Positions 1 through 64,000 of a stretch of DNA of 64,000 bases are shown piece by piece. The stretch covers positions 186,001 through 250,000 of the forward strand of contig JADCLS010000003.1 of NCBI GenBank assembly GCA_026702845.1, in the 5' to 3' direction. Origin of the DNA: Candidatus Heimdallarchaeota archaeon. GTDB lineage: Archaea > Asgardarchaeota > Heimdallarchaeia > Heimdallarchaeales > Kariarchaeaceae. Numbering within the stretch: position 1 is the stretch's first letter; every line of letters begins with the position of its first letter. The notes below the pieces were generated by a model. That model ran no database searches. It was given only the letters and a program-made list of their open reading frames with translations, and had not been told where the DNA came from. The translations under genes and the position numbers were made by a program.

Positions 1-621
1 TTATCTACTCTACAATTAGCTGAAGCTGATCTTGTTCTAGCAAGAATTATGAGAACTCAAAATTGGTCATTACTAAAATATTTCTTTGAATTTCTGAGTT
101 CAGGATTGGTTCTCTCTAGACCTAGTCACATGTATCACAAGCTTGACCATATTCCTGATTATCCAAATTTTGCGAGAAAGATGGGTATTGCCAACAGAAA
201 AAGAGTAAAACTTGTACCAATCAGTATTAAAGCATCCAATAAACTCCATATTGCCCCTAGTAGATTTCTTAAAGAAGACCTTGATATATTTGTAAAAATT
301 ATAAATGGTAAAAATGGCAATGAAATTGCCGCATGGCTAGACCTGACTGATGATGAAGTACAAACTCTTGTTAAATTAGGTGGGAATTCAAAATTGCCCT
401 CTCAGATGAATTTAGCTCGAATGAAAATGACCAAATTCAGATATAACAAAGGTAAGCTTCAAGAAAACCAAAACTTTATTTTAGATCCATACCTTTCACT
501 GAAAGAAAGAGATAAAGAAATAGAAATTAATGTCAGCGAGACTTCAACTAATTCAAATGATGTAGAAATAGCAGATACTCACGAAGATCAAATTCAGACT
601 TCACTTGATGATTTCTTTTGA
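1..621 (+). CDS. rfcL: Replication factor C large subunit, C-terminal part (5' end outside window)
   Basis: The frame is open from base 1, so the gene begins upstream. The visible part starts in the collar-domain region (AEADLVLARIMRTQNW) and ends in an acidic linker plus the terminal motif QTSLDDFF. That is a PCNA-interacting (PIP) box, which archaeal RFC large subunits carry at the extreme C-terminus. RFC large with RFC small loads the PCNA clamp at replication forks. The stop overlaps the end of the convergent nitrilase-like gene by 21 bases. The family call rests on the collar-like segment and the PIP box; the AAA+ module is not visible. Confidence 0.85.
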   Translation, partial: LSTLQLAEADLVLARIMRTQNWSLLKYFFEFLSSGLVLSRPSHMYHKLDHIPDYPNFARKMGIANRKRVKLVPISIKASNKLHIAPSRFLKEDLDIFVKIINGKNGNEIAAWLDLTDDEVQTLVKLGGNSKLPSQMNLARMKMTKFRYNKGKLQENQNFILDPYLSLKERDKEIEINVSETSTNSNDVEIADTHEDQIQTSLDDFF

Positions 622-1380
622 ATAAATTCCCAATTCAGTGCGATATTCTTTGTACTTAGCTATTGAAGTAAAATCTAACGATCCAGAAACCCAAGAAGCA
701 GTCGAATCTGGGAAACAAATAAAATCAGAAATTGTCTTAATGGAATCTGTTTTTATTGAAGGATCAATTATTGCAGTCATTTCCCCAGTATCATAATCTG
801 AATTGCTTTTTTTATCAGCAATGATTATGGGGACGATAAATTCTCTGCTTCTAGTAATAGCTAATGCAATCCATTGATTTCTAGCATATTCTCGGAATCC
901 CGGTTGTACAACAGTAAATGAAGGTACAAAAACTAAATCTGCTCTTTCATTTAGAACTATACGTTCAAGTAAATGATAGTTCCATAAATCTGCACAAATG
1001 AGAATGGCTATCCGTTTTCCTTTGAAATATATAACTCCTTGATTATATCCTTTTACTATCCCCCTTTCACTCTCATATCTCAAGATAGTTTCTTTTTGGA
1101 TAAATTTTACATCTCCGTTGTAAACAAACATCGCTGAATTAGTAGATTCATGCAATATTGATCCAAATATTATTCCAAATGAAACTGATTGAGATATATT
1201 TGTCACAAATGGTAAAACATCATTGATTTCAATATCTCCCCAACAATATTCTGGTAGAATACCAATAAAAGTATCAGCTGGCCATTGATTAATTTCAACA
1301 GTTATTCTTTGAAAATACTCTTCCTTACTTTCATTGTTTAACTTGCTTATACTAGATGAAGTAATTATAATAGTCTCCAC
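601..1380 (-). CDS. Carbon-nitrogen hydrolase (nitrilase superfamily)
   Basis: 259 residues, a normal length for the superfamily. The catalytic triad is recognisable: Glu44 in PEY, Lys96 in FIQKETI and Cys129 in LICADLW. Such enzymes hydrolyse nitriles, amides or N-carbamyl groups; the substrate cannot be read from the sequence. It lies 12 bases downstream of the succinate dehydrogenase-type iron-sulfur gene on the same strand and could share its transcript. It converges with rfcL and overlaps it by 21 bases. Confidence 0.8.
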   Translation of the reverse strand: METIIITSSSISKLNNESKEEYFQRITVEINQWPADTFIGILPEYCWGDIEINDVLPFVTNISQSVSFGIIFGSILHESTNSAMFVYNGDVKFIQKETILRYESERGIVKGYNQGVIYFKGKRIAILICADLWNYHLLERIVLNERADLVFVPSFTVVQPGFREYARNQWIALAITRSREFIVPIIIADKKSNSDYDTGEMTAIIDPSIKTDSIKTISDFICFPDSTASWVSGSLDFTSIAKYKEYRTELGIYSKEIIK

Positions 1381-1392
1381 AAATGAGTAGAA

Positions 1393-2145
1393 TTATTTTC
1401 TTACAAATATTTTTCTGATTAACCATTGTAGTGGATCATAATATCTATCAACAACTTTCTCTTTTAGAGGAATAATTGCTTCATCTGTAATAGGTATTGA
1501 TTCAGGACAGACTTCTGTGCAGCATTTTGTTATATTACAGAAACCAGATCCAAATTCGTTCTTAATATCGGGAATTCTATCAATTGTATTAAGTGGATGG
1601 AACTCAAGAGATGCCAACCTGGTCATGAATCTTGGACCTGCAAAAGAATCAAATCGTTGATGACTTCGCAAGACGTGACATACATCTTGGCAAAGGAAAC
1701 ATTCAATACATTTCCTGAATTCCTGTACTCTATTTACCTCAGACTGCATCATACGAGTATCTTCTTGACCTTCAGGGAGAACAAATGGTTTAATTTTCTT
1801 ATTCACCTTGTAATTCCATGAAACATCAGTAACTAAGTCTTTGATTAATGGGAAGGTATGCATTGGCTTCACAATGATGGTTTCATTCTTGGAAAAATCA
1901 GATAATTTGCTCATACAGAGTAATTTTGGTTTTCCATTGATCTCAGCAGAACAGGATCCGCATTTTCCAGCCTTACAATTCCAACGTATTGAAAGATCAG
2001 GTTCATGGTTTGCCTGTACTAGAATTAATGCATCGAGTACAACCATCTTGTTATCAACATCGATTTCATAGTCGTGCATTTTGATATTTTGTGTATCAGT
2101 TCCTCTTTGAACTGAAAATTTTTGCTTGTATTTTTCTTCTGACAA
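1393..2145 (-). CDS. sdhB: Succinate dehydrogenase/fumarate reductase iron-sulfur subunit
   Basis: 250 residues with the three Fe-S binding regions of SdhB/FrdB. The plant-type 2Fe-2S cysteines are C57, C62, C65 and C77 (CKAGKCGSC). The C-terminal clusters use C146-x2-C149-x2-C152-x3-C156 and C203, C208/C209 and C213-P. The subunit carries electrons from the flavoprotein to the membrane anchor. It follows the anchor gene by 12 bases, in one operon. No flavoprotein gene (sdhA) is adjacent, which is unusual. Confidence 0.92.
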   Translation of the reverse strand: MSEEKYKQKFSVQRGTDTQNIKMHDYEIDVDNKMVVLDALILVQANHEPDLSIRWNCKAGKCGSCSAEINGKPKLLCMSKLSDFSKNETIIVKPMHTFPLIKDLVTDVSWNYKVNKKIKPFVLPEGQEDTRMMQSEVNRVQEFRKCIECFLCQDVCHVLRSHQRFDSFAGPRFMTRLASLEFHPLNTIDRIPDIKNEFGSGFCNITKCCTEVCPESIPITDEAIIPLKEKVVDRYYDPLQWLIRKIFVRK

Positions 2146-2157
2146 ATTTCAATCCTC

Positions 2158-2976
2158 CTAAAACCATTTCCACTTATCGAAATCCATACTTATGGATCCC
2201 GATGCTAAAGCTTGGATATATATATCTGCAAGAATCAAAGTGGAGAGACTTAACCAGAAATATAGATGATGCTTCTCATTCAATTTTTTAACAAAAGTCC
2301 AGCTCTTATATCTGGCATTTCCTGCAGTATTGCATGAGAAACAATTTAGTCCACCACCTACTAAATGTTTACAAGAATGACATGATAATACGTATAATGA
2401 AAGAAATGCAGCATCCATTCCAAGTAGCAAGGTTCCAACACCAAAACGAGTCTCAGTTCCATGCTCGAAGGAGAATGCAAGGAAAAAGTCTATGACATGG
2501 AAAACAGCAAGAATAAAGGCTAAATAGAAGAAATATCTATGAAAATTACTCACAACAAAAGGTAATTTATTCTCACCTTTGTATTTCAGATCGACCTTTC
2601 TTAATTCACTCACAGCACATGCTGGTGGATCTGCTAAAAAGGCTCTATGATAGACTTTTCGTGCATAATAGCATGTAAATCTAAAACCCAAGGGTATCCA
2701 GATTAACATAAGGGCTGGAGAGAGTGTTGAAGGCCAGTTCGCAAAGGGTCCATCAGCAGTACCAGGTATTCCAAATGGGTTGGCGAAAAATGGACTCACA
2801 TAATGCGTCCCCTCAATATGGATATTATCAAATCCAATCATAATTCTCCATGTAGAATAAACTATAAAACCTAGGAGAAAGATAAATTGTGCTAGAGGTT
2901 TAACCCACCATTGATCCTTTCTTGAATGTTTAAACCCACTCTGATCAACAGTTGGTAATGTTATCATTTCAGACAT
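2158..2976 (-). CDS. Succinate dehydrogenase membrane anchor, actinobacterial Sdh1-like
   Basis: 272 residues with about five hydrophobic segments. Recognisable elements are YYARKVYHRAF followed by DPPACAV, then FHRYFFYLAF, CHSCKHLVGGGLNC and LNEKHHLYFWLSL. From memory these resemble the long single-chain anchor of the actinobacterial succinate dehydrogenase type (Mycobacterium Rv0249c family) rather than the short SdhC/SdhD pair. His and Cys residues in the membrane segments could bind heme. It is the first gene of the operon with sdhB; the intergenic region to 3124 holds its promoter. Confidence 0.75.
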   Translation of the reverse strand: MSEMITLPTVDQSGFKHSRKDQWWVKPLAQFIFLLGFIVYSTWRIMIGFDNIHIEGTHYVSPFFANPFGIPGTADGPFANWPSTLSPALMLIWIPLGFRFTCYYARKVYHRAFLADPPACAVSELRKVDLKYKGENKLPFVVSNFHRYFFYLAFILAVFHVIDFFLAFSFEHGTETRFGVGTLLLGMDAAFLSLYVLSCHSCKHLVGGGLNCFSCNTAGNARYKSWTFVKKLNEKHHLYFWLSLSTLILADIYIQALASGSISMDFDKWKWF

Positions 2977-3123
2977 AATAATTATCTGTCAACAGGTTCA
3001 TGATATTTTAAAAATCTCGGAATCTTTCTAATTTAATGATACTTTGATATTAATCTGTCTCATTAGGCTTATTTTTGGATTTTCGCGTAATTATTAATGA
3101 TCAGAATCCACAAAAATTCATTT

Positions 3124-3570
3124 TTATTGATTTAATATTTCAGCTAATCTTTCAGCAAATATTTCAACTGATTCACTATCAAATAAGGTTATAATGTTTG
3201 TATCTTCTATAATGCTTGAATCTACAGAATAGCTACAATCTGGTAATACGCCTTTTATAACATCAATACCATTTTGGATTCCTGCAACGATTTTCCCTTC
3301 ATCATTGAATTTTCGTATGGCACTATTTAATAGGTCCCAATTTTCAATATTTTTTCCTCCAAGTACAATTAATGCAGAGTATTCAACCTCTTGTTTCATT
3401 GCTTCCTGAAATGAAACAGCCATCACGGATGAGTCTTCTCCTTTTACAGCGCCATTTATCAAAGAACTGATAATTACATCTGTACTGTTTTCTTCAAGTA
3501 TTACTTGGCATGATAATAATGACATATCATCGTAACCTTCTCCAAGTACGATAATTGCTATACCACTCAC
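3124..3570 (-). CDS. DJ-1/PfpI-like protein lacking the usual nucleophile
   Basis: 148 residues with the class I glutamine amidotransferase-like layout of DJ-1/PfpI: IAIIVLGEGYDD at the N-terminus, LIVLGGKNIENWD in the middle and KIVAGIQNGIDVI at the nucleophile elbow. Family members normally have Cys in that elbow (ICHG type); here it reads GIQNG, so the cysteine is absent. Protease, deglycase or glyoxalase activity of the usual kind is therefore unlikely. A binding or chaperone role is possible. It stands alone between the sdh operon and the GTPase gene. Confidence 0.6.
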   Translation of the reverse strand: MSGIAIIVLGEGYDDMSLLSCQVILEENSTDVIISSLINGAVKGEDSSVMAVSFQEAMKQEVEYSALIVLGGKNIENWDLLNSAIRKFNDEGKIVAGIQNGIDVIKGVLPDCSYSVDSSIIEDTNIITLFDSESVEIFAERLAEILNQ

Positions 3571-3729
3571 AATCTATTTTGATTGTATATTCATTTGAAA
3601 TTTATCTTTCATTGGTAGAGAAATATCTCATTTCTTTTGGAAATAGATCACTAATTGATCATAAATAAGTAGCGGAAATTCAAAAAAAATTTACGAAAAT
3701 CAAGGTATTATCATAACATCTTGATGACA

Positions 3730-4647
3730 TCAAATTGCATCAGATCGAATAAACTCAGTAAGTATATCATGCAGTGAAATCTCCTCAGATTGTGGTTGCA
3801 TTTTATAACACACACCATTAAATATCGAGGCAATAACCTTTGTAATGTTTTTTGTAGCTGAAAAATCTATATAGTTTTTCAGATTAGCTTCAAACAAAAA
3901 GAAATCAGAATATCCATCCAATACTAGGTCATATTTATTGAAAATCAGAAGAATATCTTGCATTTTCCTTTTTGAAATTACAAGTTTGATGGCATTTGCA
4001 GTTTCCTCCAAATTATTTGATGTTCCATCAATAACTAAAATTAGTTTGTCACTTTTATTAATTTCATTTTCCCAAGATTCCCAGAAATCTACTTGTCCTC
4101 CCATATCAAATACAGATAATTTCATTCCACCTAATGAAATCCTTTTAGTAGACTTATGTAACGTAGGAGATCGTCTAGTATATCCATTATATCTTTCAGG
4201 AACTCCAGTCTCAAGAAAACTGGTTAAAGAGGTTTTACCTGCATAAGAAGGTCCAACAACACATAATGATTTTGAGCGAGTTAAAAGAGTACGTAGCATT
4301 TTATTCTTAATTTCAAAGAGGATAGATCTTTTCTCCAATGAAAACTCAGGTATGTAAGAAACTAAATCGTTAGGCTGATCATCTTCCATATTGATAGAGA
4401 TGATATCTCCTAAATATTCACCATACTCATTATAATAGATAATTCTTTTATGATCACCATGATTGAAAATATGGGTTCCGATTTGCATTTTATTGCTATT
4501 CACTTTATCTAGAAGCTCTTCTCGTGGTAACATTACAGAATCAAAACGAAAACATAGTTCACATTCGAATGTACGTATGGTAATAATATCTGCCTGATCA
4601 ATTTGCTTTTTCATACAATGAATTGATGAAATTGTATAAAAACCCAT
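3730..4647 (-). CDS. Arf-like small GTPase with N-terminal Cys-containing domain (paralogue 1)
   Basis: The C-terminal half is a Ras-superfamily GTPase: G1 GPSYAGKTS (132-140), a G2-like SPTL, G3 DMGGQ (181-185) and G4 NKYD (237-240). The WDxGGQ-type G3 and lack of a Gln61-type Ras motif place it near Arf/Sar. The first ~110 residues form a separate domain with FECELCFRFDS and RIIYYNEYGEYLGD. The same architecture recurs at 38876-39751. Comparison with that paralogue favours the internal ATG at 4614 (MKKQIDQAD) as the true start. GTPases of this superfamily are abundant in Asgard archaea; the function of this pair is unknown. Confidence 0.8.
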   Translation of the reverse strand: MGFYTISSIHCMKKQIDQADIITIRTFECELCFRFDSVMLPREELLDKVNSNKMQIGTHIFNHGDHKRIIYYNEYGEYLGDIISINMEDDQPNDLVSYIPEFSLEKRSILFEIKNKMLRTLLTRSKSLCVVGPSYAGKTSLTSFLETGVPERYNGYTRRSPTLHKSTKRISLGGMKLSVFDMGGQVDFWESWENEINKSDKLILVIDGTSNNLEETANAIKLVISKRKMQDILLIFNKYDLVLDGYSDFFLFEANLKNYIDFSATKNITKVIASIFNGVCYKMQPQSEEISLHDILTEFIRSDAI

Positions 4648-4704
4648 GATGGTTAAATTGCTTTATAATAGTAAATTAATATACTTGACATCTATTAAAA
4701 ATTC

Positions 4705-5031
4705 ATGAACGATGAACAAGTAAAAAAGGCAGCTGAATTACTTATAAAAGGAGCGAAAATGTTAAATTTCTCCTGCCCTCAATGTAATAATCCGATTTTT
4801 CAACAAAAAGATGATAGGATGATATGCATTTCCTGCAATCAACATGTAATCAGAGAAGATGAGGTAGAAATTGAACCTTTACATCAAGAGAAAAAAATAT
4901 CAAATTCACTAGTTGATCCCATCCAAAGTAAAATAGATCTACTAGGTGAACAGCTTATTTCTGAGCAAGATCCCCATAAAATCCTTGAGATTGCAGAACT
5001 CATTTCCAAATTAAAAAAACTTAATGACTAA
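4705..5031 (+). CDS. Sjogren's syndrome/scleroderma autoantigen 1 family zinc-ribbon protein (UPF0148-like)
   Basis: 108 residues. The segment AAELLIKGAKMLNFSCPQC followed by a second CxxC (CISC) matches the archaeal/eukaryotic SSSCA1 (autoantigen p27, UPF0148) zinc ribbon. The C-terminal half is charged and probably helical. The biochemical role is not established. It is transcribed divergently from the GTPase gene at 3730-4647 and converges with hef, overlapping its end by four bases. Confidence 0.75.
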   Translation: MNDEQVKKAAELLIKGAKMLNFSCPQCNNPIFQQKDDRMICISCNQHVIREDEVEIEPLHQEKKISNSLVDPIQSKIDLLGEQLISEQDPHKILEIAELISKLKKLND

Positions 5032-7322
5032 ATATTATCAGAATTTATTTCATATGAGGTGTTCAAGATATCAATAATCTTTCTAGCAATTTGGTCTCCA
5101 ATTCCATGTACTTCTTTTAGTTCATTCAAAGTTGCCTGGAAAATCTTGTTGGGAGAACCAAACTTAACTAATAATTTATTTGCCAATATTGTATTAATAT
5201 TAGGTAACATTGCAATCAATGCCAGTTGATCTTCATAAATTGATCCTCTTGACAAAGGGGTTCTAATAATATTTGATCTCTTGTTATCCTCTTGTTCCCT
5301 TTTAGCTAATGCTAGCAAAATTTCAACTGTTTCCTTAGGATTGGCACAATGGTATATAGGAATTGAGAAATCGATCATAATGGAAGCCAATGCTCCTCTA
5401 TACGCATTTGGTTGTATTCTACACCCTTCATGGTCATTTCCTTCAATAATTAGAATAGGTTTCAAATATGTTCGCTTAAGTTCAGATAATTGAGTAAATA
5501 ATCTTTGGTCTATTAATGAATTACAGAAATCTGAAATCGTCTTTCGTTCAACCGCAACTCTTTCTGAAAGTATGAAATCACCAATTTCTAATTCTACTTG
5601 CTTGATTTCCACATTTGAGTTTAATAATTCTCTGAGAATTGCAGATCCTTTTTCTCGATGATCAATTTGAATTAGTATTTTATCAGTATTTACTTGCACA
5701 TCTTTCCCCTGCTTCTCCTCAGCTCTGTCATCACTGAAGAATGCGCTAAGTGGTTGATTTTTGGGATTATTTTTATTTGTACTTGAAAGTTCCTCCATAA
5801 CATCATTCACCGCTTTTTTTATTCCCTTAGCTTTTTTTCTGGAGGAATAAAAATACACCTCATCCCGAGTACCTTTTGTCACATATTTAATAATCTTACC
5901 TCTTCTTGATCTACCTGTTCTCCCACTTCTCTGTATTAATCTTGTAGATGAAGGGGTAATATCATAGAAAATAACAAAATCACATTGTGCCACATCTAAT
6001 CCCTCTTCTCCAACACTTGTACTAACTAATACATTATATTCTCCAGATCTGAAGTAATCCATCACTTCCTTTTGATCCTTCTGTGATAATCCATCACCAT
6101 ATGAGGATTTTGATTGTCCTACAAAATGATGTATTTTTATGTTTGGTAATAATTTTAATTCTTCAATAATATAGTACACTGTTGCTTTGTAATTAGCAAA
6201 AATTAGAATTCTGGAATCTTGATTACTGTTAATTGTTATTTGGACAAAATCTATAAGCTTCTCTATTTTTGGATGGCGAATCCCCTGTTGAATAAGTTTC
6301 ATTGTCATCTCTCTTGCTTTAGTTATGTTTTCATTTTGAAGAAAGAAGCGTAAAGAAGACTTATTTTCCTTTTTAAACTCAAGGATTTTCGCTGAAAAAT
6401 AGGAGTTGAGTGTCTCTACACCTTGTGTTTCTAGCATTTCGATACCTTGGTAAACCAACATTATTTGACCGTATGCTCTCATACCAGCAAAAAAATCAGT
6501 ATCATCTAATTGATTTCGTTTCTTATTTAGTAATTTGGGTACTTGGATAAGAGATTTTTTGGATAAGCCTTGATATTTATTTTTTGGTAAGCAATCTAGC
6601 TTCTTCAATATACTATAATTTTCCTCGACATATAGTTTCATAATATCCAAAATGTATTTTATTTTCTCTGGTAATTCTAACCAGATAACTTCCTCATCAG
6701 ATCCATGAATATATGGTTTAATTTTGTCGTTTTTTTCATCCATATATTTAATGATTTCAATACTAAGGTTCTGTACTATTTCCCGTAATTTTTCCTTATC
6801 TTTTGGTGATGCAGTGAATCCAACAATTCTTCCTGATAAATTCTTTTGGGCGTATACCTCAGCACTCAGAACATATGGGTCATCTCCAATTGCTCGATGT
6901 GCTTCATCATAACATATCAAAGATACTTCTGTTAGGTTAACAATTCCTCTAACAATATCATTCCTAACTATTTGAGGAGTTGCTACAATTATTCTACCAC
7001 TTTTCCACAAGCTTACTCTTGATTGTGGTGATAGTGAACCTGACATTAAGATTATTAATTCATCTTCAATATTGAGAAATTTCTTAAAACTGCTCAGATG
7101 CTGGTCTATCAATGGTTTTGTAGGTGCAACGATAATTATTTTCCCCTCTGAATTTTTTAGAAAATGTGCAATTATCATAATCATGATTATTGTCTTACCA
7201 AGACCTGTAGGCAGGATAATCAATGAATTTTGTTTTACAGCCTCAGCAAATAATATTTGCTGGTAAATTCTGGCTTGTATTGTATCCTTTTTAATAAAGG
7301 GATGAGAAATATATGAATTCAC
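5028..7322 (-). CDS. hef: Hef: helicase-nuclease of the XPF/FANCM family
   Basis: 764 residues in the full Hef order. There is an SF2 helicase with Walker A PTGLGKT (38-44), DEAH box YDEAH (138-142) and motif VI QRSGRTGRSRRGK. An ERCC4 nuclease domain follows (GDFILSERVAVERK then TISDF, the GDxnERKxxxD signature). The C-terminus has tandem helix-hairpin-helix motifs (LPNINTILANKLL and VHGIGDQIARKI). Hef processes stalled forks and branched DNA. Fused helicase and nuclease is the euryarchaeal-type arrangement. All catalytic motifs look intact. It faces its own promoter region shared with the start of nog1 downstream. Confidence 0.95.
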   Translation of the reverse strand: MNSYISHPFIKKDTIQARIYQQILFAEAVKQNSLIILPTGLGKTIIMIMIIAHFLKNSEGKIIIVAPTKPLIDQHLSSFKKFLNIEDELIILMSGSLSPQSRVSLWKSGRIIVATPQIVRNDIVRGIVNLTEVSLICYDEAHRAIGDDPYVLSAEVYAQKNLSGRIVGFTASPKDKEKLREIVQNLSIEIIKYMDEKNDKIKPYIHGSDEEVIWLELPEKIKYILDIMKLYVEENYSILKKLDCLPKNKYQGLSKKSLIQVPKLLNKKRNQLDDTDFFAGMRAYGQIMLVYQGIEMLETQGVETLNSYFSAKILEFKKENKSSLRFFLQNENITKAREMTMKLIQQGIRHPKIEKLIDFVQITINSNQDSRILIFANYKATVYYIIEELKLLPNIKIHHFVGQSKSSYGDGLSQKDQKEVMDYFRSGEYNVLVSTSVGEEGLDVAQCDFVIFYDITPSSTRLIQRSGRTGRSRRGKIIKYVTKGTRDEVYFYSSRKKAKGIKKAVNDVMEELSSTNKNNPKNQPLSAFFSDDRAEEKQGKDVQVNTDKILIQIDHREKGSAILRELLNSNVEIKQVELEIGDFILSERVAVERKTISDFCNSLIDQRLFTQLSELKRTYLKPILIIEGNDHEGCRIQPNAYRGALASIMIDFSIPIYHCANPKETVEILLALAKREQEDNKRSNIIRTPLSRGSIYEDQLALIAMLPNINTILANKLLVKFGSPNKIFQATLNELKEVHGIGDQIARKIIDILNTSYEINSDNI

Positions 7323-7372
7323 TAATATCCTTTATCAATTTCAAATTAATTAATACTGTGATTTTTCTTTCA

Positions 7373-8512
7373 TCAAGAGGATAAAAACCATAAATTTTCC
7401 TCATCTTCTGTATCTTCATCAATTTGCATCTCTATCAAAGAAGTGAATTTTTCACTTTTAATTACATTATTTTTCAGAATATCATGAATTGTAGTCAGAA
7501 ACTCTTCTAATCCTTGACTAGTTTGAATTGATATTTTACTAACCTCTTCAGGCCCAGTAATCAAGTTTTCATCAATTAAATATTGCACAGCCAACTGATA
7601 GTCTTTAATATCAATGAGATCTTCTTTAGTGAATAAAATCAGAAACTCAGTTGATGGATAAAATTCTTTTATTTCCCTCAATAAATTAAATTGTGAACTC
7701 AAATTTGTTACATTTACTGCAGATAAATCAATCAGATAAATCATTATATCAGCGAGATGTTTTAGTGCTGTAATAGCTTGAAGTTCTATTTCATTTCTCT
7801 CATCGATTTCTCTATCTAATAATCCAGGCGTATCAACAAATTGAATTTTCAAGTAACCGAAATCTCGATGTCCAAATATTAGTTTCTTTGTTGTGAAAGG
7901 ATACCCAGCAACTTCAGGCTTACCACTTGTAACTTTTTTGATAAAGGATGATTTTCCAACATTTGGCATACCGCATACAACAATACATGGAATTGTGGAG
8001 TTATAACTGGGTAAATTTGATAATTCAATCCTTATCTTTTCTAGTTTTTCAAAAAATGGATCTAAATTATATACCACACTTGAAATTCTACCAAAAGCTT
8101 GTTTACGAAAATTCTTTAATTGAAATTTTTGATCACTAACCAACATTTCACCGATGATATCTTGAGATATTTGCTTTATTGTCGTAATTGAACCAAAAAT
8201 TCTACCAAGTATTTTTTTGAGCTCATCAATATCTATGATTATTTCTATTAAATCTAAATAGAAAGGATGGAGTTGATTTATTGAAGGAAATTCTTTTACT
8301 ACACTCTCCAGTCTATTTGAAATAATATTATTTACAGTATTAACTCGATTAATTTCTAATTCTCTAGTTTGTATTACGGCTCCTTCTCTCATTTTTGGAG
8401 GTTTAATTTTCATGGCCTTTTTAAAAGCTATATCTAATATTGATTGGGCAGGTAATATTGCTTTCAAATTGCTAAATGGATTACCCAAATAATTTTGCAT
8501 ATGATCCTTCAT
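7373..8512 (-). CDS. NOG1-family ribosome-assembly GTPase
   Basis: 379 residues. A long helical N-terminal domain (about 1-175) is followed by an Obg-type G domain: G1 GMPNVGKSS, G2 TTK, G3 DTPGLLDR and G4 TKED, where NKxD is usual. This is the archaeal counterpart of eukaryotic Nog1/GTPBP4, which acts in large-subunit assembly. An acidic tail (DEDTEDEENLW) follows. The Thr in G4 is a mild departure and should still bind guanine. Two close ATG codons exist (MKDHM); the first is used here. Confidence 0.88.
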   Translation of the reverse strand: MKDHMQNYLGNPFSNLKAILPAQSILDIAFKKAMKIKPPKMREGAVIQTRELEINRVNTVNNIISNRLESVVKEFPSINQLHPFYLDLIEIIIDIDELKKILGRIFGSITTIKQISQDIIGEMLVSDQKFQLKNFRKQAFGRISSVVYNLDPFFEKLEKIRIELSNLPSYNSTIPCIVVCGMPNVGKSSFIKKVTSGKPEVAGYPFTTKKLIFGHRDFGYLKIQFVDTPGLLDREIDERNEIELQAITALKHLADIMIYLIDLSAVNVTNLSSQFNLLREIKEFYPSTEFLILFTKEDLIDIKDYQLAVQYLIDENLITGPEEVSKISIQTSQGLEEFLTTIHDILKNNVIKSEKFTSLIEMQIDEDTEDEENLWFLSS

Positions 8513-8534
8513 TCAATCATCTTTAAATAATCAA

Positions 8535-8792
8535 TCATAGGATATCTTCAACATATATAATAAAAGTTTCAAGAATTATACCAATAACCCAAGTGATAAA
8601 TGCCTTAAATAAATTTTTGACTCTTTTTTGTATCCGAAAATCATCCTTGTATATGTAGATCCCCTCCCATAAACATCCTAAAATCCCTATTGTTTGAATA
8701 AATTTTGGAATAAAAATCACTAAGAAATCCTTTTGCTGAACAAGATAGAAAATTATTTGTTGAAGATCAGTGTACCATAATGGATAGTCCAT
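8535..8792 (-). CDS. Small hypothetical membrane protein
   Basis: 85 residues with two hydrophobic stretches (FLVIFIPKFIQTIGILGCLW and a C-terminal TWVIGIILETFIIYV) separated by a basic segment. I do not recognise it. It lies 22 bases upstream of nog1 on the same strand, so the two may be co-transcribed. It is divergent from the uS10 gene. Moderate confidence that it is expressed. Confidence 0.45.
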   Translation of the reverse strand: MDYPLWYTDLQQIIFYLVQQKDFLVIFIPKFIQTIGILGCLWEGIYIYKDDFRIQKRVKNLFKAFITWVIGIILETFIIYVEDIL

Positions 8793-8912
8793 ACCTTGAA
8801 TATTGAAATTTTGATATATATTTATCTGAAAAAAATATTAGATAATTACTAGAGAATACTATCACAAGTTTAAAAATATCGGGAAGGATTTATCATGTAT
8901 AGAGGAATTATT

Positions 8913-9221
8913 ATGGTTCAAAGAGCAAGAATTAGACTACTAAGTACAAGTGTTCAATCCCTAGCAAAAATATGTGATGAATTAAGTGCAATTTCAGTGA
9001 ATTCAGGAATACGCATGAAAGGTCCAATTCCCTTTCCAACTCGCAGAGTAATATTACCAGTGAGAAAATCTCCCTGTGGAAATGGAACTCAAACTTGGGA
9101 ACATTTCGAGATGAAAATTCACAAAAGGTTAGTTGATTTAGATGCTGACGAACAAGCAATGCATCAACTCATGCGTCTAAACGTTCCGAATGATATCAGA
9201 ATTGAAGTTGAACTTTCTTAA
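8913..9221 (+). CDS. rps10: Small ribosomal subunit protein uS10
   Basis: About 102 residues; RARIRLLSTSVQSLAKICDE, the PFPTRRVILPVRKSP segment and EMKIHKRLVDLDA are typical archaeal uS10. The start at 8913 (MVQRARIRLL) is preferred over 8895 because AGAGGA precedes it at ribosome-binding distance and it matches the family N-terminus. In many archaea this gene sits beside the EF-1-alpha gene; here it is followed by eL14. Confidence 0.93.
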   Translation: MVQRARIRLLSTSVQSLAKICDELSAISVNSGIRMKGPIPFPTRRVILPVRKSPCGNGTQTWEHFEMKIHKRLVDLDADEQAMHQLMRLNVPNDIRIEVELS

Positions 9222-9331
9222 TATTTAGTCAATAAAAAAAGTCACTATCAACTAATTCAAATAACACTGCACTAATGGAAAGATATACTCATCGCAGAAA
9301 TAATCTGGGCGAGTATGATGAGGTAAATAAA

Positions 9332-9586
9332 ATGTCTGCAATTGAAATAGGAAGAATTGTTACAAAAATCATGGGTAGAGAAGCTGGGAACTATGCAGTA
9401 GTTACTCAACTTCTTGATAAAAACTTTGTTGAAATTACAGGACCAAATATTAAGAGGAGAAGGGTCAATATCTCTCATATTGAACCTACACCTCATAAAT
9501 TAGATCTATCTTTAGATGATAACTCCGATGATACTGTAAATAATTTAATTAAGAAGAACAATGATTTAAAAGAATTATTTAAATAG
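9332..9586 (+). CDS. rpl14e: Large ribosomal subunit protein eL14
   Basis: 84 residues from the chosen start. MSAIEIGRIVTKIMGREAGN, ITGPNIKRRRVNISHIEPT and the basic KOW-like core are diagnostic of eL14. The ATG at 9332 is preferred over 9275: it matches the family N-terminus and follows GAGG. The gene precedes cbf5 by 15 bases, a pairing known in archaea. The C-terminal extension is short and acidic/basic. Confidence 0.9.
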   Translation: MSAIEIGRIVTKIMGREAGNYAVVTQLLDKNFVEITGPNIKRRRVNISHIEPTPHKLDLSLDDNSDDTVNNLIKKNNDLKELFK

Positions 9587-9601
9587 ATTAATTGATGTTA
9601 A

Positions 9602-10576
9602 ATGAACCCATCATTAATCATTGTAGATAATGAAGCATTCAATGAAACTAGATTTTCATCTTATGGAACAAATCCTGAGGATCGGGAATTATCCAAATAT
9701 ATTGAATATGGTTTCATTAATTTGGATAAACCAGCTGGTCCGACATCACACGAGGTCGTTAGTATTGTTAAAAATATTCTTTCAATCAATAAAGCAGGTC
9801 ATTCTGGAACATTAGATCCTCAGGTAACTGGAGTATTACCTATCGGAATAAACAAATCCACAAGAGTATTATCTACATTATTACAATCTCCTAAGACATA
9901 TATTTGTACAATGAATTGCTCTAGAGCATTGAATCAAACCGAAATCTCAACTATGATCTCAAATTTCACAGGCGAAATTTATCAGGTTCCACCAAAAGAA
10001 TCCAATGTAGTAAAAAAACTTCGTAAACGTACTATTTATTCGATTGATTTACTTGATAAAAAATCAGAAGATCTTTTATTAAAGATAAGCTGTCAAGCTG
10101 GTACGTATATTCGAACTCTGTGTATAGACATGGGTAAATCAATTGGTGTTGTAAGTTTTATGAAGGAATTACGAAGGATAAGGACAGGACCTTTTGATGA
10201 AAGCTCTTTGGTATCTCTTCACAATATTTTTGATGCTTGGAATGATTACCTAGAGAATAAAGATGAAAGAGCAATAAGAAAAGTAATTATCCCAGTTGAA
10301 AACGCTGTTAAACATTTACCTGTGGTTTTCATTCGAGAAAATGCTGTAGGATATGTTTGCCATGGAGTTGACCTAAAACCTCCTGCAGTTATAGCATACT
10401 CCGAATTCAATCGAGGTGAAATGGTTGCAATTAAATCACCGAAAAAAGAATTGGTGGCTATTGGGATCGCAAAGGATCATTCATCCGCTATTAAGGAAAA
10501 TAAAACAGAAGCAATTATTCATCCATCTAAAATCCTTTTAACTACAGAGGATTATTTCATACATAAAATGACCTGA
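9602..10576 (+). CDS. cbf5: Cbf5, tRNA/rRNA pseudouridine synthase of H/ACA RNPs
   Basis: 324 residues. The TruB-family catalytic motif GHSGTLDPQVTGVLP contains the active-site Asp; KTYICTM, QAGTYIRTLCIDMG and a C-terminal PUA domain (about 235-320) follow. Cbf5 is the catalytic subunit of the H/ACA guide RNP and can also modify tRNA U55 in archaea. Its partner Nop10 is at 47100-47252. The stop codon lies inside the 3' acceptor strand of the antisense tRNA-Pro gene, an eight-base overlap. Confidence 0.95.
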   Translation: MNPSLIIVDNEAFNETRFSSYGTNPEDRELSKYIEYGFINLDKPAGPTSHEVVSIVKNILSINKAGHSGTLDPQVTGVLPIGINKSTRVLSTLLQSPKTYICTMNCSRALNQTEISTMISNFTGEIYQVPPKESNVVKKLRKRTIYSIDLLDKKSEDLLLKISCQAGTYIRTLCIDMGKSIGVVSFMKELRRIRTGPFDESSLVSLHNIFDAWNDYLENKDERAIRKVIIPVENAVKHLPVVFIRENAVGYVCHGVDLKPPAVIAYSEFNRGEMVAIKSPKKELVAIGIAKDHSSAIKENKTEAIIHPSKILLTTEDYFIHKMT

Positions 10577-10642
10577 GTGGGATTTGAACCCACGATCAAT
10601 GCATCCCGAATGCATCATGATACCAGGCTTCACTATCAGGTC
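10569..10642 (-). tRNA. tRNA-Pro (anticodon CGG)
   Basis: The minus strand folds as a cloverleaf: acceptor GACCTGA/TCAGGTC, D stem GTGA/TCAT, anticodon stem ATGCA/TGCAT with loop TTCGGGA (anticodon CGG), T arm GTGGG-TTCAAAT-CCCAC and discriminator A. No intron and no encoded CCA. It begins directly after the stop of the Sec61-beta gene, suggesting co-transcription, and its 3' eight bases overlap the end of cbf5 on the other strand. Confidence 0.95.
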
Positions 10643-10834
10643 TTATACATTGAATGGATTCAATTTAGAGTTTGCTATAATCACAATCAGAATAAAAATA
10701 CTGTTTATTAGCACTACTGATTTTGGTCCTATCTTGATACCAGGTAGATCTTCATCGAAATATCGCATTAACCCTGCACCAGTTGAAGGCATTGGTGCAC
10801 TTTCTTTTTTACCCTTTTTTTGTCTTAGTGACAT
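10643..10834 (-). CDS. secG: Preprotein translocase subunit Sec61-beta (SecG)
   Basis: 63 residues. SAPMPSTGAGLMRYFDED then LPGIKIGPKSVVL and one C-terminal transmembrane helix (INSIFILIVIIA) are the archaeal Sec61-beta pattern. It is the small tail-anchored subunit of the SecYE-beta translocon. Its stop codon is immediately followed by tRNA-Pro. The plus-strand open frame over the same bases is spurious. Confidence 0.92.
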   Translation of the reverse strand: MSLRQKKGKKESAPMPSTGAGLMRYFDEDLPGIKIGPKSVVLINSIFILIVIIANSKLNPFNV

Positions 10835-11089
10835 GTCTAAACCATTTTTATAACGCTTATAAATAACTCCTTTCTTTGAATCAACAATAATACTTCTACT
10901 TATTTTGAAAATTGAACGCGAAACAAAATCCTATTCTTTGAGTTTTTATATTTATTTTTTCATTCAGTAGCACCAATTAGGAAGGTAATATAACTGATAA
11001 AGAATAATGCTGTTGATTTATTCGATACAAACTATAGATATTCAGTAATACCATTAAAACACTATGATTTAATTGCTTTTACTATAATA

Positions 11090-12097
11090 TTGAAGAATAA
11101 TTCAGTGTGCGAGAAAGAATCTAATATTATTGATTTCTGGACAATTATATTCTCATTATATAATATCGTTTCAATTGAAATATCTTTTGAGTATTGTAAA
11201 TTATCTGTAGTTAAGAAAATCAAGAAAAATTCAGACGAATCAACTCAAAAAGATATTATTGGTGAGTTTATAACCATAATAGAAAATCATTTTGATAATC
11301 TATTAGAACATCAGACTTATGCTATAAATCTCTCCCTATATTCAAATTTGAGAAGGGAGAGAAAATTTTATTTTAATCCATTAACAAAGGAATATTATCA
11401 TTTTTTATCATTTTCTTCAATCTCTATAAAATCAAATTTTCTATCTAGTCTAAATGCACTTCTTGAGACAAAAGACACTATTTTACAATTCTCCCAAGAA
11501 AGAATAGATGAAAGTCCAAAATTTTATTTGAATATAATTTTGAAATCAACAACCTCAGAAAACCTCAACAAACGAATTAAAGATACATTAGAATTTTTAA
11601 AAATCAATCCAAATATCTCAGGCATCATTCATCAGAACTGTACTCAAATTACCCATAATCCAGGAAGGTTTTTGCTTGGTTTAATGAAACAAGGAGTATC
11701 AGAAAATGTACTTAAACCGATACTTTCCTCCATATCTAATCAATTATTATCTAATGAAAAAAAATCGTTTCATCAAAATATTTACTCTTGGCTAGGATTC
11801 TACAGTAGAAATGAACATTGTGTATCAATTTTGAAGTCTATAGGAAAGATCATGGAGTATTTCGGTTATTTATGTATAGATGAAAAAAAGCGATTAATTG
11901 CTACTAAACAAAGTATAAAATTTGAAATATACTACTATCCTTGTCTACCATTATTAATACCTGAATTTCTTCAAAATTCTTCAAACAGGATCATGATAAT
12001 ATACAGAAATTCTGCAATATCACAAGAATGGAAAAATACTACTTATGATTTAATTTCATTTCAAGAATTTCAGCATCTAGAAAAAATACTACAGTAG
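11090..12097 (+). CDS. Hypothetical protein of unknown function upstream of ftsZ
   Basis: At least 335 residues, mixed alpha/beta, Lys- and Ser-rich, with no motif I recognise and no membrane segment. The TTG at 11090 is a weak start. The frame stays open back to 10994 with protein-like coding (VIPLKHYDLIAFTII), so the true start is probably earlier, at a non-ATG codon, or the start has been lost. It ends 49 bases before the preferred ftsZ start and may be co-transcribed with it. Confidence 0.6.
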   Translation: MKNNSVCEKESNIIDFWTIIFSLYNIVSIEISFEYCKLSVVKKIKKNSDESTQKDIIGEFITIIENHFDNLLEHQTYAINLSLYSNLRRERKFYFNPLTKEYYHFLSFSSISIKSNFLSSLNALLETKDTILQFSQERIDESPKFYLNIILKSTTSENLNKRIKDTLEFLKINPNISGIIHQNCTQITHNPGRFLLGLMKQGVSENVLKPILSSISNQLLSNEKKSFHQNIYSWLGFYSRNEHCVSILKSIGKIMEYFGYLCIDEKKRLIATKQSIKFEIYYYPCLPLLIPEFLQNSSNRIMIIYRNSAISQEWKNTTYDLISFQEFQHLEKILQ

Positions 12098-12112
12098 TAT
12101 CTGTGTATTGCT

Positions 12113-12124
12113 GATTAATATATC
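12113..12124 (+). promoter_or_regulatory. Archaeal TATA box for ftsZ
   Basis: An A/T-only stretch (ATTAATATATCT) centred about 28 bases before the ATG at 12147. This is the spacing expected for a leaderless archaeal transcript. It supports the start at 12147 over the in-frame ATG at 12108, which lies upstream of this box. Confidence 0.5.
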
Positions 12125-12146
12125 TTTAAGACATATTTTCTTCATT

Positions 12147-13343
12147 ATGGCTGATTCGATTAGAAAATTGCTTGATTCATTAGAGGATGAAAAACCAGAA
12201 GAAAAAAACTCAATCAAAGTAAATGATATTGGAAGCTTAAATAAAAATAATTACAATAACTCTAGGTTATCTAATAATACATCCAATACATCTTCAGAAA
12301 ATGTAAATTCAATACTGGATAAAATCATTTCCAGTAAGAAAAATCGTATTGTTGTTTTTGGCGTTGGAGGAGGTGGATGTAATGCGATTAATCGATTGAC
12401 TGTAACATCAAATTATAAAGGAACAACAACAATAGCTGCTAATACTGATGCTATCCATCTCCGTGATGTTGAGAGCAATGAAAAAATTATCTTGGGATTA
12501 AACTTGACTGAAGGTTTGGGTGCAGGAAATGATCCAATTATTGGTAAAGCTGCAGCAGAAGAAAGCTATGAGACCATACAGTCTGTAATCAAAGGAACAG
12601 ATATGGTATTTGTCACAACTGGATTGGGAGGAGGAACTGGAACAGGTGCAGCTCCAGTAATTGCTGAAGCTGCAAAAAAAGCAGGTTCATTAGTTGTGGG
12701 AATCTGTACTCTACCCTTTAAAATGGAAGGTGAAACCAGAGCAAAACATGCAATGTCAGGTTTACAAGAATTTTATCAGAATTGCGATACCGTAATAGTG
12801 ATCCCCAATGAAAAATTGATGCAATTAGTACCCAACCTACCCATTAATTTGGCTTTTGAAGTTGCTGATGAGATCTTGGTTCGTGCAGTAAAAGGTATTG
12901 TTAATCTGATAGTAACTCCAGCATATGTAAACGTAGATTTTGCAGATATTAGGCAAGTCTTAAAACAAGGGGGATCTTCAGTTATAGGAATGGGTGAAGG
13001 AGAAGGTGAAAATAGAATTGATAATGCACTACGCGAAAGTATAAGTAATTCTCTTTTGGATGTAAAAGTAATGGATAGTAAGGCTGCATTAATAAATATC
13101 GCCGGTGGCACAAATCTATCACTAGATGAAGTACGTCTCTGTGTTGAAACCATTACAAATGAAATGAATGAAGAAAGTGAAATAATCTGGGGAACCCATA
13201 TCGATCCTTCTCTTGGAGATAGAATTCGTGTGACAACAATTCTGAGTGGTGTAAAAAGTCCATACAATATTGATGAAGAAATAATGCCTGCCAAGAATGA
13301 AGAATTAGTAATTGACGATCATATAGTTTCCATTTGGGATTAA
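12147..13343 (+). CDS. ftsZ: Cell division protein FtsZ
   Basis: 398 residues from the preferred ATG. After a ~60-residue Asn/Ser-rich linker the tubulin-like GTPase begins: VFGVGGGGCNAINRL, NTDAIHLRDV, and the tubulin signature GLGGGTGTGAAPVIA. The synergy-loop region (NVDFADIRQVLKQGG) is present. FtsZ forms the division ring. The long N-terminal tail and IWGTHID near the end resemble archaeal FtsZ1/FtsZ2. I cannot assign which type. It overlaps the convergent nep1 gene by four bases. Confidence 0.95.
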   Translation: MADSIRKLLDSLEDEKPEEKNSIKVNDIGSLNKNNYNNSRLSNNTSNTSSENVNSILDKIISSKKNRIVVFGVGGGGCNAINRLTVTSNYKGTTTIAANTDAIHLRDVESNEKIILGLNLTEGLGAGNDPIIGKAAAEESYETIQSVIKGTDMVFVTTGLGGGTGTGAAPVIAEAAKKAGSLVVGICTLPFKMEGETRAKHAMSGLQEFYQNCDTVIVIPNEKLMQLVPNLPINLAFEVADEILVRAVKGIVNLIVTPAYVNVDFADIRQVLKQGGSSVIGMGEGEGENRIDNALRESISNSLLDVKVMDSKAALINIAGGTNLSLDEVRLCVETITNEMNEESEIIWGTHIDPSLGDRIRVTTILSGVKSPYNIDEEIMPAKNEELVIDDHIVSIWD

Positions 13344-13942
13344 TTTTGAAGAAAACAATTCAATACATATGAAATTGCAGTCCATAATTCTAGTGAATTA
13401 TCTGATATGGATACAGGAATTACATTTTCTCCAATATTATGAGTAAATTTTCCAAATGCAAAACCTCCAAATACTAAGATATCATTTTCTTCGAGGCTAT
13501 AATTAGTAATATTATCGCCATGTCGTGTTAAGAGAAATTTCTTTCGCTGATAAAAATCTTCTTCCAATGTAACGCTTTGAATTAAATCTCCTCGATAACT
13601 ACCAGCCAAGATTGATTCTATTAATCCATAAAATCTTTTCTGATCTCTAGGAATTCTTGTTGTGTTTGAAATTTCATATAATCCTTTATTTAAATTAAAA
13701 TAAATTTCCAGGTTATCTATAAGATTTGAATACCCTAGGGCTGTTAACAATCCAAAATGAAGAATATCTGGTCGATCCTTTCTTTCTTCTCTTGGAATTC
13801 GTTTTAGTGCAAATTGATGTTCTGAAGCATTTATTAAAGGTAATCTTTGATATTTATCAAAATATTGTTTTACCATTGGGAATTTTAGCCAATCAACGGG
13901 TACTTGACTGATTGCTGTATCTAGAATAAATATCTTAACCAT
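13340..13942 (-). CDS. nep1: Nep1/Emg1-like rRNA pseudouridine N1-methyltransferase
   Basis: 200 residues of the SPOUT fold. RPDILHFGLLTALGYS, a short insertion, and TTRIPRDQKRFYGLIESIL are the Nep1 signature. The C-terminal ILVFGGFAFGKF segment would form the knot that binds S-adenosylmethionine. Nep1 methylates a conserved small-subunit rRNA pseudouridine and aids 40S/30S assembly. Slightly shorter than the typical 210-250 residues. Confidence 0.85.
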   Translation of the reverse strand: MVKIFILDTAISQVPVDWLKFPMVKQYFDKYQRLPLINASEHQFALKRIPREERKDRPDILHFGLLTALGYSNLIDNLEIYFNLNKGLYEISNTTRIPRDQKRFYGLIESILAGSYRGDLIQSVTLEEDFYQRKKFLLTRHGDNITNYSLEENDILVFGGFAFGKFTHNIGENVIPVSISDNSLELWTAISYVLNCFLQN

Positions 13943-14165
13943 AATTTACTAATATCAGAATAATCAAAAGGTTTCTTGCATAACAAGTTAGAATTCTCCT
14001 AAACATCTCAATTTATTTCATCAAGATAAGTTGAAGGCTTTTTGAACACAGGTTTTAATGTTTATAAGTGCAACTCATTGGCATTTTGCGCCATATACTG
14101 ATTGATATCATCTAGATAAATACAAGAAATTAATGAGTTAATATACTGATATCTGAAGAATCAGC

Positions 14166-14831
14166 ATGCAAGAAGGATACTTATCGATCTTTATTGTTGA
14201 ACTTGTCTCATTCAGCTTCTCTGTTGTATTACTCGCAGCAGAATTACGGTTATTAGCACCAACTATTCGAAACAAAATCACACTTTTCATGATCACATTC
14301 TTATGTTCTATTTCATTTGCATATTTCTTTAGATTTCTAGGAATCTTGTTAGGTAATGATGATCTAAGAGTATTTGGAGCAACTTTCTCAGCATTAGTAG
14401 GAGGATTGGCTATTCTTTTTTGGGCTACATATCTTACTAATCTTGATGTAATAATTCAACAGCTTTTGACAATATTAATTATTTCAGGATTATTGGTATT
14501 TATTTTGGGTAGACTTCTACTAATCTCCTCCCTTACAAGCATAGGCTTGATCATTACCTTACTGATATTCCTGTATTCCGTGGCTAGAGTGATCCGGTTC
14601 ATCTTTTCTAAAACAGAATATGTACGAGCAAGACAAAGAGCTTTTCTATTAATTACAGGGTTTATTGGATTTGCACTGTTTGATTTTTTGGCTGTATATC
14701 TCATAGGAATTGGTTCAATCCAAAAAGCTTCAGTAATGTTTGCCCTTGAATTTCCTTTTAGATTATTAATTTACTTATCAATACTATTGCCAATTTCTGT
14801 AACATCCTTTTTGAATAGATTTATTCATTAA
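14166..14831 (+). CDS. Multi-pass membrane protein of unknown function
   Basis: 221 residues with about seven hydrophobic helices and short loops; the N-terminus starts with a hydrophobic run after five residues and the C-terminus ends RFIH. The layout resembles small 7-helix proteins of archaea, but no functional residue set is visible. The gene is isolated: about 220 bases of upstream intergenic DNA and no close neighbour. Confidence 0.6.
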   Translation: MQEGYLSIFIVELVSFSFSVVLLAAELRLLAPTIRNKITLFMITFLCSISFAYFFRFLGILLGNDDLRVFGATFSALVGGLAILFWATYLTNLDVIIQQLLTILIISGLLVFILGRLLLISSLTSIGLIITLLIFLYSVARVIRFIFSKTEYVRARQRAFLLITGFIGFALFDFLAVYLIGIGSIQKASVMFALEFPFRLLIYLSILLPISVTSFLNRFIH

Positions 14832-15011
14832 CACTTGTTACTTTTGAAAACATATAAAATTCAAAATTCATACTTTTTCCTTACTTATAATGTGCCTCTT
14901 CTGGAGGGATAAATATCTTCACAGAATGCTCAACCTTTTTAATCTCAAATCAAACCATTTACTCATTTATGATCTTTTAAGCAGTATACTAAAGGCTTTT
15001 TCTCATCTTCA

Positions 15012-15023
15012 TAAGTATATAAG
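15012..15023 (+). promoter_or_regulatory. TATA box for the gene at 15045
   Basis: AAGTATATAAGG is centred about 27 bases before the ATG at 15045, the leaderless spacing. This argues for that start over the upstream ATG at 15024, which would lie within the expected transcription-start region. Confidence 0.5.
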
Positions 15024-15044
15024 GTGGATTGGAAAGCTTTCCTT

Positions 15045-15326
15045 ATGTTATTTCATAAGGAGAAATTCTCTGGAATAGATAAAATTTATTACCCAACTAA
15101 CCTTCCATCAAATGGTGTTGTTGTTTCTAAACTTGTTTTGCACCTCTTCCAAAAATCTGAAATTAGGAAAATAATCTTAGACGCATTAGAACTCTGTAAT
15201 TTTGAATTGTATGAAGATGTAAAAATTGGAATATTCACGTACGAACAATCAAGCCTAATGTGCGCAATAAAAACTCATTTCTCCGAGCAAGAGAGACTAT
15301 CAATATTTCTACTCTCTGAAATTTAA
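15045..15326 (+). CDS. Hypothetical protein
   Basis: 93 residues, soluble, with no family I recognise. The TATA-like element 22-33 bases upstream supports expression and the start MLFHKEKF. Its stop overlaps the end of the convergent zwf gene by four bases, a spacing typical of genuine gene pairs in this window. Confidence 0.5.
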   Translation: MLFHKEKFSGIDKIYYPTNLPSNGVVVSKLVLHLFQKSEIRKIILDALELCNFELYEDVKIGIFTYEQSSLMCAIKTHFSEQERLSIFLLSEI

Positions 15327-16846
15327 ATCTCTGACCATTTTCTGCCATCCCGTTCTATGAATTCATTCGCTATTGATGGACCTTTCGTTCCTGCATAGTA
15401 ATTTGGAAACACAGTAGGATTGGAATTATTTTTTGACCAATATTTTACAATTGGATCAACTATTTTCCACATTGCAAAAATTTCATCAATTCTTACAAAT
15501 AATGTTGAATCACCTCTCATAGCATCAACCAATAATCGTTCATAAGCTTTGGGCTCTTTGAGATGAGCTTCCCCTCCAATATTTAATAATGTAGGTTCAA
15601 TCTCTGTCAAAATTCCTGGTGGTTTCCAACTGATATTTATTTCAACCCCAGCCATTGGTTGGATTTCTAGTCGAATTGAATTCGCTTGTGGTAATATTGT
15701 GCTTTCAATTCTGAAATCTACAGATTTCAGTTGAATAAATATTTCAGTTTTTCGAGTAACCATTCTCTTTCCCGTTCTCAAATAGATTGGTACTCCGCTC
15801 CAACGATCATTATCAATGAATAATTTAATTGCAGCATAAGTTTCAACCATAGAATTCTCAGGTATGCCTTCCTCTTTTCTATATGAATTTACGAGCTCAG
15901 AATTTACAACACCTTGTTCATATTGTCCACGAATTGCATTTTCTCGTATTTCCTCGTCCGAGGTGTAAATTCGAATCGATTCAAGTAAATCTACCTTATT
16001 ATTCCTAATTATTTCTGGATCAAGATTATCCGGTAATTCCATAGTTAGAAATGCCAAAATTTGAAGAAGATGGGATTGAATCATATCTCTTACCCCACCA
16101 GTTTGTTCAAAGAAATCAGCTCTTCCTTCAACACCTATTGTTTCTGAATTCATGATTTGGATATGATCTATATACTTGTTATTCCATAAAGGCTGAAATA
16201 ATAAATTGAAAATTCTAAAGGTGAGAATATTCTGGACTGCTTCCTTACCAAGAAAATGATCAATTCTATATATTTGATTCTCTTTATAATGTTCAAAAAT
16301 ACTGTTATGTAACTTCAAGGCAGATTCGAGATCCAATCCAAAAGGTTTCTCAACAATAATTCTTGCCCATTTATCTTGTTTTGAATTATTCAACCCTACC
16401 TGTGCTAGATTTTTAATAATTTCCTCAAAATGACTCGGGTTAGTAGCAAGATAAATTAAAATATTTGCTGCCTCATCCCAATTACTTTCAATCTCTTTAA
16501 TTCTCTGATCAATTGTCGAATATGTATCTAAATCATAATAGTTGGCGATTAGTGATTCCATTGAAAATGCAAGTGGATTCCAATATCTCGCCTCCATTTT
16601 ATGTGAACAATACTGAATAACTCTTTGTTTCATATGAAATCTAAAATTAGCTGTTTCTTGTATTCTTCTTCCAATTCCTAAAATCTTAAATTTTTCAGGT
16701 AATAAATTCTCTCTTGATAAATGATATAATGCTGGCATTAATTTTCGTCTTGTTAAATCACCCGAAGCACCAAATATTATTAATATTGTTGCTTCTGGAA
16801 CTCCATGCCTGATATTTGAAATATCAATTTCTTCAATTGTTGACAA
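15323..16846 (-). CDS. zwf: Glucose-6-phosphate 1-dehydrogenase
   Basis: 507 residues, the normal length of the classical enzyme. NADP-binding GASGDLTRRKL (26-36), EKPFG (166-170) and the substrate motif RIDHFLGKE (194-202, catalytic His197 region) are intact. It oxidises glucose-6-phosphate to 6-phosphogluconolactone with NADP+. The 6-phosphogluconate dehydrogenase gene lies 430 bases away, divergently oriented with a YhbY-like gene between. Classical zwf is uncommon in archaea, so acquisition from bacteria is likely though not shown here. Confidence 0.95.
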   Translation of the reverse strand: MSTIEEIDISNIRHGVPEATILIIFGASGDLTRRKLMPALYHLSRENLLPEKFKILGIGRRIQETANFRFHMKQRVIQYCSHKMEARYWNPLAFSMESLIANYYDLDTYSTIDQRIKEIESNWDEAANILIYLATNPSHFEEIIKNLAQVGLNNSKQDKWARIIVEKPFGLDLESALKLHNSIFEHYKENQIYRIDHFLGKEAVQNILTFRIFNLLFQPLWNNKYIDHIQIMNSETIGVEGRADFFEQTGGVRDMIQSHLLQILAFLTMELPDNLDPEIIRNNKVDLLESIRIYTSDEEIRENAIRGQYEQGVVNSELVNSYRKEEGIPENSMVETYAAIKLFIDNDRWSGVPIYLRTGKRMVTRKTEIFIQLKSVDFRIESTILPQANSIRLEIQPMAGVEINISWKPPGILTEIEPTLLNIGGEAHLKEPKAYERLLVDAMRGDSTLFVRIDEIFAMWKIVDPIVKYWSKNNSNPTVFPNYYAGTKGPSIANEFIERDGRKWSEI

Positions 16847-16903
16847 TTACTACTCAAGCCAATATTTCATCACATGCATAAAAGGTTTTATTGATGGTTA
16901 TAG

Positions 16904-17176
16904 TTATTTCATTTGAGTATTACCTTGTTTAGAAATATCTTGAATTATGCAAGTACTTCCTCTTATATCTAATATTTTTGCTTTCGCTTTATTTGCCAAA
17001 AGTTTAGAATAAAATTCGATCTCATCTTTATCCTTAATTTTCAAGAATTTTATCTTAATAATTTTTTTCTTTTTAAAGTGATTATGAATTTGAAATATCA
17101 AAGCATCAGAAATTCCAGATCTACCAACATGGATATGTGGCTTCCCATGCAGAACCTGCTTGAATATTTCCTTCAC
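16904..17176 (-). CDS. YhbY/CRM-domain RNA-binding protein
   Basis: 90 residues. HVGRSGISDALIFQIHNHF and a basic IIKIKFLK strand match the YhbY/CRM fold (KH-like), which binds ribosomal RNA during large-subunit maturation. The GxxG-type loop appears as GRSG. It lies upstream of zwf on the same strand, 57 bases away. A complete single-domain form. Confidence 0.8.
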   Translation of the reverse strand: MKEIFKQVLHGKPHIHVGRSGISDALIFQIHNHFKKKKIIKIKFLKIKDKDEIEFYSKLLANKAKAKILDIRGSTCIIQDISKQGNTQMK

Positions 17177-17279
17177 AAATTATGAATTGTAGTCTTATAT
17201 AAAAATTAAGAGATTCGAATACTTCAGTAATTGAGCAATAATTATTAATGCAACAAATAATATACTCTTCCTTGAAGAA

Positions 17280-18668
17280 ATGAAGACACATACCATTGGA
17301 TTAATAGGGCTAGGAGTAATGGGAAAAAACCTATTAATGAATTTTATAGATAAGGGGTATTCAGTTGCGATTTTTGATAGCGATGTTCAAAAAATTCAGC
17401 AATTATCAGTTGAAAATCAAGTCTATGGTGCCAAATCATTGAATGAATTGATTCTACAACTTCAGTCTCCTAGAAAAATATTATTAATGATTAATGCAGG
17501 GCCTGGTATTGATGATCTTCTGAATCAATTGATTCCTCTTCTGAGTTCTGATGATATCATCATTGATGGTGGAAATTCTTATTATAAAGATACCATTAGA
17601 AGAGAACTATACGCAAGAGAATTTAACATCAATTTTGTAGGTATTGGTATTTCTGGAGGTGCGAAAGGTGCATTATATGGCCCCTCGATTATGGTAGGAG
17701 GTTCAAAATTTGCATGGAATCATACTTCATCCATACTAACCTCCATATCTGCAAAATACAATAATTTACCCAGTTGTGCGCACTTAGGTCCAGATGGTGC
17801 TGGACATTATGTAAAAATGGTCCATAATGGTATTGAGTATGGTATCATGCAACTGATCTCTGAGATATACGATTACATGAGAAAAATCGGGAAGTTAACG
17901 AATGAACAGATAAAAGAAATGTTCTCTAAAATAAATGTGAACAACCTTTCTTCCTATCTCCTATCTATAACCACTGATATTTTCGATGTAAAGGATGGTG
18001 AGAATCATCTAATCGATTTAATTGATGATACAGCACAACAAAAAGGTACAGGTAGGTGGACAGCTATCGATGCCCTTGATATTGGCAATGGTGCATCAAT
18101 AATAAATACAGCAGTGATCCAGAGGATTATTTCATCAAAGAAGAGTGAGAGGGAAGAAATTTCTCAAATAATTCCTTTAACAGATTACCCTGTGGATGCT
18201 ATAAATGAAAAAACCCTCTATGATACGCTACTATTTGCATCAATACTTACTTATTACCAGGGTTTTTTGCTTATTCAAGAAAGTAGTGTTATTCATAACT
18301 GGAATATCGATTTAAAATCGGTATTATCAACATGGAGATCTGGTTGCATTATACAATCTGAGTTATTAGGATTATTTGAGAAGATATTTGATAATCATGC
18401 TCCCTTATCCATAACTCAAGATACTATTCTTTCACATCTTCTTGCAACCATTGAATCCACAAAAATCGCAATGATTAGTGCAGTGAAACATGATCTGCCA
18501 ATGCCATGTATAAGCACAGCATTGAATTACTTTATCTCCATGAAGACCTCAAATCTTCCTTCAAATCTTATACAAGCTCAAAGGGATTATTTTGGTAATC
18601 ATGGGTATACTAGAATAGATGATCCATTAAAAATATATTCAACAAATTGGGATGAGTTATTCTCTTAA
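17280..18668 (+). CDS. gnd: 6-phosphogluconate dehydrogenase, decarboxylating
   Basis: 462 residues, the long dimeric form. NADP-binding GLIGLGVMGKNL at the N-terminus, GISGGAKGALYGPSIMVGG, the catalytic HYVKMVHNGIEYG (Lys and Asn), GTGRWTAIDALDIG and the tail motif YFGNHGYTRID are all present. The family usually reads GGEEGA where this has GGAKGA. It converts 6-phosphogluconate to ribulose-5-phosphate, CO2 and NADPH. With zwf it gives an oxidative pentose phosphate branch. Confidence 0.95.
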   Translation: MKTHTIGLIGLGVMGKNLLMNFIDKGYSVAIFDSDVQKIQQLSVENQVYGAKSLNELILQLQSPRKILLMINAGPGIDDLLNQLIPLLSSDDIIIDGGNSYYKDTIRRELYAREFNINFVGIGISGGAKGALYGPSIMVGGSKFAWNHTSSILTSISAKYNNLPSCAHLGPDGAGHYVKMVHNGIEYGIMQLISEIYDYMRKIGKLTNEQIKEMFSKINVNNLSSYLLSITTDIFDVKDGENHLIDLIDDTAQQKGTGRWTAIDALDIGNGASIINTAVIQRIISSKKSEREEISQIIPLTDYPVDAINEKTLYDTLLFASILTYYQGFLLIQESSVIHNWNIDLKSVLSTWRSGCIIQSELLGLFEKIFDNHAPLSITQDTILSHLLATIESTKIAMISAVKHDLPMPCISTALNYFISMKTSNLPSNLIQAQRDYFGNHGYTRIDDPLKIYSTNWDELFS

Positions 18669-18788
18669 TTATCGCGTTCAAATGACTATCTTGCAAGCAG
18701 ATAATTATTGATTCGTATAGAATATCTTATTTAAGAAGATACTAATTGGCATTTGTAGCTTAATATATATTCAATTTGAGGTTATACT

Positions 18789-19199
18789 ATGGTAACAGCA
18801 TATGATGTTTCTGCTACAGATCTAATAAGAGAAATCTCAGAGGAATTTAAAACCTTTGCTGAGATCATTCCTCCCTCATGGGCACCATTTGTAAAAACAG
18901 GTGTTAACAGAGAACTTCCCCCAGAAAGTCCAGATTGGTGGTATATTAGATCCGCAGCAGTACTGAGAAAAATTTACTTAAAAGGACCTTTAGGTACTCG
19001 TAGATTAAAAGCCATGTATGGTGGTAGAAAAAATCGAGGCACTAAACAGGAAAAATCCCGATCCGGGAGTGGTAGCATCGCAAGGAAGATCCTTCAGCAG
19101 TTAGAAAATGCAAAACTAGTCGAAAAAGTAGACAATGGAAGACAAATCACTGCAAAAGGGATGTCCTTTGTAGATGAAATTGCTAGAAAATTAGTTTAA
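18789..19199 (+). CDS. rps19e: Small ribosomal subunit protein eS19
   Basis: 136 residues. The segments PPSWAPFVKTGVNRELPPES, DWWYIRSAAVLRKIY and GSGSIARKILQQLE are diagnostic of eS19. A TATA-like TTAATATATA lies about 25 bases upstream. It heads the conserved archaeal cluster eS19-PDCD5-eL39-eL31-aIF6, transcribed together here with gaps of 4 to 14 bases. Confidence 0.95.
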   Translation: MVTAYDVSATDLIREISEEFKTFAEIIPPSWAPFVKTGVNRELPPESPDWWYIRSAAVLRKIYLKGPLGTRRLKAMYGGRKNRGTKQEKSRSGSGSIARKILQQLENAKLVEKVDNGRQITAKGMSFVDEIARKLV

Positions 19200-19213
19200 G
19201 GTGATTTTGTATT

Positions 19214-19564
19214 ATGAGTGATGAATTAGAAGAATTACGTAAAAAACGGATGCAGGAGTTGCAGGAACAACAGATTTCACAACAAGATGCTGCTCGAATT
19301 CAACAAGAGCAGGAAAGAGCAGCCGCACTGGAAGAACAGAAACAATTAATTCTTAGACAAATTCTAACTGATGATGCAAAACAACGATTATCTAATTTGA
19401 AACTTGTAAAGCAACAAATGGCAACTGCTATTGAAAACCAACTTATTCAATTGTATCAAGCTGGAAGAATAGGATCTCCCATTAATGAAGAGCAGTTTTT
19501 ACAGATGTTGAAACAATTGCAAGGTAGCAAGAGAGAATCTTCAATAAAATTTAAGCGAGTGTGA
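19214..19564 (+). CDS. PDCD5-family protein
   Basis: 116 residues: a Gln/Glu-rich N-terminal helix followed by the triple-helix core with ILTDDAKQRLSNLKLVK and GRIGSPINEEQFLQML. These are the archaeal homologues of eukaryotic PDCD5/TFAR19. Its place between eS19 and eL39 is conserved across archaea and points to a ribosome-linked or protein-folding role. The exact function is not established. Confidence 0.9.
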   Translation: MSDELEELRKKRMQELQEQQISQQDAARIQQEQERAAALEEQKQLILRQILTDDAKQRLSNLKLVKQQMATAIENQLIQLYQAGRIGSPINEEQFLQMLKQLQGSKRESSIKFKRV

Positions 19565-19569
19565 TTAGA

Positions 19570-19725
19570 ATGGCTAGATATAAAAATTATGCTAGAAAGA
19601 AAAGATACGCAAAAGCACAGAAAACCAACCTTCCTGTGCCAACATGGGTTACGATGAAAACCCAGAGAAAGGTGCGGCAACATCCTGGTGAAAGGAATTG
19701 GCGCACACATACAATAAAGAGGTAA
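19570..19725 (+). CDS. rpl39e: Large ribosomal subunit protein eL39
   Basis: A 51-codon gene. MARYKNYARKKRYAKAQK, then PVPTWVTMKTQRKV and a C-terminal RNWRTHTIKR match eL39, the shortest ribosomal protein, which lines the exit tunnel. The start is five bases after the PDCD5 stop and the stop precedes eL31 by four bases. Confidence 0.93.
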   Translation: MARYKNYARKKRYAKAQKTNLPVPTWVTMKTQRKVRQHPGERNWRTHTIKR

Positions 19726-19729
19726 TAAT

Positions 19730-20098
19730 ATGTCATCATTTGAAACAGTATTAGAACGAGTATACACTATTCCTTTTTATCCAAAATTGAACTCAATTCC
19801 AAGAAATAAAAGGGCACCAAGAGCAATGAGACTAATAAAGGAATTCATTGCTAGACATGTAAAATCAGATGATATTATTATATCTGAAGAGGTTAATGAA
19901 AAAATTTGGGAAAGGGGAATACAGAAACCCCCAAGAAAGATCACCGTACGTGTCGTAAAAAGTGATGATGATGTTGTAGAGGTTTATCTTGTAGATACTT
20001 CTATAACAAAAGATTTCGAAACAACCGAAATTCCTGCATCAAGAGAACCTTCTGAAGCTGAAATTGACGAAGAAGATTTTGATGAGGATGAAGATTAG
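19730..20098 (+). CDS. rpl31e: Large ribosomal subunit protein eL31
   Basis: 122 residues. ERVYTIPFYPKLNSIPRNKR, RAPRAMRLIKEFIARHVKSD and WERGIQKPPRKITVRVVK are diagnostic. A strongly acidic C-terminal tail (EAEIDEEDFDEDED) extends past the usual end. It sits near the tunnel exit beside eL39. Confidence 0.95.
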   Translation: MSSFETVLERVYTIPFYPKLNSIPRNKRAPRAMRLIKEFIARHVKSDDIIISEEVNEKIWERGIQKPPRKITVRVVKSDDDVVEVYLVDTSITKDFETTEIPASREPSEAEIDEEDFDEDED

Positions 20099-20110
20099 GT
20101 TGGTCATTAA

Positions 20111-20797
20111 GTGGAGAAATTAAGAATGTTAGATCCTAGAATTTCAATACTAGGAAATTCAAGTATTGGTATTTTTGGCTTCTCCACAAATTCTTTTGTA
20201 CTATTGCCCCCAGGAATAAAAGAAGTCACCTTAAATACAATTAAAGAGCATTTAAATGTACCAATAGTGGTTTCATCTGTTTCTAATTCCCATCTTAATG
20301 GGATATTTTCTGTCGGTAATTCAAATCACATTCTCTTCCCTGATCTTATTTCACAATCAGAATATGATTCTATTGAAAATTCTCTTCCGGAAAATGTCTC
20401 TATTCATATTCTTGATACAAAGTTAACAGCCTTGGGAAATACTATCATTACCTCGGATAAAAGAGCATTGGTACATAAGGATTATAACTCTAGAGAACAA
20501 CGGCAGATTTCAGATATGCTTGATGTAGAAGTTGAATCCCGCAGTTTTATTAATAATTCATTATTGGGTTCTTTGATTTTTCTTTCATCCAAAGGTTTTT
20601 TGACTCATCCTATGCTTTCTGAGGAAGATATTGAATGGATATCAAATTATTTTGGAGTACCAGGTGATGTAGTCACGGTTAACCGGGGAACTCCTTACCC
20701 TCGTTTGGGTATTATTTCTAATAACCAAGGTACTTTAGTGGGAAGTGATACAACTGGCCCTGAAATAATGAGAATTACTGAGATTCTACAGATTTAA
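20111..20797 (+). CDS. eif6: Translation initiation factor 6 (aIF6)
   Basis: 228 residues with the pentein-repeat pattern: LGNSSIGIFGFSTNSFVLLP, GNTIITSDKRALVHKDYNSR and GSLIFLSSKGFLTHPMLSEE. aIF6 binds the large subunit and prevents premature joining. The start at 20111 is GTG; an ATG at 20126 is equally possible. Overlaps the convergent gene at 20794 by four bases. Confidence 0.93.
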   Translation: MEKLRMLDPRISILGNSSIGIFGFSTNSFVLLPPGIKEVTLNTIKEHLNVPIVVSSVSNSHLNGIFSVGNSNHILFPDLISQSEYDSIENSLPENVSIHILDTKLTALGNTIITSDKRALVHKDYNSREQRQISDMLDVEVESRSFINNSLLGSLIFLSSKGFLTHPMLSEEDIEWISNYFGVPGDVVTVNRGTPYPRLGIISNNQGTLVGSDTTGPEIMRITEILQI

Positions 20798-21246
20798 ACT
20801 TGTACTTCCTCAATGTTATAATACTGATTAATTCGTGTAAATACAACATGCTTATCAATTAGACCTGTTTCTATACTAGAAATCACTATGTTGAGAAGAT
20901 AATTTCTACTTAATGTTGATAAAATTGACATGATCGCAGCATAGGTTTTATTATTTTGTGAATTTAATTTCGCTGAATTACCTCGATAATCTCGTAAAAA
21001 TTCGATAATTCCATTCACAATAAGTAATCTTGTGCGTCTTGTAATATAATCTTCAATTTCAAGTATTAAATCTATGAGTTCATTTTGAGAGTTGGGACGA
21101 AAATATCTTACTCTACTAGCATCTACTTTTGGTGTAATATTTCTTTTCATATCAATAATTAATATTTGATCTTGAATGTTTTTGGCAATAATTTTATCTA
21201 ATTCCTGGGTGATATGTTTTCGATCTGATCCAAATATAATTTTCAT
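20794..21246 (-). CDS. Hypothetical protein, possible RecA-like fold without Walker A
   Basis: 150 residues. Hydrophobic strands ILIIDMK, TRLLIVNGIIEFLRDY and NYLLNIVISSIE alternate with helices, as in the core of RecA/RadB-like ATPases, but no P-loop is seen. The assignment is weak. Convergent with aIF6 and divergent from the RNase H-like gene at 21307. Confidence 0.45.
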   Translation of the reverse strand: MKIIFGSDRKHITQELDKIIAKNIQDQILIIDMKRNITPKVDASRVRYFRPNSQNELIDLILEIEDYITRRTRLLIVNGIIEFLRDYRGNSAKLNSQNNKTYAAIMSILSTLSRNYLLNIVISSIETGLIDKHVVFTRINQYYNIEEVQV

Positions 21247-21306
21247 ATTATCAAGATAAGTTTGGATTTATATCACCTATTATTCGAAAAAGTGATTAAT
21301 AATTTT

Positions 21307-21915
21307 ATGAACATTATTATTATATTGAGAATAAAAGATACGGTTGCAATAGTTTCTAGAGACTTTAGATTATTCTATAAGATCAAAAGTGCAATTGAAA
21401 ACTATGTAGACTATTTACATCTTCACAATCAGGATGATCTGACAACAATGGATCTAATCATTACTGATAGTAGTGAATTCAATTATATCAACCATCATAA
21501 TATTGCAGTTATCCAATGCCAAATGCATGAGGACACAATAAGGAGTATAGTGTTTTCCAAGCTTAGGAAAAATGAACCTGAACGTATCTGTATCGTCGGA
21601 ATAGATCCAGGGAAAACAACAGGTATGGCGATCTTTCTTAACAATGATCTAATAAATACGACGATTTGCTTTTCATTAGAAATGGTTCTTGATTGGGTGG
21701 CTAATTCTGTTGCGAATATACCATATGATCGTTTAGTAATAAAAATAGGAACTGGAGAAAAATCGTGGTTTAACAAAATTCTAGAACCAATTACATTTAT
21801 TTACAAGGATATTGCTGAAATTATTGAGGTTGATGAAAGTCATACATCTGTAAAACGTAAAAAAAGGTTTTCAATACACGAAAATGCAGCAATGATCATA
21901 GCAAAAAGGTCATGA
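21307..21915 (+). CDS. RuvC/RNase H-fold protein, archaeal conserved
   Basis: About 202 residues from the ATG at 21307; an upstream TTG at 21262 is less likely. The motif IVGIDPGKTTGMAIFL is typical of RuvC/YqgF-type RNase H-like folds, where the Asp binds a metal. A later Glu/Asp-containing helix (IHENAAMIIAKR) fits the C-terminal active-site helix, though usual acidic residues are reduced. Substrate unknown. Confidence 0.5.
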   Translation: MNIIIILRIKDTVAIVSRDFRLFYKIKSAIENYVDYLHLHNQDDLTTMDLIITDSSEFNYINHHNIAVIQCQMHEDTIRSIVFSKLRKNEPERICIVGIDPGKTTGMAIFLNNDLINTTICFSLEMVLDWVANSVANIPYDRLVIKIGTGEKSWFNKILEPITFIYKDIAEIIEVDESHTSVKRKKRFSIHENAAMIIAKRS

Positions 21916-21979
21916 TTTGTAAATTCTCACCGCGATAAAAGTGAACATTTAATTTGTCCTTTAAAATTGAGGATTAAGA

Positions 21980-22432
21980 ATGTCTGAATCAAATAAATCT
22001 ACTCTACCTTGGGTAGCTATTCCTGGGGTAAAACGACCACAATTTGTGTTTAACAAAATCAAATTTGTATTACCAACTAGGATTCCCAGCAATTTTATCT
22101 TTTTAGCCATATTTCTGAGCATTCTATACATTTACATCGGCGGTGTTTATAATCTTGTAGAGGATCCACTTGCGTTTGGTGGAGGTGAGGATGGTAATCC
22201 AATCTTGATATATCCAAGCCAGGATCGACAATTCCTTATTGAAGGTCTTGTAGCTGGTCTTGTTATGATGATGGGTGCTCTGGGTCTATACCTAATCAAT
22301 TCAGCTACAAATGATCCACATGATACTAGTAGAGCAGTTAGTTACCAAACATTTGGTGTTATACTTATTGTAATTGCATTTTTCATTTTAAATAATATGT
22401 ATAATTGTAAGATTGATTCTACTGCCTGTTGA
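21980..22432 (+). CDS. OSTC/Ost3-Ost6-like oligosaccharyltransferase subunit
   Basis: 150 residues with three transmembrane helices. The central part QFLIEGLVAGLVMMMGALGL resembles the eukaryotic OSTC/DC2 segment with IMEGL and MGGLGF, and the preceding GGVYNLVEDP and the PSRLP-like start of helix 1 (LPTRIPSNFIF) align as well. In eukaryotes OSTC bridges the oligosaccharyltransferase to the Sec61 channel. The call comes from remembered similarity, not a search. No thioredoxin domain is present, so this is OSTC-like rather than full Ost3. Confidence 0.6.
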   Translation: MSESNKSTLPWVAIPGVKRPQFVFNKIKFVLPTRIPSNFIFLAIFLSILYIYIGGVYNLVEDPLAFGGGEDGNPILIYPSQDRQFLIEGLVAGLVMMMGALGLYLINSATNDPHDTSRAVSYQTFGVILIVIAFFILNNMYNCKIDSTAC

Positions 22433-22516
22433 TTTGTTTATAATCTTAATTACTATACTCCCAATCAGAAATTTAACGATAGCAATATTCAAGAAATATT
22501 AATTATTCTACGCTTT

Positions 22517-23113
22517 ATGGCTGAATTAAAGTTCTATAAAGTAGATAAAAGAAAAGGATTAGTATTGGTAGATAATAGTGCTAAAAGTCTACATCATCGA
22601 CGTTCGATAGTTATTGTTGACCCAAATAATGAAGTACTATGGATATTAAACGGATCAAATATTGATGAAAATCTTATATCACTAGCTGATAAAAAAGCTG
22701 AAGAATTGAATAAAGAATATAATTTTCCAATAATTGATGAATTAAATATCAAACATACGAAATTGGTAAGCCAATTACTTGATAATCAGAATTTGCGACA
22801 TCTTATTCCCAATAACAAGGTAATAAAAGCTCCAGTCTCAAATCGAGAAATCCCCAAAACACCCAAACTTCCTTCAATCAATCGTAATGACCACATCCTT
22901 TTAGGAGATGTGGATCATCAAGGACCATTAATTGAAGAATTTCAAATTGCATACTTTGAAGATGGTACCGTAGAGAAGGTTGATTCGAAAAATTACTTGA
23001 TGTATAGTATCCAATTTTTAGAATTAATCGATGCTTTTGCTAATTCTTCATTGAGCTCAAAGGATTTTAAACAAAAATCATATGACTTGATTGATGATAT
23101 AATCCGTGATTAA
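22517..23113 (+). CDS. Possible gelsolin-like single-domain protein
   Basis: 198 residues. Residues ~5-70 read like a gelsolin repeat: a strand, SIVIVDPNNEVLWILNGSNI and then a helix ISLADKKAEELNKEY, which parallels the V-x-D-x(4)-E-x-x-W-x-G core and the following amphipathic helix. The remainder is a linker plus a C-terminal helical region (LLMYSIQFLELIDAF-like). Gelsolin-domain proteins occur in Asgard archaea. The resemblance is partial and unverified. It overlaps the next frame closely: its stop is one base before the downstream ATG. Confidence 0.4.
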   Translation: MAELKFYKVDKRKGLVLVDNSAKSLHHRRSIVIVDPNNEVLWILNGSNIDENLISLADKKAEELNKEYNFPIIDELNIKHTKLVSQLLDNQNLRHLIPNNKVIKAPVSNREIPKTPKLPSINRNDHILLGDVDHQGPLIEEFQIAYFEDGTVEKVDSKNYLMYSIQFLELIDAFANSSLSSKDFKQKSYDLIDDIIRD

Positions 23114-23114
23114 A

Positions 23115-23927
23115 ATGCAAGGGGTCAAATTAGGTCTTTTAGCTGACCCAGCAAAGCCTAAATTATATAAAAAGGAATTTTTCAGCTTATTAGATTATGA
23201 TACAACAAACTCAGTTTTTTATTTATTAGGGGCCTCAGAGAGACTTGTTAAAAGATCTGATCTACAATACATGTACAAAACTATTATCCAAAATACAAAA
23301 GTAGAATCTGAATTATCTTTTCCCATTTTCTCAGATCGGAAAAGTATCAATTCTCGAATAGGATTATTTCCATCTAGCCCATTTCATTTGATAAATGGAC
23401 CTGGTTTTATATTTGCCCCATACCCAGCTAATTCTAAAAGTCAATATCTTAAAATGAAGGCAAAACTGATTCCGAAAATCATTAAACCAATAATAAGATC
23501 AAGGCTTATCCCAGTAATTTATTTTCCTCATGGTGGTAAAGCTGCAAATAGAACTAAGGCAGATCTTTCTTTATCTGATGAAGATTTTTTAAAAATTGTA
23601 TCTAAGTATCATAATCAATCAGGTGATTCACCTTGGTTATATTTGGAAGCTGGATCTGGTGAAAATCCTTTACCATATCCAAAAATTGCATCATTTTTAC
23701 GCAATAGGTGCAGTAATACTTTAACTTCATCACCTATTATCGCAACTAAAACAATTTATGGCGGAGGAATTTCTTCCTTGGATTCATTACGGCAAATTCT
23801 CTATCCTAGCACATCAGTTTCCATCATTCCTGAAGTATTAATTATCGGGAATATATCTGAATATAATTTAGATATGACTATCAAATTAATTGAAGAAATT
23901 GGGAATTACAATAAAAAATACTTTTAA
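23115..23927 (+). CDS. Geranylgeranylglyceryl phosphate synthase-like TIM-barrel protein
   Basis: 270 residues. The N-terminus LGLLADPAKPK matches the usual DPDK motif of the GGGPS/PcrB family; WLYLEAGSGENP and TIYGGGISSLDSL match the phosphate-binding YLEAGSGA and GGGIR motifs. The enzyme makes the first ether bond of archaeal lipids. Sequence is divergent between the motifs. Start at ATG 23115; a GTG at 23106 overlaps the upstream gene. Confidence 0.75.
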   Translation: MQGVKLGLLADPAKPKLYKKEFFSLLDYDTTNSVFYLLGASERLVKRSDLQYMYKTIIQNTKVESELSFPIFSDRKSINSRIGLFPSSPFHLINGPGFIFAPYPANSKSQYLKMKAKLIPKIIKPIIRSRLIPVIYFPHGGKAANRTKADLSLSDEDFLKIVSKYHNQSGDSPWLYLEAGSGENPLPYPKIASFLRNRCSNTLTSSPIIATKTIYGGGISSLDSLRQILYPSTSVSIIPEVLIIGNISEYNLDMTIKLIEEIGNYNKKYF

Positions 23928-23980
23928 CTTGGTCTGTGGGTTGGATAGACTTAAATTGAATTGTTACTCATAATGTTTCT

Positions 23981-24763
23981 ATGTATATCTCTCAAATAGA
24001 AACAGGGTCAGATTTGGAAAAGTATATCTTCGAGCACTGTGAATCAGAAATCTGTTGGTTATTATCTCGACCAGCTGAGAAAAATATGAATTATAAGATA
24101 GATAATATTGTTATCATAGCTTCTATTGACAACTATTCTATTGGATATGCAATAGATTCTAGGGCTAATACTTTATTGGTGCTCGATGATAATATCAAAT
24201 CATATTTGATGGAACAGCTTTACGAAATACTTTATAAGCATAACATGTACATTGCAAAATTGAGATTAGATTGGTTATATAATTCAAGATTGGGGAGTTT
24301 GATATTATCAAATATATTTAATTCAGATGATACATTATTTTGGATTTCAGATAGATTCATTCAAATGGGATATTCTAAATCCCTTCCATTAATTACATTA
24401 ATGGAGCGTTTCCCGAAAGCATTGCTCTGGCTACCTCCAAAGGTAGATACAGCGAAATTCAAATTGGAAAATATTTTACTATTAAAAGAGTGCATTACTG
24501 ATCAGGAAATTATTGAATTAGCTCCACAAATAATAATATATGGAGAAATTCGTCAAGATCTAATAAATTTGTGTATGAATAAACAAATACTCTTGATCTG
24601 GATTGATCAAACTACTTTGTTAAACGAGGTTGCTAGAGAGTTGTATTATGAATTTAGTCGTAATCACTTACAAAAAAAATTTCTGTACCTTCAGAATAAA
24701 TGTATTCATCCTCAATGTAATTTTCCAAATAATCTTGTAAAATCTACCCGAATTATTGTGTAA
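23981..24763 (+). CDS. Hypothetical protein
   Basis: 260 residues, soluble, rich in Ile/Leu, with no motif I recognise. Alternating hydrophobic strands (IIIYGEI, ILLIWID) in the C-terminal half suggest a Rossmann-like part. A pair of Cys and His residues near the end (CIHPQC) could bind metal. It follows the GGGPS-like gene by 54 bases. Confidence 0.5.
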   Translation: MYISQIETGSDLEKYIFEHCESEICWLLSRPAEKNMNYKIDNIVIIASIDNYSIGYAIDSRANTLLVLDDNIKSYLMEQLYEILYKHNMYIAKLRLDWLYNSRLGSLILSNIFNSDDTLFWISDRFIQMGYSKSLPLITLMERFPKALLWLPPKVDTAKFKLENILLLKECITDQEIIELAPQIIIYGEIRQDLINLCMNKQILLIWIDQTTLLNEVARELYYEFSRNHLQKKFLYLQNKCIHPQCNFPNNLVKSTRIIV

Positions 24764-24851
24764 AATATTGATGCATAATGGATAATCATTTGTTTACTAT
24801 CGATTGACCTAAAAATGATTCTGACATACTTTGTTTAGATGGTAATCCATC

Positions 24852-24941
24852 GGGCTGATAGCTCAGGTCGGTAGAGCGCTTCGCTTGCAATGTATTGCAC
24901 AAGAACCGAAGAGGCCGCGGGTTCAAATCCCGTTCAGTCCA
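24852..24941 (+). tRNA. tRNA-Ala (anticodon TGC) with a 16-nt intron
   Basis: Acceptor GGGCTGA/TCAGTCC, D stem GCTC/GAGC, anticodon stem CTTCG/CGAAG, T arm GCGGG-TTCAAAT-CCCGT, discriminator A. Between them is an intron at 24890-24905 at the canonical 37/38 position. A BHB motif forms: central helix CTTG/CAAG, bulges CAA and AAC. Cutting after the second base of each bulge leaves the 7-nt loop CTTGCAC with anticodon TGC. Confidence 0.95.
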
Positions 24942-25032
24942 TTAAATATTTAATAAGGTATATTATTAGGGAATTCATAATTGTATAAGATGGATGGCAT
25001 TGTTTTTAAAATATTGTCAATTCTAATGAAAT

Positions 25033-25347
25033 ATGGTAATTTTAGATGAAGACAAAATTCTTCAAGATCTTTTAAGTACGATTTTAATTGTCGCAATGGA
25101 GGATGGAAAGATCACAGATGATGAATTAGCTATTCTCAAACAAGTAAAACTGGATGTTAAAACACTTAGAATAAAAATTGAAGAAATCAATGATATACCT
25201 TTATCAGCAAAAAAAGAATTAGAATTACTTAATGATTTTAAAAAGGATATTTTAAATAACGCTTATGCAATATCTCAATCAGATAGGAAAATTACCATGG
25301 AAGAGAGAAATCTCATAAATTCCTTAATTAAAGTATTAATGAATTAA
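25033..25347 (+). CDS. TerB-like small protein
   Basis: 104 residues, all helical. Two repeats of an acidic loop, AMEDGKITDDE and QSDRKITMEER, each between helices, match the TerB/tellurite-resistance-like pattern DGxxxxxE. Function unknown. It follows the tRNA-Ala gene and converges with the isomerase gene with a four-base overlap. Confidence 0.5.
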   Translation: MVILDEDKILQDLLSTILIVAMEDGKITDDELAILKQVKLDVKTLRIKIEEINDIPLSAKKELELLNDFKKDILNNAYAISQSDRKITMEERNLINSLIKVLMN

Positions 25348-26351
25348 GTTCTGAAGGTACTATTATCAGCTAATTTTTCTTTTAATTTATCTATTGATTT
25401 TACAGAAAAGGCATCAATGTTTTGAACTTTTGCTAGAACTACAGATAAATAATCTAATTTCCATGTAAGCTCGAGTTTTTCAATAATGAAATTTGATTGA
25501 TTTGATTTAACAATCATTGATCCGGCAATGTTTCCATCTAAATCATTTTCAAGATAATCCAGATGAATAGTTGCTCTGGTTTTTGTTTGATTGGATTTAA
25601 GGAGTATGAAAAATTGTGTTTTGCCAACTTTTCCATCTATTCCTACAATGGCATTATGACTAAATTCTGGAACAATAAAGTTAAATGCAACTAATTTTGC
25701 ATTTTCATTTAATTGGCACCGAAAACGGTTACTTACACAATCCAGTTCCTTTGCTGAGATAATGATCGGGATATTATTAAGTATTAGCTGATAATCAATT
25801 TTATCCAAATCTTGTGTGTTTTGAAGAATCTTTGAGCTAGAAATTATGTACAATTTCTCTTCTTCTGAAAAGTCTGACAAATTCAGATTATTTTTTGTTA
25901 TACCAAACAATGTTCCAAAAATATAAGGAAATGCCGCTCGGGGCTGCTTTCCACCAGGTAAAGAGTAATGAGGGATTTGATTTTGTTTAGCTATACTCTT
26001 TAGTTTACCACCAGAGGAAACCATGCATGACGGCATTTTTGCCTTAATGACTTGATTTGCCATGGATAGTGTTTCCTCTGTATTCCCAGAGTAACTAACT
26101 AAGAGAACAAAATCTCCTGCTCTCAATGATTCAAATTCGTAATCCTTGTTTACAATGACCTCTATCTGTGGATTATTGTTAATTGATTTGAGATAATCTC
26201 CACTAATTCCTGATCCTCCCATCCCGCCGATTAATACCCGTTTGTATTTTGGTTCTAATGGCGTTTTAATTTGATGAAGCGAATGTAAAAAATTTTCACC
26301 TGAATTAATTATTTCAGCAAATAATTCATCATATTCCATATTTCTTAGCAT
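25344..26351 (-). CDS. Bifunctional phosphoglucose/phosphomannose isomerase (SIS family)
   Basis: 335 residues. GGMGGSGISGDYL, LVSYSGNTEETL and LPGGKQPRAAFPY are the archaeal/bacterial PGI/PMI signature with a sugar-isomerase (SIS) fold. It interconverts glucose-6-, fructose-6- and mannose-6-phosphate and so supplies both glycolysis and the zwf/gnd branch in this window. The start at 26339 (MEYDELF) is an alternative. Confidence 0.9.
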   Translation of the reverse strand: MLRNMEYDELFAEIINSGENFLHSLHQIKTPLEPKYKRVLIGGMGGSGISGDYLKSINNNPQIEVIVNKDYEFESLRAGDFVLLVSYSGNTEETLSMANQVIKAKMPSCMVSSGGKLKSIAKQNQIPHYSLPGGKQPRAAFPYIFGTLFGITKNNLNLSDFSEEEKLYIISSSKILQNTQDLDKIDYQLILNNIPIIISAKELDCVSNRFRCQLNENAKLVAFNFIVPEFSHNAIVGIDGKVGKTQFFILLKSNQTKTRATIHLDYLENDLDGNIAGSMIVKSNQSNFIIEKLELTWKLDYLSVVLAKVQNIDAFSVKSIDKLKEKLADNSTFRT

Positions 26352-26485
26352 GATTGTTCATTTAATAAAGCTACCATCCCTTTTCATAAGAATAAAAACA
26401 ATATTTACGCGCAGTATCACAAATTAGTATTTCATGTATTTTTGATTAACGAACTAACATTTAAGAAGATTACAATTTTGATGAT

Positions 26486-26496
26486 CATATATAAAT
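26486..26496 (+). promoter_or_regulatory. TATA box for the nuoACD operon
   Basis: CATATATAAAT lies about 24 bases before the ATG at 26515. It supports a leaderless start there and argues against the in-frame TTG at 26503. Confidence 0.5.
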
Positions 26497-26514
26497 CAAG
26501 AATTGGTGCAAGAT

Positions 26515-26940
26515 ATGATACAGATCCTAGAACAATATCTATCTGTTCTGACCCTATTCGGATTTGCAATAGTATTTATTCTATTATTTATTATTGTAAA
26601 CAAATTACTAGGTCCTCCTCCTAAAAAGGCCTCCAATCAATATGATGGAATAAACAGATTTGTTGCCTATGAATGTGGTGAGGTACCAATAGGAGAAGCA
26701 CAGTCAAGGTTTAATTTCCAATACTATGTCTTTGCATTGGTATTTGTTGTATTTGATGTTGTAAGTTCATTGCTGGTTGCATGGGCATTTATTATTCGCC
26801 CAGGTGATGGTAATACTACTTCCACATATCTGAGTAAAAATGTTGCTCAATCTGTGTTTTTCACTGCCTTTAGTTTTATTGGTGTTTTAATCATCGGTTT
26901 TCTATATTGGTGGAGACGAAATGCTCTGAGGTGGATGTAA
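26515..26940 (+). CDS. nuoA: NADH-quinone oxidoreductase-like complex, subunit A
   Basis: 141 residues, three transmembrane helices. YECGEVPIGEAQSRFNFQYY is the NuoA loop signature, including the conserved Cys. It is part of the membrane arm of complex I. The start at 26515 is chosen from the TATA spacing. Its stop overlaps the nuoC start (TAATG). Confidence 0.92.
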   Translation: MIQILEQYLSVLTLFGFAIVFILLFIIVNKLLGPPPKKASNQYDGINRFVAYECGEVPIGEAQSRFNFQYYVFALVFVVFDVVSSLLVAWAFIIRPGDGNTTSTYLSKNVAQSVFFTAFSFIGVLIIGFLYWWRRNALRWM

Positions 26941-27425
26941 TGAGTAAGATTGATAATACATTAATAGAGAAAATCAAGAGTGATTTCGGTGAATCAATTT
27001 TAGATATCTATCATGATGATTTTGATAGATTACATGTACTAATACCAAAAGACAAAGTTTTTGAATTTGGTAAATATGCGCATGGTGATCTAGATTTTAA
27101 ACACGCTAATTTCTGTATGGGTATAGATTTAGATGATAAAATTGAAGTCTCTTGGTATATAGGTAATATTGAATACAGTACTATCATGGTAATTAAATCT
27201 CATCTCGATAGAGAAAATCCTGAAGTTCATTCTCTAAGAAGTCTTTGGGATAGTTTTAATTGGCATGAGAGAGAAACTTATGAGATGGTTGGAATTGATT
27301 TTGTGAACCATGGTGATTTGAGAAGATTAATACTTCCTGACTTATGGGAAGGCTTTCCTTTAAGAAATGATTATGTGTACAAAAAACCTCAATACAGGAA
27401 GCCAGAGGACGAGTTGATGCCATAA
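26940..27425 (+). CDS. nuoC: NADH-quinone oxidoreductase-like complex, subunit C
   Basis: 161 residues. The signature FNWHERETYEMVGIDF then RLILPDLWEGFPLRNDY marks the NuoC/30-kDa subunit of the peripheral arm. It begins within the nuoA stop and ends overlapping the nuoD start. In most operons nuoB lies between A and C; here it is missing. Confidence 0.92.
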   Translation: MSKIDNTLIEKIKSDFGESILDIYHDDFDRLHVLIPKDKVFEFGKYAHGDLDFKHANFCMGIDLDDKIEVSWYIGNIEYSTIMVIKSHLDRENPEVHSLRSLWDSFNWHERETYEMVGIDFVNHGDLRRLILPDLWEGFPLRNDYVYKKPQYRKPEDELMP

Positions 27426-28531
27426 TGTCTGAAAAAACAGAAATGAATTTATTTATGGGGCCACAGCATCCATCAATGCATGGTCTATGGACACTTCGCC
27501 TAACGATAGATGGAGAAACTATAGTAGATGCAGATCCCCAAATCGGGTACTTACATCGAGGATATGAGAAATTACTCACCAATCGACAATATGTCATGGG
27601 TATCCCTATCTGTGACAGGTTATGTTATGTTGAAAGTCATTCTTGGTCAACAGCATATACACAATCTATTGAAGCAATTCATGGTGTTGAAATACCTGAA
27701 AAGGCTAATATCTTAAGGGTTTTAAGTCTTGAATTACAAAGAATCGCTAGTCATTGTCTATGGCTGGCAGCAATGAGTGTTGATATAGGTCAATTAGCCA
27801 TGTTGATTTATCCTATGGATGCTAGAGAATATATACTCAATCTATTAGAAGAAATAACCGGTGCTCGTATGACATATAACTACGCAAGGATGGGTGGTGT
27901 TTCCAATGATTTACCCCAGAATTTCATCAAAAAAATGGAATCTAATCTTGATGAATTCAATCGATTGCATGATATGTTCTTAGATATGCTTGAGGAAGCA
28001 CAAATTTTCAGAATCCGTACTCAAGGAATAGGTTATCTCTCCAAGGAAATGGCATTGAGTCTTGGATCTACAGGTCCTGTACTTAGAGGTAGTGGTATAG
28101 CTTACGATATTAGAAAGGATGATCCTTATTTTGGATATGAAACCTACAAATTCAAGGTTCCAATCAGAACCGGTGGGGATTCTTTTGCAAGATATCGAGT
28201 GAGATTAGAGGAGATGCAAGAGTCTATCAATATATGCTGGCAAGCGATTGATAAGTATAATGAACTCAAAAGTGCCGATCCATTCATTCTAGATAAGTTA
28301 CCTAAAAAACCCAATGTGGGAGAAGTATACACAAGAATTGAATCAGGTCGAGGAGAGGCTGGATTCTATATTCGAAGTGATGGAACTCCCATACCTGCAA
28401 GGGTAAAGATCAAAAGTCCTGTTTTCAATAATCTTCAAATGCTTCGACCACTGATTATCGGTGGAAAGATGGCTGATATCCCTGCAGTTATGGGTTCTGT
28501 TGATTTATGTGTGGGCGATTTGGATAGATAA
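27425..28531 (+). CDS. nuoD: NADH-quinone oxidoreductase-like complex, subunit D
   Basis: 368 residues, slightly short but complete. MGPQHPSMHGLWTLRL, PQIGYLHRGYEKLL and the C-terminal DLCVGDLDR match the 49-kDa subunit, which with NuoB forms the quinone site. The hydrogenase-type Cys ligands are absent, as in true complex I. The operon ends here; the next gene is on the other strand. Confidence 0.93.
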   Translation: MSEKTEMNLFMGPQHPSMHGLWTLRLTIDGETIVDADPQIGYLHRGYEKLLTNRQYVMGIPICDRLCYVESHSWSTAYTQSIEAIHGVEIPEKANILRVLSLELQRIASHCLWLAAMSVDIGQLAMLIYPMDAREYILNLLEEITGARMTYNYARMGGVSNDLPQNFIKKMESNLDEFNRLHDMFLDMLEEAQIFRIRTQGIGYLSKEMALSLGSTGPVLRGSGIAYDIRKDDPYFGYETYKFKVPIRTGGDSFARYRVRLEEMQESINICWQAIDKYNELKSADPFILDKLPKKPNVGEVYTRIESGRGEAGFYIRSDGTPIPARVKIKSPVFNNLQMLRPLIIGGKMADIPAVMGSVDLCVGDLDR

Positions 28532-28534
28532 TAT

Positions 28535-28804
28535 CTAAAAACCCAGTAATTTCAAAAATTTTTTAGCATCCTCGATGTTTTTTATTTTAAATCTTGGTAT
28601 ATTCCTGAATGAAGGTTGTATTTCAATCAATTTAAGCATTGATAGATTTTGTGTGGCAGATCTAACTTCATCAAATTTTAATCCAGTTGCATGAATCAGC
28701 TCTTGGAGGTCAATATCTTTATGCTCTAGTATCATAATTAAGCAAATAGCAATCAACATCCTATCTTTAGAAATAATGGGACCTTCATCAACTAGATTGA
28801 CCAT
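28535..28804 (-). CDS. Small winged-helix-like protein
   Basis: 89 residues. The helix pattern LMILEHKDIDLQELIHATGL then KFDEVRSATQNLSMLKLIEI resembles a winged-helix DNA-binding domain, with a C-terminal helix. It converges with nuoD three bases away. No target is evident. Confidence 0.5.
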   Translation of the reverse strand: MVNLVDEGPIISKDRMLIAICLIMILEHKDIDLQELIHATGLKFDEVRSATQNLSMLKLIEIQPSFRNIPRFKIKNIEDAKKFLKLLGF

Positions 28805-28923
28805 TGATAGAAATATAGATTTCAGTTAATAAAATCATATACTCTCTTTGGAAAAAAAACATAATTCAAGAGATTCTTAACTTTATATTTAAAAATATGA
28901 ATAAATACAGTATTTTTTAGAAT

Positions 28924-29829
28924 ATGAGTGAAGATACTATTCCAACATATAATGGAAAAACGTTAGATGAAATTGTTGAAGAACTTCAAGCGAAATTTAA
29001 TATCGTAGGTCGTGAGAATGAACTTAGATTATCCCTAGCTTCAAAGCTGGCAAATAAACATTTATTGCTCGAAGGTGATGTTGGTGTAGGTAAAACAACT
29101 CTAGCACATGCCATTGCAAATTACTTTTCTTTGGATTTGGAAAGAGTGGATGGTGATGATAGATATAGTGCAGCTAGATTAGTTGGTCATTTTGATCCCC
29201 CAGTAGTAATGCAAAAGGGCTATTCATGGGATTCTTTTGTCTCAGGACCATTGGTTAACTCCATGAAAAAGGGTTCAGTTTTATTTTTGAACGAACTTAA
29301 CCGTATGCCTGAAGGTACCCAAAATGTACTATTGGCAGCCATGGATGAAGGATTAATCACAATACCTAAATTGGGAACAGTAGAGGCAAAGGAGGGATTC
29401 TATATTATAAGTTCAATGAACCCTCAGGAATTTGTGGCTACGACACCTTTATCGGAGGCATTAAAAGATCGATTTTCCTGGATTAGATTAGAGTACCAAG
29501 ACGAGGAAGAGGAAATAGATATTGTTAAGATCAGAAGTGGTATAGAAAACGAACAAGTTGTAAAAATTGCTGTAAAAGTAGCTAGAAGATCTCGAGATTG
29601 GGAAGAATTGAGACGTGGTAGTTCAATCCGTGGTGCTATTGATTATGCTAGTTTGTTAGAATATCTTGATCGAAGTAACCCACAATCATGGGTAGATGCT
29701 GCAATTATGGCTTTTTCAACCAAAATCGAGCTAGAAGATGGAATTGATAAACGTGTAGAAGAGGTTGTCAAGGAAATTGTAGCTGAAGTTCTCTCCGAAA
29801 ATGATTTTTTCGCAGAAACGAGATCTTAG
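28924..29829 (+). CDS. MoxR-family AAA+ ATPase
   Basis: 301 residues. Walker A GDVGVGKTT, Walker B VLFLNELNRM, sensor 1 FYIISSMNPQEF and the arginine-finger region SEALKDRFSW follow the MoxR/CbbQ pattern. MoxR proteins work with VWA-domain partners to insert cofactors or remodel enzymes. The partner gene follows by 41 bases. The target is unknown; no large metalloenzyme gene is adjacent. Confidence 0.88.
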   Translation: MSEDTIPTYNGKTLDEIVEELQAKFNIVGRENELRLSLASKLANKHLLLEGDVGVGKTTLAHAIANYFSLDLERVDGDDRYSAARLVGHFDPPVVMQKGYSWDSFVSGPLVNSMKKGSVLFLNELNRMPEGTQNVLLAAMDEGLITIPKLGTVEAKEGFYIISSMNPQEFVATTPLSEALKDRFSWIRLEYQDEEEEIDIVKIRSGIENEQVVKIAVKVARRSRDWEELRRGSSIRGAIDYASLLEYLDRSNPQSWVDAAIMAFSTKIELEDGIDKRVEEVVKEIVAEVLSENDFFAETRS

Positions 29830-29870
29830 GTCAGAAAATTCCTAGTGATCTCGAGAAACAACTTTCCTCG

Positions 29871-30896
29871 ATGAGAGGAAAAATAGATAACGAAAAGATT
29901 CTTGAAGCAGAAATTGTTACTGGAAAACGATCCCCTGCGAAATATCACAAGCTATCAAAGGGGATGAGCTATATGCAAATAAAATCCCAGTCAGAAAAGG
30001 CTTTACAGGTTGAAAATACATCGGCTATTCAAGGATTAGCTATGTCAAATCAAGCTGCAGTTGCTAATGCACTCTCAACAAAGGAAGGAGTGCAAATGTT
30101 GGGTAGAAGGGCTGCTTCTGGAGATAATACTGCTCCTAATATCTTTTTCATGTTACGAAATAGATTGTCTGAAGAATATAAGCCGATATTTAAGAGACTT
30201 GCTAGACGTAGTATAATAAAAGTATCCAAAGGTATCACAGGACGAGGTCTAAGAGGAAAGATCCCAGTTCAAATAGAATACTCCCCTGGTGTTGATGAAT
30301 TTGACGATGAACTCACTCTTGAGAATTTCATGGAAAATCAGATACTAACATATGAAGATATCGTGGCAATTGAACATAGAGAGAAAACAAAATCAGGAGT
30401 TTTAATTTTTGATACATCTGGTTCATTGTATGGTGGTCGATTTGTCACAGCAGCTCTAGCAGTCGCCGTTATGGCTTATCATTTAGCATATGATAACTTT
30501 GCAGTTGTACTATTTAATACTAAAGCGTATCTAATTAAACGAGCTAATGAAAAAGTTGATATTGATGAACTAGTTAATCGTATCCTTGATTCTGAGAGTG
30601 CTGGATACACTAATATCAATGAAGCGTTAGAATTGGCAGGAATTGAACTTCAGCGTATGAAAGGGAAAAATAAATTTGCGATTCTGGTAACAGATGGTGT
30701 ATTTAATAAGGGAGGCGATCCAAGAAGACAACTATTCAGATTTCCAAAATTGCACATTCTTGGATTACCTTCAAAACATGATTGGGGTAGGAGGTTATGT
30801 ATGGATATGGTGAGAAAATCAAAAGGTCGCTTTTCAATGGTCAGTTCTCATGAGGATGTTCCAGAAGCTCTAATGAACTTCCTACGTCATACTTGA
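29871..30896 (+). CDS. VWA-domain protein, partner of the MoxR ATPase
   Basis: 341 residues. The C-terminal half is a von Willebrand factor A domain with a complete MIDAS start (LIFDTSGSLYGG) and later TDGVFNKGGDP. The N-terminal half is basic and helical. This is the CbbO/CoxE-like companion of MoxR ATPases. The reading frame extends a little upstream of 29871 without a canonical start, so the ATG is accepted. Confidence 0.8.
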   Translation: MRGKIDNEKILEAEIVTGKRSPAKYHKLSKGMSYMQIKSQSEKALQVENTSAIQGLAMSNQAAVANALSTKEGVQMLGRRAASGDNTAPNIFFMLRNRLSEEYKPIFKRLARRSIIKVSKGITGRGLRGKIPVQIEYSPGVDEFDDELTLENFMENQILTYEDIVAIEHREKTKSGVLIFDTSGSLYGGRFVTAALAVAVMAYHLAYDNFAVVLFNTKAYLIKRANEKVDIDELVNRILDSESAGYTNINEALELAGIELQRMKGKNKFAILVTDGVFNKGGDPRRQLFRFPKLHILGLPSKHDWGRRLCMDMVRKSKGRFSMVSSHEDVPEALMNFLRHT

Positions 30897-30993
30897 TGTG
30901 CACTAATTGATCTGTATTACTTTTAATTTCGTCTGTCTGATATTAATATAGTTAAATGTATAATATAGAAATGAAGTTGTTGAGGAGTATAAG

Positions 30994-33057
30994 ATGAATC
31001 AGTCTCAAGATTTTGATGAGTTAGTAAAAATAATTGTACAGAAATCTGGCAAATCCGAGAGCGAAATACTTGCTGAAGTAGATAATATTGTCGAATTGAT
31101 GGATAGAATGGTCTCTAGAGATAGTGCTATTTATGTTGTTGCTGATAATCTTGGTGTTAATTTAGAATCAGATCAAACCACGCAGGCATTTAAAATCGAT
31201 CAGCTAATTGCCGGAGCCTCTAACTTAAGTTTAATTGCCCGGATTGAGAGAATTTACCCATTGCGTGAATTTAAACGAAAAGATGGTTCTCCCGGAAGAG
31301 TTAGAAATGTTGTGCTACGAGATGAAGGTGGTTCGGTACGCATTGCCTTGTGGGATAATAAATGTGATTCGATTGAAGCTTTACAACTCTCGGTGGGCGA
31401 TGTAATTCGAGTAACAAATGCTAGTTCAAAGTTAGGTCAGAATAATAGTATAGAACTTTCCCTTGGATTTAATGGGCGGATAGACAAGGGTAGTTCCTCA
31501 GAAGTTGGAAACCTTCCAGAAATAAGCCATGCAAAAGAATTAAAAATAGGGGAAATCAATAATAGTATCAATGAACTATCAATTACTGCAAAAATAGTTG
31601 ATACAGGAAATCTGGTGACATATGATCGTAAAGGTGAAACTGGTAAAGTTCAAAATATCACTGTTAGGGATTTAACAGGTACAATTCAAATTACTTTTTG
31701 GCAAGAACTAGTGGAAAAAATAACTGCATTAGAGATAGGAAAATCTTATCGATTCACTGATTTAAGGGTGGCAGAGAATAAATATAATGAAATACAGTTA
31801 ACCTTCAATAATTATTCCAGTTTAAACCTAGTTCAAAATTCTGATCTTGATAGTATCGAAATTGCATCCTCTAAGGTCCTCAATCAGCTTTCTGATCTTA
31901 CCGATAATATGAATAAAGTATCTGTAATAGGTAAAATTATAGAAATTAATGATTTACGTGAATTCGAGAAGAATGGTGAGAAACGAAAAGTACAGAACAT
32001 TGCGATAATGGATAACTCAGCTACCATCAGAACCACATTTTGGGGAGAAGATACCGATCTTCTAACTAAATTCAAAAATGGAGATGTGATACAGCTTGAT
32101 AATTGTAGATCAAAATTAAATAATTATTCAAATGAAGTGGAATTAACTTTTTCTTCAAATTCTAAAATCTCAAAGCTTAAGAAATTTGATAAAGACAATT
32201 TTGAATTTTCTGATGATAATATTACTTCACTATTGGAAGTTACAGAGGTTAAAAGAGGTGTTTCAGTGAAGGTTGCTATTGCAAGAAAATTTGATGTTAG
32301 AGATATTGATTTATCTGATCGTAAAGCTCGAGTGTTGAATTATTCAGTAAAGGATCTTTCAGATGGTTCATTAGGCAAAATTGCTGCATGGGATGAAAAT
32401 ATTTCGATGATCGAGAACTTAGAAGAAGATGAAGGATATTTGCTTCAGAATGTGCGAGTTAAACCTGGATCTGGAGATTTTGGCCCTGAGATTGTTATTA
32501 ATCAGAATACACTTATTGAGAAATTGGATGATATTGGACCAATAATTCAAACAGCTGACATGATGAAGAATAATTATGAAAAGACTCGCCTAGATCACCT
32601 AGTAGATGAGAGTCGAATTCGTGCAGAAGCAACTATTGTTAATGTCTATCCACCTGCATTTTATGATGGGTGCAATGAATGTAATAGAAAAGTTGAATTA
32701 CTGGATTCAGATATTACCAAAGGTAGTTGTTCTGTTCATAATGATGTAACAGTCACCCAAAAAATCATTATTACAATAAATCTTGATGATGGTCATGCGA
32801 CGGTTCTGGCAAAGTTCTTTAATGAAAAGGCTGAAGAATTAATAAAAATGACTGCTAAAGAGGCAAAAGATAAGATTGATCGTCTTTCGGATCCCAAGGC
32901 AGCTACAAACCATCTAATTATGCAAGATATTTGGGTTGAAGGAAAAGTACAGCATGATAAAGAACGAGAGGAGATTTCAATTATGGTGAATAATTTTGGT
33001 TATCAAGATTATTCCGATGGAATTGATGACACATTTGCAAAATTCGAGGGATATTAG
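30994..33057 (+). CDS. rpa: Replication protein A (single-stranded DNA-binding protein)
   Basis: 687 residues with at least four OB folds, the repeats marked by similar segments such as RKVQNIAIMDNSATIRTTFW and KVQNITVRDLTGTIQITFW. A zinc finger near 560-585 (CNECNR ... CSVH) precedes a C-terminal OB region. It coats single-stranded DNA in replication and repair. The length matches the large multi-OB RPA of some archaea. It overlaps the PolD gene end by four bases. Confidence 0.88.
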   Translation: MNQSQDFDELVKIIVQKSGKSESEILAEVDNIVELMDRMVSRDSAIYVVADNLGVNLESDQTTQAFKIDQLIAGASNLSLIARIERIYPLREFKRKDGSPGRVRNVVLRDEGGSVRIALWDNKCDSIEALQLSVGDVIRVTNASSKLGQNNSIELSLGFNGRIDKGSSSEVGNLPEISHAKELKIGEINNSINELSITAKIVDTGNLVTYDRKGETGKVQNITVRDLTGTIQITFWQELVEKITALEIGKSYRFTDLRVAENKYNEIQLTFNNYSSLNLVQNSDLDSIEIASSKVLNQLSDLTDNMNKVSVIGKIIEINDLREFEKNGEKRKVQNIAIMDNSATIRTTFWGEDTDLLTKFKNGDVIQLDNCRSKLNNYSNEVELTFSSNSKISKLKKFDKDNFEFSDDNITSLLEVTEVKRGVSVKVAIARKFDVRDIDLSDRKARVLNYSVKDLSDGSLGKIAAWDENISMIENLEEDEGYLLQNVRVKPGSGDFGPEIVINQNTLIEKLDDIGPIIQTADMMKNNYEKTRLDHLVDESRIRAEATIVNVYPPAFYDGCNECNRKVELLDSDITKGSCSVHNDVTVTQKIIITINLDDGHATVLAKFFNEKAEELIKMTAKEAKDKIDRLSDPKAATNHLIMQDIWVEGKVQHDKEREEISIMVNNFGYQDYSDGIDDTFAKFEGY

Positions 33058-34670
33058 CTACTTTTTAAAAAATCAATTTTGTTCACTCCTAATGTTTTTA
33101 GATTAGTTATTGTTATTTGACCAGGTGTTGGAATAATATTCAATGATTTTTGAAAACTAGTTTGATTTTGCATTGTACCACTATTTATTATCTGTACCCC
33201 TTTATAATGGGTCACATCATTAATATGCATGTGCCCACCATGGAAAATGTCTGGAACCGACTCAATTACTAAATGATCTTCTGGCTCAGCAGCAATAGGT
33301 GTTTTTGCTCCCCATATCGGTGCTAGATGTCTTGCTTTTAACATATGTTTCATAACCTCTCCTGGTTTATCATTGGGTACACCAGGTATACTATTCATTA
33401 TATCCGGAATACTTGTACAATGATATAGTAATATTGAGACAGAATGTAGGCTGATTTGAGATGGATTTGCCATCTGATGGACATTATGCAAATTATTCAA
33501 TCCCGGCAAGAATTTTTCTGATATTGCTGGTTGAGGTTCAGCAGATCTGACCATATCATGATTGCCCGGTATCATAAAAACTTCCACATCATCTGGGAAC
33601 CTTTCAATATATCCTGCAAATACATTATACTGTTCTTTTATATCGTCTATAGCTAAATCATTTAATTGATTAGGGTAAACTCCAACACCATCTACGACAT
33701 CTCCGCCAAAAAGGACATATTTTGTCTGTGTCCCCATTGCTCGCATTTTTTTATTTCCGAAATTTCCATTGAGAAATTCAACAAATCTACTTAATGGTGG
33801 TTCTATAAAATTTTTTGAACCAATATGAATATCAGAAAGGAATGCAACATGTACAGGTATGTCAGCTCTCCTTTGTTTTCGGATATTTGGGATGTCAGGT
33901 AATATCACATCATTTGCGATGATTTTACCTCCTTTCAAATATCCCATAACACAGATTACTGTATCATTTAACAACTGAACGCATTTTTCTTGAAGAATTT
34001 TGTTGTTTATTGGAAGTATTACTTGAATCATTGAATCAGAGTGTGGATCTTCTATTTTTATCCATCCTCCACCTTGGGAGGAAAAGAAGGTTTCTGTGAT
34101 CATGCCTATTACTGATACTTCACCTTCATCCCTTCTCAGGGATAGATCTTTGATTCTAGTTAATGATGTTATGTCAGATCTGTTTCTAAAAAGAGCAGAT
34201 AATTTATTGAATCGATCCTGGAAGTAAATCAATATGTTATCGACATCACCTTTGTATTCTTGACTGATCTGAGGATTTTTTATAACCAAATATTCAGTCT
34301 CGTAATTTTTCAGGCCCTGTAGATCATCAAATGAAGTGGAAATTAAATGGTGTTGATCTATATCATTAACTAACACTTCATTCTTCTTTTCAGATATATT
34401 GAGATTTCTTCGTTGGGAATGTCTTCTCGGGATAATACCCCCTTTTTGAGTTGGAGGTTTATGTGATTCCATTTGGTTTGAAGGTATACTACGTTGAATA
34501 ATATGTTTGATATCAGATTTATGAAATTCTGTTTTGGATGGAAATAGTTCCAAGAATGAATTTGCTAGAGCTAAAGGATCTGGATTTTGTTGAAGGACTT
34601 CAAAAGCTTCTCTATCTACAATTATTCCAGCTTGGATTAGCTTTTGAATGGCAGACTTTAGATTTTCCAT
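33054..34670 (-). CDS. polB: DNA polymerase D small subunit (DP1)
   Basis: About 538 residues from the ATG at 34670; 34697 is a longer alternative. The C-terminal calcineurin-like phosphodiesterase carries VAFLSDIHIGSKNF, LFGGDVVDGVGVYPNQ, PGNHDMVR and HGGHMH, the exonuclease metal sites. An OB fold precedes it (about 200-270). PolD is an archaeal replicative polymerase; its small subunit proofreads. The large subunit is not in the window. Confidence 0.93.
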   Translation of the reverse strand: MENLKSAIQKLIQAGIIVDREAFEVLQQNPDPLALANSFLELFPSKTEFHKSDIKHIIQRSIPSNQMESHKPPTQKGGIIPRRHSQRRNLNISEKKNEVLVNDIDQHHLISTSFDDLQGLKNYETEYLVIKNPQISQEYKGDVDNILIYFQDRFNKLSALFRNRSDITSLTRIKDLSLRRDEGEVSVIGMITETFFSSQGGGWIKIEDPHSDSMIQVILPINNKILQEKCVQLLNDTVICVMGYLKGGKIIANDVILPDIPNIRKQRRADIPVHVAFLSDIHIGSKNFIEPPLSRFVEFLNGNFGNKKMRAMGTQTKYVLFGGDVVDGVGVYPNQLNDLAIDDIKEQYNVFAGYIERFPDDVEVFMIPGNHDMVRSAEPQPAISEKFLPGLNNLHNVHQMANPSQISLHSVSILLYHCTSIPDIMNSIPGVPNDKPGEVMKHMLKARHLAPIWGAKTPIAAEPEDHLVIESVPDIFHGGHMHINDVTHYKGVQIINSGTMQNQTSFQKSLNIIPTPGQITITNLKTLGVNKIDFLKSS

Positions 34671-35074
34671 CAGATTACATTTAGGGAAGGTATACATTAG
34701 TCCTACGATTGTATCTGACGGATAAAATTAGTTCTAGAAAAAATATGATCTGTAGAAAAATATCTTATTAACATCTATCGGTAGGAAACAGTATAGGTTG
34801 CTGATTGGGTTATTCATTAGATGAATTTGAGTATCAAAGATAACACATCAACTGCTGTCATTACTTAATATATTGCCGATTGACTTCATCCATTTGCTTA
34901 ATTGATGCTCAGGTAAACTAGAGTATTAGGGGATAAGATGAAAGGTAAAATTGAAGCCACATACATCAGCTAATTTACGAAGCTAATTGGTCTAAATGTG
35001 CATTTTTTCCGTTTTTTCCGCGCAATATTCGTATACTATCTCAAAGTATAAATTGAATGACATCCATGTAGGTA

Positions 35075-35215
35075 TTGTCGGTTGCAAAACTGACAGGAAC
35101 AGAGCTTCAAGGAGCTAAATTCCAGTAGCAACGATCATTTATTGTGAGCTACAATTGAGTGAATGAATCTCACGGGATTGCATTCAGGTCTCAATAGCAA
35201 GATAATTGCATCACA
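35075..35215 (+). ncRNA. Candidate structured RNA upstream of the 23S gene
   Basis: Between the PolD gene and the 23S rRNA, about 650 bases hold no protein gene. Here are three hairpins: 35081-35132 (outer stem GTTGC/GCAAC with inner GGAA/TTCC and AGCT/AGCT), 35154-35195 (ATTGAG-TGAATG-AATC pairing with GATT, CATTCA, CTCAAT) and 35197-35209 (GCAA/TTGC). A TATA-like AAGTATAAAT sits ~25 bases upstream at 35045-35054. I see no clear C/D or H/ACA boxes. It could be a free RNA or part of a long 23S leader. The rest of 34698-35075 shows nothing recognisable. Confidence 0.35.
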
Positions 35216-35235
35216 TATCCACCATACATTAAGAA

Positions 35236-35257
35236 TTATAAACACTAATGTTTATAA
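35236..35257. repeat. Palindrome in the 23S promoter region
   Basis: TTATAAACA (35236-35244), a CTAA spacer, then TGTTTATAA (35249-35257): nine-base perfect arms. It lies about 55-75 bases before the 23S processing stem and both arms resemble TATA elements. It may be the 23S promoter or an operator, or end the upstream structured RNA. Confidence 0.45.
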
Positions 35258-37926
35258 CATACGATATTCTTCTTCCCAGTCGTGCACTATTTATAAAGAA
35301 TAATGTTATTCTGTATTGTGGGTAATATTACTTCCAAAAGAAAAGTAGTACGATTCTGTCAAACGGCACATAATGGATACCTTGGCTAAGAAACCGATGA
35401 AGGGCGTGGCTAGCTGCGATAAGCTCTGGGTAGGTGCAAGCAACCTTCGATCCAGAGATTCCCGAATAGGAATCCAAATTATGTCCAAAAAGCATAATTA
35501 TCCTCATTAGAGGAGGGGAACCCACCGAACGAAAGCATTCAAGTAGGTGGAGGAAAAGAAAGCAATTGCGATTTCCTTAGTAACGGCGAGTGAAACGGAA
35601 TCAGGTCAAACCGAATCTCATATCGGAAGGTATGAGAGATGTGGTGTTGTGGACCAAAATCAATGCTTACCAGGTATAAGTTGAACTCTTTTGGAACTTA
35701 GGACCATAGAGGGTGACAGTCCCGTAAACGTAAACCTGCAGCTATGAGTTTTGGTATCCGGACTAGGGCGCATTGGGAATTGCGTCCAAACTTCGAGGAC
35801 TAACTCGAAAACCTAAATATTCGTCTTAGACCGATAGCGAACTAGTAACGTGAGTGAAAGGTGTAAAGTAGCGGTAAAACGCAGTGTAAAGAGCTTGAAA
35901 TTATGTGCCTAAAGAGTATGATGGCATCAAAGGAGTGAGACTATACGAACCTACAATTGGTGACAATTTAACGGGAGTATAGTTTACCAGTGTCATCGTG
36001 TCAGTCTTGAAACACTGGCCAGGGAGTTTATCTGAGTGGTGAGGCCAAGATCATATCTAAGCCGTAGGGAAACCAATCAGCCCGCAATTTATGAGGGGCG
36101 ACGTCTGTAAGGGCGTGAAATCACTCGGATAAGATGCGAAAGGCGTCGATCTATGCGTGACCAAGGTGAAGCCGTGGGAAACTACGGTGGAGGCCTGAAG
36201 GGTTATTGATATACAACTCATTCCTCTGAGTTACGTATAGTAGTCAAAGGCTAATCTAGGCGCCTGATAACACATTAAAGTCGAAGTGGAGCCGCAGTCC
36301 AGCGTTGAGTTAGTTAGAATTGAAGGTAGAGTACAGACAGTGTTGGAAAGGGGTTTAATAGCCTCGCCGCACCATCTAACTCCGAATGTCAATTCAATGT
36401 AGATCTCAGCAGTTGGGTGGGTCGCCGTAAGGGTGATCACCGAGAAGCGAATAAGCTTGATTGGGGTTAAGGGCCCTAAATGTCAGTTAAGTGTGAAAAC
36501 GAAGGGTGTCGCATCGCTAAGACAATGTGATGGTAAGCTTAGAAACAGCTACCCATTAAAAAGTACGTACTAGTTTACACATCGAGCGATGCGGCCCTGA
36601 AAATGGACGGGGCTAAAACTGACTCCCGATACCTCAAGGCACACCGAATGGTGTGATCCGGTAGACTTTCGATCGGTGAGGATTGAAGCAGGTTGGTGAT
36701 GACCTGTGGACCCCATCGATGCGCAGATCCTGGTAGTAGTAGGCAGAATTTAGGGGTGAGAACCCCCTAGGTCGAAAAGGCAAGGGTTCCTGGGCAACGT
36801 CAATCGGCCCAGGGTAAGTCGATCCTAAGCGTAGCCTTAGTATGGTTATCGCGAAAGGGAAACAGGTTCATATTCCTGTACCACGCTTGGAAATTCGGCA
36901 ACGATAGGAGAGGATCAGACGTTTGTAGATAGGCTTTCCTGTATTGCATAGCAGGTTAAGTATATAATTCCGGGGAGTAGCGTTGTGCTGAGAACCGGAA
37001 GAAATTACGAATAGCCCAGAATTAGTTCTAGGTAAAGTTGATTTCTAAAAACCCATGAAAATGATCCTCCCGTAAATACAGCGTGTTCGTACCTAAACCG
37101 ACACGGGTGTCCTTAGGCTGAGAAAGCTAAGACCTTTTGGAGTAATGCAGGCAAGGGAATTCGGCAAATTAGGCGAGTAACTTCGGGATAATCGCTGCCT
37201 TTACATGTTAACGCGTGCGAAGGTGTCACTAACAAAGGTAACCCGACTGTTTAACAAAAACATAGCAAACTGCTACGCTGAAAAGCTTTGTATAGTTTGT
37301 GAATCCTGCTCCGTGCTCGTAAGTCAAATCCGGGTCCAACCGGGCTAAGCTCGAGTTAACAGCGGGAGTAACCATGACTCTCTTAAGGTAGGCAAATGCC
37401 TTGTCGGATAATTACCGACGTCCATGAAGGGACCAACGAGGTTACCACTGTCCCTGCCTGGAATCCAGTGAACCTACAATCCGGCGAACAGTCCGGAGTG
37501 CCCCGTTGGGAAGAGAAGACCCTGAGAGCTTTACTGTAGCTTCCAGTTGTCCATTCGGTCTATATACAGAGCGTAGTTAGGAGACTTCGACGCCATTTCT
37601 CCGGGAGTGGTTGAGTCAACAATGGAACACTAACTATATAGGCTGGATGGGCTCACCCGTTGCGACGGGGACACCTGGTGGTGGACAGTTTGGCTGGGGC
37701 GGCACGCCTCCGATAAGGAAACAGAGGCGCCCAAAGGTTAGCTCAGGAGGGACAGAAATCCTCCGTAGAGTGCAAGGGCAAAAGCTAGCTTTACTGTGAG
37801 CACGCCAATACTGCTCGCTGTTGAGAAATCAGGGCCTAGCGATCCATCCAATTGCTTTTAGTTGGCGTGGGTGGTGGCAGAAAAGTTACCTCAGGGGTAA
37901 CAGAGTTGTCGCGGGCTAAAGTTCAC

Positions 37927-38208
37927 ACATGTTGTGATTTAGTCGTGTAAATTTAACTTCAGAAATGTCCATTCAGATTATTACTGTAAGCTCATTCAAA
38001 TCACGGTCTGGTATCTATTCCAAAGGTAAAGGAAGAAGAATATCCATCCAGAAACTCACACTGTATGAGGGGTAAAACCCGATGACATACAGATGGTTTT
38101 GGATCCATTCAAATGTTCTCTTTCTTGACCCAAAGATAGAACCGACCAAAAAAATGGCTGCAGTTGATCGACAAATCACTTTATGAGTTGCGACTCAACA
38201 TGGGACGA
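37927..38208 (+). other. BHB intron in 23S rRNA, helix 89 loop
   Basis: The peptidyl-transferase region reads GTCGCGGGCTAAAGTTCAC, is interrupted for 282 bases, and resumes ATTGACCCCGCGGC. Joined, the H89 loop reads AGTTCACATTGACC, the same length as the conserved AGTTCATATYGACC. The boundaries form a BHB: central helix GTTC (37921-37924) with GGAC (38203-38206), bulges ACA (37925-37927) and GAA (38207-38209), inner helix CATGTTG/CAACATG; outer helix is the H89 stem. No homing-endonuclease frame is inside. Confidence 0.92.
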
Positions 38209-38489
38209 ATTGACCCCGCGGCTTGCTTCCTCGATGTCGGCTCTTCCTCGCTTGGTGTTGCACAAGGCACCTAGAGTAGGGTTGTTCGCCCGTTAATAGG
38301 GAACGTGAGCTGGGTTCAGACCGTCGTGAGACAGGTTGGTTTCTATCTAACGGGGCTGTTGGATAATTGTAAGCAGAATGACCTCAGTACGAGAGGAACG
38401 GGTTGTTGTCGCCTCTGGTGTACCGGTTGTCTTGCAAGGCATTGCCGGGTAGCTACGCGGTTTCAAATAAGAGCTGAATGCATCTAAGC

Positions 38490-38652
38490 TCGAAGTTGAT
38501 CTTGAAAAGAATTATCCATTCTGTAATAGCAGATTAACTATCTCCCTCATATCCAATGAGGTGTAGGTATTTTTTCGATCGGGGACTGGTGACAGTAACC
38601 GAGATCTATTATGGACGAGGACATGGCAAAAAGAGCCGTTTGAAAGAAGTGG
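38490..38652 (+). other. Expansion segment near the 23S 3' end (ES39-like)
   Basis: Between GCATCTAAGCTCGAAG and GGGGTGTACGCGTTGAGC there are about 165 bases, against about 85 in the Escherichia coli counterpart. The extra sequence lies in domain VI at the position of ES39, which is known to be enlarged in Asgard archaea. It holds local hairpins such as CCTCAT/ATGAGG. Part of the mature rRNA, not an intron, as no BHB frames it. Confidence 0.5.
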
Positions 38653-38804
38653 GGTGTACGCGTTGAGCTTCGGCGAAATGTTTAGCCCACACTCACTTAC
38701 GTCCAAGGCGTTTCGTGCGAAATTCCTGCGGAAGTAATACCTAGAACAATACAGGAGACGCAACAGCGAGGATGAAGGTATCGTTTGTTTAATGTATGGT
38801 GATC

Positions 38805-38828
38805 AAAGCCCCTCACGGGGCTTTTTTT
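38805..38828 (+). terminator. Hairpin-T terminator after 23S rRNA
   Basis: GCCCC-TCAC-GGGGC with flanking AAA and seven T residues forms an intrinsic-type terminator 50 bases past the processing stem. Strong stem-loop terminators of this bacterial look are uncommon in archaea, where T-runs alone often suffice. Confidence 0.75.
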
Positions 38829-38875
38829 ATTTATTTTTTTCCGACTTATTAAGTTGAAATAGTTAGTAATAAAAT

Positions 38876-39751
38876 ATGCAAGATCAAATTGTTACAGTAC
38901 GCACTTTGGAATGTGATGTGTGCAATCGTTTTGATTCTATAACACTTTCCGGTCAAGAATTAGCAGCCAGGTGTAAGTCAACAGATATGGGTATTGGGGC
39001 ATATTCGGTTGTACATACGAATCATACAAGGATTGTGTATTTTGATAATCAAGGGACATATTTGGGTGACACCATTGCCATGAATGAGGATGATATTCCT
39101 GATACTCTAATGGCTCCCCCTCTTCCATATTATATTCGGAATTCCAAGAAATTGTCTGCTTTTCAGAAATTCAGGAAAGTTTTCATGAAACGATTACATA
39201 ATAAAAATCTAATAATATCTATTGCAGGACCATCAAGGGCAGGAAAAACTTCATTAGTCAGATATATGGATACCTTAGTTCCTGAAAGAGATGGTACTAT
39301 CATAACATCTGTACCTACGATGGGTAAGAGTGTTAAGCATGTGAAAATTGGGAGTACCCAAATAAAATCCTTGGATCTTGGAGGTCAAGAGGATTTTTGG
39401 TCGCAATGGGAACCTGCAATACGAGATTCAGATGCAGTATTCTTCCTTCTTGATGCAACATCAAATAACGTACTGGAAATTGCTCAAGCTTTCGAACGAG
39501 TGATAAATAACAGAATTGAGGATAAACCAGTATTGGTTATTCTCAATAAAAAAGATTTAATGCTTCGAGGAGAAGCGTCCAAATTTATGGGCACAAACGA
39601 ATTTCTTGCATTAACCAACCTGAAATTCCCCATTCCCAATGTTGTAGCTATTGAGGCCAGTGTGTTTGAGGGTGTAGTCTACAAAACAGTGGAGTTAGAA
39701 GAAATATCTCTTGCAGAAACAATTTCTGAATTCTTAGCTGATTATTGTTAG
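38876..39751 (+). CDS. Arf-like small GTPase with N-terminal Cys-containing domain (paralogue 2)
   Basis: 291 residues, same architecture as 3730-4647. N-terminal domain with LECDVCNRFDS (12-22) and RIVYFDNQGTYLGD (52-65); GTPase motifs G1 GPSRAGKTS (118-126), G2-like VPTMG, G3 DLGGQ (167-171), G4 NKKD (224-227) and G5-like EAS. No lipid-anchor Cys or prenylation motif is seen, apart from a C-terminal Cys (ADYC). It is transcribed from a promoter immediately after the 23S terminator. Function unknown. Confidence 0.82.
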   Translation: MQDQIVTVRTLECDVCNRFDSITLSGQELAARCKSTDMGIGAYSVVHTNHTRIVYFDNQGTYLGDTIAMNEDDIPDTLMAPPLPYYIRNSKKLSAFQKFRKVFMKRLHNKNLIISIAGPSRAGKTSLVRYMDTLVPERDGTIITSVPTMGKSVKHVKIGSTQIKSLDLGGQEDFWSQWEPAIRDSDAVFFLLDATSNNVLEIAQAFERVINNRIEDKPVLVILNKKDLMLRGEASKFMGTNEFLALTNLKFPIPNVVAIEASVFEGVVYKTVELEEISLAETISEFLADYC

Positions 39752-39835
39752 GCTAGATAAACAGCTTGAAAATAATCGAATTTAAGAGTCACAAACGATA
39801 CTGAAAAATACTCTCTTGGCTTAGGAAAATATAAT

Positions 39836-39950
39836 AGCGGAATTGCCTAGCCTGGCCAACGGCGACAGACTCAAGATATATATGAATTTCATATACGTAT
39901 AAGGCATCTGTTCCTATAGAGGTTCGTGGGTTCGAATCCCACTTCCGCTA
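39836..39950 (+). tRNA. tRNA-Leu (anticodon CAA) with a 30-nt intron
   Basis: Acceptor AGCGGAA/TTCCGCT, D stem GCC/GGC, anticodon stem ACAGA/TCTGT, long variable arm TCCTATAGAGGTTC (class II) and T arm GTGGG-TTCGAAT-CCCAC. Intron 39876-39905 at position 37/38; spliced loop CTCAAGA, anticodon CAA. The BHB is relaxed: central CTCA/TAAG has one mismatch, bulges AGA and GCA, inner hairpin TATATG/CATATA. Eight T residues follow the gene. Confidence 0.93.
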
Positions 39951-40082
39951 TTTTTTTTGGAAAATATTGTTCATCATCAATTTTCAACTCTTCCACTTGT
40001 TTTCTATCTCTATTCTTTTAAAAGAAAAAAATATAATTTGCTTACCTACAAATCAGTAGGGCTCTAAGCGAGATGGAAAAAC

Positions 40083-40547
40083 ATGAAAAAATTCGTCGCA
40101 GGCGATGAATTCAAACATCTGATTAGAATTAGTAATACTGATCTGCATGGTGCAACTACCGCAAGGAATGCACTGGCACGCATTACTGGTTTATCACATA
40201 GAACAGCATCTGCTATTCTACGTGCAGTCAATGTTGATGAATTCAAGCTTATTGGATATATTACAGAAGCAGAAAGAGAAAGAATTGAAGATGCAATTTT
40301 TGATCCTATTTCTGCAGGATTACCGTCCTGGATGATGAACAGACAACGAGATCCAGAGACGGGAGAAGACAAGATGCTTATCGGTCCAGAATTATTGTTA
40401 CAATTTAAAACAGATCTTGATCGTATGATAAGAAAACGTTCTTGGAGAGGTATTCGACATTCAAGAGGTCTCAAGGTCCGTGGACAGAGAACCAAAGCAA
40501 CTGGTCGAAGATCAGGCTCACTTGGTGTGAGTAGGAAGAAGAATTAG
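40083..40547 (+). CDS. rps13: Small ribosomal subunit protein uS13
   Basis: 154 residues. FKHLIRISNTDLHGATTARN, ARITGLSHRTASAILRA and the C-terminal RGIRHSRGLKVRGQRTKA are diagnostic. It starts the uS13-uS4-uS11 operon, with nine bases to uS4. The usual rpoD and eL18 genes do not follow. Confidence 0.95.
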   Translation: MKKFVAGDEFKHLIRISNTDLHGATTARNALARITGLSHRTASAILRAVNVDEFKLIGYITEAERERIEDAIFDPISAGLPSWMMNRQRDPETGEDKMLIGPELLLQFKTDLDRMIRKRSWRGIRHSRGLKVRGQRTKATGRRSGSLGVSRKKN

Positions 40548-40556
40548 GTGAGATAA

Positions 40557-41129
40557 ATGGGAGATCCACGAAAAGGAAGAAAACAATGGCACTCACCTGG
40601 TCATCCATACCAGAAACCAAGACTTGAAACTGAACTTGTGACAGTAGGTCGTTATGGTTTGAGAAATAAGAGAGAACTCTGGAAGGCAAGAACTCAGCTT
40701 GGTAAGTATCGAGCACAAGCCAGAGCATTACTAGCGCTCGAAGCAGAGGAACGAGCTGAACGAGAACAGATCTTACTAGGGAAATTAACAAGGTTGGGAA
40801 TTGTAACTGAGGGTACACCCAGTGACGAAATTCTTGCTCTTGAAGTAGAAGTCATTTTGAAACGTAGGTTGCAAACTCTAGTTCTTGAGAAAGGATTTGC
40901 TGGTACTATTCACCAGGCAAGACAGTTAATTGCCCATAGACACATAGCAATTAATGGTAGAATATTAACTTCCCCAGGATATATGGTACCTGTGAATGAG
41001 GAAGATAGTATCTCATACAGTGAGAATTCACCTTTTATTGCTGAAGATCATCCTATGAAACAAAGTCTCAGCAGAGATGTAGGATTAATTGAATTACCTG
41101 AAAGGAGACCTAAATATGAGCGAAGATGA
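40557..41129 (+). CDS. rps4: Small ribosomal subunit protein uS4
   Basis: 190 residues, archaeal/eukaryotic type. [20 protein letters not shown], the S4 RNA-binding domain [24 protein letters not shown] (split here over motif positions 115-145) and SPGYMVPV are present. The stop overlaps uS11 by 14 bases. Confidence 0.94.
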
Positions 41130-41607
41130 AATTAAACCTGATGATTTGACTTCTGAAGAAGAAATTGATACTATTGACGAATCTGAAGAGGATCAGAACA
41201 AAATCAAAAAGAAACGAAGAAGACCAACACGTATGGGTATTGCTCATGTATTTGCATCCTATAATGATACATTTGTTCATATAACCGATATTACGGGTTC
41301 TGAAACCATTTCGCTAAAATCTGGAGGTATGTTTGTAAAGGCACACCGGCAGGAACCCTCTCCTTTTGCAGCAATGAGGGCAGCTTATGCTGCCGCTGAT
41401 GAAGCAAAAGCAAAGGGATTTACAGGAGTGCATGTACGAGTACGAGCAAGAGGAGGAAATAAAAGCAGAACACCCGGACCTGGTGTACAAGCAGTACTTC
41501 GTGCTCTAGCAAGATCTAAATTACGTATTGGAAGGATAAATGATGTAACACCTCTACCCCATGATGGTTCTAGGAGAAAAGGTGGTCGTCGTGGACGACG
41601 AATGTAA
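41116..41607 (+). CDS. rps11: Small ribosomal subunit protein uS11
   Basis: 163 residues from the ATG at 41116, which follows AAAGGAGA. An acidic N-terminal tail ([19 protein letters not shown]) precedes the core: [21 protein letters not shown] region, [20 protein letters not shown] and [19 protein letters not shown]. The acidic extension is longer than usual. The upstream in-frame start at 41089 is less likely. Confidence 0.93.
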
Positions 41608-41684
41608 ATCATTCATAAAAATCTAAAAATAATCATAGTACCGCATAATAATACTTGTAATCATATTTTTATCAAATCATATTA

Positions 41685-42848
41685 ATGAACTCTTTGGTAT
41701 TTACTTTGGCATCACAATATTCCATCTGTAAATATTGTATCAATCGAATTCAAATGTTTAAGAAAATAGATACAATACCTGATGATGTGATTGCTGATCC
41801 TGAAACTTGTTTTTTCTGCACAGGATCTATCCATTCCAGTTTAGAATTGTGGCCAAAATTATCATCAGATTTACAATCAATTGAGTTTTCTTCCTTCATG
41901 GTTGGTGTTCACACAAATATTTCCTCAAGACAAGAGGAAATTTTCCAGAACTTTGGATTAATTGTCACCCCATTAAAACAAGAGGTGTCAAATATTTTTA
42001 CCAATTTCATCTCTAGGGATTATAGTAAAGAAGTGAACCAATCTGAACCAGATATTACCATTATCATCAATCTCGATCATCTATCCTATGATATTCAAAT
42101 AAAATCAATTTATTTGTTAGGTAAATATAAAAAATTAATTCGAGGGATCCCTCAAACTAAATGGCCATGTACCCATTGCAAGGGAAAAGGATGTGTGAGA
42201 TGTAATGAAACCGGCCAACAATATGCCCATTCAGTGGAAAACTTGATTGCTGGTGCTGCACATACCTATACTGTAGCAACAACAAGTAGTTTTCATGGTG
42301 CTGGTCGAGAAGATATTGATGCACTCATGCTAGGTACAGGTAGACCTTTTGTTCTAGAAATTAAAAATCCAAAAATTCGAACAATCGATCTTGAATCATT
42401 GAGTAACGAGATAAATATCTCTGAATACATAGAAATTAGTGATCTGCAGTACACAACAAAATCAACAATTAAGAAAATTAAATCAGAATCTAGCACGTCA
42501 AGAAAAGTCTATCGCGCAACTATAGAATTGGCAGATGGCGCTTTATTATCAAAACTAGATTTTCTATCCCTATCTCCTGTAACACTTGATCAACAGACTC
42601 CTACAAGGGTTACCCATCGGAGAGCAGATATTATTAGAAAAAAAACAATATTTAAGGTTGTAGTAGTCGAGATGATGGATGACAGACATTGTATTCTTGA
42701 AATAGAGGCACAAGGTGGTGCATACATTAAGGAGTTTATTTCAGGTGATAATGGGAGAACTATCCCATCTATTTCATCAATTCTAAATGTTCAGGCGACT
42801 TGTACTGCATTAGACGTGATCAAAGTAGATGATAAAGGAATTTTTTAA
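41685..42848 (+). CDS. pus10: tRNA pseudouridine synthase Pus10
   Basis: 387 residues. An N-terminal THUMP-like region carries zinc-binding pairs (CKYC, CFFC), then a second Cys cluster (CTHCKGKGCVRC). The catalytic motif SFHGAGREDIDALMLGTGRP includes the active Asp. Pus10 makes pseudouridine 54 and 55 in archaeal tRNA. It follows uS11 by 77 bases. Confidence 0.9.
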   Translation: MNSLVFTLASQYSICKYCINRIQMFKKIDTIPDDVIADPETCFFCTGSIHSSLELWPKLSSDLQSIEFSSFMVGVHTNISSRQEEIFQNFGLIVTPLKQEVSNIFTNFISRDYSKEVNQSEPDITIIINLDHLSYDIQIKSIYLLGKYKKLIRGIPQTKWPCTHCKGKGCVRCNETGQQYAHSVENLIAGAAHTYTVATTSSFHGAGREDIDALMLGTGRPFVLEIKNPKIRTIDLESLSNEINISEYIEISDLQYTTKSTIKKIKSESSTSRKVYRATIELADGALLSKLDFLSLSPVTLDQQTPTRVTHRRADIIRKKTIFKVVVVEMMDDRHCILEIEAQGGAYIKEFISGDNGRTIPSISSILNVQATCTALDVIKVDDKGIF

Positions 42849-42907
42849 TCTGTTCAATTTAATAATTATTAAAAGACATCAATGAAAAAATGTGATTAGG
42901 GATTACT

Positions 42908-43207
42908 ATGGTAAAATCAAAAGGATACAATAACCGAACCAGAAGAGTATTTAGAAAATCAACTAGACAGAAAGGATTAAGGAGTCTACGATATTTATTA
43001 GAACCGATAGATGTAGGACAAAAGGTAGATATTTTATTGAATTCATCAATTCAAAATGGAAGACCTCACAGAAGATTTAATGGTACATCAGGAACTGTTA
43101 TGGAACATCGTGGTCAATCCTACGTTATCTCTGTGAAATCAGGTAGAATGAGCAAAACTGTGATCTCAAGACCTGAACACCTCAGAGTATCTAAACAACA
43201 GGACTAG
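42908..43207 (+). CDS. rpl21e: Large ribosomal subunit protein eL21
   Basis: 99 residues. MVKSKGYNNRTRRVFRKSTR, PIDVGQKVDI, GRPHRRFNGTSGTV and RPEHLRV are diagnostic of eL21. It begins the widely conserved archaeal cluster eL21-rpoF-DUF655-ksgA-methyltransferase. Confidence 0.94.
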   Translation: MVKSKGYNNRTRRVFRKSTRQKGLRSLRYLLEPIDVGQKVDILLNSSIQNGRPHRRFNGTSGTVMEHRGQSYVISVKSGRMSKTVISRPEHLRVSKQQD

Positions 43208-43216
43208 GTGATATAG

Positions 43217-43645
43217 TTGTCAATTACTAAGATAAATTCTGAACCCATATCAATACCAGAGGTAAGAGAACTTCTTCTGGATAGAGCAAATGAGGGTGAA
43301 TTATCTTATATGCAACGTTTAGCCCTAGAACATGCCCAACTAGTTTCAAGAATAGGCTCCGATCAAGCTAAAGCCTTGATTAAGAATCTAAAAGAAACAT
43401 TTATGCTATCAAACGAAGCTGCAATTACTCTAGCCAATTATGTTCCACAAAACATACATGAATTGAGACAGCTCATTGGAAAAGAAGCATTAAAGATGGA
43501 AACAGAAACTATTGAAAAAATCTTGCATGAGTTAGAAGGCATCAAATTAATGGAAATGGATCATTATATTCCTGATTATGATGATGAAGAGGATGATTTT
43601 GATCAGGATGATAAAGAGTTACCAGATGTCATACCTGATGTTTAA
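43217..43645 (+). CDS. rpoF: RNA polymerase subunit F (Rpo4/Rpb4)
   Basis: 142 residues, TTG start after the eL21 stop. The helical pattern IPEVRELLLDRAN, LSYMQRLALEHAQ and TIEKILHELEGIK matches archaeal RpoF, with an acidic tail (DYDDEEDDFDQDDKE). It forms the RNA polymerase stalk with RpoE and sits in the expected place between eL21 and DUF655. Confidence 0.85.
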   Translation: MSITKINSEPISIPEVRELLLDRANEGELSYMQRLALEHAQLVSRIGSDQAKALIKNLKETFMLSNEAAITLANYVPQNIHELRQLIGKEALKMETETIEKILHELEGIKLMEMDHYIPDYDDEEDDFDQDDKELPDVIPDV

Positions 43646-43695
43646 AATAAGAATGTTAATTAGGTATTGTGTGTAGTTTTTTTTGAGGAGTATAC

Positions 43696-44328
43696 ATGTC
43701 AAGAAGAAATCGAGGACCACCTAGATCCAATCGCCCTCCACAGAGGAAATATCAAAAGAAATATGAGGAAAAGGGTATTATTCTTGATATTCTGTCCTCA
43801 GGCAATCCAAGAAGACGTGATATTCCAAAAGGTGAAACTAGAATTCAAGTTATTGGAACAACTTGGTTCACATTGCTTGAGGTTGTTGCTGAAGATACCG
43901 AGAAATTCATGGTTCAAGAACAAATTTCTCTCAATAAAGAAGAAGAAAGTCCCTTACTAAAAATCATAGGTAGAATACCGGTAACAAAATTATCTACCAT
44001 TGGTGAAAGAGGGCTTGATCGTGCGATCGAGGCTATCTTAGATAATGAAGAGAAACGATTTATCACATGGTTGAATCAGGCTGAAGCAATTAGTATCCGA
44101 TTACATACACTTCAGTTGATTAAAGGCATTGGTCCAAAATTTATGCATACTATATTGGACGAGAGAAAATCACTACCTTTCACCAGTTATGAGGATTTTG
44201 AAGAACGTACAAAGATTAAAGATATCAAACATCTGATTAAACAGAGAATACTAGAAGAAATTCGACTTGATACTATTAAGTATCACCTCTTCACACGATC
44301 ATTCCCAAAATCAATTCCGAGGAAATGA
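43696..44328 (+). CDS. DUF655-family RNA-binding protein
   Basis: 210 residues. The basic Arg-rich start, GIILDILSSGNPRRRDIP, VIGTTWFTLLEV and a C-terminal helix-hairpin-helix (LIKGIGPKFMHTILDERK) match DUF655. The genome position upstream of ksgA is conserved in archaea. It may help ribosome biogenesis; not established. The stop leaves one base before the ksgA ATG. Confidence 0.88.
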   Translation: MSRRNRGPPRSNRPPQRKYQKKYEEKGIILDILSSGNPRRRDIPKGETRIQVIGTTWFTLLEVVAEDTEKFMVQEQISLNKEEESPLLKIIGRIPVTKLSTIGERGLDRAIEAILDNEEKRFITWLNQAEAISIRLHTLQLIKGIGPKFMHTILDERKSLPFTSYEDFEERTKIKDIKHLIKQRILEEIRLDTIKYHLFTRSFPKSIPRK

Positions 44329-44329
44329 A

Positions 44330-45142
44330 ATGAAGGATTGGCACTCTTTTACAAGAAAAATACTACCGCAAATTGGATTAAAAGCATCAAAAGAGATGGG
44401 CCAAAATTTCTTGATAAAATACAAAGTCGTCCATGATATGGTACAGCTTGCATCCATTAAGCCAAATGACTCTATCTTGGAAATTGGGGGGGGATTAGGT
44501 ATCCTTACGGATGCTCTAAGCAAATCAACAAATAATCTCACAGTAATTGAAAAGGATAAACGACTGGCTGAATATCTCAATGAGGCATATCCCAATGTTG
44601 AAATAATTCTTGGTGATGCTCTTGATATAGATTGGCCAAAAAATGACAAATTGATCGCAAATTTACCCTACTCTATTAGTTCTCCAATTCTTAAGAAAAT
44701 CATCCATCAAAATATTTCAATGGCAGTAGTCATGGTTCAAAAAGAAATTGCAAATAGGTGTATTGCAAAACCAGGATCTAAGGATTATGGTAGATTGTCC
44801 ATTCTATGTGATCTGCATGTGGATGTCAAAAAATTATTTACTATAGGTCCTGATTCTTTTTATCCTCGGCCAAAAGTTGATTCCTCAGTAATCATGTTAG
44901 AACGCAAATCTGTTTATTTAACGAATTCTCATGAGGAAATAGAATTATTAGCAACTAATCTATTTACTTTGAAACGAAGGATTCTACGATCAGTCATTCG
45001 GGGATTTCTGAAAAGAAGAAGAGATGATGATATATGGGATGAAGTTCCATATAAAGATAAACGCATTATTCAATTAAGTACAAAGATGCTGGATGAAATA
45101 TTGAGTTTCTTAAAGGATCATGATTGTTGGCCACTAGCGTGA
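44330..45142 (+). CDS. ksgA: rRNA adenine dimethyltransferase KsgA/Dim1
   Basis: 270 residues from the ATG at 44330 (MKDWHSFTRKILPQ). KEMGQNFLIKY, ILEIGGGLGILTDAL and the catalytic NLPYSISSPILKKI (NLPY) are intact. It dimethylates two adenines in helix 45 of 16S rRNA. The longer start at 44267 would overlap DUF655. Confidence 0.93.
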   Translation: MKDWHSFTRKILPQIGLKASKEMGQNFLIKYKVVHDMVQLASIKPNDSILEIGGGLGILTDALSKSTNNLTVIEKDKRLAEYLNEAYPNVEIILGDALDIDWPKNDKLIANLPYSISSPILKKIIHQNISMAVVMVQKEIANRCIAKPGSKDYGRLSILCDLHVDVKKLFTIGPDSFYPRPKVDSSVIMLERKSVYLTNSHEEIELLATNLFTLKRRILRSVIRGFLKRRRDDDIWDEVPYKDKRIIQLSTKMLDEILSFLKDHDCWPLA

Positions 45143-45765
45143 AGATAATTAATACAGGATTGCTGACACTTCAAATTCCCCATCCTTTAGTTTATGTTCC
45201 ACGTGAAGATAGTTACTTCTTATTAGAGCAGATTCGATTGATGGATGTTCTACCTGTCGCAGAAATTGGTATAGGATCTGGGTTGATATTCTTATCACTA
45301 GCTAAATTGCATCCTTCAATAGAAATAATTGGTGTTGATGTGAATTTTCAAGCCTGTATTGCAACAAGGAATAATTCAAATCTAAATGAGATTGATAATG
45401 TTCAAATTATTTGTAGTGATTTAATGTCATGCTTTAGAAATCAAAGTTTTGAAGGTTTGATTATATGCAATCCTCCTTACTTACCAGGGGACCCCATAAT
45501 TGATCCTTTGTTATCTCATTCAGAACGAGTTCAATTCACGGGAGGTAGGTTAGGATATGAATTATCATCTAAATTAATAAATATGCTAGAACCTTCACAA
45601 GAATTGATTATCATAATTTCCTCTCATTCAACAACGATTGATCAGTTGAGATCCATGCACTCTGATGTAAACATTGATCCTATTGCTGAGATGGTTATGG
45701 ATGATGATGAAATATTATGGTTGGTTCGAGTAAGGAGGTTAATTCAATCGCAAAAATCTCGATAA
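45139..45765 (+). CDS. HemK2/Mtq2-like N5-glutamine methyltransferase
   Basis: 208 residues from the GTG overlapping the ksgA stop (GTGA). VPREDSYFLLEQI, AEIGIGSGLIFLSLA and the catalytic NPPYLPGDP match the archaeal/eukaryotic release-factor methyltransferase family (HemK2). It methylates the GGQ glutamine of the class I release factor. Position after ksgA is conserved. Confidence 0.88.
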   Translation: MKIINTGLLTLQIPHPLVYVPREDSYFLLEQIRLMDVLPVAEIGIGSGLIFLSLAKLHPSIEIIGVDVNFQACIATRNNSNLNEIDNVQIICSDLMSCFRNQSFEGLIICNPPYLPGDPIIDPLLSHSERVQFTGGRLGYELSSKLINMLEPSQELIIIISSHSTTIDQLRSMHSDVNIDPIAEMVMDDDEILWLVRVRRLIQSQKSR

Positions 45766-46484
45766 TTTCTATAGGTCTGAAAAATTCTGGTAATTTAGGA
45801 GCAATAGCACGTTTATGTGATAATTTTAAACTCGAAGATCTCGTATTAATCAATCCAGAATGTTCTATTGATAAAATTGCATATGAACGGGCAACTAGGG
45901 GTAAGGATTACCTAGATAATGTTCAAGTTTTTACTTCTCTTGAAGAGGCAAAATTCAAGTATGATATGATTATCGCATTTTCGGCAAGAACAGGGGGAAT
46001 TACCAATTTTGCTAGACCTGCATTAGCCATTCAGGAATTAGCTGTTGAAATAAGGCAATTGAGGGGTTCTGTAGCACTATTATTTGGTAGGGAGGATCAT
46101 GGTCTTAGTAATGAAGAAGTAGCTCAATGTGATATGCTTGTACATATCCCTATAGCCACTGAGAATCCTGTTTTGAATATTTCTCATGCAGCAGCCATTG
46201 CTTTGTATGAGATCCATAGAGATGAAACATATTCTTCTGAAGAAAACTCTCATAGAGTTATGTCTCGCCCAGAAAAAGATGTATTTATTGAATATTTAAG
46301 AAATATTCTGAAACATTCATGGTTACATACTGAGAAATACGATTCCACAATAAGGGTTTTCGAAACTATACTCAGCAGATCAATGGTCACCAACCGAGAG
46401 GCTCCGGCATTAATTGGTACCATGCGTGCCATTAGTAGAATATTTACTGAGGGCCACCCACCCTGGGATGAATGTGGTCTATAG
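45717..46484 (+). CDS. trmJ: TrmJ-like SPOUT RNA 2'-O-methyltransferase
   Basis: 255 residues. SIGLKNSGNLGAIARLCDNF, ALLFGREDHGLSNEEVAQCD and PVLNISHAAAIALYEI are the TrmH/TrmJ SPOUT motifs 1-3. Likely modifies tRNA position 32. It overlaps the HemK2 gene by 49 bases and the METTL5-like gene by one. Confidence 0.88.
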   Translation: MVGSSKEVNSIAKISIISIGLKNSGNLGAIARLCDNFKLEDLVLINPECSIDKIAYERATRGKDYLDNVQVFTSLEEAKFKYDMIIAFSARTGGITNFARPALAIQELAVEIRQLRGSVALLFGREDHGLSNEEVAQCDMLVHIPIATENPVLNISHAAAIALYEIHRDETYSSEENSHRVMSRPEKDVFIEYLRNILKHSWLHTEKYDSTIRVFETILSRSMVTNREAPALIGTMRAISRIFTEGHPPWDECGL

Positions 46485-47098
46485 TGAAACGCAAGGAATT
46501 AGAAATAACATTATCTAGGAATGTACATCAGTTTCCAGAACCGAAAATTGATCTAGAACAATATCTCACTCCTGCTCGAGTGGCGGCAAATTTGCTACAC
46601 CGCGCTCATCAATATAATGATATTGAAGGGAAAAAAGTATTGGATTCTTGTGCAGGAACTGGAATCTTGGGTATTGGAGCTGCTCTCTTAGGTGCACAGG
46701 TCACCGCATTAGAAGTAGATGAGCTGGCGATAAATAAACTTAATGAGTCATGTGAATTAATGGATTTAGATATTAATGTGATACATACTGACCTCTTTTC
46801 ATGGCAGAATTGTGATATTTTTGATACGATATTAATGAATCCCCCTTTTGGTATAAATCAAAAAAAACATAGAGATATGGATTTTGTGCAACACATTAGT
46901 GATGTAGGAAATATCCTCTATACTATTCATGATGGATCACTTTCTAATCAAAAATCTCTGAGTAAGATCTATGCACAAAAAGGTTTAGAGATTCTAGAAA
47001 CCTATCTTGATGATTTTCCATTACAACAATCATATCCGTGGCATGTTTATCAGAATAAACGATATCAAGTATTGGTAATCAGATCGAGGAAGGCATAA
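46484..47098 (+). CDS. METTL5-like RNA methyltransferase
   Basis: 204 residues from the GTG that overlaps the TrmJ stop (TAGTG). KRKELEITLSRN, PKIDLEQYLTPARVAAN, DSCAGTGILGIGAALLG and MNPPFGINQKKHRDMDF match METTL5-type N6-adenine methyltransferases (NPPF). In eukaryotes METTL5 modifies 18S rRNA A1832 with TRMT112. Start 46472 is an alternative. Confidence 0.85.
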   Translation: MKRKELEITLSRNVHQFPEPKIDLEQYLTPARVAANLLHRAHQYNDIEGKKVLDSCAGTGILGIGAALLGAQVTALEVDELAINKLNESCELMDLDINVIHTDLFSWQNCDIFDTILMNPPFGINQKKHRDMDFVQHISDVGNILYTIHDGSLSNQKSLSKIYAQKGLEILETYLDDFPLQQSYPWHVYQNKRYQVLVIRSRKA

Positions 47099-47099
47099 T

Positions 47100-47252
47100 T
47101 CATTGTTTCTTGTATAATTTTCGAAATTTCTTCTCCTTGACAAGAGAAAACCTGGCTGGATATGGATGTTTCATCTCTTCTCCACATTTGATGCATTTTT
47201 GCTCATGAAGAGAATAATGGTAACAGCTAACACATCGAAATAATGTTTTCAT
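47100..47252 (-). CDS. nop10: Nop10, H/ACA RNP protein
   Basis: 50 residues with the Nop10 layout: MKTLFRCVSCYHYSLHEQ, CIKCGEE zinc-ribbon pairs and HPYPARFSLVKEKKFRK (the PPRFSPED-like segment is altered to PARFSLVKE). It stabilises Cbf5 in the H/ACA particle. It lies downstream of aIF2-alpha, a conserved archaeal pairing. The gene ends three bases inside the METTL5-like gene's 3' side boundary region. Confidence 0.85.
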   Translation of the reverse strand: MKTLFRCVSCYHYSLHEQKCIKCGEEMKHPYPARFSLVKEKKFRKLYKKQ

Positions 47253-47264
47253 TGAATTTCCCCA

Positions 47265-48065
47265 CTATTTTTTATGTTGCTCTATCCGGTATTCAATATC
47301 ATATTTAGTTGATGCCTCAGCAAGTTTTTTCTCAATCTCGGTATAAGCTTCAGTTAATTCTGGATATGATCTACCTTCCAAATGAATTCTATACTGTGGG
47401 CTTCCAATGGTGGTAATCTCACTTGTAATCTCAGGAAAGTTCTTAATTGTAGTTTCAGCAACTTTAAGAAACTTCTTGATTTGTTCCACACCATTAGATG
47501 CAAAACTTCGGATTCCCAAATCGGCAGTTATCATAACGGTAGATACCTGAATGCTCATTTCTGCAATTTCATGGATTTCTTTTGCCAATTTAGGATCAAT
47601 ATCTAGAAAATCTATTACCTCCAAACCCGAATAAGCAAGTTCCTCAAACCCATTGTACAAGTTACCGAATTCGTTGATGAAGGGTTCTTCGAGAAGATCT
47701 CTAATTTCATCGATACTCATTTTTGTTCTCTCTGAAATGATATTTATCAATGCTAGAGCTGAATTTTGCTTTTTATATTCTGCAATTTTATCTTTTTTCA
47801 ATGATTCTGATACTCTTTTTATGCTGAGGTCTATCTGATTAGTGGATGGATTAACTCGTAAAACTCTACCCACAATTTGTTGATCCTGTCTGACAAAATT
47901 TCTGATATTTCTCACCCATGCACCGGTTATCTCAGATACATGCACATATCCCTCAACATTCTCGTACTCTTTTAATTTTACATAAACACCGTGTTTGGTT
48001 ATATTATGTACTACTCCAATTATCAAATCATGTTTTTGAGGTAGTTTTTTACTTGAATTTGTCAT
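47265..48065 (-). CDS. eif2a: Translation initiation factor 2 subunit alpha
   Basis: 266 residues. An S1 domain (GVVHNITKHGVYVKLKEYEN, GYVHVSEI), a helical middle and the C-terminal alpha/beta domain (ITTIGSPQYRIHLEG) match archaeal aIF2-alpha. Ser51-type regulation is a eukaryotic feature; the equivalent loop is present but unassigned. Co-transcribed with nop10 12 bases downstream. Confidence 0.92.
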   Translation of the reverse strand: MTNSSKKLPQKHDLIIGVVHNITKHGVYVKLKEYENVEGYVHVSEITGAWVRNIRNFVRQDQQIVGRVLRVNPSTNQIDLSIKRVSESLKKDKIAEYKKQNSALALINIISERTKMSIDEIRDLLEEPFINEFGNLYNGFEELAYSGLEVIDFLDIDPKLAKEIHEIAEMSIQVSTVMITADLGIRSFASNGVEQIKKFLKVAETTIKNFPEITSEITTIGSPQYRIHLEGRSYPELTEAYTEIEKKLAEASTKYDIEYRIEQHKK

Positions 48066-48298
48066 AAATATCCTATAGGATAGATATAAATAGATTCAAT
48101 TTAAAGTTGAAGTTAGTACTTCATTAAAATAAGTAGATACAACTTATCTTGTGTAAAAAACCTTCTAGGATATTTTGAAATTAGAATTTCGATAAGTATT
48201 GGACGGAAGCAGTAGAGTTTTCAATATTATTATTTATTACAGATGAATGCTTTAATAATTTCTTTAAACACTTGAGAAAATGGGATATTGTAGCACTT

Positions 48299-49729
48299 AT
48301 GAAAGATATTTTAGTTAGAATTGAATCAATCTATGATATACCACTAGGTAAAATCCTTGAGGATACCGGGCAATTCACCATACTCTCCTCAACAAATACT
48401 GAGTCCACAGCAGATTTGGACAATGTCTTACCTCATGATGTGCATATTGGTGATTTAGATCGAAGAATGGGCATCCAAATAAAAGGAATGGCAAAAGCAG
48501 TGGAGTTAATAGAACAGACATTTCAAACCCAACTTCCTGATAGTGTATTATTCAAACATCGATACCAACAAGACGCAATATTTTATGCTAAAGTTGTCAA
48601 ATATATCTATCGGAAGAAAATCGCTATTCTTGATCTAGGTGGTGAAAGGAATGGGATTTTATTTAACTATGAAGGGCAGAATGGGGATCTAATTCTAGTT
48701 CAAATTAAGGAATTATCAACTGAAAAAGATAAATTACCTGTTTGTTCTGAACTCTTTACCTTAAGTGGAAATTTTGTAATTCTTGAAGTTGGATCCAATT
48801 TTGTAAGAGTATCAAGAAAAATCAAAGGACAAGAACGAAAACGTTTACATGAAATTGGGAAAGAACTCCTTCCTGATGGTTTTGGAATTATCATCAGAAC
48901 CAGTGCCTCAAATATTAAACGGGATGATTTGGAGGCTGAAATTCAACAGCTAGTCTCATTATGGGAAACAATTGAGGAAGAAGTTGAGGAGCTAACAGAG
49001 CCAAAACGATTAGTTACAGGCGAGGTCCAATCAGAGATCATCGTGGGTCATGCCAGCAAAACTTACTTTGATGAGGTGAGAAAGGCACTTTTACCAACTA
49101 TACCTGATTATCATCATTTCAAAGCCTACTCATATTCTACTGGTTTCACACTCGATTTCGCTCAGAATTTTCTTGATCAAGTATCAGGAGAGGATTTAAG
49201 CCTTCATCTTAATTCGATGATTATTGAAAGAGATTATCCCGTAAATAATCATATTAAGGCTGAGTTCCATTATCCAGATGGTGTTCATGAGGAAATAAAT
49301 TTGGGTGATATCATTGAAAACACTGAATATTTTAAAACAAAGAAAATTCTAACTCAGAATGATATTAGCACCATTCCTCATCTAGATCTTGCAGTAAATG
49401 ATGTAATGGAAGTATTTTTCAAACCCGGTAGTTGGACCATTCATTATAAATTCTATTCAGGTATCTCATCTAGTTTGATCGGGCAGAGAATAAGAATAAC
49501 TACTCCTATTGATCTCATTTATAGAGGCAGGATTCGTGCTTTCGATATGGGCATGGAAGTATTTCATGACATCACTGGTGATGAAGTGATAAACTCCCTA
49601 GCTCAAAATACAGAACTCGACATGGTGGGGCTTGAGATGATTTCAGAAAAGCTTGATGATAAACTCGGAGAAGTGTATCGATATGCACTTGATGAGCTCC
49701 ATAGTGGTGAACCCATATTATATATTTGA
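48299..49729 (+). CDS. FAU-1-like RNase E/G-family protein
   Basis: 476 residues. MKDILVRIESIYDIPLGKIL, an S1-like domain with GGERNGILFNYEG, and a DUF402-like C-terminal part (KPGSWTIHYKFYSG, VNSLAQ-like tail) match archaeal FAU-1. FAU-1 binds AU-rich RNA and cleaves pre-5S rRNA in Thermococcales, which is of interest given the 5S gene in this window. Start at ATG 48299; the TTG at 48272 is less likely. Confidence 0.85.
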   Translation: MKDILVRIESIYDIPLGKILEDTGQFTILSSTNTESTADLDNVLPHDVHIGDLDRRMGIQIKGMAKAVELIEQTFQTQLPDSVLFKHRYQQDAIFYAKVVKYIYRKKIAILDLGGERNGILFNYEGQNGDLILVQIKELSTEKDKLPVCSELFTLSGNFVILEVGSNFVRVSRKIKGQERKRLHEIGKELLPDGFGIIIRTSASNIKRDDLEAEIQQLVSLWETIEEEVEELTEPKRLVTGEVQSEIIVGHASKTYFDEVRKALLPTIPDYHHFKAYSYSTGFTLDFAQNFLDQVSGEDLSLHLNSMIIERDYPVNNHIKAEFHYPDGVHEEINLGDIIENTEYFKTKKILTQNDISTIPHLDLAVNDVMEVFFKPGSWTIHYKFYSGISSSLIGQRIRITTPIDLIYRGRIRAFDMGMEVFHDITGDEVINSLAQNTELDMVGLEMISEKLDDKLGEVYRYALDELHSGEPILYI

Positions 49730-49741
49730 TGTGACAACCAG

Positions 49742-49960
49742 ATGGGATCTAATTCCGAGAACTGTATACTGAAAATACTTCGGGATTATCCAGATGGTCT
49801 TTCTACTCAGGAAATCATCGATAAATTAGATTTCTATCCAGAATTATGTAAAACATGTAAATCAGGGGCTGAATTAATTAGTATGGCAAATAAATTACAT
49901 CATAAGCAAAAAATCATTAGAATTGCTGAAAAAGGTGGTTTTAGGTGGAAATATCCATGA
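49742..49960 (+). CDS. Small winged-helix protein
   Basis: 72 residues. CILKILRDYPDGLSTQEIID and a recognition-type helix (LISMANKLHHKQKI) then GGFRWKYP wing match a winged-helix fold. A CKTC pair may bind metal. It is 12 bases after FAU-1 and its stop overlaps the next start (ATGA). Confidence 0.55.
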   Translation: MGSNSENCILKILRDYPDGLSTQEIIDKLDFYPELCKTCKSGAELISMANKLHHKQKIIRIAEKGGFRWKYP

Positions 49961-50307
49961 AACCAGTGAATTACTATTACTCATTGAAAATTTCAGAAGA
50001 ATATACACTCTCCATGTTCATCGTTGAATTTGAAAATGCGATTCAAGTAAGTATTTATGATGATCAAAAGATTGGATCCATGGTGTTATCCTACCCATCA
50101 AATGAAATAGTCTCCAGACAAGTGATATTTTCAGGTAGACATGAATCATTTGCTAATGCCGTGGGTCAATTACTTGCTCATTTCTCAAAGAAAATGGTAT
50201 ATTCATCTGTATATCTCAATGTAGCTTCTCCAGTATCCTTGGATCATATCAGATCTCTGATTGATAGATATAAGGACAATGATAATAAAAAAACTGAAAT
50301 GAAATAG
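49957..50307 (+). CDS. Proteasome assembly chaperone 3-like protein (tentative)
   Basis: 116 residues. The order of strands and helices, IQVSIYDDQKIGSMVLSYPS, then VIFSGRHESFANAVGQLLAH and a final helix SLDHIRSLIDRY, resembles remembered eukaryotic PSMG3 (with GKMGTLVSLEPS and a shared central gap). PAC3 pairs with PAC4 in eukaryotic proteasome assembly. No search was made, so this is a hypothesis. Located between a small winged-helix gene and eL30. Confidence 0.4.
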   Translation: MKPVNYYYSLKISEEYTLSMFIVEFENAIQVSIYDDQKIGSMVLSYPSNEIVSRQVIFSGRHESFANAVGQLLAHFSKKMVYSSVYLNVASPVSLDHIRSLIDRYKDNDNKKTEMK

Positions 50308-50358
50308 AGTACTGTTTTTTAAAGTAATATTTAAGTTGATTTCGAATACATCCATCTT

Positions 50359-50661
50359 ATGGTAGATCTAGATAAAAGTATCAGCGTTGTTAGAAAATCA
50401 GGGAAGACTGATATAGGTATGAAAAAAGCAATTCATGCAGCAAAGACTGGAAATGCAAAAGTAATAATTGCAGCTGCAAATGCTCCAGAAGATGCAAAAA
50501 ATGATATTGAATATTACTGTAAATTATCAGGTATTCCAATCATCAGCTATCCTAAAACCTCTCATGATCTCGGAATTGTTGTCGGTCGTCCTCACTTAAC
50601 CGCATTCATCACCGTATATAATGAAGGCGATTCAGATATTCTTGAAGCTATAGAAGCTTAA
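50359..50661 (+). CDS. rpl30e: Large ribosomal subunit protein eL30
   Basis: 100 residues. SISVVRKSGKTDIGMKKAIH, KVIIAAANAPED and SHDLGIVVGRPHLTAF are diagnostic of eL30 in the L7Ae-like fold. It is solitary here, away from the RNA polymerase operon where archaea often carry it. Convergent with nob1, four-base overlap. Confidence 0.93.
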   Translation: MVDLDKSISVVRKSGKTDIGMKKAIHAAKTGNAKVIIAAANAPEDAKNDIEYYCKLSGIPIISYPKTSHDLGIVVGRPHLTAFITVYNEGDSDILEAIEA

Positions 50662-51155
50662 TTTTTCCGATATCTAATTTTCTTAATATATGAATTGTTA
50701 CCACATATTTCACAATCCTGTAAATCATTAGTATAATTGCTATGACAGGAGGAACAAATATAGTTGTACTTTCGTAACTGCTTTCCTCCTCTTGTTTTTA
50801 TCCCATAACATTCGATTTTAAGATATTTAGCAACATTTTTGATTGCATAATCATCTGTGATTATTGATACAGGACCTGATGTTTGTAACTCTAGTCCCAG
50901 GGCCAAGACATCCAAATCTGCCTGAGAGAGCTTATTTTGTCCAATTTTTTTGCATGTGGATTGAATTTGTGCAATAGAAGATGTTGATGGATCAACAATA
51001 CTGATTTTTTTCTCCTCACTAAATAAATCAAAAATATGTTTGGTCTGGCTATTTTGTATCTCATCCAGAATTATTGAACTTAGATAAAACTCTCCATCGA
51101 TTTCTGGTATGACTTGCACATTCATGAAAATCCCAGAATCAAGAACATATTTCAC
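50658..51155 (-). CDS. nob1: Nob1-like rRNA endonuclease
   Basis: 165 residues. A PIN domain with YVLDSGIFM (Asp6), LSQADLDVLALGLEL and IITDDYAIKNVA supplies the acidic site. A C-terminal zinc ribbon (CSSC ... CEIC) follows. Nob1 makes the final cut at the 3' end of small-subunit rRNA. The ORGAN layout is normal. Confidence 0.9.
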   Translation of the reverse strand: MKYVLDSGIFMNVQVIPEIDGEFYLSSIILDEIQNSQTKHIFDLFSEEKKISIVDPSTSSIAQIQSTCKKIGQNKLSQADLDVLALGLELQTSGPVSIITDDYAIKNVAKYLKIECYGIKTRGGKQLRKYNYICSSCHSNYTNDLQDCEICGNNSYIKKIRYRKN

Positions 51156-51185
51156 AGGTAATTTAGGTTTGCTTGGTTTAATAAA

Positions 51186-51509
51186 CTAGCAATGAAGACA
51201 ATGATTTTTGATCGTGCCAAGTGTAAATTCTTCCTTACTAAGAGGAGTATACACATTATGTTGGCAAATCCTGAAAAAATATCTTTTTTTTCCTGCAATC
51301 TCGAATACATTTTTTGAATGTGATATTAATTCAGCATTTTCTTCTTTATGTATCTTACAAATTGCCTCTTCTGTTGGTAAATATGGTAGATCAAAACCAA
51401 GATTAAGAGATCTTGATTCAATGATACGGAATTCAAGTTCTAAATATTCGATTTCACGTAATATAGAATGATATTGCTCAGCAATTGTCTTATCAATTGA
51501 TAGTGCCAT
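51186..51509 (-). CDS. Hypothetical protein with possible zinc-binding residues
   Basis: 107 residues. An N-terminal helix is followed by Cys and His residues (CKIHKEEN, CQHN, HCLHC at the end) that could coordinate a metal. No known family. It lies 30 bases upstream of nob1 on the same strand and may be in its operon. Confidence 0.5.
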   Translation of the reverse strand: MALSIDKTIAEQYHSILREIEYLELEFRIIESRSLNLGFDLPYLPTEEAICKIHKEENAELISHSKNVFEIAGKKRYFFRICQHNVYTPLSKEEFTLGTIKNHCLHC

Positions 51510-51622
51510 GAAGAATAATGCATTTTTCTTGATATAAATACTAATAGAGTGTGTTAAAAGTGAAAAATCAATGAAAAATGTCTTATGTCTAAATATTCAC
51601 TAAGGATTACCTAAAAATACCT

Positions 51623-52243
51623 GTGTTGGAAAGGTATTTTGTGAAAATCAGCTTATTTGTAATTGTATTAATCATTACATCATTTATTCCGAGCTCTGGT
51701 GATACAATAACATCATTAGAGCTAGAAATTCATTCTCTAGTGAACCAAGAACGAGAGCATAATGATCTGAATGTACTTCAGTTACATAGCTCACTTATCC
51801 TTATTGCTAGGGCTCATAGTAATGATATGTTAAGCAATGGATACTTCAGTCATACAAATCTTGATGGGAAAACAGTGGTGGAAAGGGTATCTGAGGTAGG
51901 GATCAAATATACGTTGGTTGCCGAAAATCTGTTTTATGCTTCTGGCTATTCAGAAGATGATATTGCAGAAGTTGCAGTTAAGGGATGGATTGATAGTCCT
52001 GGTCATTACCAAAATATGCTATCCGCTAGTAGTTATACAGGGATAGGTGTGGCGAATAGTGGATCATTGTATTATATTACACAAGTCTTTATTGAGGCTA
52101 CTGCTGAGGAGATGGATAATTATGGATCTACGATTAATTCATCATCTGAAAGTAGTTTTACACTTACGCAAACACATTGGATCCTAATATTCTTTGGATT
52201 TCTTGCATTTCTTAAAATATTAGACTCTAGGATCCGAAAATAA
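51623..52243 (+). CDS. CAP-domain protein with membrane anchor
   Basis: 206 residues. An N-terminal hydrophobic signal (ISLFVIVLIITSFIPSSG), a CAP/SCP domain (HSLVNQEREHNDLNVLQL, ARAHSNDMLSNGYFSH, GWIDSPGHYQNML) and a C-terminal transmembrane segment (HWILIFFGFLAFLKIL). The YkwD-like His residues are retained. It would sit outside the membrane; no substrate known. Start TTG at 51623. Confidence 0.75.
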   Translation: MLERYFVKISLFVIVLIITSFIPSSGDTITSLELEIHSLVNQEREHNDLNVLQLHSSLILIARAHSNDMLSNGYFSHTNLDGKTVVERVSEVGIKYTLVAENLFYASGYSEDDIAEVAVKGWIDSPGHYQNMLSASSYTGIGVANSGSLYYITQVFIEATAEEMDNYGSTINSSSESSFTLTQTHWILIFFGFLAFLKILDSRIRK

Positions 52244-52298
52244 TAATAAAACACATATTTAATCAAATATATTTTTGACCAAAGCTACATTTTTCGAT

Positions 52299-52508
52299 AA
52301 AAAAATGCTTATCCAAAACTCACAACTCACGCCAGAAAATATCAGGGTTCGGGATGTTACCTGGTGCTCCCTCTCGCTATGACCGGCTTCATGAGCCAGC
52401 GTGCCGGAGTTCCCAATCGATCGCTCAGATTAGTACAATCCTAGTCGCAGAAAGGCTTAACTTTCCTGTTTACTGGAATAGTTAGTAGTTGTGGATAAGC
52501 ATTTTTTT
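52299..52508 (-). repeat. Inverted-repeat stalk enclosing the permuted 5S rRNA
   Basis: AAAAAAATGCTTATCCA (52299-52315) is the exact complement of 52492-52508, a 17-base perfect arm pair, continuing inward with imperfect pairing (AACT, CCAG blocks) to the BHB at 52340-52347/52462-52468. Together they form a long stalk. On the minus strand the end of the stalk supplies seven T residues (52299-52305) that can terminate transcription. The intergenic span 52244-52634 holds this element and no protein gene. Confidence 0.85.
52341..52462 (-). rRNA. 5S ribosomal RNA, circularly permuted gene
   Basis: Read on the minus strand, the 3' half of 5S comes first (AGTTAAGCCTTTCTGCG, GTACTAATCTGAGCG, GGGAACTCCGGC). 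After a 15-base loop comes the 5' half (GCCGGTCATAGCGAGAGGG, GCACCAGG, ACATCCCGAACCCTG). Helix I CCGGC/GCCGG is closed by that loop; helix II (AGAGGG/CTTTCT), helix III (CAGG/CCTG, 13-nt loop C) and helix IV (CTAATC/GATTGG) all form. A BHB joins the gene's ends: outer CCAGTAAA/TTTTCTGG, central CAGG/CCTG, bulges AAA and ATA. Cuts after the second bulge base release exactly 52341-52462, 122 nt, matching normal 5S size. Confidence 0.88.
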
Positions 52509-52634
52509 CTTGTCAGTCGCTCGTGAGCTTTCCGACAATTCTATGTGAATCTCTGTTCTATTTAAGGTTATATTAAGATAACAGATTAAACAAATCTTTA
52601 AATCTAATAACTTTTCCCCCTTCTTATTAAAAGT

Positions 52635-53114
52635 ATGGAATCAACTCCTCAACTTCAACCGGTTAAACCCTATGAAAAGGCATTTCTAGGTGGTACTTTT
52701 GATAGATTCCATTTGGGACATCAGAAACTAATTAGTACGGCCTGTTATCTTGCAGACTTTGTCTTTGTTGGACTAGTATCTGATCAACTTGGCACCCGAT
52801 TATTTCCTTCAAAAGAACGATTTGAGTTAATACAATCATATATTACGCGTTACAATTCAGTCGATGATTATATTTCTACTCAATGTAGCAGATATCAGAT
52901 TGGGATGCTAGATGATCCCTGGGGACCGGCGCCACTAGATCAGACAAAGCAAGGTGTATTAGTAACTTCGAGAGAAACTATGAATGCTGGATCAAAAATA
53001 AACAGCATTCGTGGTAAAAATAAATTAGTTGCACTCGATGTTGTGATCATTCCTTGGGTCAAGGATAATGACCAAAAAATCATTTCTTCTACAAGGTTGA
53101 GAAAGGAAGAATAA
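52635..53114 (+). CDS. coaD: Phosphopantetheine adenylyltransferase (archaeal CoaD)
   Basis: 159 residues. AFLGGTFDRFHLGHQKLI contains the HxGH nucleotidyltransferase motif; ISSTRLRKE supplies the second ATP-binding site. It makes dephospho-CoA from pantetheine phosphate. The stop codon is directly adjacent to the 3' end of the antisense tRNA-Ala gene. Confidence 0.9.
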   Translation: MESTPQLQPVKPYEKAFLGGTFDRFHLGHQKLISTACYLADFVFVGLVSDQLGTRLFPSKERFELIQSYITRYNSVDDYISTQCSRYQIGMLDDPWGPAPLDQTKQGVLVTSRETMNAGSKINSIRGKNKLVALDVVIIPWVKDNDQKIISSTRLRKEE

Positions 53115-53187
53115 TGGACTGCACGGGATTTGAACCCGTGGCCTCTTGATTGCGAACCAAACGCTCTACCAGCTGAGCTAGCAGCCC
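53115..53187 (-). tRNA. tRNA-Ala (anticodon CGC)
   Basis: Acceptor GGGCTGC/GCAGTCC, D stem GCTC/GAGC, anticodon stem TTTGG/TCAAG with loop TTCGCAA (anticodon CGC), T arm ACGGG-TTCAAAT-CCCGT, discriminator A. No intron. Its 3' end abuts the coaD stop. Confidence 0.95.
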
Positions 53188-53311
53188 CTTTTGATACTCC
53201 TAAAAAAATCAGGATTATCTAACATTCCAATAATAAAAGTCCAATTTAACTTCAATGATTGGTACTACAAGCAATTAGTTGTTATACTAGGAATTCCTTA
53301 ACTTCTCATAG

Positions 53312-53935
53312 ATGATTTCTCCGAAAAAATATTCATTAGAAGAAATTGATGATTATTTAGAAATAATTGCCAATAGCTTGTTACTTGGTGATATAATGAT
53401 TTATCCCACAGAAACAGTAGCTGGTATTGGTTCAATTTCTTTACAAGAATCACTAAATCGGATTTTCGATGCCAAAGGGAGAGATCAAAAAAAACCTGTA
53501 TCCTATGCTTTTTCGAATGTATCCATGCTTCGTGAGTATGTCTTCATAGATCCTAGATATCATAAGTTTCTAGATTTATTTCCAGGTCCTATTACCTTGA
53601 TATTACCACTGAAGGAAGGAGTGACACTTCATGGATTAACAGGGTCAACAGTGGGGGTAAGAATTCCAGATGTGCCTTGGTTTTTGAATCTTATTGAGAT
53701 GGTGCAACAACCAATAGTCACCACTAGCGCCAATATTTCGGGTCAACCTGCACCTGTAAATACATCGAAACTACCAAATAAATTGTTACAGAGTGTCGAT
53801 ATTCTAATCGAATGGCAAAATGATTTGCACGGTGTACCATCAACGATTGTATCTCTAGTCAATAAACCAGAAATTTTACGATTGGGGAGTATATCCGAAC
53901 AGATCATCAACGAGATTATACAATCACTTGATTAG
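53312..53935 (+). CDS. sua5: Sua5/YrdC threonylcarbamoyl-AMP synthase
   Basis: 207 residues, YrdC domain only. IYPTETVAGIGS, KGRDQKKPVSYAF and TTSANISGQPAPVN are the family motifs. It starts synthesis of the t6A37 tRNA modification with Kae1 and partners. Lacks the C-terminal Sua5 domain. Confidence 0.9.
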   Translation: MISPKKYSLEEIDDYLEIIANSLLLGDIMIYPTETVAGIGSISLQESLNRIFDAKGRDQKKPVSYAFSNVSMLREYVFIDPRYHKFLDLFPGPITLILPLKEGVTLHGLTGSTVGVRIPDVPWFLNLIEMVQQPIVTTSANISGQPAPVNTSKLPNKLLQSVDILIEWQNDLHGVPSTIVSLVNKPEILRLGSISEQIINEIIQSLD

Positions 53936-54004
53936 CTAACTTAGTTACCATTACCAAGTTTCTTAAAACAACAATTATCTATTTAGTACAAGGAGTACAC
54001 ACGC

Positions 54005-56251
54005 TTGAGTGAACAATTGGTTATTCAGTACAAAGTAATCGTAGATAAAAAATATCTAAAATCTCCATTTGTTTTTGGATTTGCTGAAAAACCAACAGCA
54101 GCAAAGAAAATAGCATCTATACTTGATTCCAAATCCAAGAAAATTGCAATTAATGTCATTCGTAAAACTGGTAAGGAGAAAAAGGAACTACCTACTACTG
54201 AAGCATACTTTGTACAACATAATTCACAAACCGTAATCATTATCCCTGCTTTTGGACATTTATTCACACTGGTCCAAGATGGTATTGGTTGGCAATATCC
54301 TGTCTATGACTTCAAATGGGAACCTCTTCACCAGTCGTCAAGTAAGAATACTGATGACAAATTTATGATGAGGATCGAATCAGCTATTGAGTCGATTCGC
54401 TATGTTGCCTCAAAAGCGAAGGAGTATGTCGTAATGACTGATTATGATGAAGAGGGAGAGGTAATTGGTGGGGTCACGCTTTCAAAAATCCTCGGAGAAC
54501 GAAAGCTAAATTCTGTCAAGAGGATGAAGTTTTCTACATTTGCGAAAAAGGAGATATTGCATGCGTATAATGTATTATTTGAAGAAGATGGCCATGGGCT
54601 AGATCTGGGGATGTATAATAAAGGATTGATGAGACATTATCTTGACTGGATCTGGGGGATTAATCTATCAAGAGCACTTATGCTATCTCTGAAAAATAGT
54701 TCTGGGAAATATCATACCTTATCCACAGGAAGGGTTCAAGGTCCAACACTGTCTTTTGTCGCTGAAAGAGAATTTGATAGGAAATCGTTTGTACCTGTTC
54801 CATATTTCGATTTGGATGTTAAACTGCTCCACAAAACTGGTAAATTAGAATTAAACAATGATCTAGGCAGTATCGAAAGCCAGCAAAAAGCAAAATCTAT
54901 ACGGACAAAATTATCTAATCAACACGCTACTGTTACTGAAATCACAAAGAAAAAATCTAAGAGTTCTCCCCCAGTTCCTTATAATTTATCATCGCTCCAG
55001 AAAGATGCATATCAATATTACAAAATCAACCCCTCTCGAACATTACAAGTAGCAGAGAAATTATATTTAGCAGCATGCATTTCCTATCCGAGAACTAGCA
55101 GTGAACAATATCCATCAGATATAGATCATAACGAAATAATTGGTAAATTGGTCCGCCAGCAAACCTTCAAGGAATTGAAATCAATGATTCCAGACATCTC
55201 TACACCGATAATGGGTAAAAAAACAGATCCTGCTCATCCATGCATCTATCCCACGGGCATTGCACCCAAGGGCATTTCAAAACAGGATAGAAGGATATAT
55301 GATCTTATAGTTTTTAGATATTTTGCAGGATTTGGAACACCAGCTGTTTTGGAAAGTAATAAGGTAATATTTGATATTAATGGATATGTGTTCTCACTTA
55401 ATGGAAGAAGGACTGTTGAAATGGGGTGGAAAGCATTAGCTGGTATATTAGGTCAAACAAAAGATCTGGAGATACCCACATTCAGAAAAGGATCCACTCA
55501 TGAGATAAGTTCTCCCAAAGTATTAACCAAGTATACACGAGGACCACCCTCATTCAATCAGGCATCTCTTCTACGCATGATGGAGTCACAGGAGATAGGT
55601 ACGAAGGCAACAAGATCAGAGATTATCAAGAATATAATCGAGAGAAAATATTTGAGCAATGAACCATTGGAACTTTCCCCAGTAGGTGAAATTGTAAATG
55701 AAGTTCTTCAGAAATACAGCCCACAGGTGATTTCTGTTGAATTATCTCGTCAGATGGAAAAGATGGGAGATTTAATAGAAGCATCGTACAATGATCAAAA
55801 CGAATCTTTTACTCTTCAAGATGCAATTACTCATGGTATAATCCACCTCCATGAAATGCTCAAGGATTTGAAACTCAATGAACAGGAGGTGGGTTGTCTT
55901 ATAGATACACAATTATCTCATCTCAGAAAAGAAGAGGTGATTATAGGAAAATGTATTTCATGTAAAACTGGTGATTTGAAAATAATCCGAAGTCAAACAA
56001 GTGGTAAGCGATTTATTGGATGTTCCAACTATTTTGAGAATAGAAGTTGTGAAATTACATACCCTCTTCCTCAAAAAGGAAAACTAATTCCTTTGGATTC
56101 ACCATGCAAAGCAGATAATTATCCACAAATTCGTGTATTTGGAGGTAAAAAACCATGGATCCTCTGCCTTAATCCTGATTGTGAGTTGCGTGAGGATTTC
56201 AAACTGAAGGCCACTGGGAAGAAAAAAACAACTAGGAGGAGCAAAAAGTGA
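54005..56251 (+). CDS. topA: DNA topoisomerase I, type IA
   Basis: 748 residues, TTG start. A Toprim domain (FGFAEKPTAAKKIASIL, VVMTDYDEEGEVIGG) and the catalytic ISYPRTSSEQYP with Tyr are intact. C-terminal zinc fingers (CISC ... CSNYF, CKADNYPQIRVFGGKKPW, CLNPDC) bind DNA. It relaxes negative supercoils. No gyrase-type helicase domain, so not reverse gyrase. Confidence 0.94.
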   Translation: MSEQLVIQYKVIVDKKYLKSPFVFGFAEKPTAAKKIASILDSKSKKIAINVIRKTGKEKKELPTTEAYFVQHNSQTVIIIPAFGHLFTLVQDGIGWQYPVYDFKWEPLHQSSSKNTDDKFMMRIESAIESIRYVASKAKEYVVMTDYDEEGEVIGGVTLSKILGERKLNSVKRMKFSTFAKKEILHAYNVLFEEDGHGLDLGMYNKGLMRHYLDWIWGINLSRALMLSLKNSSGKYHTLSTGRVQGPTLSFVAEREFDRKSFVPVPYFDLDVKLLHKTGKLELNNDLGSIESQQKAKSIRTKLSNQHATVTEITKKKSKSSPPVPYNLSSLQKDAYQYYKINPSRTLQVAEKLYLAACISYPRTSSEQYPSDIDHNEIIGKLVRQQTFKELKSMIPDISTPIMGKKTDPAHPCIYPTGIAPKGISKQDRRIYDLIVFRYFAGFGTPAVLESNKVIFDINGYVFSLNGRRTVEMGWKALAGILGQTKDLEIPTFRKGSTHEISSPKVLTKYTRGPPSFNQASLLRMMESQEIGTKATRSEIIKNIIERKYLSNEPLELSPVGEIVNEVLQKYSPQVISVELSRQMEKMGDLIEASYNDQNESFTLQDAITHGIIHLHEMLKDLKLNEQEVGCLIDTQLSHLRKEEVIIGKCISCKTGDLKIIRSQTSGKRFIGCSNYFENRSCEITYPLPQKGKLIPLDSPCKADNYPQIRVFGGKKPWILCLNPDCELREDFKLKATGKKKTTRRSKK

Positions 56252-56469
56252 AAGAATGTAAAATTGATGATTGTCATAGAGAAACTGACAAGGAACTCTG
56301 TCAGAATCATTATTTGGCAAAATCCAATCTAGAGATGGGATATGAACAATGGAAAAAAGCTTATGGTTCTACATTTGCCTATGAAGATTACCTTGAATCA
56401 ATTCTTGATCCCAAAACTGGAGCTGGTGATTGGGTGAGAGATATCGCAAAGGCAGAATTAAATAAATAG
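56248..56469 (+). CDS. Small zinc-binding conserved protein downstream of topA
   Basis: 73 residues from a GTG overlapping the topA stop. CKIDDCHRETDKELCQNHY gives a C-x4-C-x8-C-x2-H pattern for one zinc. The remainder is acidic and helical (YGSTFAYEDYLESILD). Translational coupling with topA suggests a linked role; none is established. Confidence 0.65.
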   Translation: MKECKIDDCHRETDKELCQNHYLAKSNLEMGYEQWKKAYGSTFAYEDYLESILDPKTGAGDWVRDIAKAELNK

Positions 56470-56519
56470 TATATGGAATTAATAGTGTATTTTAAATAAT
56501 TTCATTCCAATCTTATTTT

Positions 56520-57869
56520 GTGGTTTTATCAGGATTAAGTAAATCTTTATCAACTGCTCTTAACAAGCTCATGGGTCAGAAAATAGATAAGGAACTCATA
56601 TTAGAACTGAAAAATGATATTTTTAAATCTCTACTTGAAGCAGATATTAATTTCGAGATAGCTGCTCAGATGGCAGATAATCTTCACAAACGAGCACTTA
56701 CTGAACAAACTCCGACTGGTACTTCAAGAAAAAACACCATGATTGCTATTGTTTATGATGAACTAACATCAATTATGGGTGGTCAATCATTTCCCTTGAA
56801 TTTATCGAAGGAGAAGACAAATATCTTAATGATGATTGGTATTCAAGGTTCTGGTAAAACCACCACTGTAGGAAAATTGGCCAATTTTCTCAAGCAAGAG
56901 AAATGGAAGGTAGGATTGGTGTGTACCGATACTTGGAGACCAGGAGCTTATGATCAGTTAAAACAACTTGGTGATAGGATTGATGTGGAGGTATTTGGTG
57001 ATCCTGACGAGAAAAAAGCAGTCAAATTGGCAGAACGTGGCATACAACACTTTTCAGAAAGCAAGAATGTCATCATTGTAGATACGGCCGGTCGACACAA
57101 AGAGGAATCTGAGCTTCTTAAGGAAATGGTCAAACTTGAGAAGAAGGCTAAACCAGATGAAATTATTCTTGTTATTGATGGCACTCTCGGACAAAGTGCC
57201 TTCCAACAGGCGAAGGCATTTGCACAAACTACAGAAATAGGAAGTATTATTGTAACTAAACTTGATGGTACTGCTAAGGGTGGTGGTGCAATTTCAGCAG
57301 CAGCTGCAACTCAAGCTCCTATCAAATTCATTGGTGTAGGGGAGGATATAAAGGAATTAGAAAAATTCAATCCTCGGGGTTTTGCAGGAAGGATATTGGG
57401 GATGGGTGATCTTGATGCGATTATTGATGAGGTTAAACGTGCTCAGATCAATCCTGATGAAGATAGAGCAATGGCAATGATGAAGGGGCATATCACGTAC
57501 AATGATATGCTTGAGCTATTTGAATCAATGAATAAAATGGGAGGAATGAGAAATCTACTCACAAAATTACCTGGTGGAATCTCCAATGCTGTGGATGACA
57601 ATATGCTGGCAACATCTAAGGAATCTATGAAGTTGTTCAGAAGTATCATTTTCTCCATGACGAGAGAAGAACGTGATGCTGAGGTAAAATTGGGTAAAAC
57701 TCGCATAGATCGGATAGCTAGGGGTAGTGGAGTATCACCAGAAAAGGTGAAGGAGTTGATCAAACAAAAACAAATGTCTGAGAGAATGATTAAACAGATG
57801 ACAAAAGGTAAACGAAGGGGAGTAGGGCAACAGCAGATGGGTGGCCTTCCGTTCAATTTATTTGGTTAA
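56520..57869 (+). CDS. srp54: Signal recognition particle protein SRP54
   Basis: 449 residues, GTG start just after TTTTAAATAAT. NG domain with G1 GIQGSGKTTTVGKLA, G3 DTAGRH and G4 TKLDG, then a Met-rich M domain (MKGHITYNDMLELFESMNKM, GGLPFNLFG). It binds signal sequences and 7S RNA. All GTPase motifs intact. 7S RNA is not in this window. Confidence 0.95.
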   Translation: MVLSGLSKSLSTALNKLMGQKIDKELILELKNDIFKSLLEADINFEIAAQMADNLHKRALTEQTPTGTSRKNTMIAIVYDELTSIMGGQSFPLNLSKEKTNILMMIGIQGSGKTTTVGKLANFLKQEKWKVGLVCTDTWRPGAYDQLKQLGDRIDVEVFGDPDEKKAVKLAERGIQHFSESKNVIIVDTAGRHKEESELLKEMVKLEKKAKPDEIILVIDGTLGQSAFQQAKAFAQTTEIGSIIVTKLDGTAKGGGAISAAAATQAPIKFIGVGEDIKELEKFNPRGFAGRILGMGDLDAIIDEVKRAQINPDEDRAMAMMKGHITYNDMLELFESMNKMGGMRNLLTKLPGGISNAVDDNMLATSKESMKLFRSIIFSMTREERDAEVKLGKTRIDRIARGSGVSPEKVKELIKQKQMSERMIKQMTKGKRRGVGQQQMGGLPFNLFG

Positions 57870-57875
57870 TGTAGT

Positions 57876-58385
57876 ATGAATCCGAATTCTTATTTGCTTA
57901 CTTTATACATTGAGGAATCATCCCCTCCCCCAATCAAAAAAAGCTGGCATAGTAAAAATGCTCAAGATCGAGCACCTTGGAATTCAATTTTTGAATCAAT
58001 TACAACATTTTTCTGCGATTCTCACACATTCAGAAAGGATTTCAGATGTGTGATTAATATCAATGGTATATTTATTGATTTACAGGGTGATGTTCTTCGA
58101 TATTTAGCCCCTAATATGCGATCAATCGCCTCTCTAATTGATAAGGCATACAAGAAGGGAATGGAATTACAGGAAGGGCAACGAAGTGCGAGTACTCCAG
58201 GAATATGGGTGACAAGAATAGAACCTGAATTACCAGATAAGAGATATTCATTGGTCCTTGGTGAAAAATCAGCAAACATTATCGAATATCCAGCAGTGAT
58301 TATCCAAAAGAGCGGTTATCCTCTATTATCAATACCTGGACATACCTTGTCCCAGGGGTTAGTGTGGCTGAAATATAATCGATAG
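57876..58385 (+). CDS. TrmY-like tRNA pseudouridine(54) methyltransferase
   Basis: 169 residues, SPOUT-like. DVLRYLAPNMRSIASLIDKA, STPGIWVTRIEPEL and the end GKPLLS-like knot region resemble archaeal TrmY (DUF358), which methylates N1 of pseudouridine 54. With Pus10 at 41685 this would supply both steps. N-terminus is divergent, so confidence is moderate. Confidence 0.6.
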   Translation: MNPNSYLLTLYIEESSPPPIKKSWHSKNAQDRAPWNSIFESITTFFCDSHTFRKDFRCVININGIFIDLQGDVLRYLAPNMRSIASLIDKAYKKGMELQEGQRSASTPGIWVTRIEPELPDKRYSLVLGEKSANIIEYPAVIIQKSGYPLLSIPGHTLSQGLVWLKYNR

Positions 58386-58460
58386 TTATTTTCCATATTA
58401 TTCCAATAATTTTCCGTAATGTTTCGAATTATTCAAGAGGGAGAAAATATTATCTTCCTT

Positions 58461-59513
58461 GTGAAGATTTGGTTAGAGGCATTAACAGGTAAGCAAGCAA
58501 TGCTCTTTCATCATTTGGGGCTTAAATTAGAAGCACTAGGACATGAGATCATTATCACCTCAAGACCATACGGTATCGATAGATCCAATGGAAATTTCGA
58601 TAGATATGGTAGAAAGCATTTGTCCATAGGGTTGTATGGTGGAGCATCTCTTAAGGATAAATTGGTAAGAGGAGCAGAACGAGTGGCTGAACTAGCTGAG
58701 CTCATTGATAAAGAGAAACCAGATCTTCTGATTGCCTTCCCATCTCCAGATGCATTTAGAACTGCCTTTGGTCTGGGTATCCCCTCCATTCAAATTAACG
58801 ATACACCGCATGCACATGCAGTTGGACGTCTAACTATTTCGTTATCCAGTGCATTGGTTCATTCAGAAGCAGTAAAATCGGATGAATTTGCCTCAATGGG
58901 TGTAAGTACATTTTATCCCTACAAAGGTGTGGATGAGGTTCTATGGATACGTGATTTTCAACCAAATGAACAGGTACTAGAGGAATTGAACATCACCAAG
59001 AATAATTACATTGTTGTTCGTTGTGAGGAGAGTAAGGCTGCATATTTTCAGAAAATGTACCCAACTATTAAGCCCGGAAGTACCATTGTTATTGAGATCA
59101 TTAATCAGTTGAAACAGAGGGGTATGGAACTTGATATTGTAGCGTTCCCACGATACACTGAACAGGAGGAAGAAATGAAAAAACTGGATGTTATTATTCC
59201 AGATAATTCTGTTGATACCCTCTCATTATTTTATTATGCAAAAGCTGCCATGACTGCTGGAGGGACAATGGGGAGAGAAGCAGCATTACTTGGTACTCCA
59301 ACTCTCTATTCCTTCCCATTGGAGTTGGCGGTGAGTACCTACATCATCGATCAAGGGTTTCCATTACTACACGTGCCCAATCACATTGATGTACCTGAAC
59401 AAATTATCAAATTAATATCCGCTCCGCGGATGAGTGAGAATTTACGAGAAAATCTTCTTTCTGAAATGGAAACACCCTTCGAAGGTGTGATAAGAGCATT
59501 AGATAATATGTGA
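58461..59513 (+). CDS. DUF354-family glycosyltransferase-like protein
   Basis: 350 residues from the GTG at 58461 (the usual MKIW-type start). KIWLEALTGKQAMLFHHLGL, ALGHEIIITSRPYGI and MTAGGTMGREAALLGTP match the DUF354/UDP-GlcNAc 2-epimerase-like GT-B fold. It precedes the GT4 gene by 12 bases and likely acts in surface glycan synthesis. Confidence 0.8.
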   Translation: MKIWLEALTGKQAMLFHHLGLKLEALGHEIIITSRPYGIDRSNGNFDRYGRKHLSIGLYGGASLKDKLVRGAERVAELAELIDKEKPDLLIAFPSPDAFRTAFGLGIPSIQINDTPHAHAVGRLTISLSSALVHSEAVKSDEFASMGVSTFYPYKGVDEVLWIRDFQPNEQVLEELNITKNNYIVVRCEESKAAYFQKMYPTIKPGSTIVIEIINQLKQRGMELDIVAFPRYTEQEEEMKKLDVIIPDNSVDTLSLFYYAKAAMTAGGTMGREAALLGTPTLYSFPLELAVSTYIIDQGFPLLHVPNHIDVPEQIIKLISAPRMSENLRENLLSEMETPFEGVIRALDNM

Positions 59514-59524
59514 TTAGAGATTAG

Positions 59525-60556
59525 ATGGAACAAATATATCAAATGATACTTATCGCAGCACTGGGTTTTATTCTTACAATAATAATCACTCCATTAATTG
59601 GTCGTTACATGCGATCTATAGGCAAAATTGGGAGAGATGTACATAAAATTGATAGACCTGAAGTCCCTGAATCAGGGGGAATAGGTTTCATGCTGGTTTA
59701 TCTGATACTTCTGGTGATAGGAATAGTTATTGCACCTACTGAAGTATCGAGGTATCGGTTGATCATTATGGTTGGAATTCTGACCATGGTCACACTACTG
59801 GGACTATATGATGATTTTAAACAATTATCCGCTATTATGAAACCTGGTATACTAGTTATTCTAGCACTTCCTGTGTTTTTCTTCAGACAAATTAATGGAA
59901 ATGCATTGGCAACACCTACACCAATGCTTCCATTCATTGGCGAAACAAGTCTTACTATAGCCTATTGGGTACTCGCGATCTTCGTGGTGGCAATTCCCAG
60001 TAATGCTTCCAATATGCTAGATGTGATGAATGGGTCTATGAGTGGATCTTCAATAATAATTGCTTTTACAGCACTACTATCTACTTTCCTCATTCCTCTT
60101 GATGAGAATGCTCTTTTCATAGGCAGATTTGCCTCCCTCACACTTATGGCCGTATTATTAGGTTTCTGGTGGTATAATCGCTATCCTGCTAAGATTTTTG
60201 CAGGTGATACAGGTAGTCTAGGTGCTGGTGCAGCAATTGGTTTGATTGCTGTCTACGCAAGACTGGAATTTGTGCTAGTTGTTGCACTTCTTGTGCATAT
60301 CATGAATTCCTTCTCAATTATTAGCTCGATTGGTGGTTTAAGGGAACGCCATGATATTCGTGAGAGACCTGTGAAGGTTATTGATGGTATTATTCATGCA
60401 TCAAGAAATAAAAATGCTCCGATTACTATGGTACGCCTCTTGGTTGCAAGACGTGCATTGGGTGAGAAGGAGATAGTAAATAGAATACTACTACTGGTGA
60501 TATTTGTGAATATTCTGGCAATAATTACTGCTTTCATTATTGGGAGGTCATTGTAA
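59525..60556 (+). CDS. Polyprenyl-phosphate GlcNAc-1-phosphate transferase (Alg7/MraY family)
   Basis: 343 residues with about ten transmembrane helices. The catalytic loops GLYDDFKQLS, NASNMLDVMNGSMSG and FAGDTGSLGAG match GlcNAc-1-P transferases that start N-glycan assembly on dolichyl phosphate. With the OSTC-like gene this supports an N-glycosylation pathway. Overlaps the next gene by one base. Confidence 0.88.
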   Translation: MEQIYQMILIAALGFILTIIITPLIGRYMRSIGKIGRDVHKIDRPEVPESGGIGFMLVYLILLVIGIVIAPTEVSRYRLIIMVGILTMVTLLGLYDDFKQLSAIMKPGILVILALPVFFFRQINGNALATPTPMLPFIGETSLTIAYWVLAIFVVAIPSNASNMLDVMNGSMSGSSIIIAFTALLSTFLIPLDENALFIGRFASLTLMAVLLGFWWYNRYPAKIFAGDTGSLGAGAAIGLIAVYARLEFVLVVALLVHIMNSFSIISSIGGLRERHDIRERPVKVIDGIIHASRNKNAPITMVRLLVARRALGEKEIVNRILLLVIFVNILAIITAFIIGRSL

Positions 60557-60831
60557 TGAAATTACTGAAAGAGAATTCAGCATTTTTTGGCCTCTTATCT
60601 GCAGTATGGGTATATCTGCTAGGGTTATGCCTGCTCATTGGATACTTGATTGTACCTATTCCTAAGGATCAGTACTCCATGTTTGTAACAGTCCTCATTG
60701 ATGGTAGTAAAATTCTGATTTCAATGATTTTCATTTTATTATGGCTGGTGAGTTGGTACAAAGTACTGGGATTATTGTTTTACTACGAACTATCTTTGAA
60801 TGACGAGATTAATTCCACAGATTCTCAATAG
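60556..60831 (+). CDS. Small membrane protein
   Basis: 91 residues with two transmembrane helices (LLSAVWVYLLGLCLLIGYLI and ILISMIFILLWLVSW). Translationally coupled to the GT4 gene (TAATG), suggesting a role in the same glycan pathway. Not a family I recognise. Converges with the TrmB gene, 23-base overlap. Confidence 0.55.
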   Translation: MKLLKENSAFFGLLSAVWVYLLGLCLLIGYLIVPIPKDQYSMFVTVLIDGSKILISMIFILLWLVSWYKVLGLLFYYELSLNDEINSTDSQ

Positions 60832-61600
60832 CAAGGTTAAAAACCTCCACAATGCCTAAATTATTGCTGTATTGAGGTCGGAATATTTTTCGATTTGTTT
60901 TTGATTCTTCCACCCAGATGATGAATATTATCGATTGTCTATCCACAATAGTGCCCCGACTCAGCATCCGTATTTGATGAAGCTGCTTCACCTGAGCACC
61001 CATCTTTTCAAGCTGTGAAATAGTCTCCTTCTGGTTTTCTCCTTGGAGTAATACTCGTACTTCACATCCTCTCTTAATTGAATCAGCTAATTCATCCTTA
61101 ACTTCATCAAACCAATGAAACACGTTGGTGAAGATATCGATTGACGAAACAGCTGATCGGATCAGCAATTTTGTCTTCTCCTCTGCCTCGATAAGTGTGG
61201 GGTATTGTGTCATCAGATCGTCAGGTGAAATTTCTGTATGTTTTTCATAATACAGATCCTGTGCAAATTTTAACAATTTATTTGCAGTAGTTGAGTAGGA
61301 AGTAATATGCTCACTCTGTCGCAATTTCTCTTCATTAATCAATTGATTGATGGCCTCTTGCGGTCTAATGGCCTCATAGATCCGGGGTCTTCCTTGGGTT
61401 AATTTTACAAATTTCTTTCGATGAAGAAGATCAAGAGCATCGTAGACCCTAGAAAGAGGATTACTCTTATCCTTTAATTCATCTGCCTTAGATGGGCCGT
61501 TCTGATACAGCTTAATCAGCACCTGGATCTCATACTTGGTAAATCCCAGTGATTGCATGATTTCTGTAATTTCTTTTAGATCATCCATACCGTATAACAT
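60809..61600 (-). CDS. TrmB-family transcriptional regulator
   Basis: 263 residues. An N-terminal winged helix (SLGFTKYEIQVLIKLYQNGP, SRVYDALDLLHRKKFVKL) and a C-terminal phospholipase-D-like sensor region (RSAVSSIDIFTNVFHWFDE) match TrmB regulators, which often respond to sugars. Target unknown. Alternative start at 61588 (MDDLKEI). Confidence 0.85.
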   Translation of the reverse strand: MLYGMDDLKEITEIMQSLGFTKYEIQVLIKLYQNGPSKADELKDKSNPLSRVYDALDLLHRKKFVKLTQGRPRIYEAIRPQEAINQLINEEKLRQSEHITSYSTTANKLLKFAQDLYYEKHTEISPDDLMTQYPTLIEAEEKTKLLIRSAVSSIDIFTNVFHWFDEVKDELADSIKRGCEVRVLLQGENQKETISQLEKMGAQVKQLHQIRMLSRGTIVDRQSIIFIIWVEESKTNRKIFRPQYSNNLGIVEVFNLAIENLWN

Positions 61601-61739
61601 CCATTTATCTATCCATTCTTATGTATTCTAGTCTTACACCTAGACAAAGGTGAAAAAATTACCAAATATTTACTGGAAAAGAGTGGAGAATGACTCGTAT
61701 TCTCATGTGTGATCAGTAATATTGACCTTTGAAAAAAAA

Positions 61740-61813
61740 TGAGCTCAGAGGGATTCGAACCCCCGATCACTTGGACCCAAACCAAGCATGATACCAAGCT
61801 TCACTATGAGCTC
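61740..61813 (-). tRNA. tRNA-Pro (anticodon TGG)
   Basis: Acceptor GAGCTCA/TGAGCTC, D stem GTGA/TCAT, anticodon stem CTTGG/CCAAG with loop TTTGGGT (anticodon TGG), T arm GGGGG-TTCGAAT-CCCTC, discriminator A. No intron. With the CGG gene at 10569 the window has two Pro tRNAs. The 265 bases from 61814 to 62078 show no gene. Confidence 0.95.
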
Positions 61814-62078
61814 TATTGGCCTTGATCGATTAATAGTAACCGATTCTCGGGAAGAAACATCAGATGTTCTTCATTCTCATTGACATCTCAATCAAATAAA
61901 TATGATTTGATTGTTCACAAAGAATTTACACTAAATAGAAAACGAAACTAGAGAAAATGCTTTTCGTTCTAAAAATACGATCTTAACCTGTTCAAGTTAT
62001 AGATTTCCTGAGATAATCACTACGATGAAATGATGCTATCTCAAAACATACAAATAAATATGGCTCTATCATACTCTT

Positions 62079-63455
62079 GTGATCTCCTTAAAATCATTAA
62101 ATCCAAATGTTTTGGATGCGGAATATGCGGTTAGAGGACCGATTGTCGAACTCGCCCAGGAATTGGAAAAAGAGGGTAAGGAAATGATATATTTCAATAT
62201 CGGGAATCCTCAACAATTGGGACAACCTCCATTGACGTATGTGAGAGAGATACTTTCTTTACTCAACTATCCTCAACTGATAGTATCCAAGGAAAAGCTA
62301 GTAGAATTGGGTTATCATATGGATTCAATCATGCGTGCACAGAAAATCATGAAGTTGAATCCCGTGGGGCTGGGAGCATATTCACAGAGTGCGGGTATGC
62401 CATTCATTCGTCAAGCTGTAGCTGATTTTATTGCTGCAAGAGATGGTATCCCAGCTGATCCAAAGACGATCTTCATTACTGATGGTGCATCTAAAGGGGT
62501 TGATCTTGTACTTAGTAGTATAATTGAACAAAACACAGGTATCATGATTCCCATTCCCCAGTATCCTTTGTATTCCGCGGATATCACTCTATTTGGAGGA
62601 AAACAGGTGAAATACTACCTGGACGAGGAGAATGATTGGGCCCTTAGCAGGGAGTTATTGGAAGAATCATATACTACAGCAGTTGAAAATGGGATAGATG
62701 TCAAGCTAATAGTGGTCATCAATCCTAATAATCCTACTGGTTCTGTGCTTGATAGAGAGAATATCAAGATGATGTTAGAATTTGCTAGTGAGAAAAACTT
62801 GATGGTTATTGCTGATGAGGTATATCAGGAGAATATTTATGATCAGTCAAAGGCATTCTTCTCCTTTGCCCGTGTTGCACACGAGGAGAGTTTAGAAATT
62901 CCACTTTTCAGCCTGCATTCTACATCCAAGGGTTTTATAGGGGAATGTGGATACAGGGGAGGATATATTGAATCCCGTAATGTGCCAGATGATGTGCTAT
63001 CACAGTTGCTCAAGGTAAGGAGTATTGGTTTGTGTGCAAACACTTCAGGTCAGATTGTCACGTATCTGATGGTAACTCCACCTAAAGAGGGAGAAGAATC
63101 TTATGAGCTCTATCAGAGGGAACGAAAGGCTATTTTAGATGGAATGGCAAAGAAAGCCAGGATCATTTCTGAGGTATTGAATAGTATTGATGGAATTAGC
63201 TGTCCCACACCAAAGGGAGCCATGTATCTTTTTCCAAAGATAAGTTTTCCAGACAAAGATTATGGTGGTAAAAATCCTGATTTTCTATTTGCAAAACATC
63301 TGGTAGAGACAGCTGGAATAGTGACTGTCCCAGGTTCAGGTTTTGGACAGTTGCCAGGAACTTGGCATCTGAGAATCACCTTCTTACCTCCTGAGGAGAA
63401 AATCGAGTCAATAATGTCCAAATTCAAGGATGCCTATCTGGAATTTATCAAATAA
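62079..63455 (+). CDS. Alanine transaminase-like aminotransferase, class I
   Basis: 458 residues, GTG start. GASKGVDLVLSSI, NPNNPTGSVLDREN, ADEVYQENIYD, SLHSTSKGFIGECGYRGG (PLP Lys in STSKG) and the C-terminal LRITFLPPEEKI match the alanine aminotransferase/GPT family also found in eukaryotes. It links pyruvate and glutamate metabolism. The gene stands alone, before the ATPase operon. Confidence 0.88.
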   Translation: MISLKSLNPNVLDAEYAVRGPIVELAQELEKEGKEMIYFNIGNPQQLGQPPLTYVREILSLLNYPQLIVSKEKLVELGYHMDSIMRAQKIMKLNPVGLGAYSQSAGMPFIRQAVADFIAARDGIPADPKTIFITDGASKGVDLVLSSIIEQNTGIMIPIPQYPLYSADITLFGGKQVKYYLDEENDWALSRELLEESYTTAVENGIDVKLIVVINPNNPTGSVLDRENIKMMLEFASEKNLMVIADEVYQENIYDQSKAFFSFARVAHEESLEIPLFSLHSTSKGFIGECGYRGGYIESRNVPDDVLSQLLKVRSIGLCANTSGQIVTYLMVTPPKEGEESYELYQRERKAILDGMAKKARIISEVLNSIDGISCPTPKGAMYLFPKISFPDKDYGGKNPDFLFAKHLVETAGIVTVPGSGFGQLPGTWHLRITFLPPEEKIESIMSKFKDAYLEFIK

Positions 63456-63548
63456 CAATATTCTAGTTCTTTTTATCCATTAGTTGAAAAATATCGGTTC
63501 AAGACAAAATCATTAAAAAAGAAATTTTGTCGCGGAAAACTGAGATAA

Positions 63549-64000
63549 ATGAGTGAAGAGTCTGAAGTAATTGAAAGACCAGATGAATTTCTTGCCTTCG
63601 CTAGATTCAAAGAAGAGATCGAGAAACAGGCCATTGATAAGGCAGAAAAAATCCTTGCTGCTGCAAAGGAAGAAGCTGCAAAAATCAAAGTGGCTGGCAA
63701 AAAGGAAGCAGATAAATACAAATCCGATCTCCTGAACAAGGCAAAAAATGAGGCCCAGCAAATCAAGGTAAGAGAAGTATCCAGGAAGAAACTTAATGTT
63801 AAAATGGATTATCTCGAAACCAGAGATAAGGTATTTGATGAAATTCTAGTTGAAACAAGATCTAAACTACAGCAGTATACTAAGTCTGATTCTTATTCTG
63901 GTTTCCTTAAAAACTTGATGAGAGAATCCGCATTATCTATGAATGGTGGAGATTTGATTGTTCATCTGAGATCAGAGGACAAATCTCTACTTAATCAAGG
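63549..64000 (+). CDS. atpE: A-type ATP synthase subunit E, N-terminal part
   Basis: At least 150 residues, cut by the window end. A long Ala/Lys/Glu coiled coil (KAEKILAAAKEEAAKIK, AKNEAQQIKVREVSRKKL) leads to YLETRDKVFDEILVETRSKL, the peripheral-stalk E subunit pattern. It probably begins the ATPase operon downstream. Confidence 0.85.
   Translation, partial: MSEESEVIERPDEFLAFARFKEEIEKQAIDKAEKILAAAKEEAAKIKVAGKKEADKYKSDLLNKAKNEAQQIKVREVSRKKLNVKMDYLETRDKVFDEILVETRSKLQQYTKSDSYSGFLKNLMRESALSMNGGDLIVHLRSEDKSLLNQ

Follow-up and report, generated by a model that had tools for sequence, protein, structure and literature searches.

A permuted 5S rRNA gene flanked by a bulge-helix-bulge motif in Asgard archaea and its predicted circular product

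The 5S rRNA gene in the window analysed here (a stretch of 64,000 nucleotides from a Heimdallarchaeota archaeon) is permuted. On the minus strand, at 52462-52341, the 3' half of 5S is followed by a capped helix I and then by the 5' half, the whole being enclosed by a candidate bulge-helix-bulge (BHB) motif and a 16-bp outer stem. That this is a permuted 5S gene at the sequence level is as good as certain. Its RNA is very probably excised at the BHB and ligated into a covalently closed 5S rRNA, the ligation being predicted from the sequence; that the closed circle is also the final form of 5S is probable as well, with somewhat less confidence. The arrangement, regarded at the outset as the oddity of one genome, is instead a widespread Asgard feature, present in 138 of 227 genomes. 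In the phylum regarded as closest to eukaryotes, most of the genomes sampled appear to rely on tRNA-type splicing to make a universal ribosomal RNA.

The permuted locus in the window

The swapped halves had been proposed from the sequence alone, and both the sequence and the coordinates proved correct on re-reading. The 3' half, encoded first (52394..52461, minus strand), begins with GTTAAGCC at 52461 and runs through helices IV and V to the 3' strand of helix I; the 5' half, encoded second (52341..52388, minus strand), extends from AGCCGGTCATAGCG to CCCGAACCCTGAT. Both were aligned with 67 further rows. The native 3' and 5' ends, for which a 15-nt connecting loop had been suggested, are joined more tightly in the folds, by a capped helix I (52382..52400, minus strand) in which GCTGGCT and AGCCGGT form 7 bp around the 5-nt loop CATGA.

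The new ends form the BHB described in the sequence-only reading, which is present in the window and was found conserved and tested by swapping flanks in relatives (see below). Strand 1 (52462..52476, minus strand) consists of the outer segment CCAGTAAA, the centre CAGG and the bulge AA^A; strand 2 (52332..52346, minus strand) consists of the centre CCTG, the bulge AT^A and the outer segment TTTTCTGG, the carets marking the predicted cuts. The outer helix pairs CCAGTAAA (52476-52469) with TTTTCTGG (52339-52332) with one mismatch, the centre pairs CAGG (52468-52465) with CCTG (52346-52343), the bulges are AAA (52464-52462) and ATA (52342-52340), and the inner helix is GTT/AAC. A competing partner of the same CCTG is the helix III 5' strand CAGG at 52360..52363 (minus strand). 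Cuts between 52463 and 52462 and between 52341 and 52340 would release the segment 52341..52462 (minus strand), and the predicted circle is 122 nt long, as previously proposed. The predicted rejoined junction at 52341/52462 (minus strand) reads ...CGAACCCUGAU/AGUUAAGCC..., and that of copy B in Ca. Heimdallarchaeum endolithica PR6 reads ...CCGAACCUGAA/AGUUAAGCC...; comparison with normal genes confirmed that the window junction is longer by one base.

A further element, overlooked previously, is the 16-bp outer processing stem (52508-52493 / 52314-52299), whose 5' strand AAAAAAATGCTTATCC (52493..52508, minus strand) and 3' strand GGATAAGCATTTTTTT (52299..52314, minus strand) are fully paired in the minimum-energy fold. 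The T run in its 3' strand may also serve as a transcription terminator, and TTAAATA at 52559..52565 (minus strand) is a putative archaeal TATA element as read from the sequence. The nearest relative, genome G028 (locus L060), has by eye a matching outer stem with changed bases. At L060:747-772 in the same locus, about 250 nt downstream of its permuted 5S gene, 26 nt match positions 28-53, in the middle of the permuted 5S model.

A chance origin of the window arrangement is excluded by the fold of the segment (z-score -3.39, with none of 200 shuffles equally stable), by the BHB score, reached by none of 40 shuffled upstream flanks, by the permuted 5S pattern, which had no match in 100 shuffles of the window, and by recurrence of the order in other Asgard genomes. 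In the minimum-energy fold the outer stem, the outer BHB helix, the CAGG/CCTG centre and the ATA bulge are all formed; the 3-bp inner helix GTT/AAC is absent from it, GTT being paired elsewhere. Closed into a circle, the 122-nt product has a minimum-energy fold (-23.6 kcal/mol) with the canonical 5S helices, and both this fold and the alignment give it helices I to V with a 13-nt loop C at the end of helix III. The same 122-mer left linear folds differently, at -31.3 kcal/mol, circular and linear energies not being directly comparable.

The sequence-only reading had also proposed scoring the locus with the 5S covariance model RF00001 in both arrangements. In linear order this model reached 20.2 bits against a cut-off of 38, with the fitted stretch extending into the flank; the rejoined form was scored with an HMM of 14 normal Asgard 5S genes, which gave 36.6 bits for the rejoined window sequence versus 16.0 bits for the unjoined one. 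Other Rfam matches in the window (McaS, LPR69, ceN54 and TMV_UPD-PK3) were under their own cut-offs and were taken as chance. An organelle origin of the window was rejected, as it carries an archaeal 23S gene and its closest relatives belong to the phylum of Ca. Heimdallarchaeum.

Distribution among Asgard genomes

Scanning one genome per species with a DNA pattern for the swapped order yielded a sole matching record, the complete genome of PR6, with two matches; this pattern demands exact consensus words absent from many Asgard relatives and says little on other phyla. PR6, which belongs to the Asgard phylum (PMC8813620), has a chromosome that was assembled from Nanopore and Illumina reads and deposited as complete, and RF00001 finds in this genome no 5S over the cut-off. 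The 2022 PR6 paper states that Heimdallarchaeum 5S genes could not be predicted (PMC8813620), and a permuted gene would explain such an earlier failure to find 5S.

Two covariance models were then searched within the Asgard phylum: R1, built on the window gene and both copies of PR6, and R2, a wider model of the swapped order with 68 aligned rows. At E <= 0.01, R1 matched 55 of the 58 genomes of the PR6 class and 93/227 genomes of the phylum, some of the weak matches being half-matches to normal genes (those in G177 and G179 were rejected as permuted genes for this reason). R2 matched 169/227 genomes at E <= 0.01, and 138/227 were counted as permuted at E <= 1.0e-7; matches above this threshold resemble half-matches to genes in normal order, and as they start at 2.0e-6 the separation is narrow. 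Genomes for 129 of the 138 were fetched and parsed. The search of related genomes for the same order, as the sequence-only reading had advised, found it in nearly all of the class and in much of the phylum, and a one-off arrangement is rejected. A model of the swapped order provides a practical means of finding 5S genes in Asgard genomes.

RF00001 scores above its cut-off in 64/227 genomes, 59 without and 5 with a permuted gene, and 30/227 have neither. The remaining 133/138 swapped-gene genomes show no normal 5S above the Rfam cut-off among the candidates scored, at most 15 per genome (50 in the class); the absence holds at this sensitivity, for genomes whose completeness is not given. The idea of a normal 5S hidden in the carriers was rejected after inspection of each of the five exceptions at the same number of candidates per genome. 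Three of their matches (in G036, G110 and G134) look bacterial or otherwise foreign by eye, and the match in G025 overlaps the permuted copy of that genome. The fifth, in G008:C117, has normal order with an intron-like insert and lies on a 9-kb contig, a possible contamination.

Multiple permuted matches, four and five, are found in G025 and G027 (L100, L108, L178-L183), several of them at the ends of contigs, where dispersed near-identical repeats would be expected to lie. By SRP54 the nearest genome to the window is G028, with 84% identity, of the same class as PR6. A midpoint-rooted tree of this one protein, covering 70/227 genomes and the window, places the permuted state in each of the three deepest groups and the normal order at several places within one of them. 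A permuted first state needs 9 changes on this tree (at least 6 forced by supported branches) and a normal one needs 6 (at least 5), and the tree does not decide between the two.

Bulge-helix-bulge and rejoined junctions in relatives

The flanks of the permuted genes were tested in 127/136 loci, 9 being omitted for short flanks, with the BHB centre fixed next to GTTAAG; loci L128, L132, L109, L067 and L111, which are of normal order or cut by contig ends, were left out of the BHB work. Paired with their own flanks, 63/127 loci form an outer helix of at least 5 bp, versus 3.5% of 14,856 pairings of unlike flanks. With the strand-2 bulge set at 3 nt, 63 loci reach such a helix; set at 4 nt, 27 do, and with the sizes 0, 1, 2, 5, 6 and 7 the number is 0-5. 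When the upstream register was left free, a 3-nt bulge was best in 65.6 of the 127 loci (ties split).

An outer helix of at least 4 bp in the expected register is found in 68/127 loci, and the central pairings among these are diverse: 20 distinct ones are observed, with all four positions paired in 54/68 loci, versus only 13/204 fully paired among the unobserved combinations of the same central strands. In 31/68 loci the flanking 4-mer is an exact copy of the helix III 5' strand. This holds for the window and six relatives (G028, G029, G030, G031, G032 and G034), where the copied 4-mer varies between CAGG, CAAG, CGAG, CGGG and CCAG. The suggestion that CCTG pairs either in the BHB or in helix III, in a mutually exclusive manner, is borne out in this group, with the copied 4-mer covarying over five sequences.

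In the restricted register the outer helix is shorter than 5 bp in 64/127 loci. In the PR6-like group (G001-G024), 15/21 scored loci have their outer helix about 31 nt further upstream, where a free-register search recovers 11 outer and 4 central pairs; other registers are also needed for the loop-C loci described below, and a further set of loci, in the G093-G157 region of the list, has an outer helix of only 3-4 bp. A convincing BHB was not found by either scan in PR6 copy A, G003, G014, G021, G033, G081, G002, G162 and G158. Taken over all loci, a BHB at the ends of the permuted 5S gene is strongly supported by these comparisons. In a group of related loci (L040-L058, from the G003-G024 group), a recurring hairpin, e.g. 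CATCTGGATGCGTTCCAGATG, lies upstream of GTTAAG between the outer BHB (TCAG/CTGA) and 5S; it is flanked by pairing of the CCTG/CGGG type and is perhaps a further intron.

For the product, we applied a uniform rule, cutting two bases into each bulge and joining the ends, and measured the spacing from CCGAAC to GTTAAG in the 68 loci with an outer helix of at least 4 bp, the other 59/127 standing outside this count. The rejoined spacing is 12 nt in 58/68 loci, 13 nt in 7 (including the window), 14 nt in 2 and undefined in 1. Normal Asgard 5S genes have a spacing of 12 nt in 14 cases out of 14 (12 by regular expression and 2 by eye). The HMM of these 14 genes gives the rejoined sequences a median of 56.5 bits versus 24.3 bits unjoined.

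Some permuted genes carry an insert in loop C. In each of the 16 such loci chosen by eye (L158, L161, L164 and L171 among them), removal of a 30-31-nt BHB intron candidate leaves CAUCYGAA/CCCRG, the candidates having been found with a score that carried a bonus for the canonical product; they would mean two splicing events per 5S. In five loci (G099, G118, G122, G124 and G125) the break point itself lies within loop C. Each of the five has a BHB candidate restoring a normal loop C, and in 4/5 another candidate has a longer outer helix. Finally, the normal-order gene at G008:C117:8277-8414 (minus strand; L134) has by eye, at the loop-B site where other genomes are broken, 23 extra nucleotides bordered by CACG/CGTG and by bulges of 3 nt; their removal would leave normal spacing. 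This gene looks like a missing link between normal and permuted 5S, from a contig that may be a contaminant. For studying the origin of permuted RNA genes there is thus a natural series, which runs from normal genes through a normal-order gene interrupted by an intron-like insert at the site where others are permuted, to permuted genes, permuted genes with a second intron, and genes with a moved break point.

Predicted processing into a circular 5S rRNA

In the pathway that we propose, the flanking CAGG of the transcript would hold CCTG off helix III until each 3-nt bulge is cut after its second base, a step likely to be carried out by the tRNA-splicing endonuclease. The two ends would then be sealed, likely by the ligase RtcB, to give a covalently closed 5S rRNA in which the partner of CCTG would be the internal CAGG of helix III, and this circle would persist in the ribosome. 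PF01974, the splicing-endonuclease domain, occurs in 226/227 genomes and RtcB (PF01139) in 202/227 at E <= 1e-20. At this threshold RtcB was not found in 25/227 genomes, including the carriers G045, G048, G049, G002 and G032, the first of which has 5S and SRP54 on one 1.39-Mb contig. Some RtcB matches (in G028, G077, G078, G079 and G160) have one in-frame stop, TGA or TAA.

The circle might be an intermediate only, later opened again in the loop of helix I to yield a linear 5S of the usual kind, just as permuted tRNAs become linear and as circular intermediates of archaeal rRNA have been believed to be re-linearized (PMC7758197, PMC12918454). The helix I hairpin was detected in 125/136 loci, the search missing it in 11, and 99 of the 125 have a 4-nt loop, UUCG in 44 and of the UNCG kind in 72. 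Such caps leave no linker to remove, which argues against a linker excised later as in permuted tRNAs. With a short loop linking the native ends in most relatives, re-opening at helix I looks unlikely, and circular 23S rRNA has been reported inside archaeal ribosomes (PMC12918454).

We consider it less likely still, and quite improbable, that the permuted RNA is trimmed but never ligated and functions in linear form, with its new ends between helices III and II. Mature permuted 5S RNAs of organelles, including mitochondria, are linear. Organelles do contain permuted 5S molecules (Valach 2014, cited by PMC10085705), and the sealed helix I alone would suffice for a usable linear permutant; the genomes in which RtcB is undetected (25/227) and the carriers without a convincing BHB also fit this explanation. 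However, it leaves unexplained why the 3-nt/4-bp/3-nt geometry is kept in flanks that vary between lineages, why the rejoined cuts have normal spacing in 58/68 loci, and why the loop-C introns and the loop-C break points rejoin to normal sequence. Finally, it is hardly credible that the locus is a decayed or decoy copy, or an artefact of assembly, while the genuine 5S gene lies at another place in the genome: a second copy is conceivable in the window's genome, known here from the window alone, but the same order recurs in 138/227 genomes, including the complete PR6 genome (Nanopore and Illumina), where RF00001 has no match over the cut-off, and the helices show compensatory changes.

Excision and ligation of the permuted RNA into a circle has its closest mechanistic parallel in the SRP RNA of Thermoproteus tenax and T. 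uzoniensis, which is permuted and circularized (Plagens et al. 2015, PMC4731332). In both cases an archaeal permuted gene has a BHB at the junction of leader and trailer, the tRNA-splicing endonuclease is the cutting enzyme there and the likely one here, with RtcB as the proposed ligase, the new ends lie near a functional loop, and a normal gene had previously not been found. The Thermoproteus case differs in concerning 7S rather than 5S RNA and two species rather than 138/227 genomes of one phylum, and in that its circle and cleavage are experimental, whereas those considered here are predicted from sequence (PMC4731332).

The sequence-only reading knew of no established permuted 5S gene. Such genes are already known from organelles: 5S is listed among natural circular permutations with reference to Valach 2014 (PMC10085705; the work is also cited in PMC9576764). 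According to these citing papers the organelle genes share the swapped 5S halves, unlike the present ones in being organellar rather than archaeal. In the open-licence PMC literature we found no report of permuted archaeal 5S, circular 5S or 5S introns, in the parts of these texts that were available. Within that literature, an archaeal permuted 5S gene flanked by a BHB has no earlier record that we could find.

Two further systems are comparable. Archaeal permuted tRNA genes have a BHB at their new ends. As in the permuted tRNA genes of algae and archaea (PMC3218864, PMC7758197), the 3' half of 5S is encoded first and tRNA-splicing enzymes are likely to act on it; unlike in those tRNAs, whose native ends are regenerated, the native ends of 5S are sealed by a short loop. 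Archaeal 16S and 23S pre-rRNAs are cut out by EndA at a BHB and closed by RtcB, the route proposed here for 5S, but from genes that, unlike these 5S genes, are in normal order (PMC12918454, PMC7758197); such excision and circularization is said to concern 16S and 23S 'but not 5S rRNAs' (PMC12918454).

Extended to the phylum, the proposal would be that most Asgard archaea, including the Heimdallarchaeum class, in which 55/58 genomes carry the permuted gene, use a circular spliced 5S in their ribosomes, that the break point can move and that normal order occurs in several separate lineages, so that the lineage from which eukaryotes arose may once have had a circular 5S; we regard the chances for and against this extended reading as evenly balanced.

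The 23S gene of the window (35348-38718) sits inside the best BHB candidate of a scan (35309-35326 and 38739-38756, plus strand), with an 11-bp outer helix TTCTGTATTGT/ACAATACAGGA, the centre GGGT/ACCT, the bulges AAT and AGA, and a 9-bp inner helix. It predicts a circle of about 3.4 kb, and the same route therefore probably handles 23S in the window. A tRNA gene at 39836-39950 (plus strand, 115 nt), matched by Rfam and missed by ARAGORN, has by eye an apparent intron and a Leu(CAA)-like anticodon.
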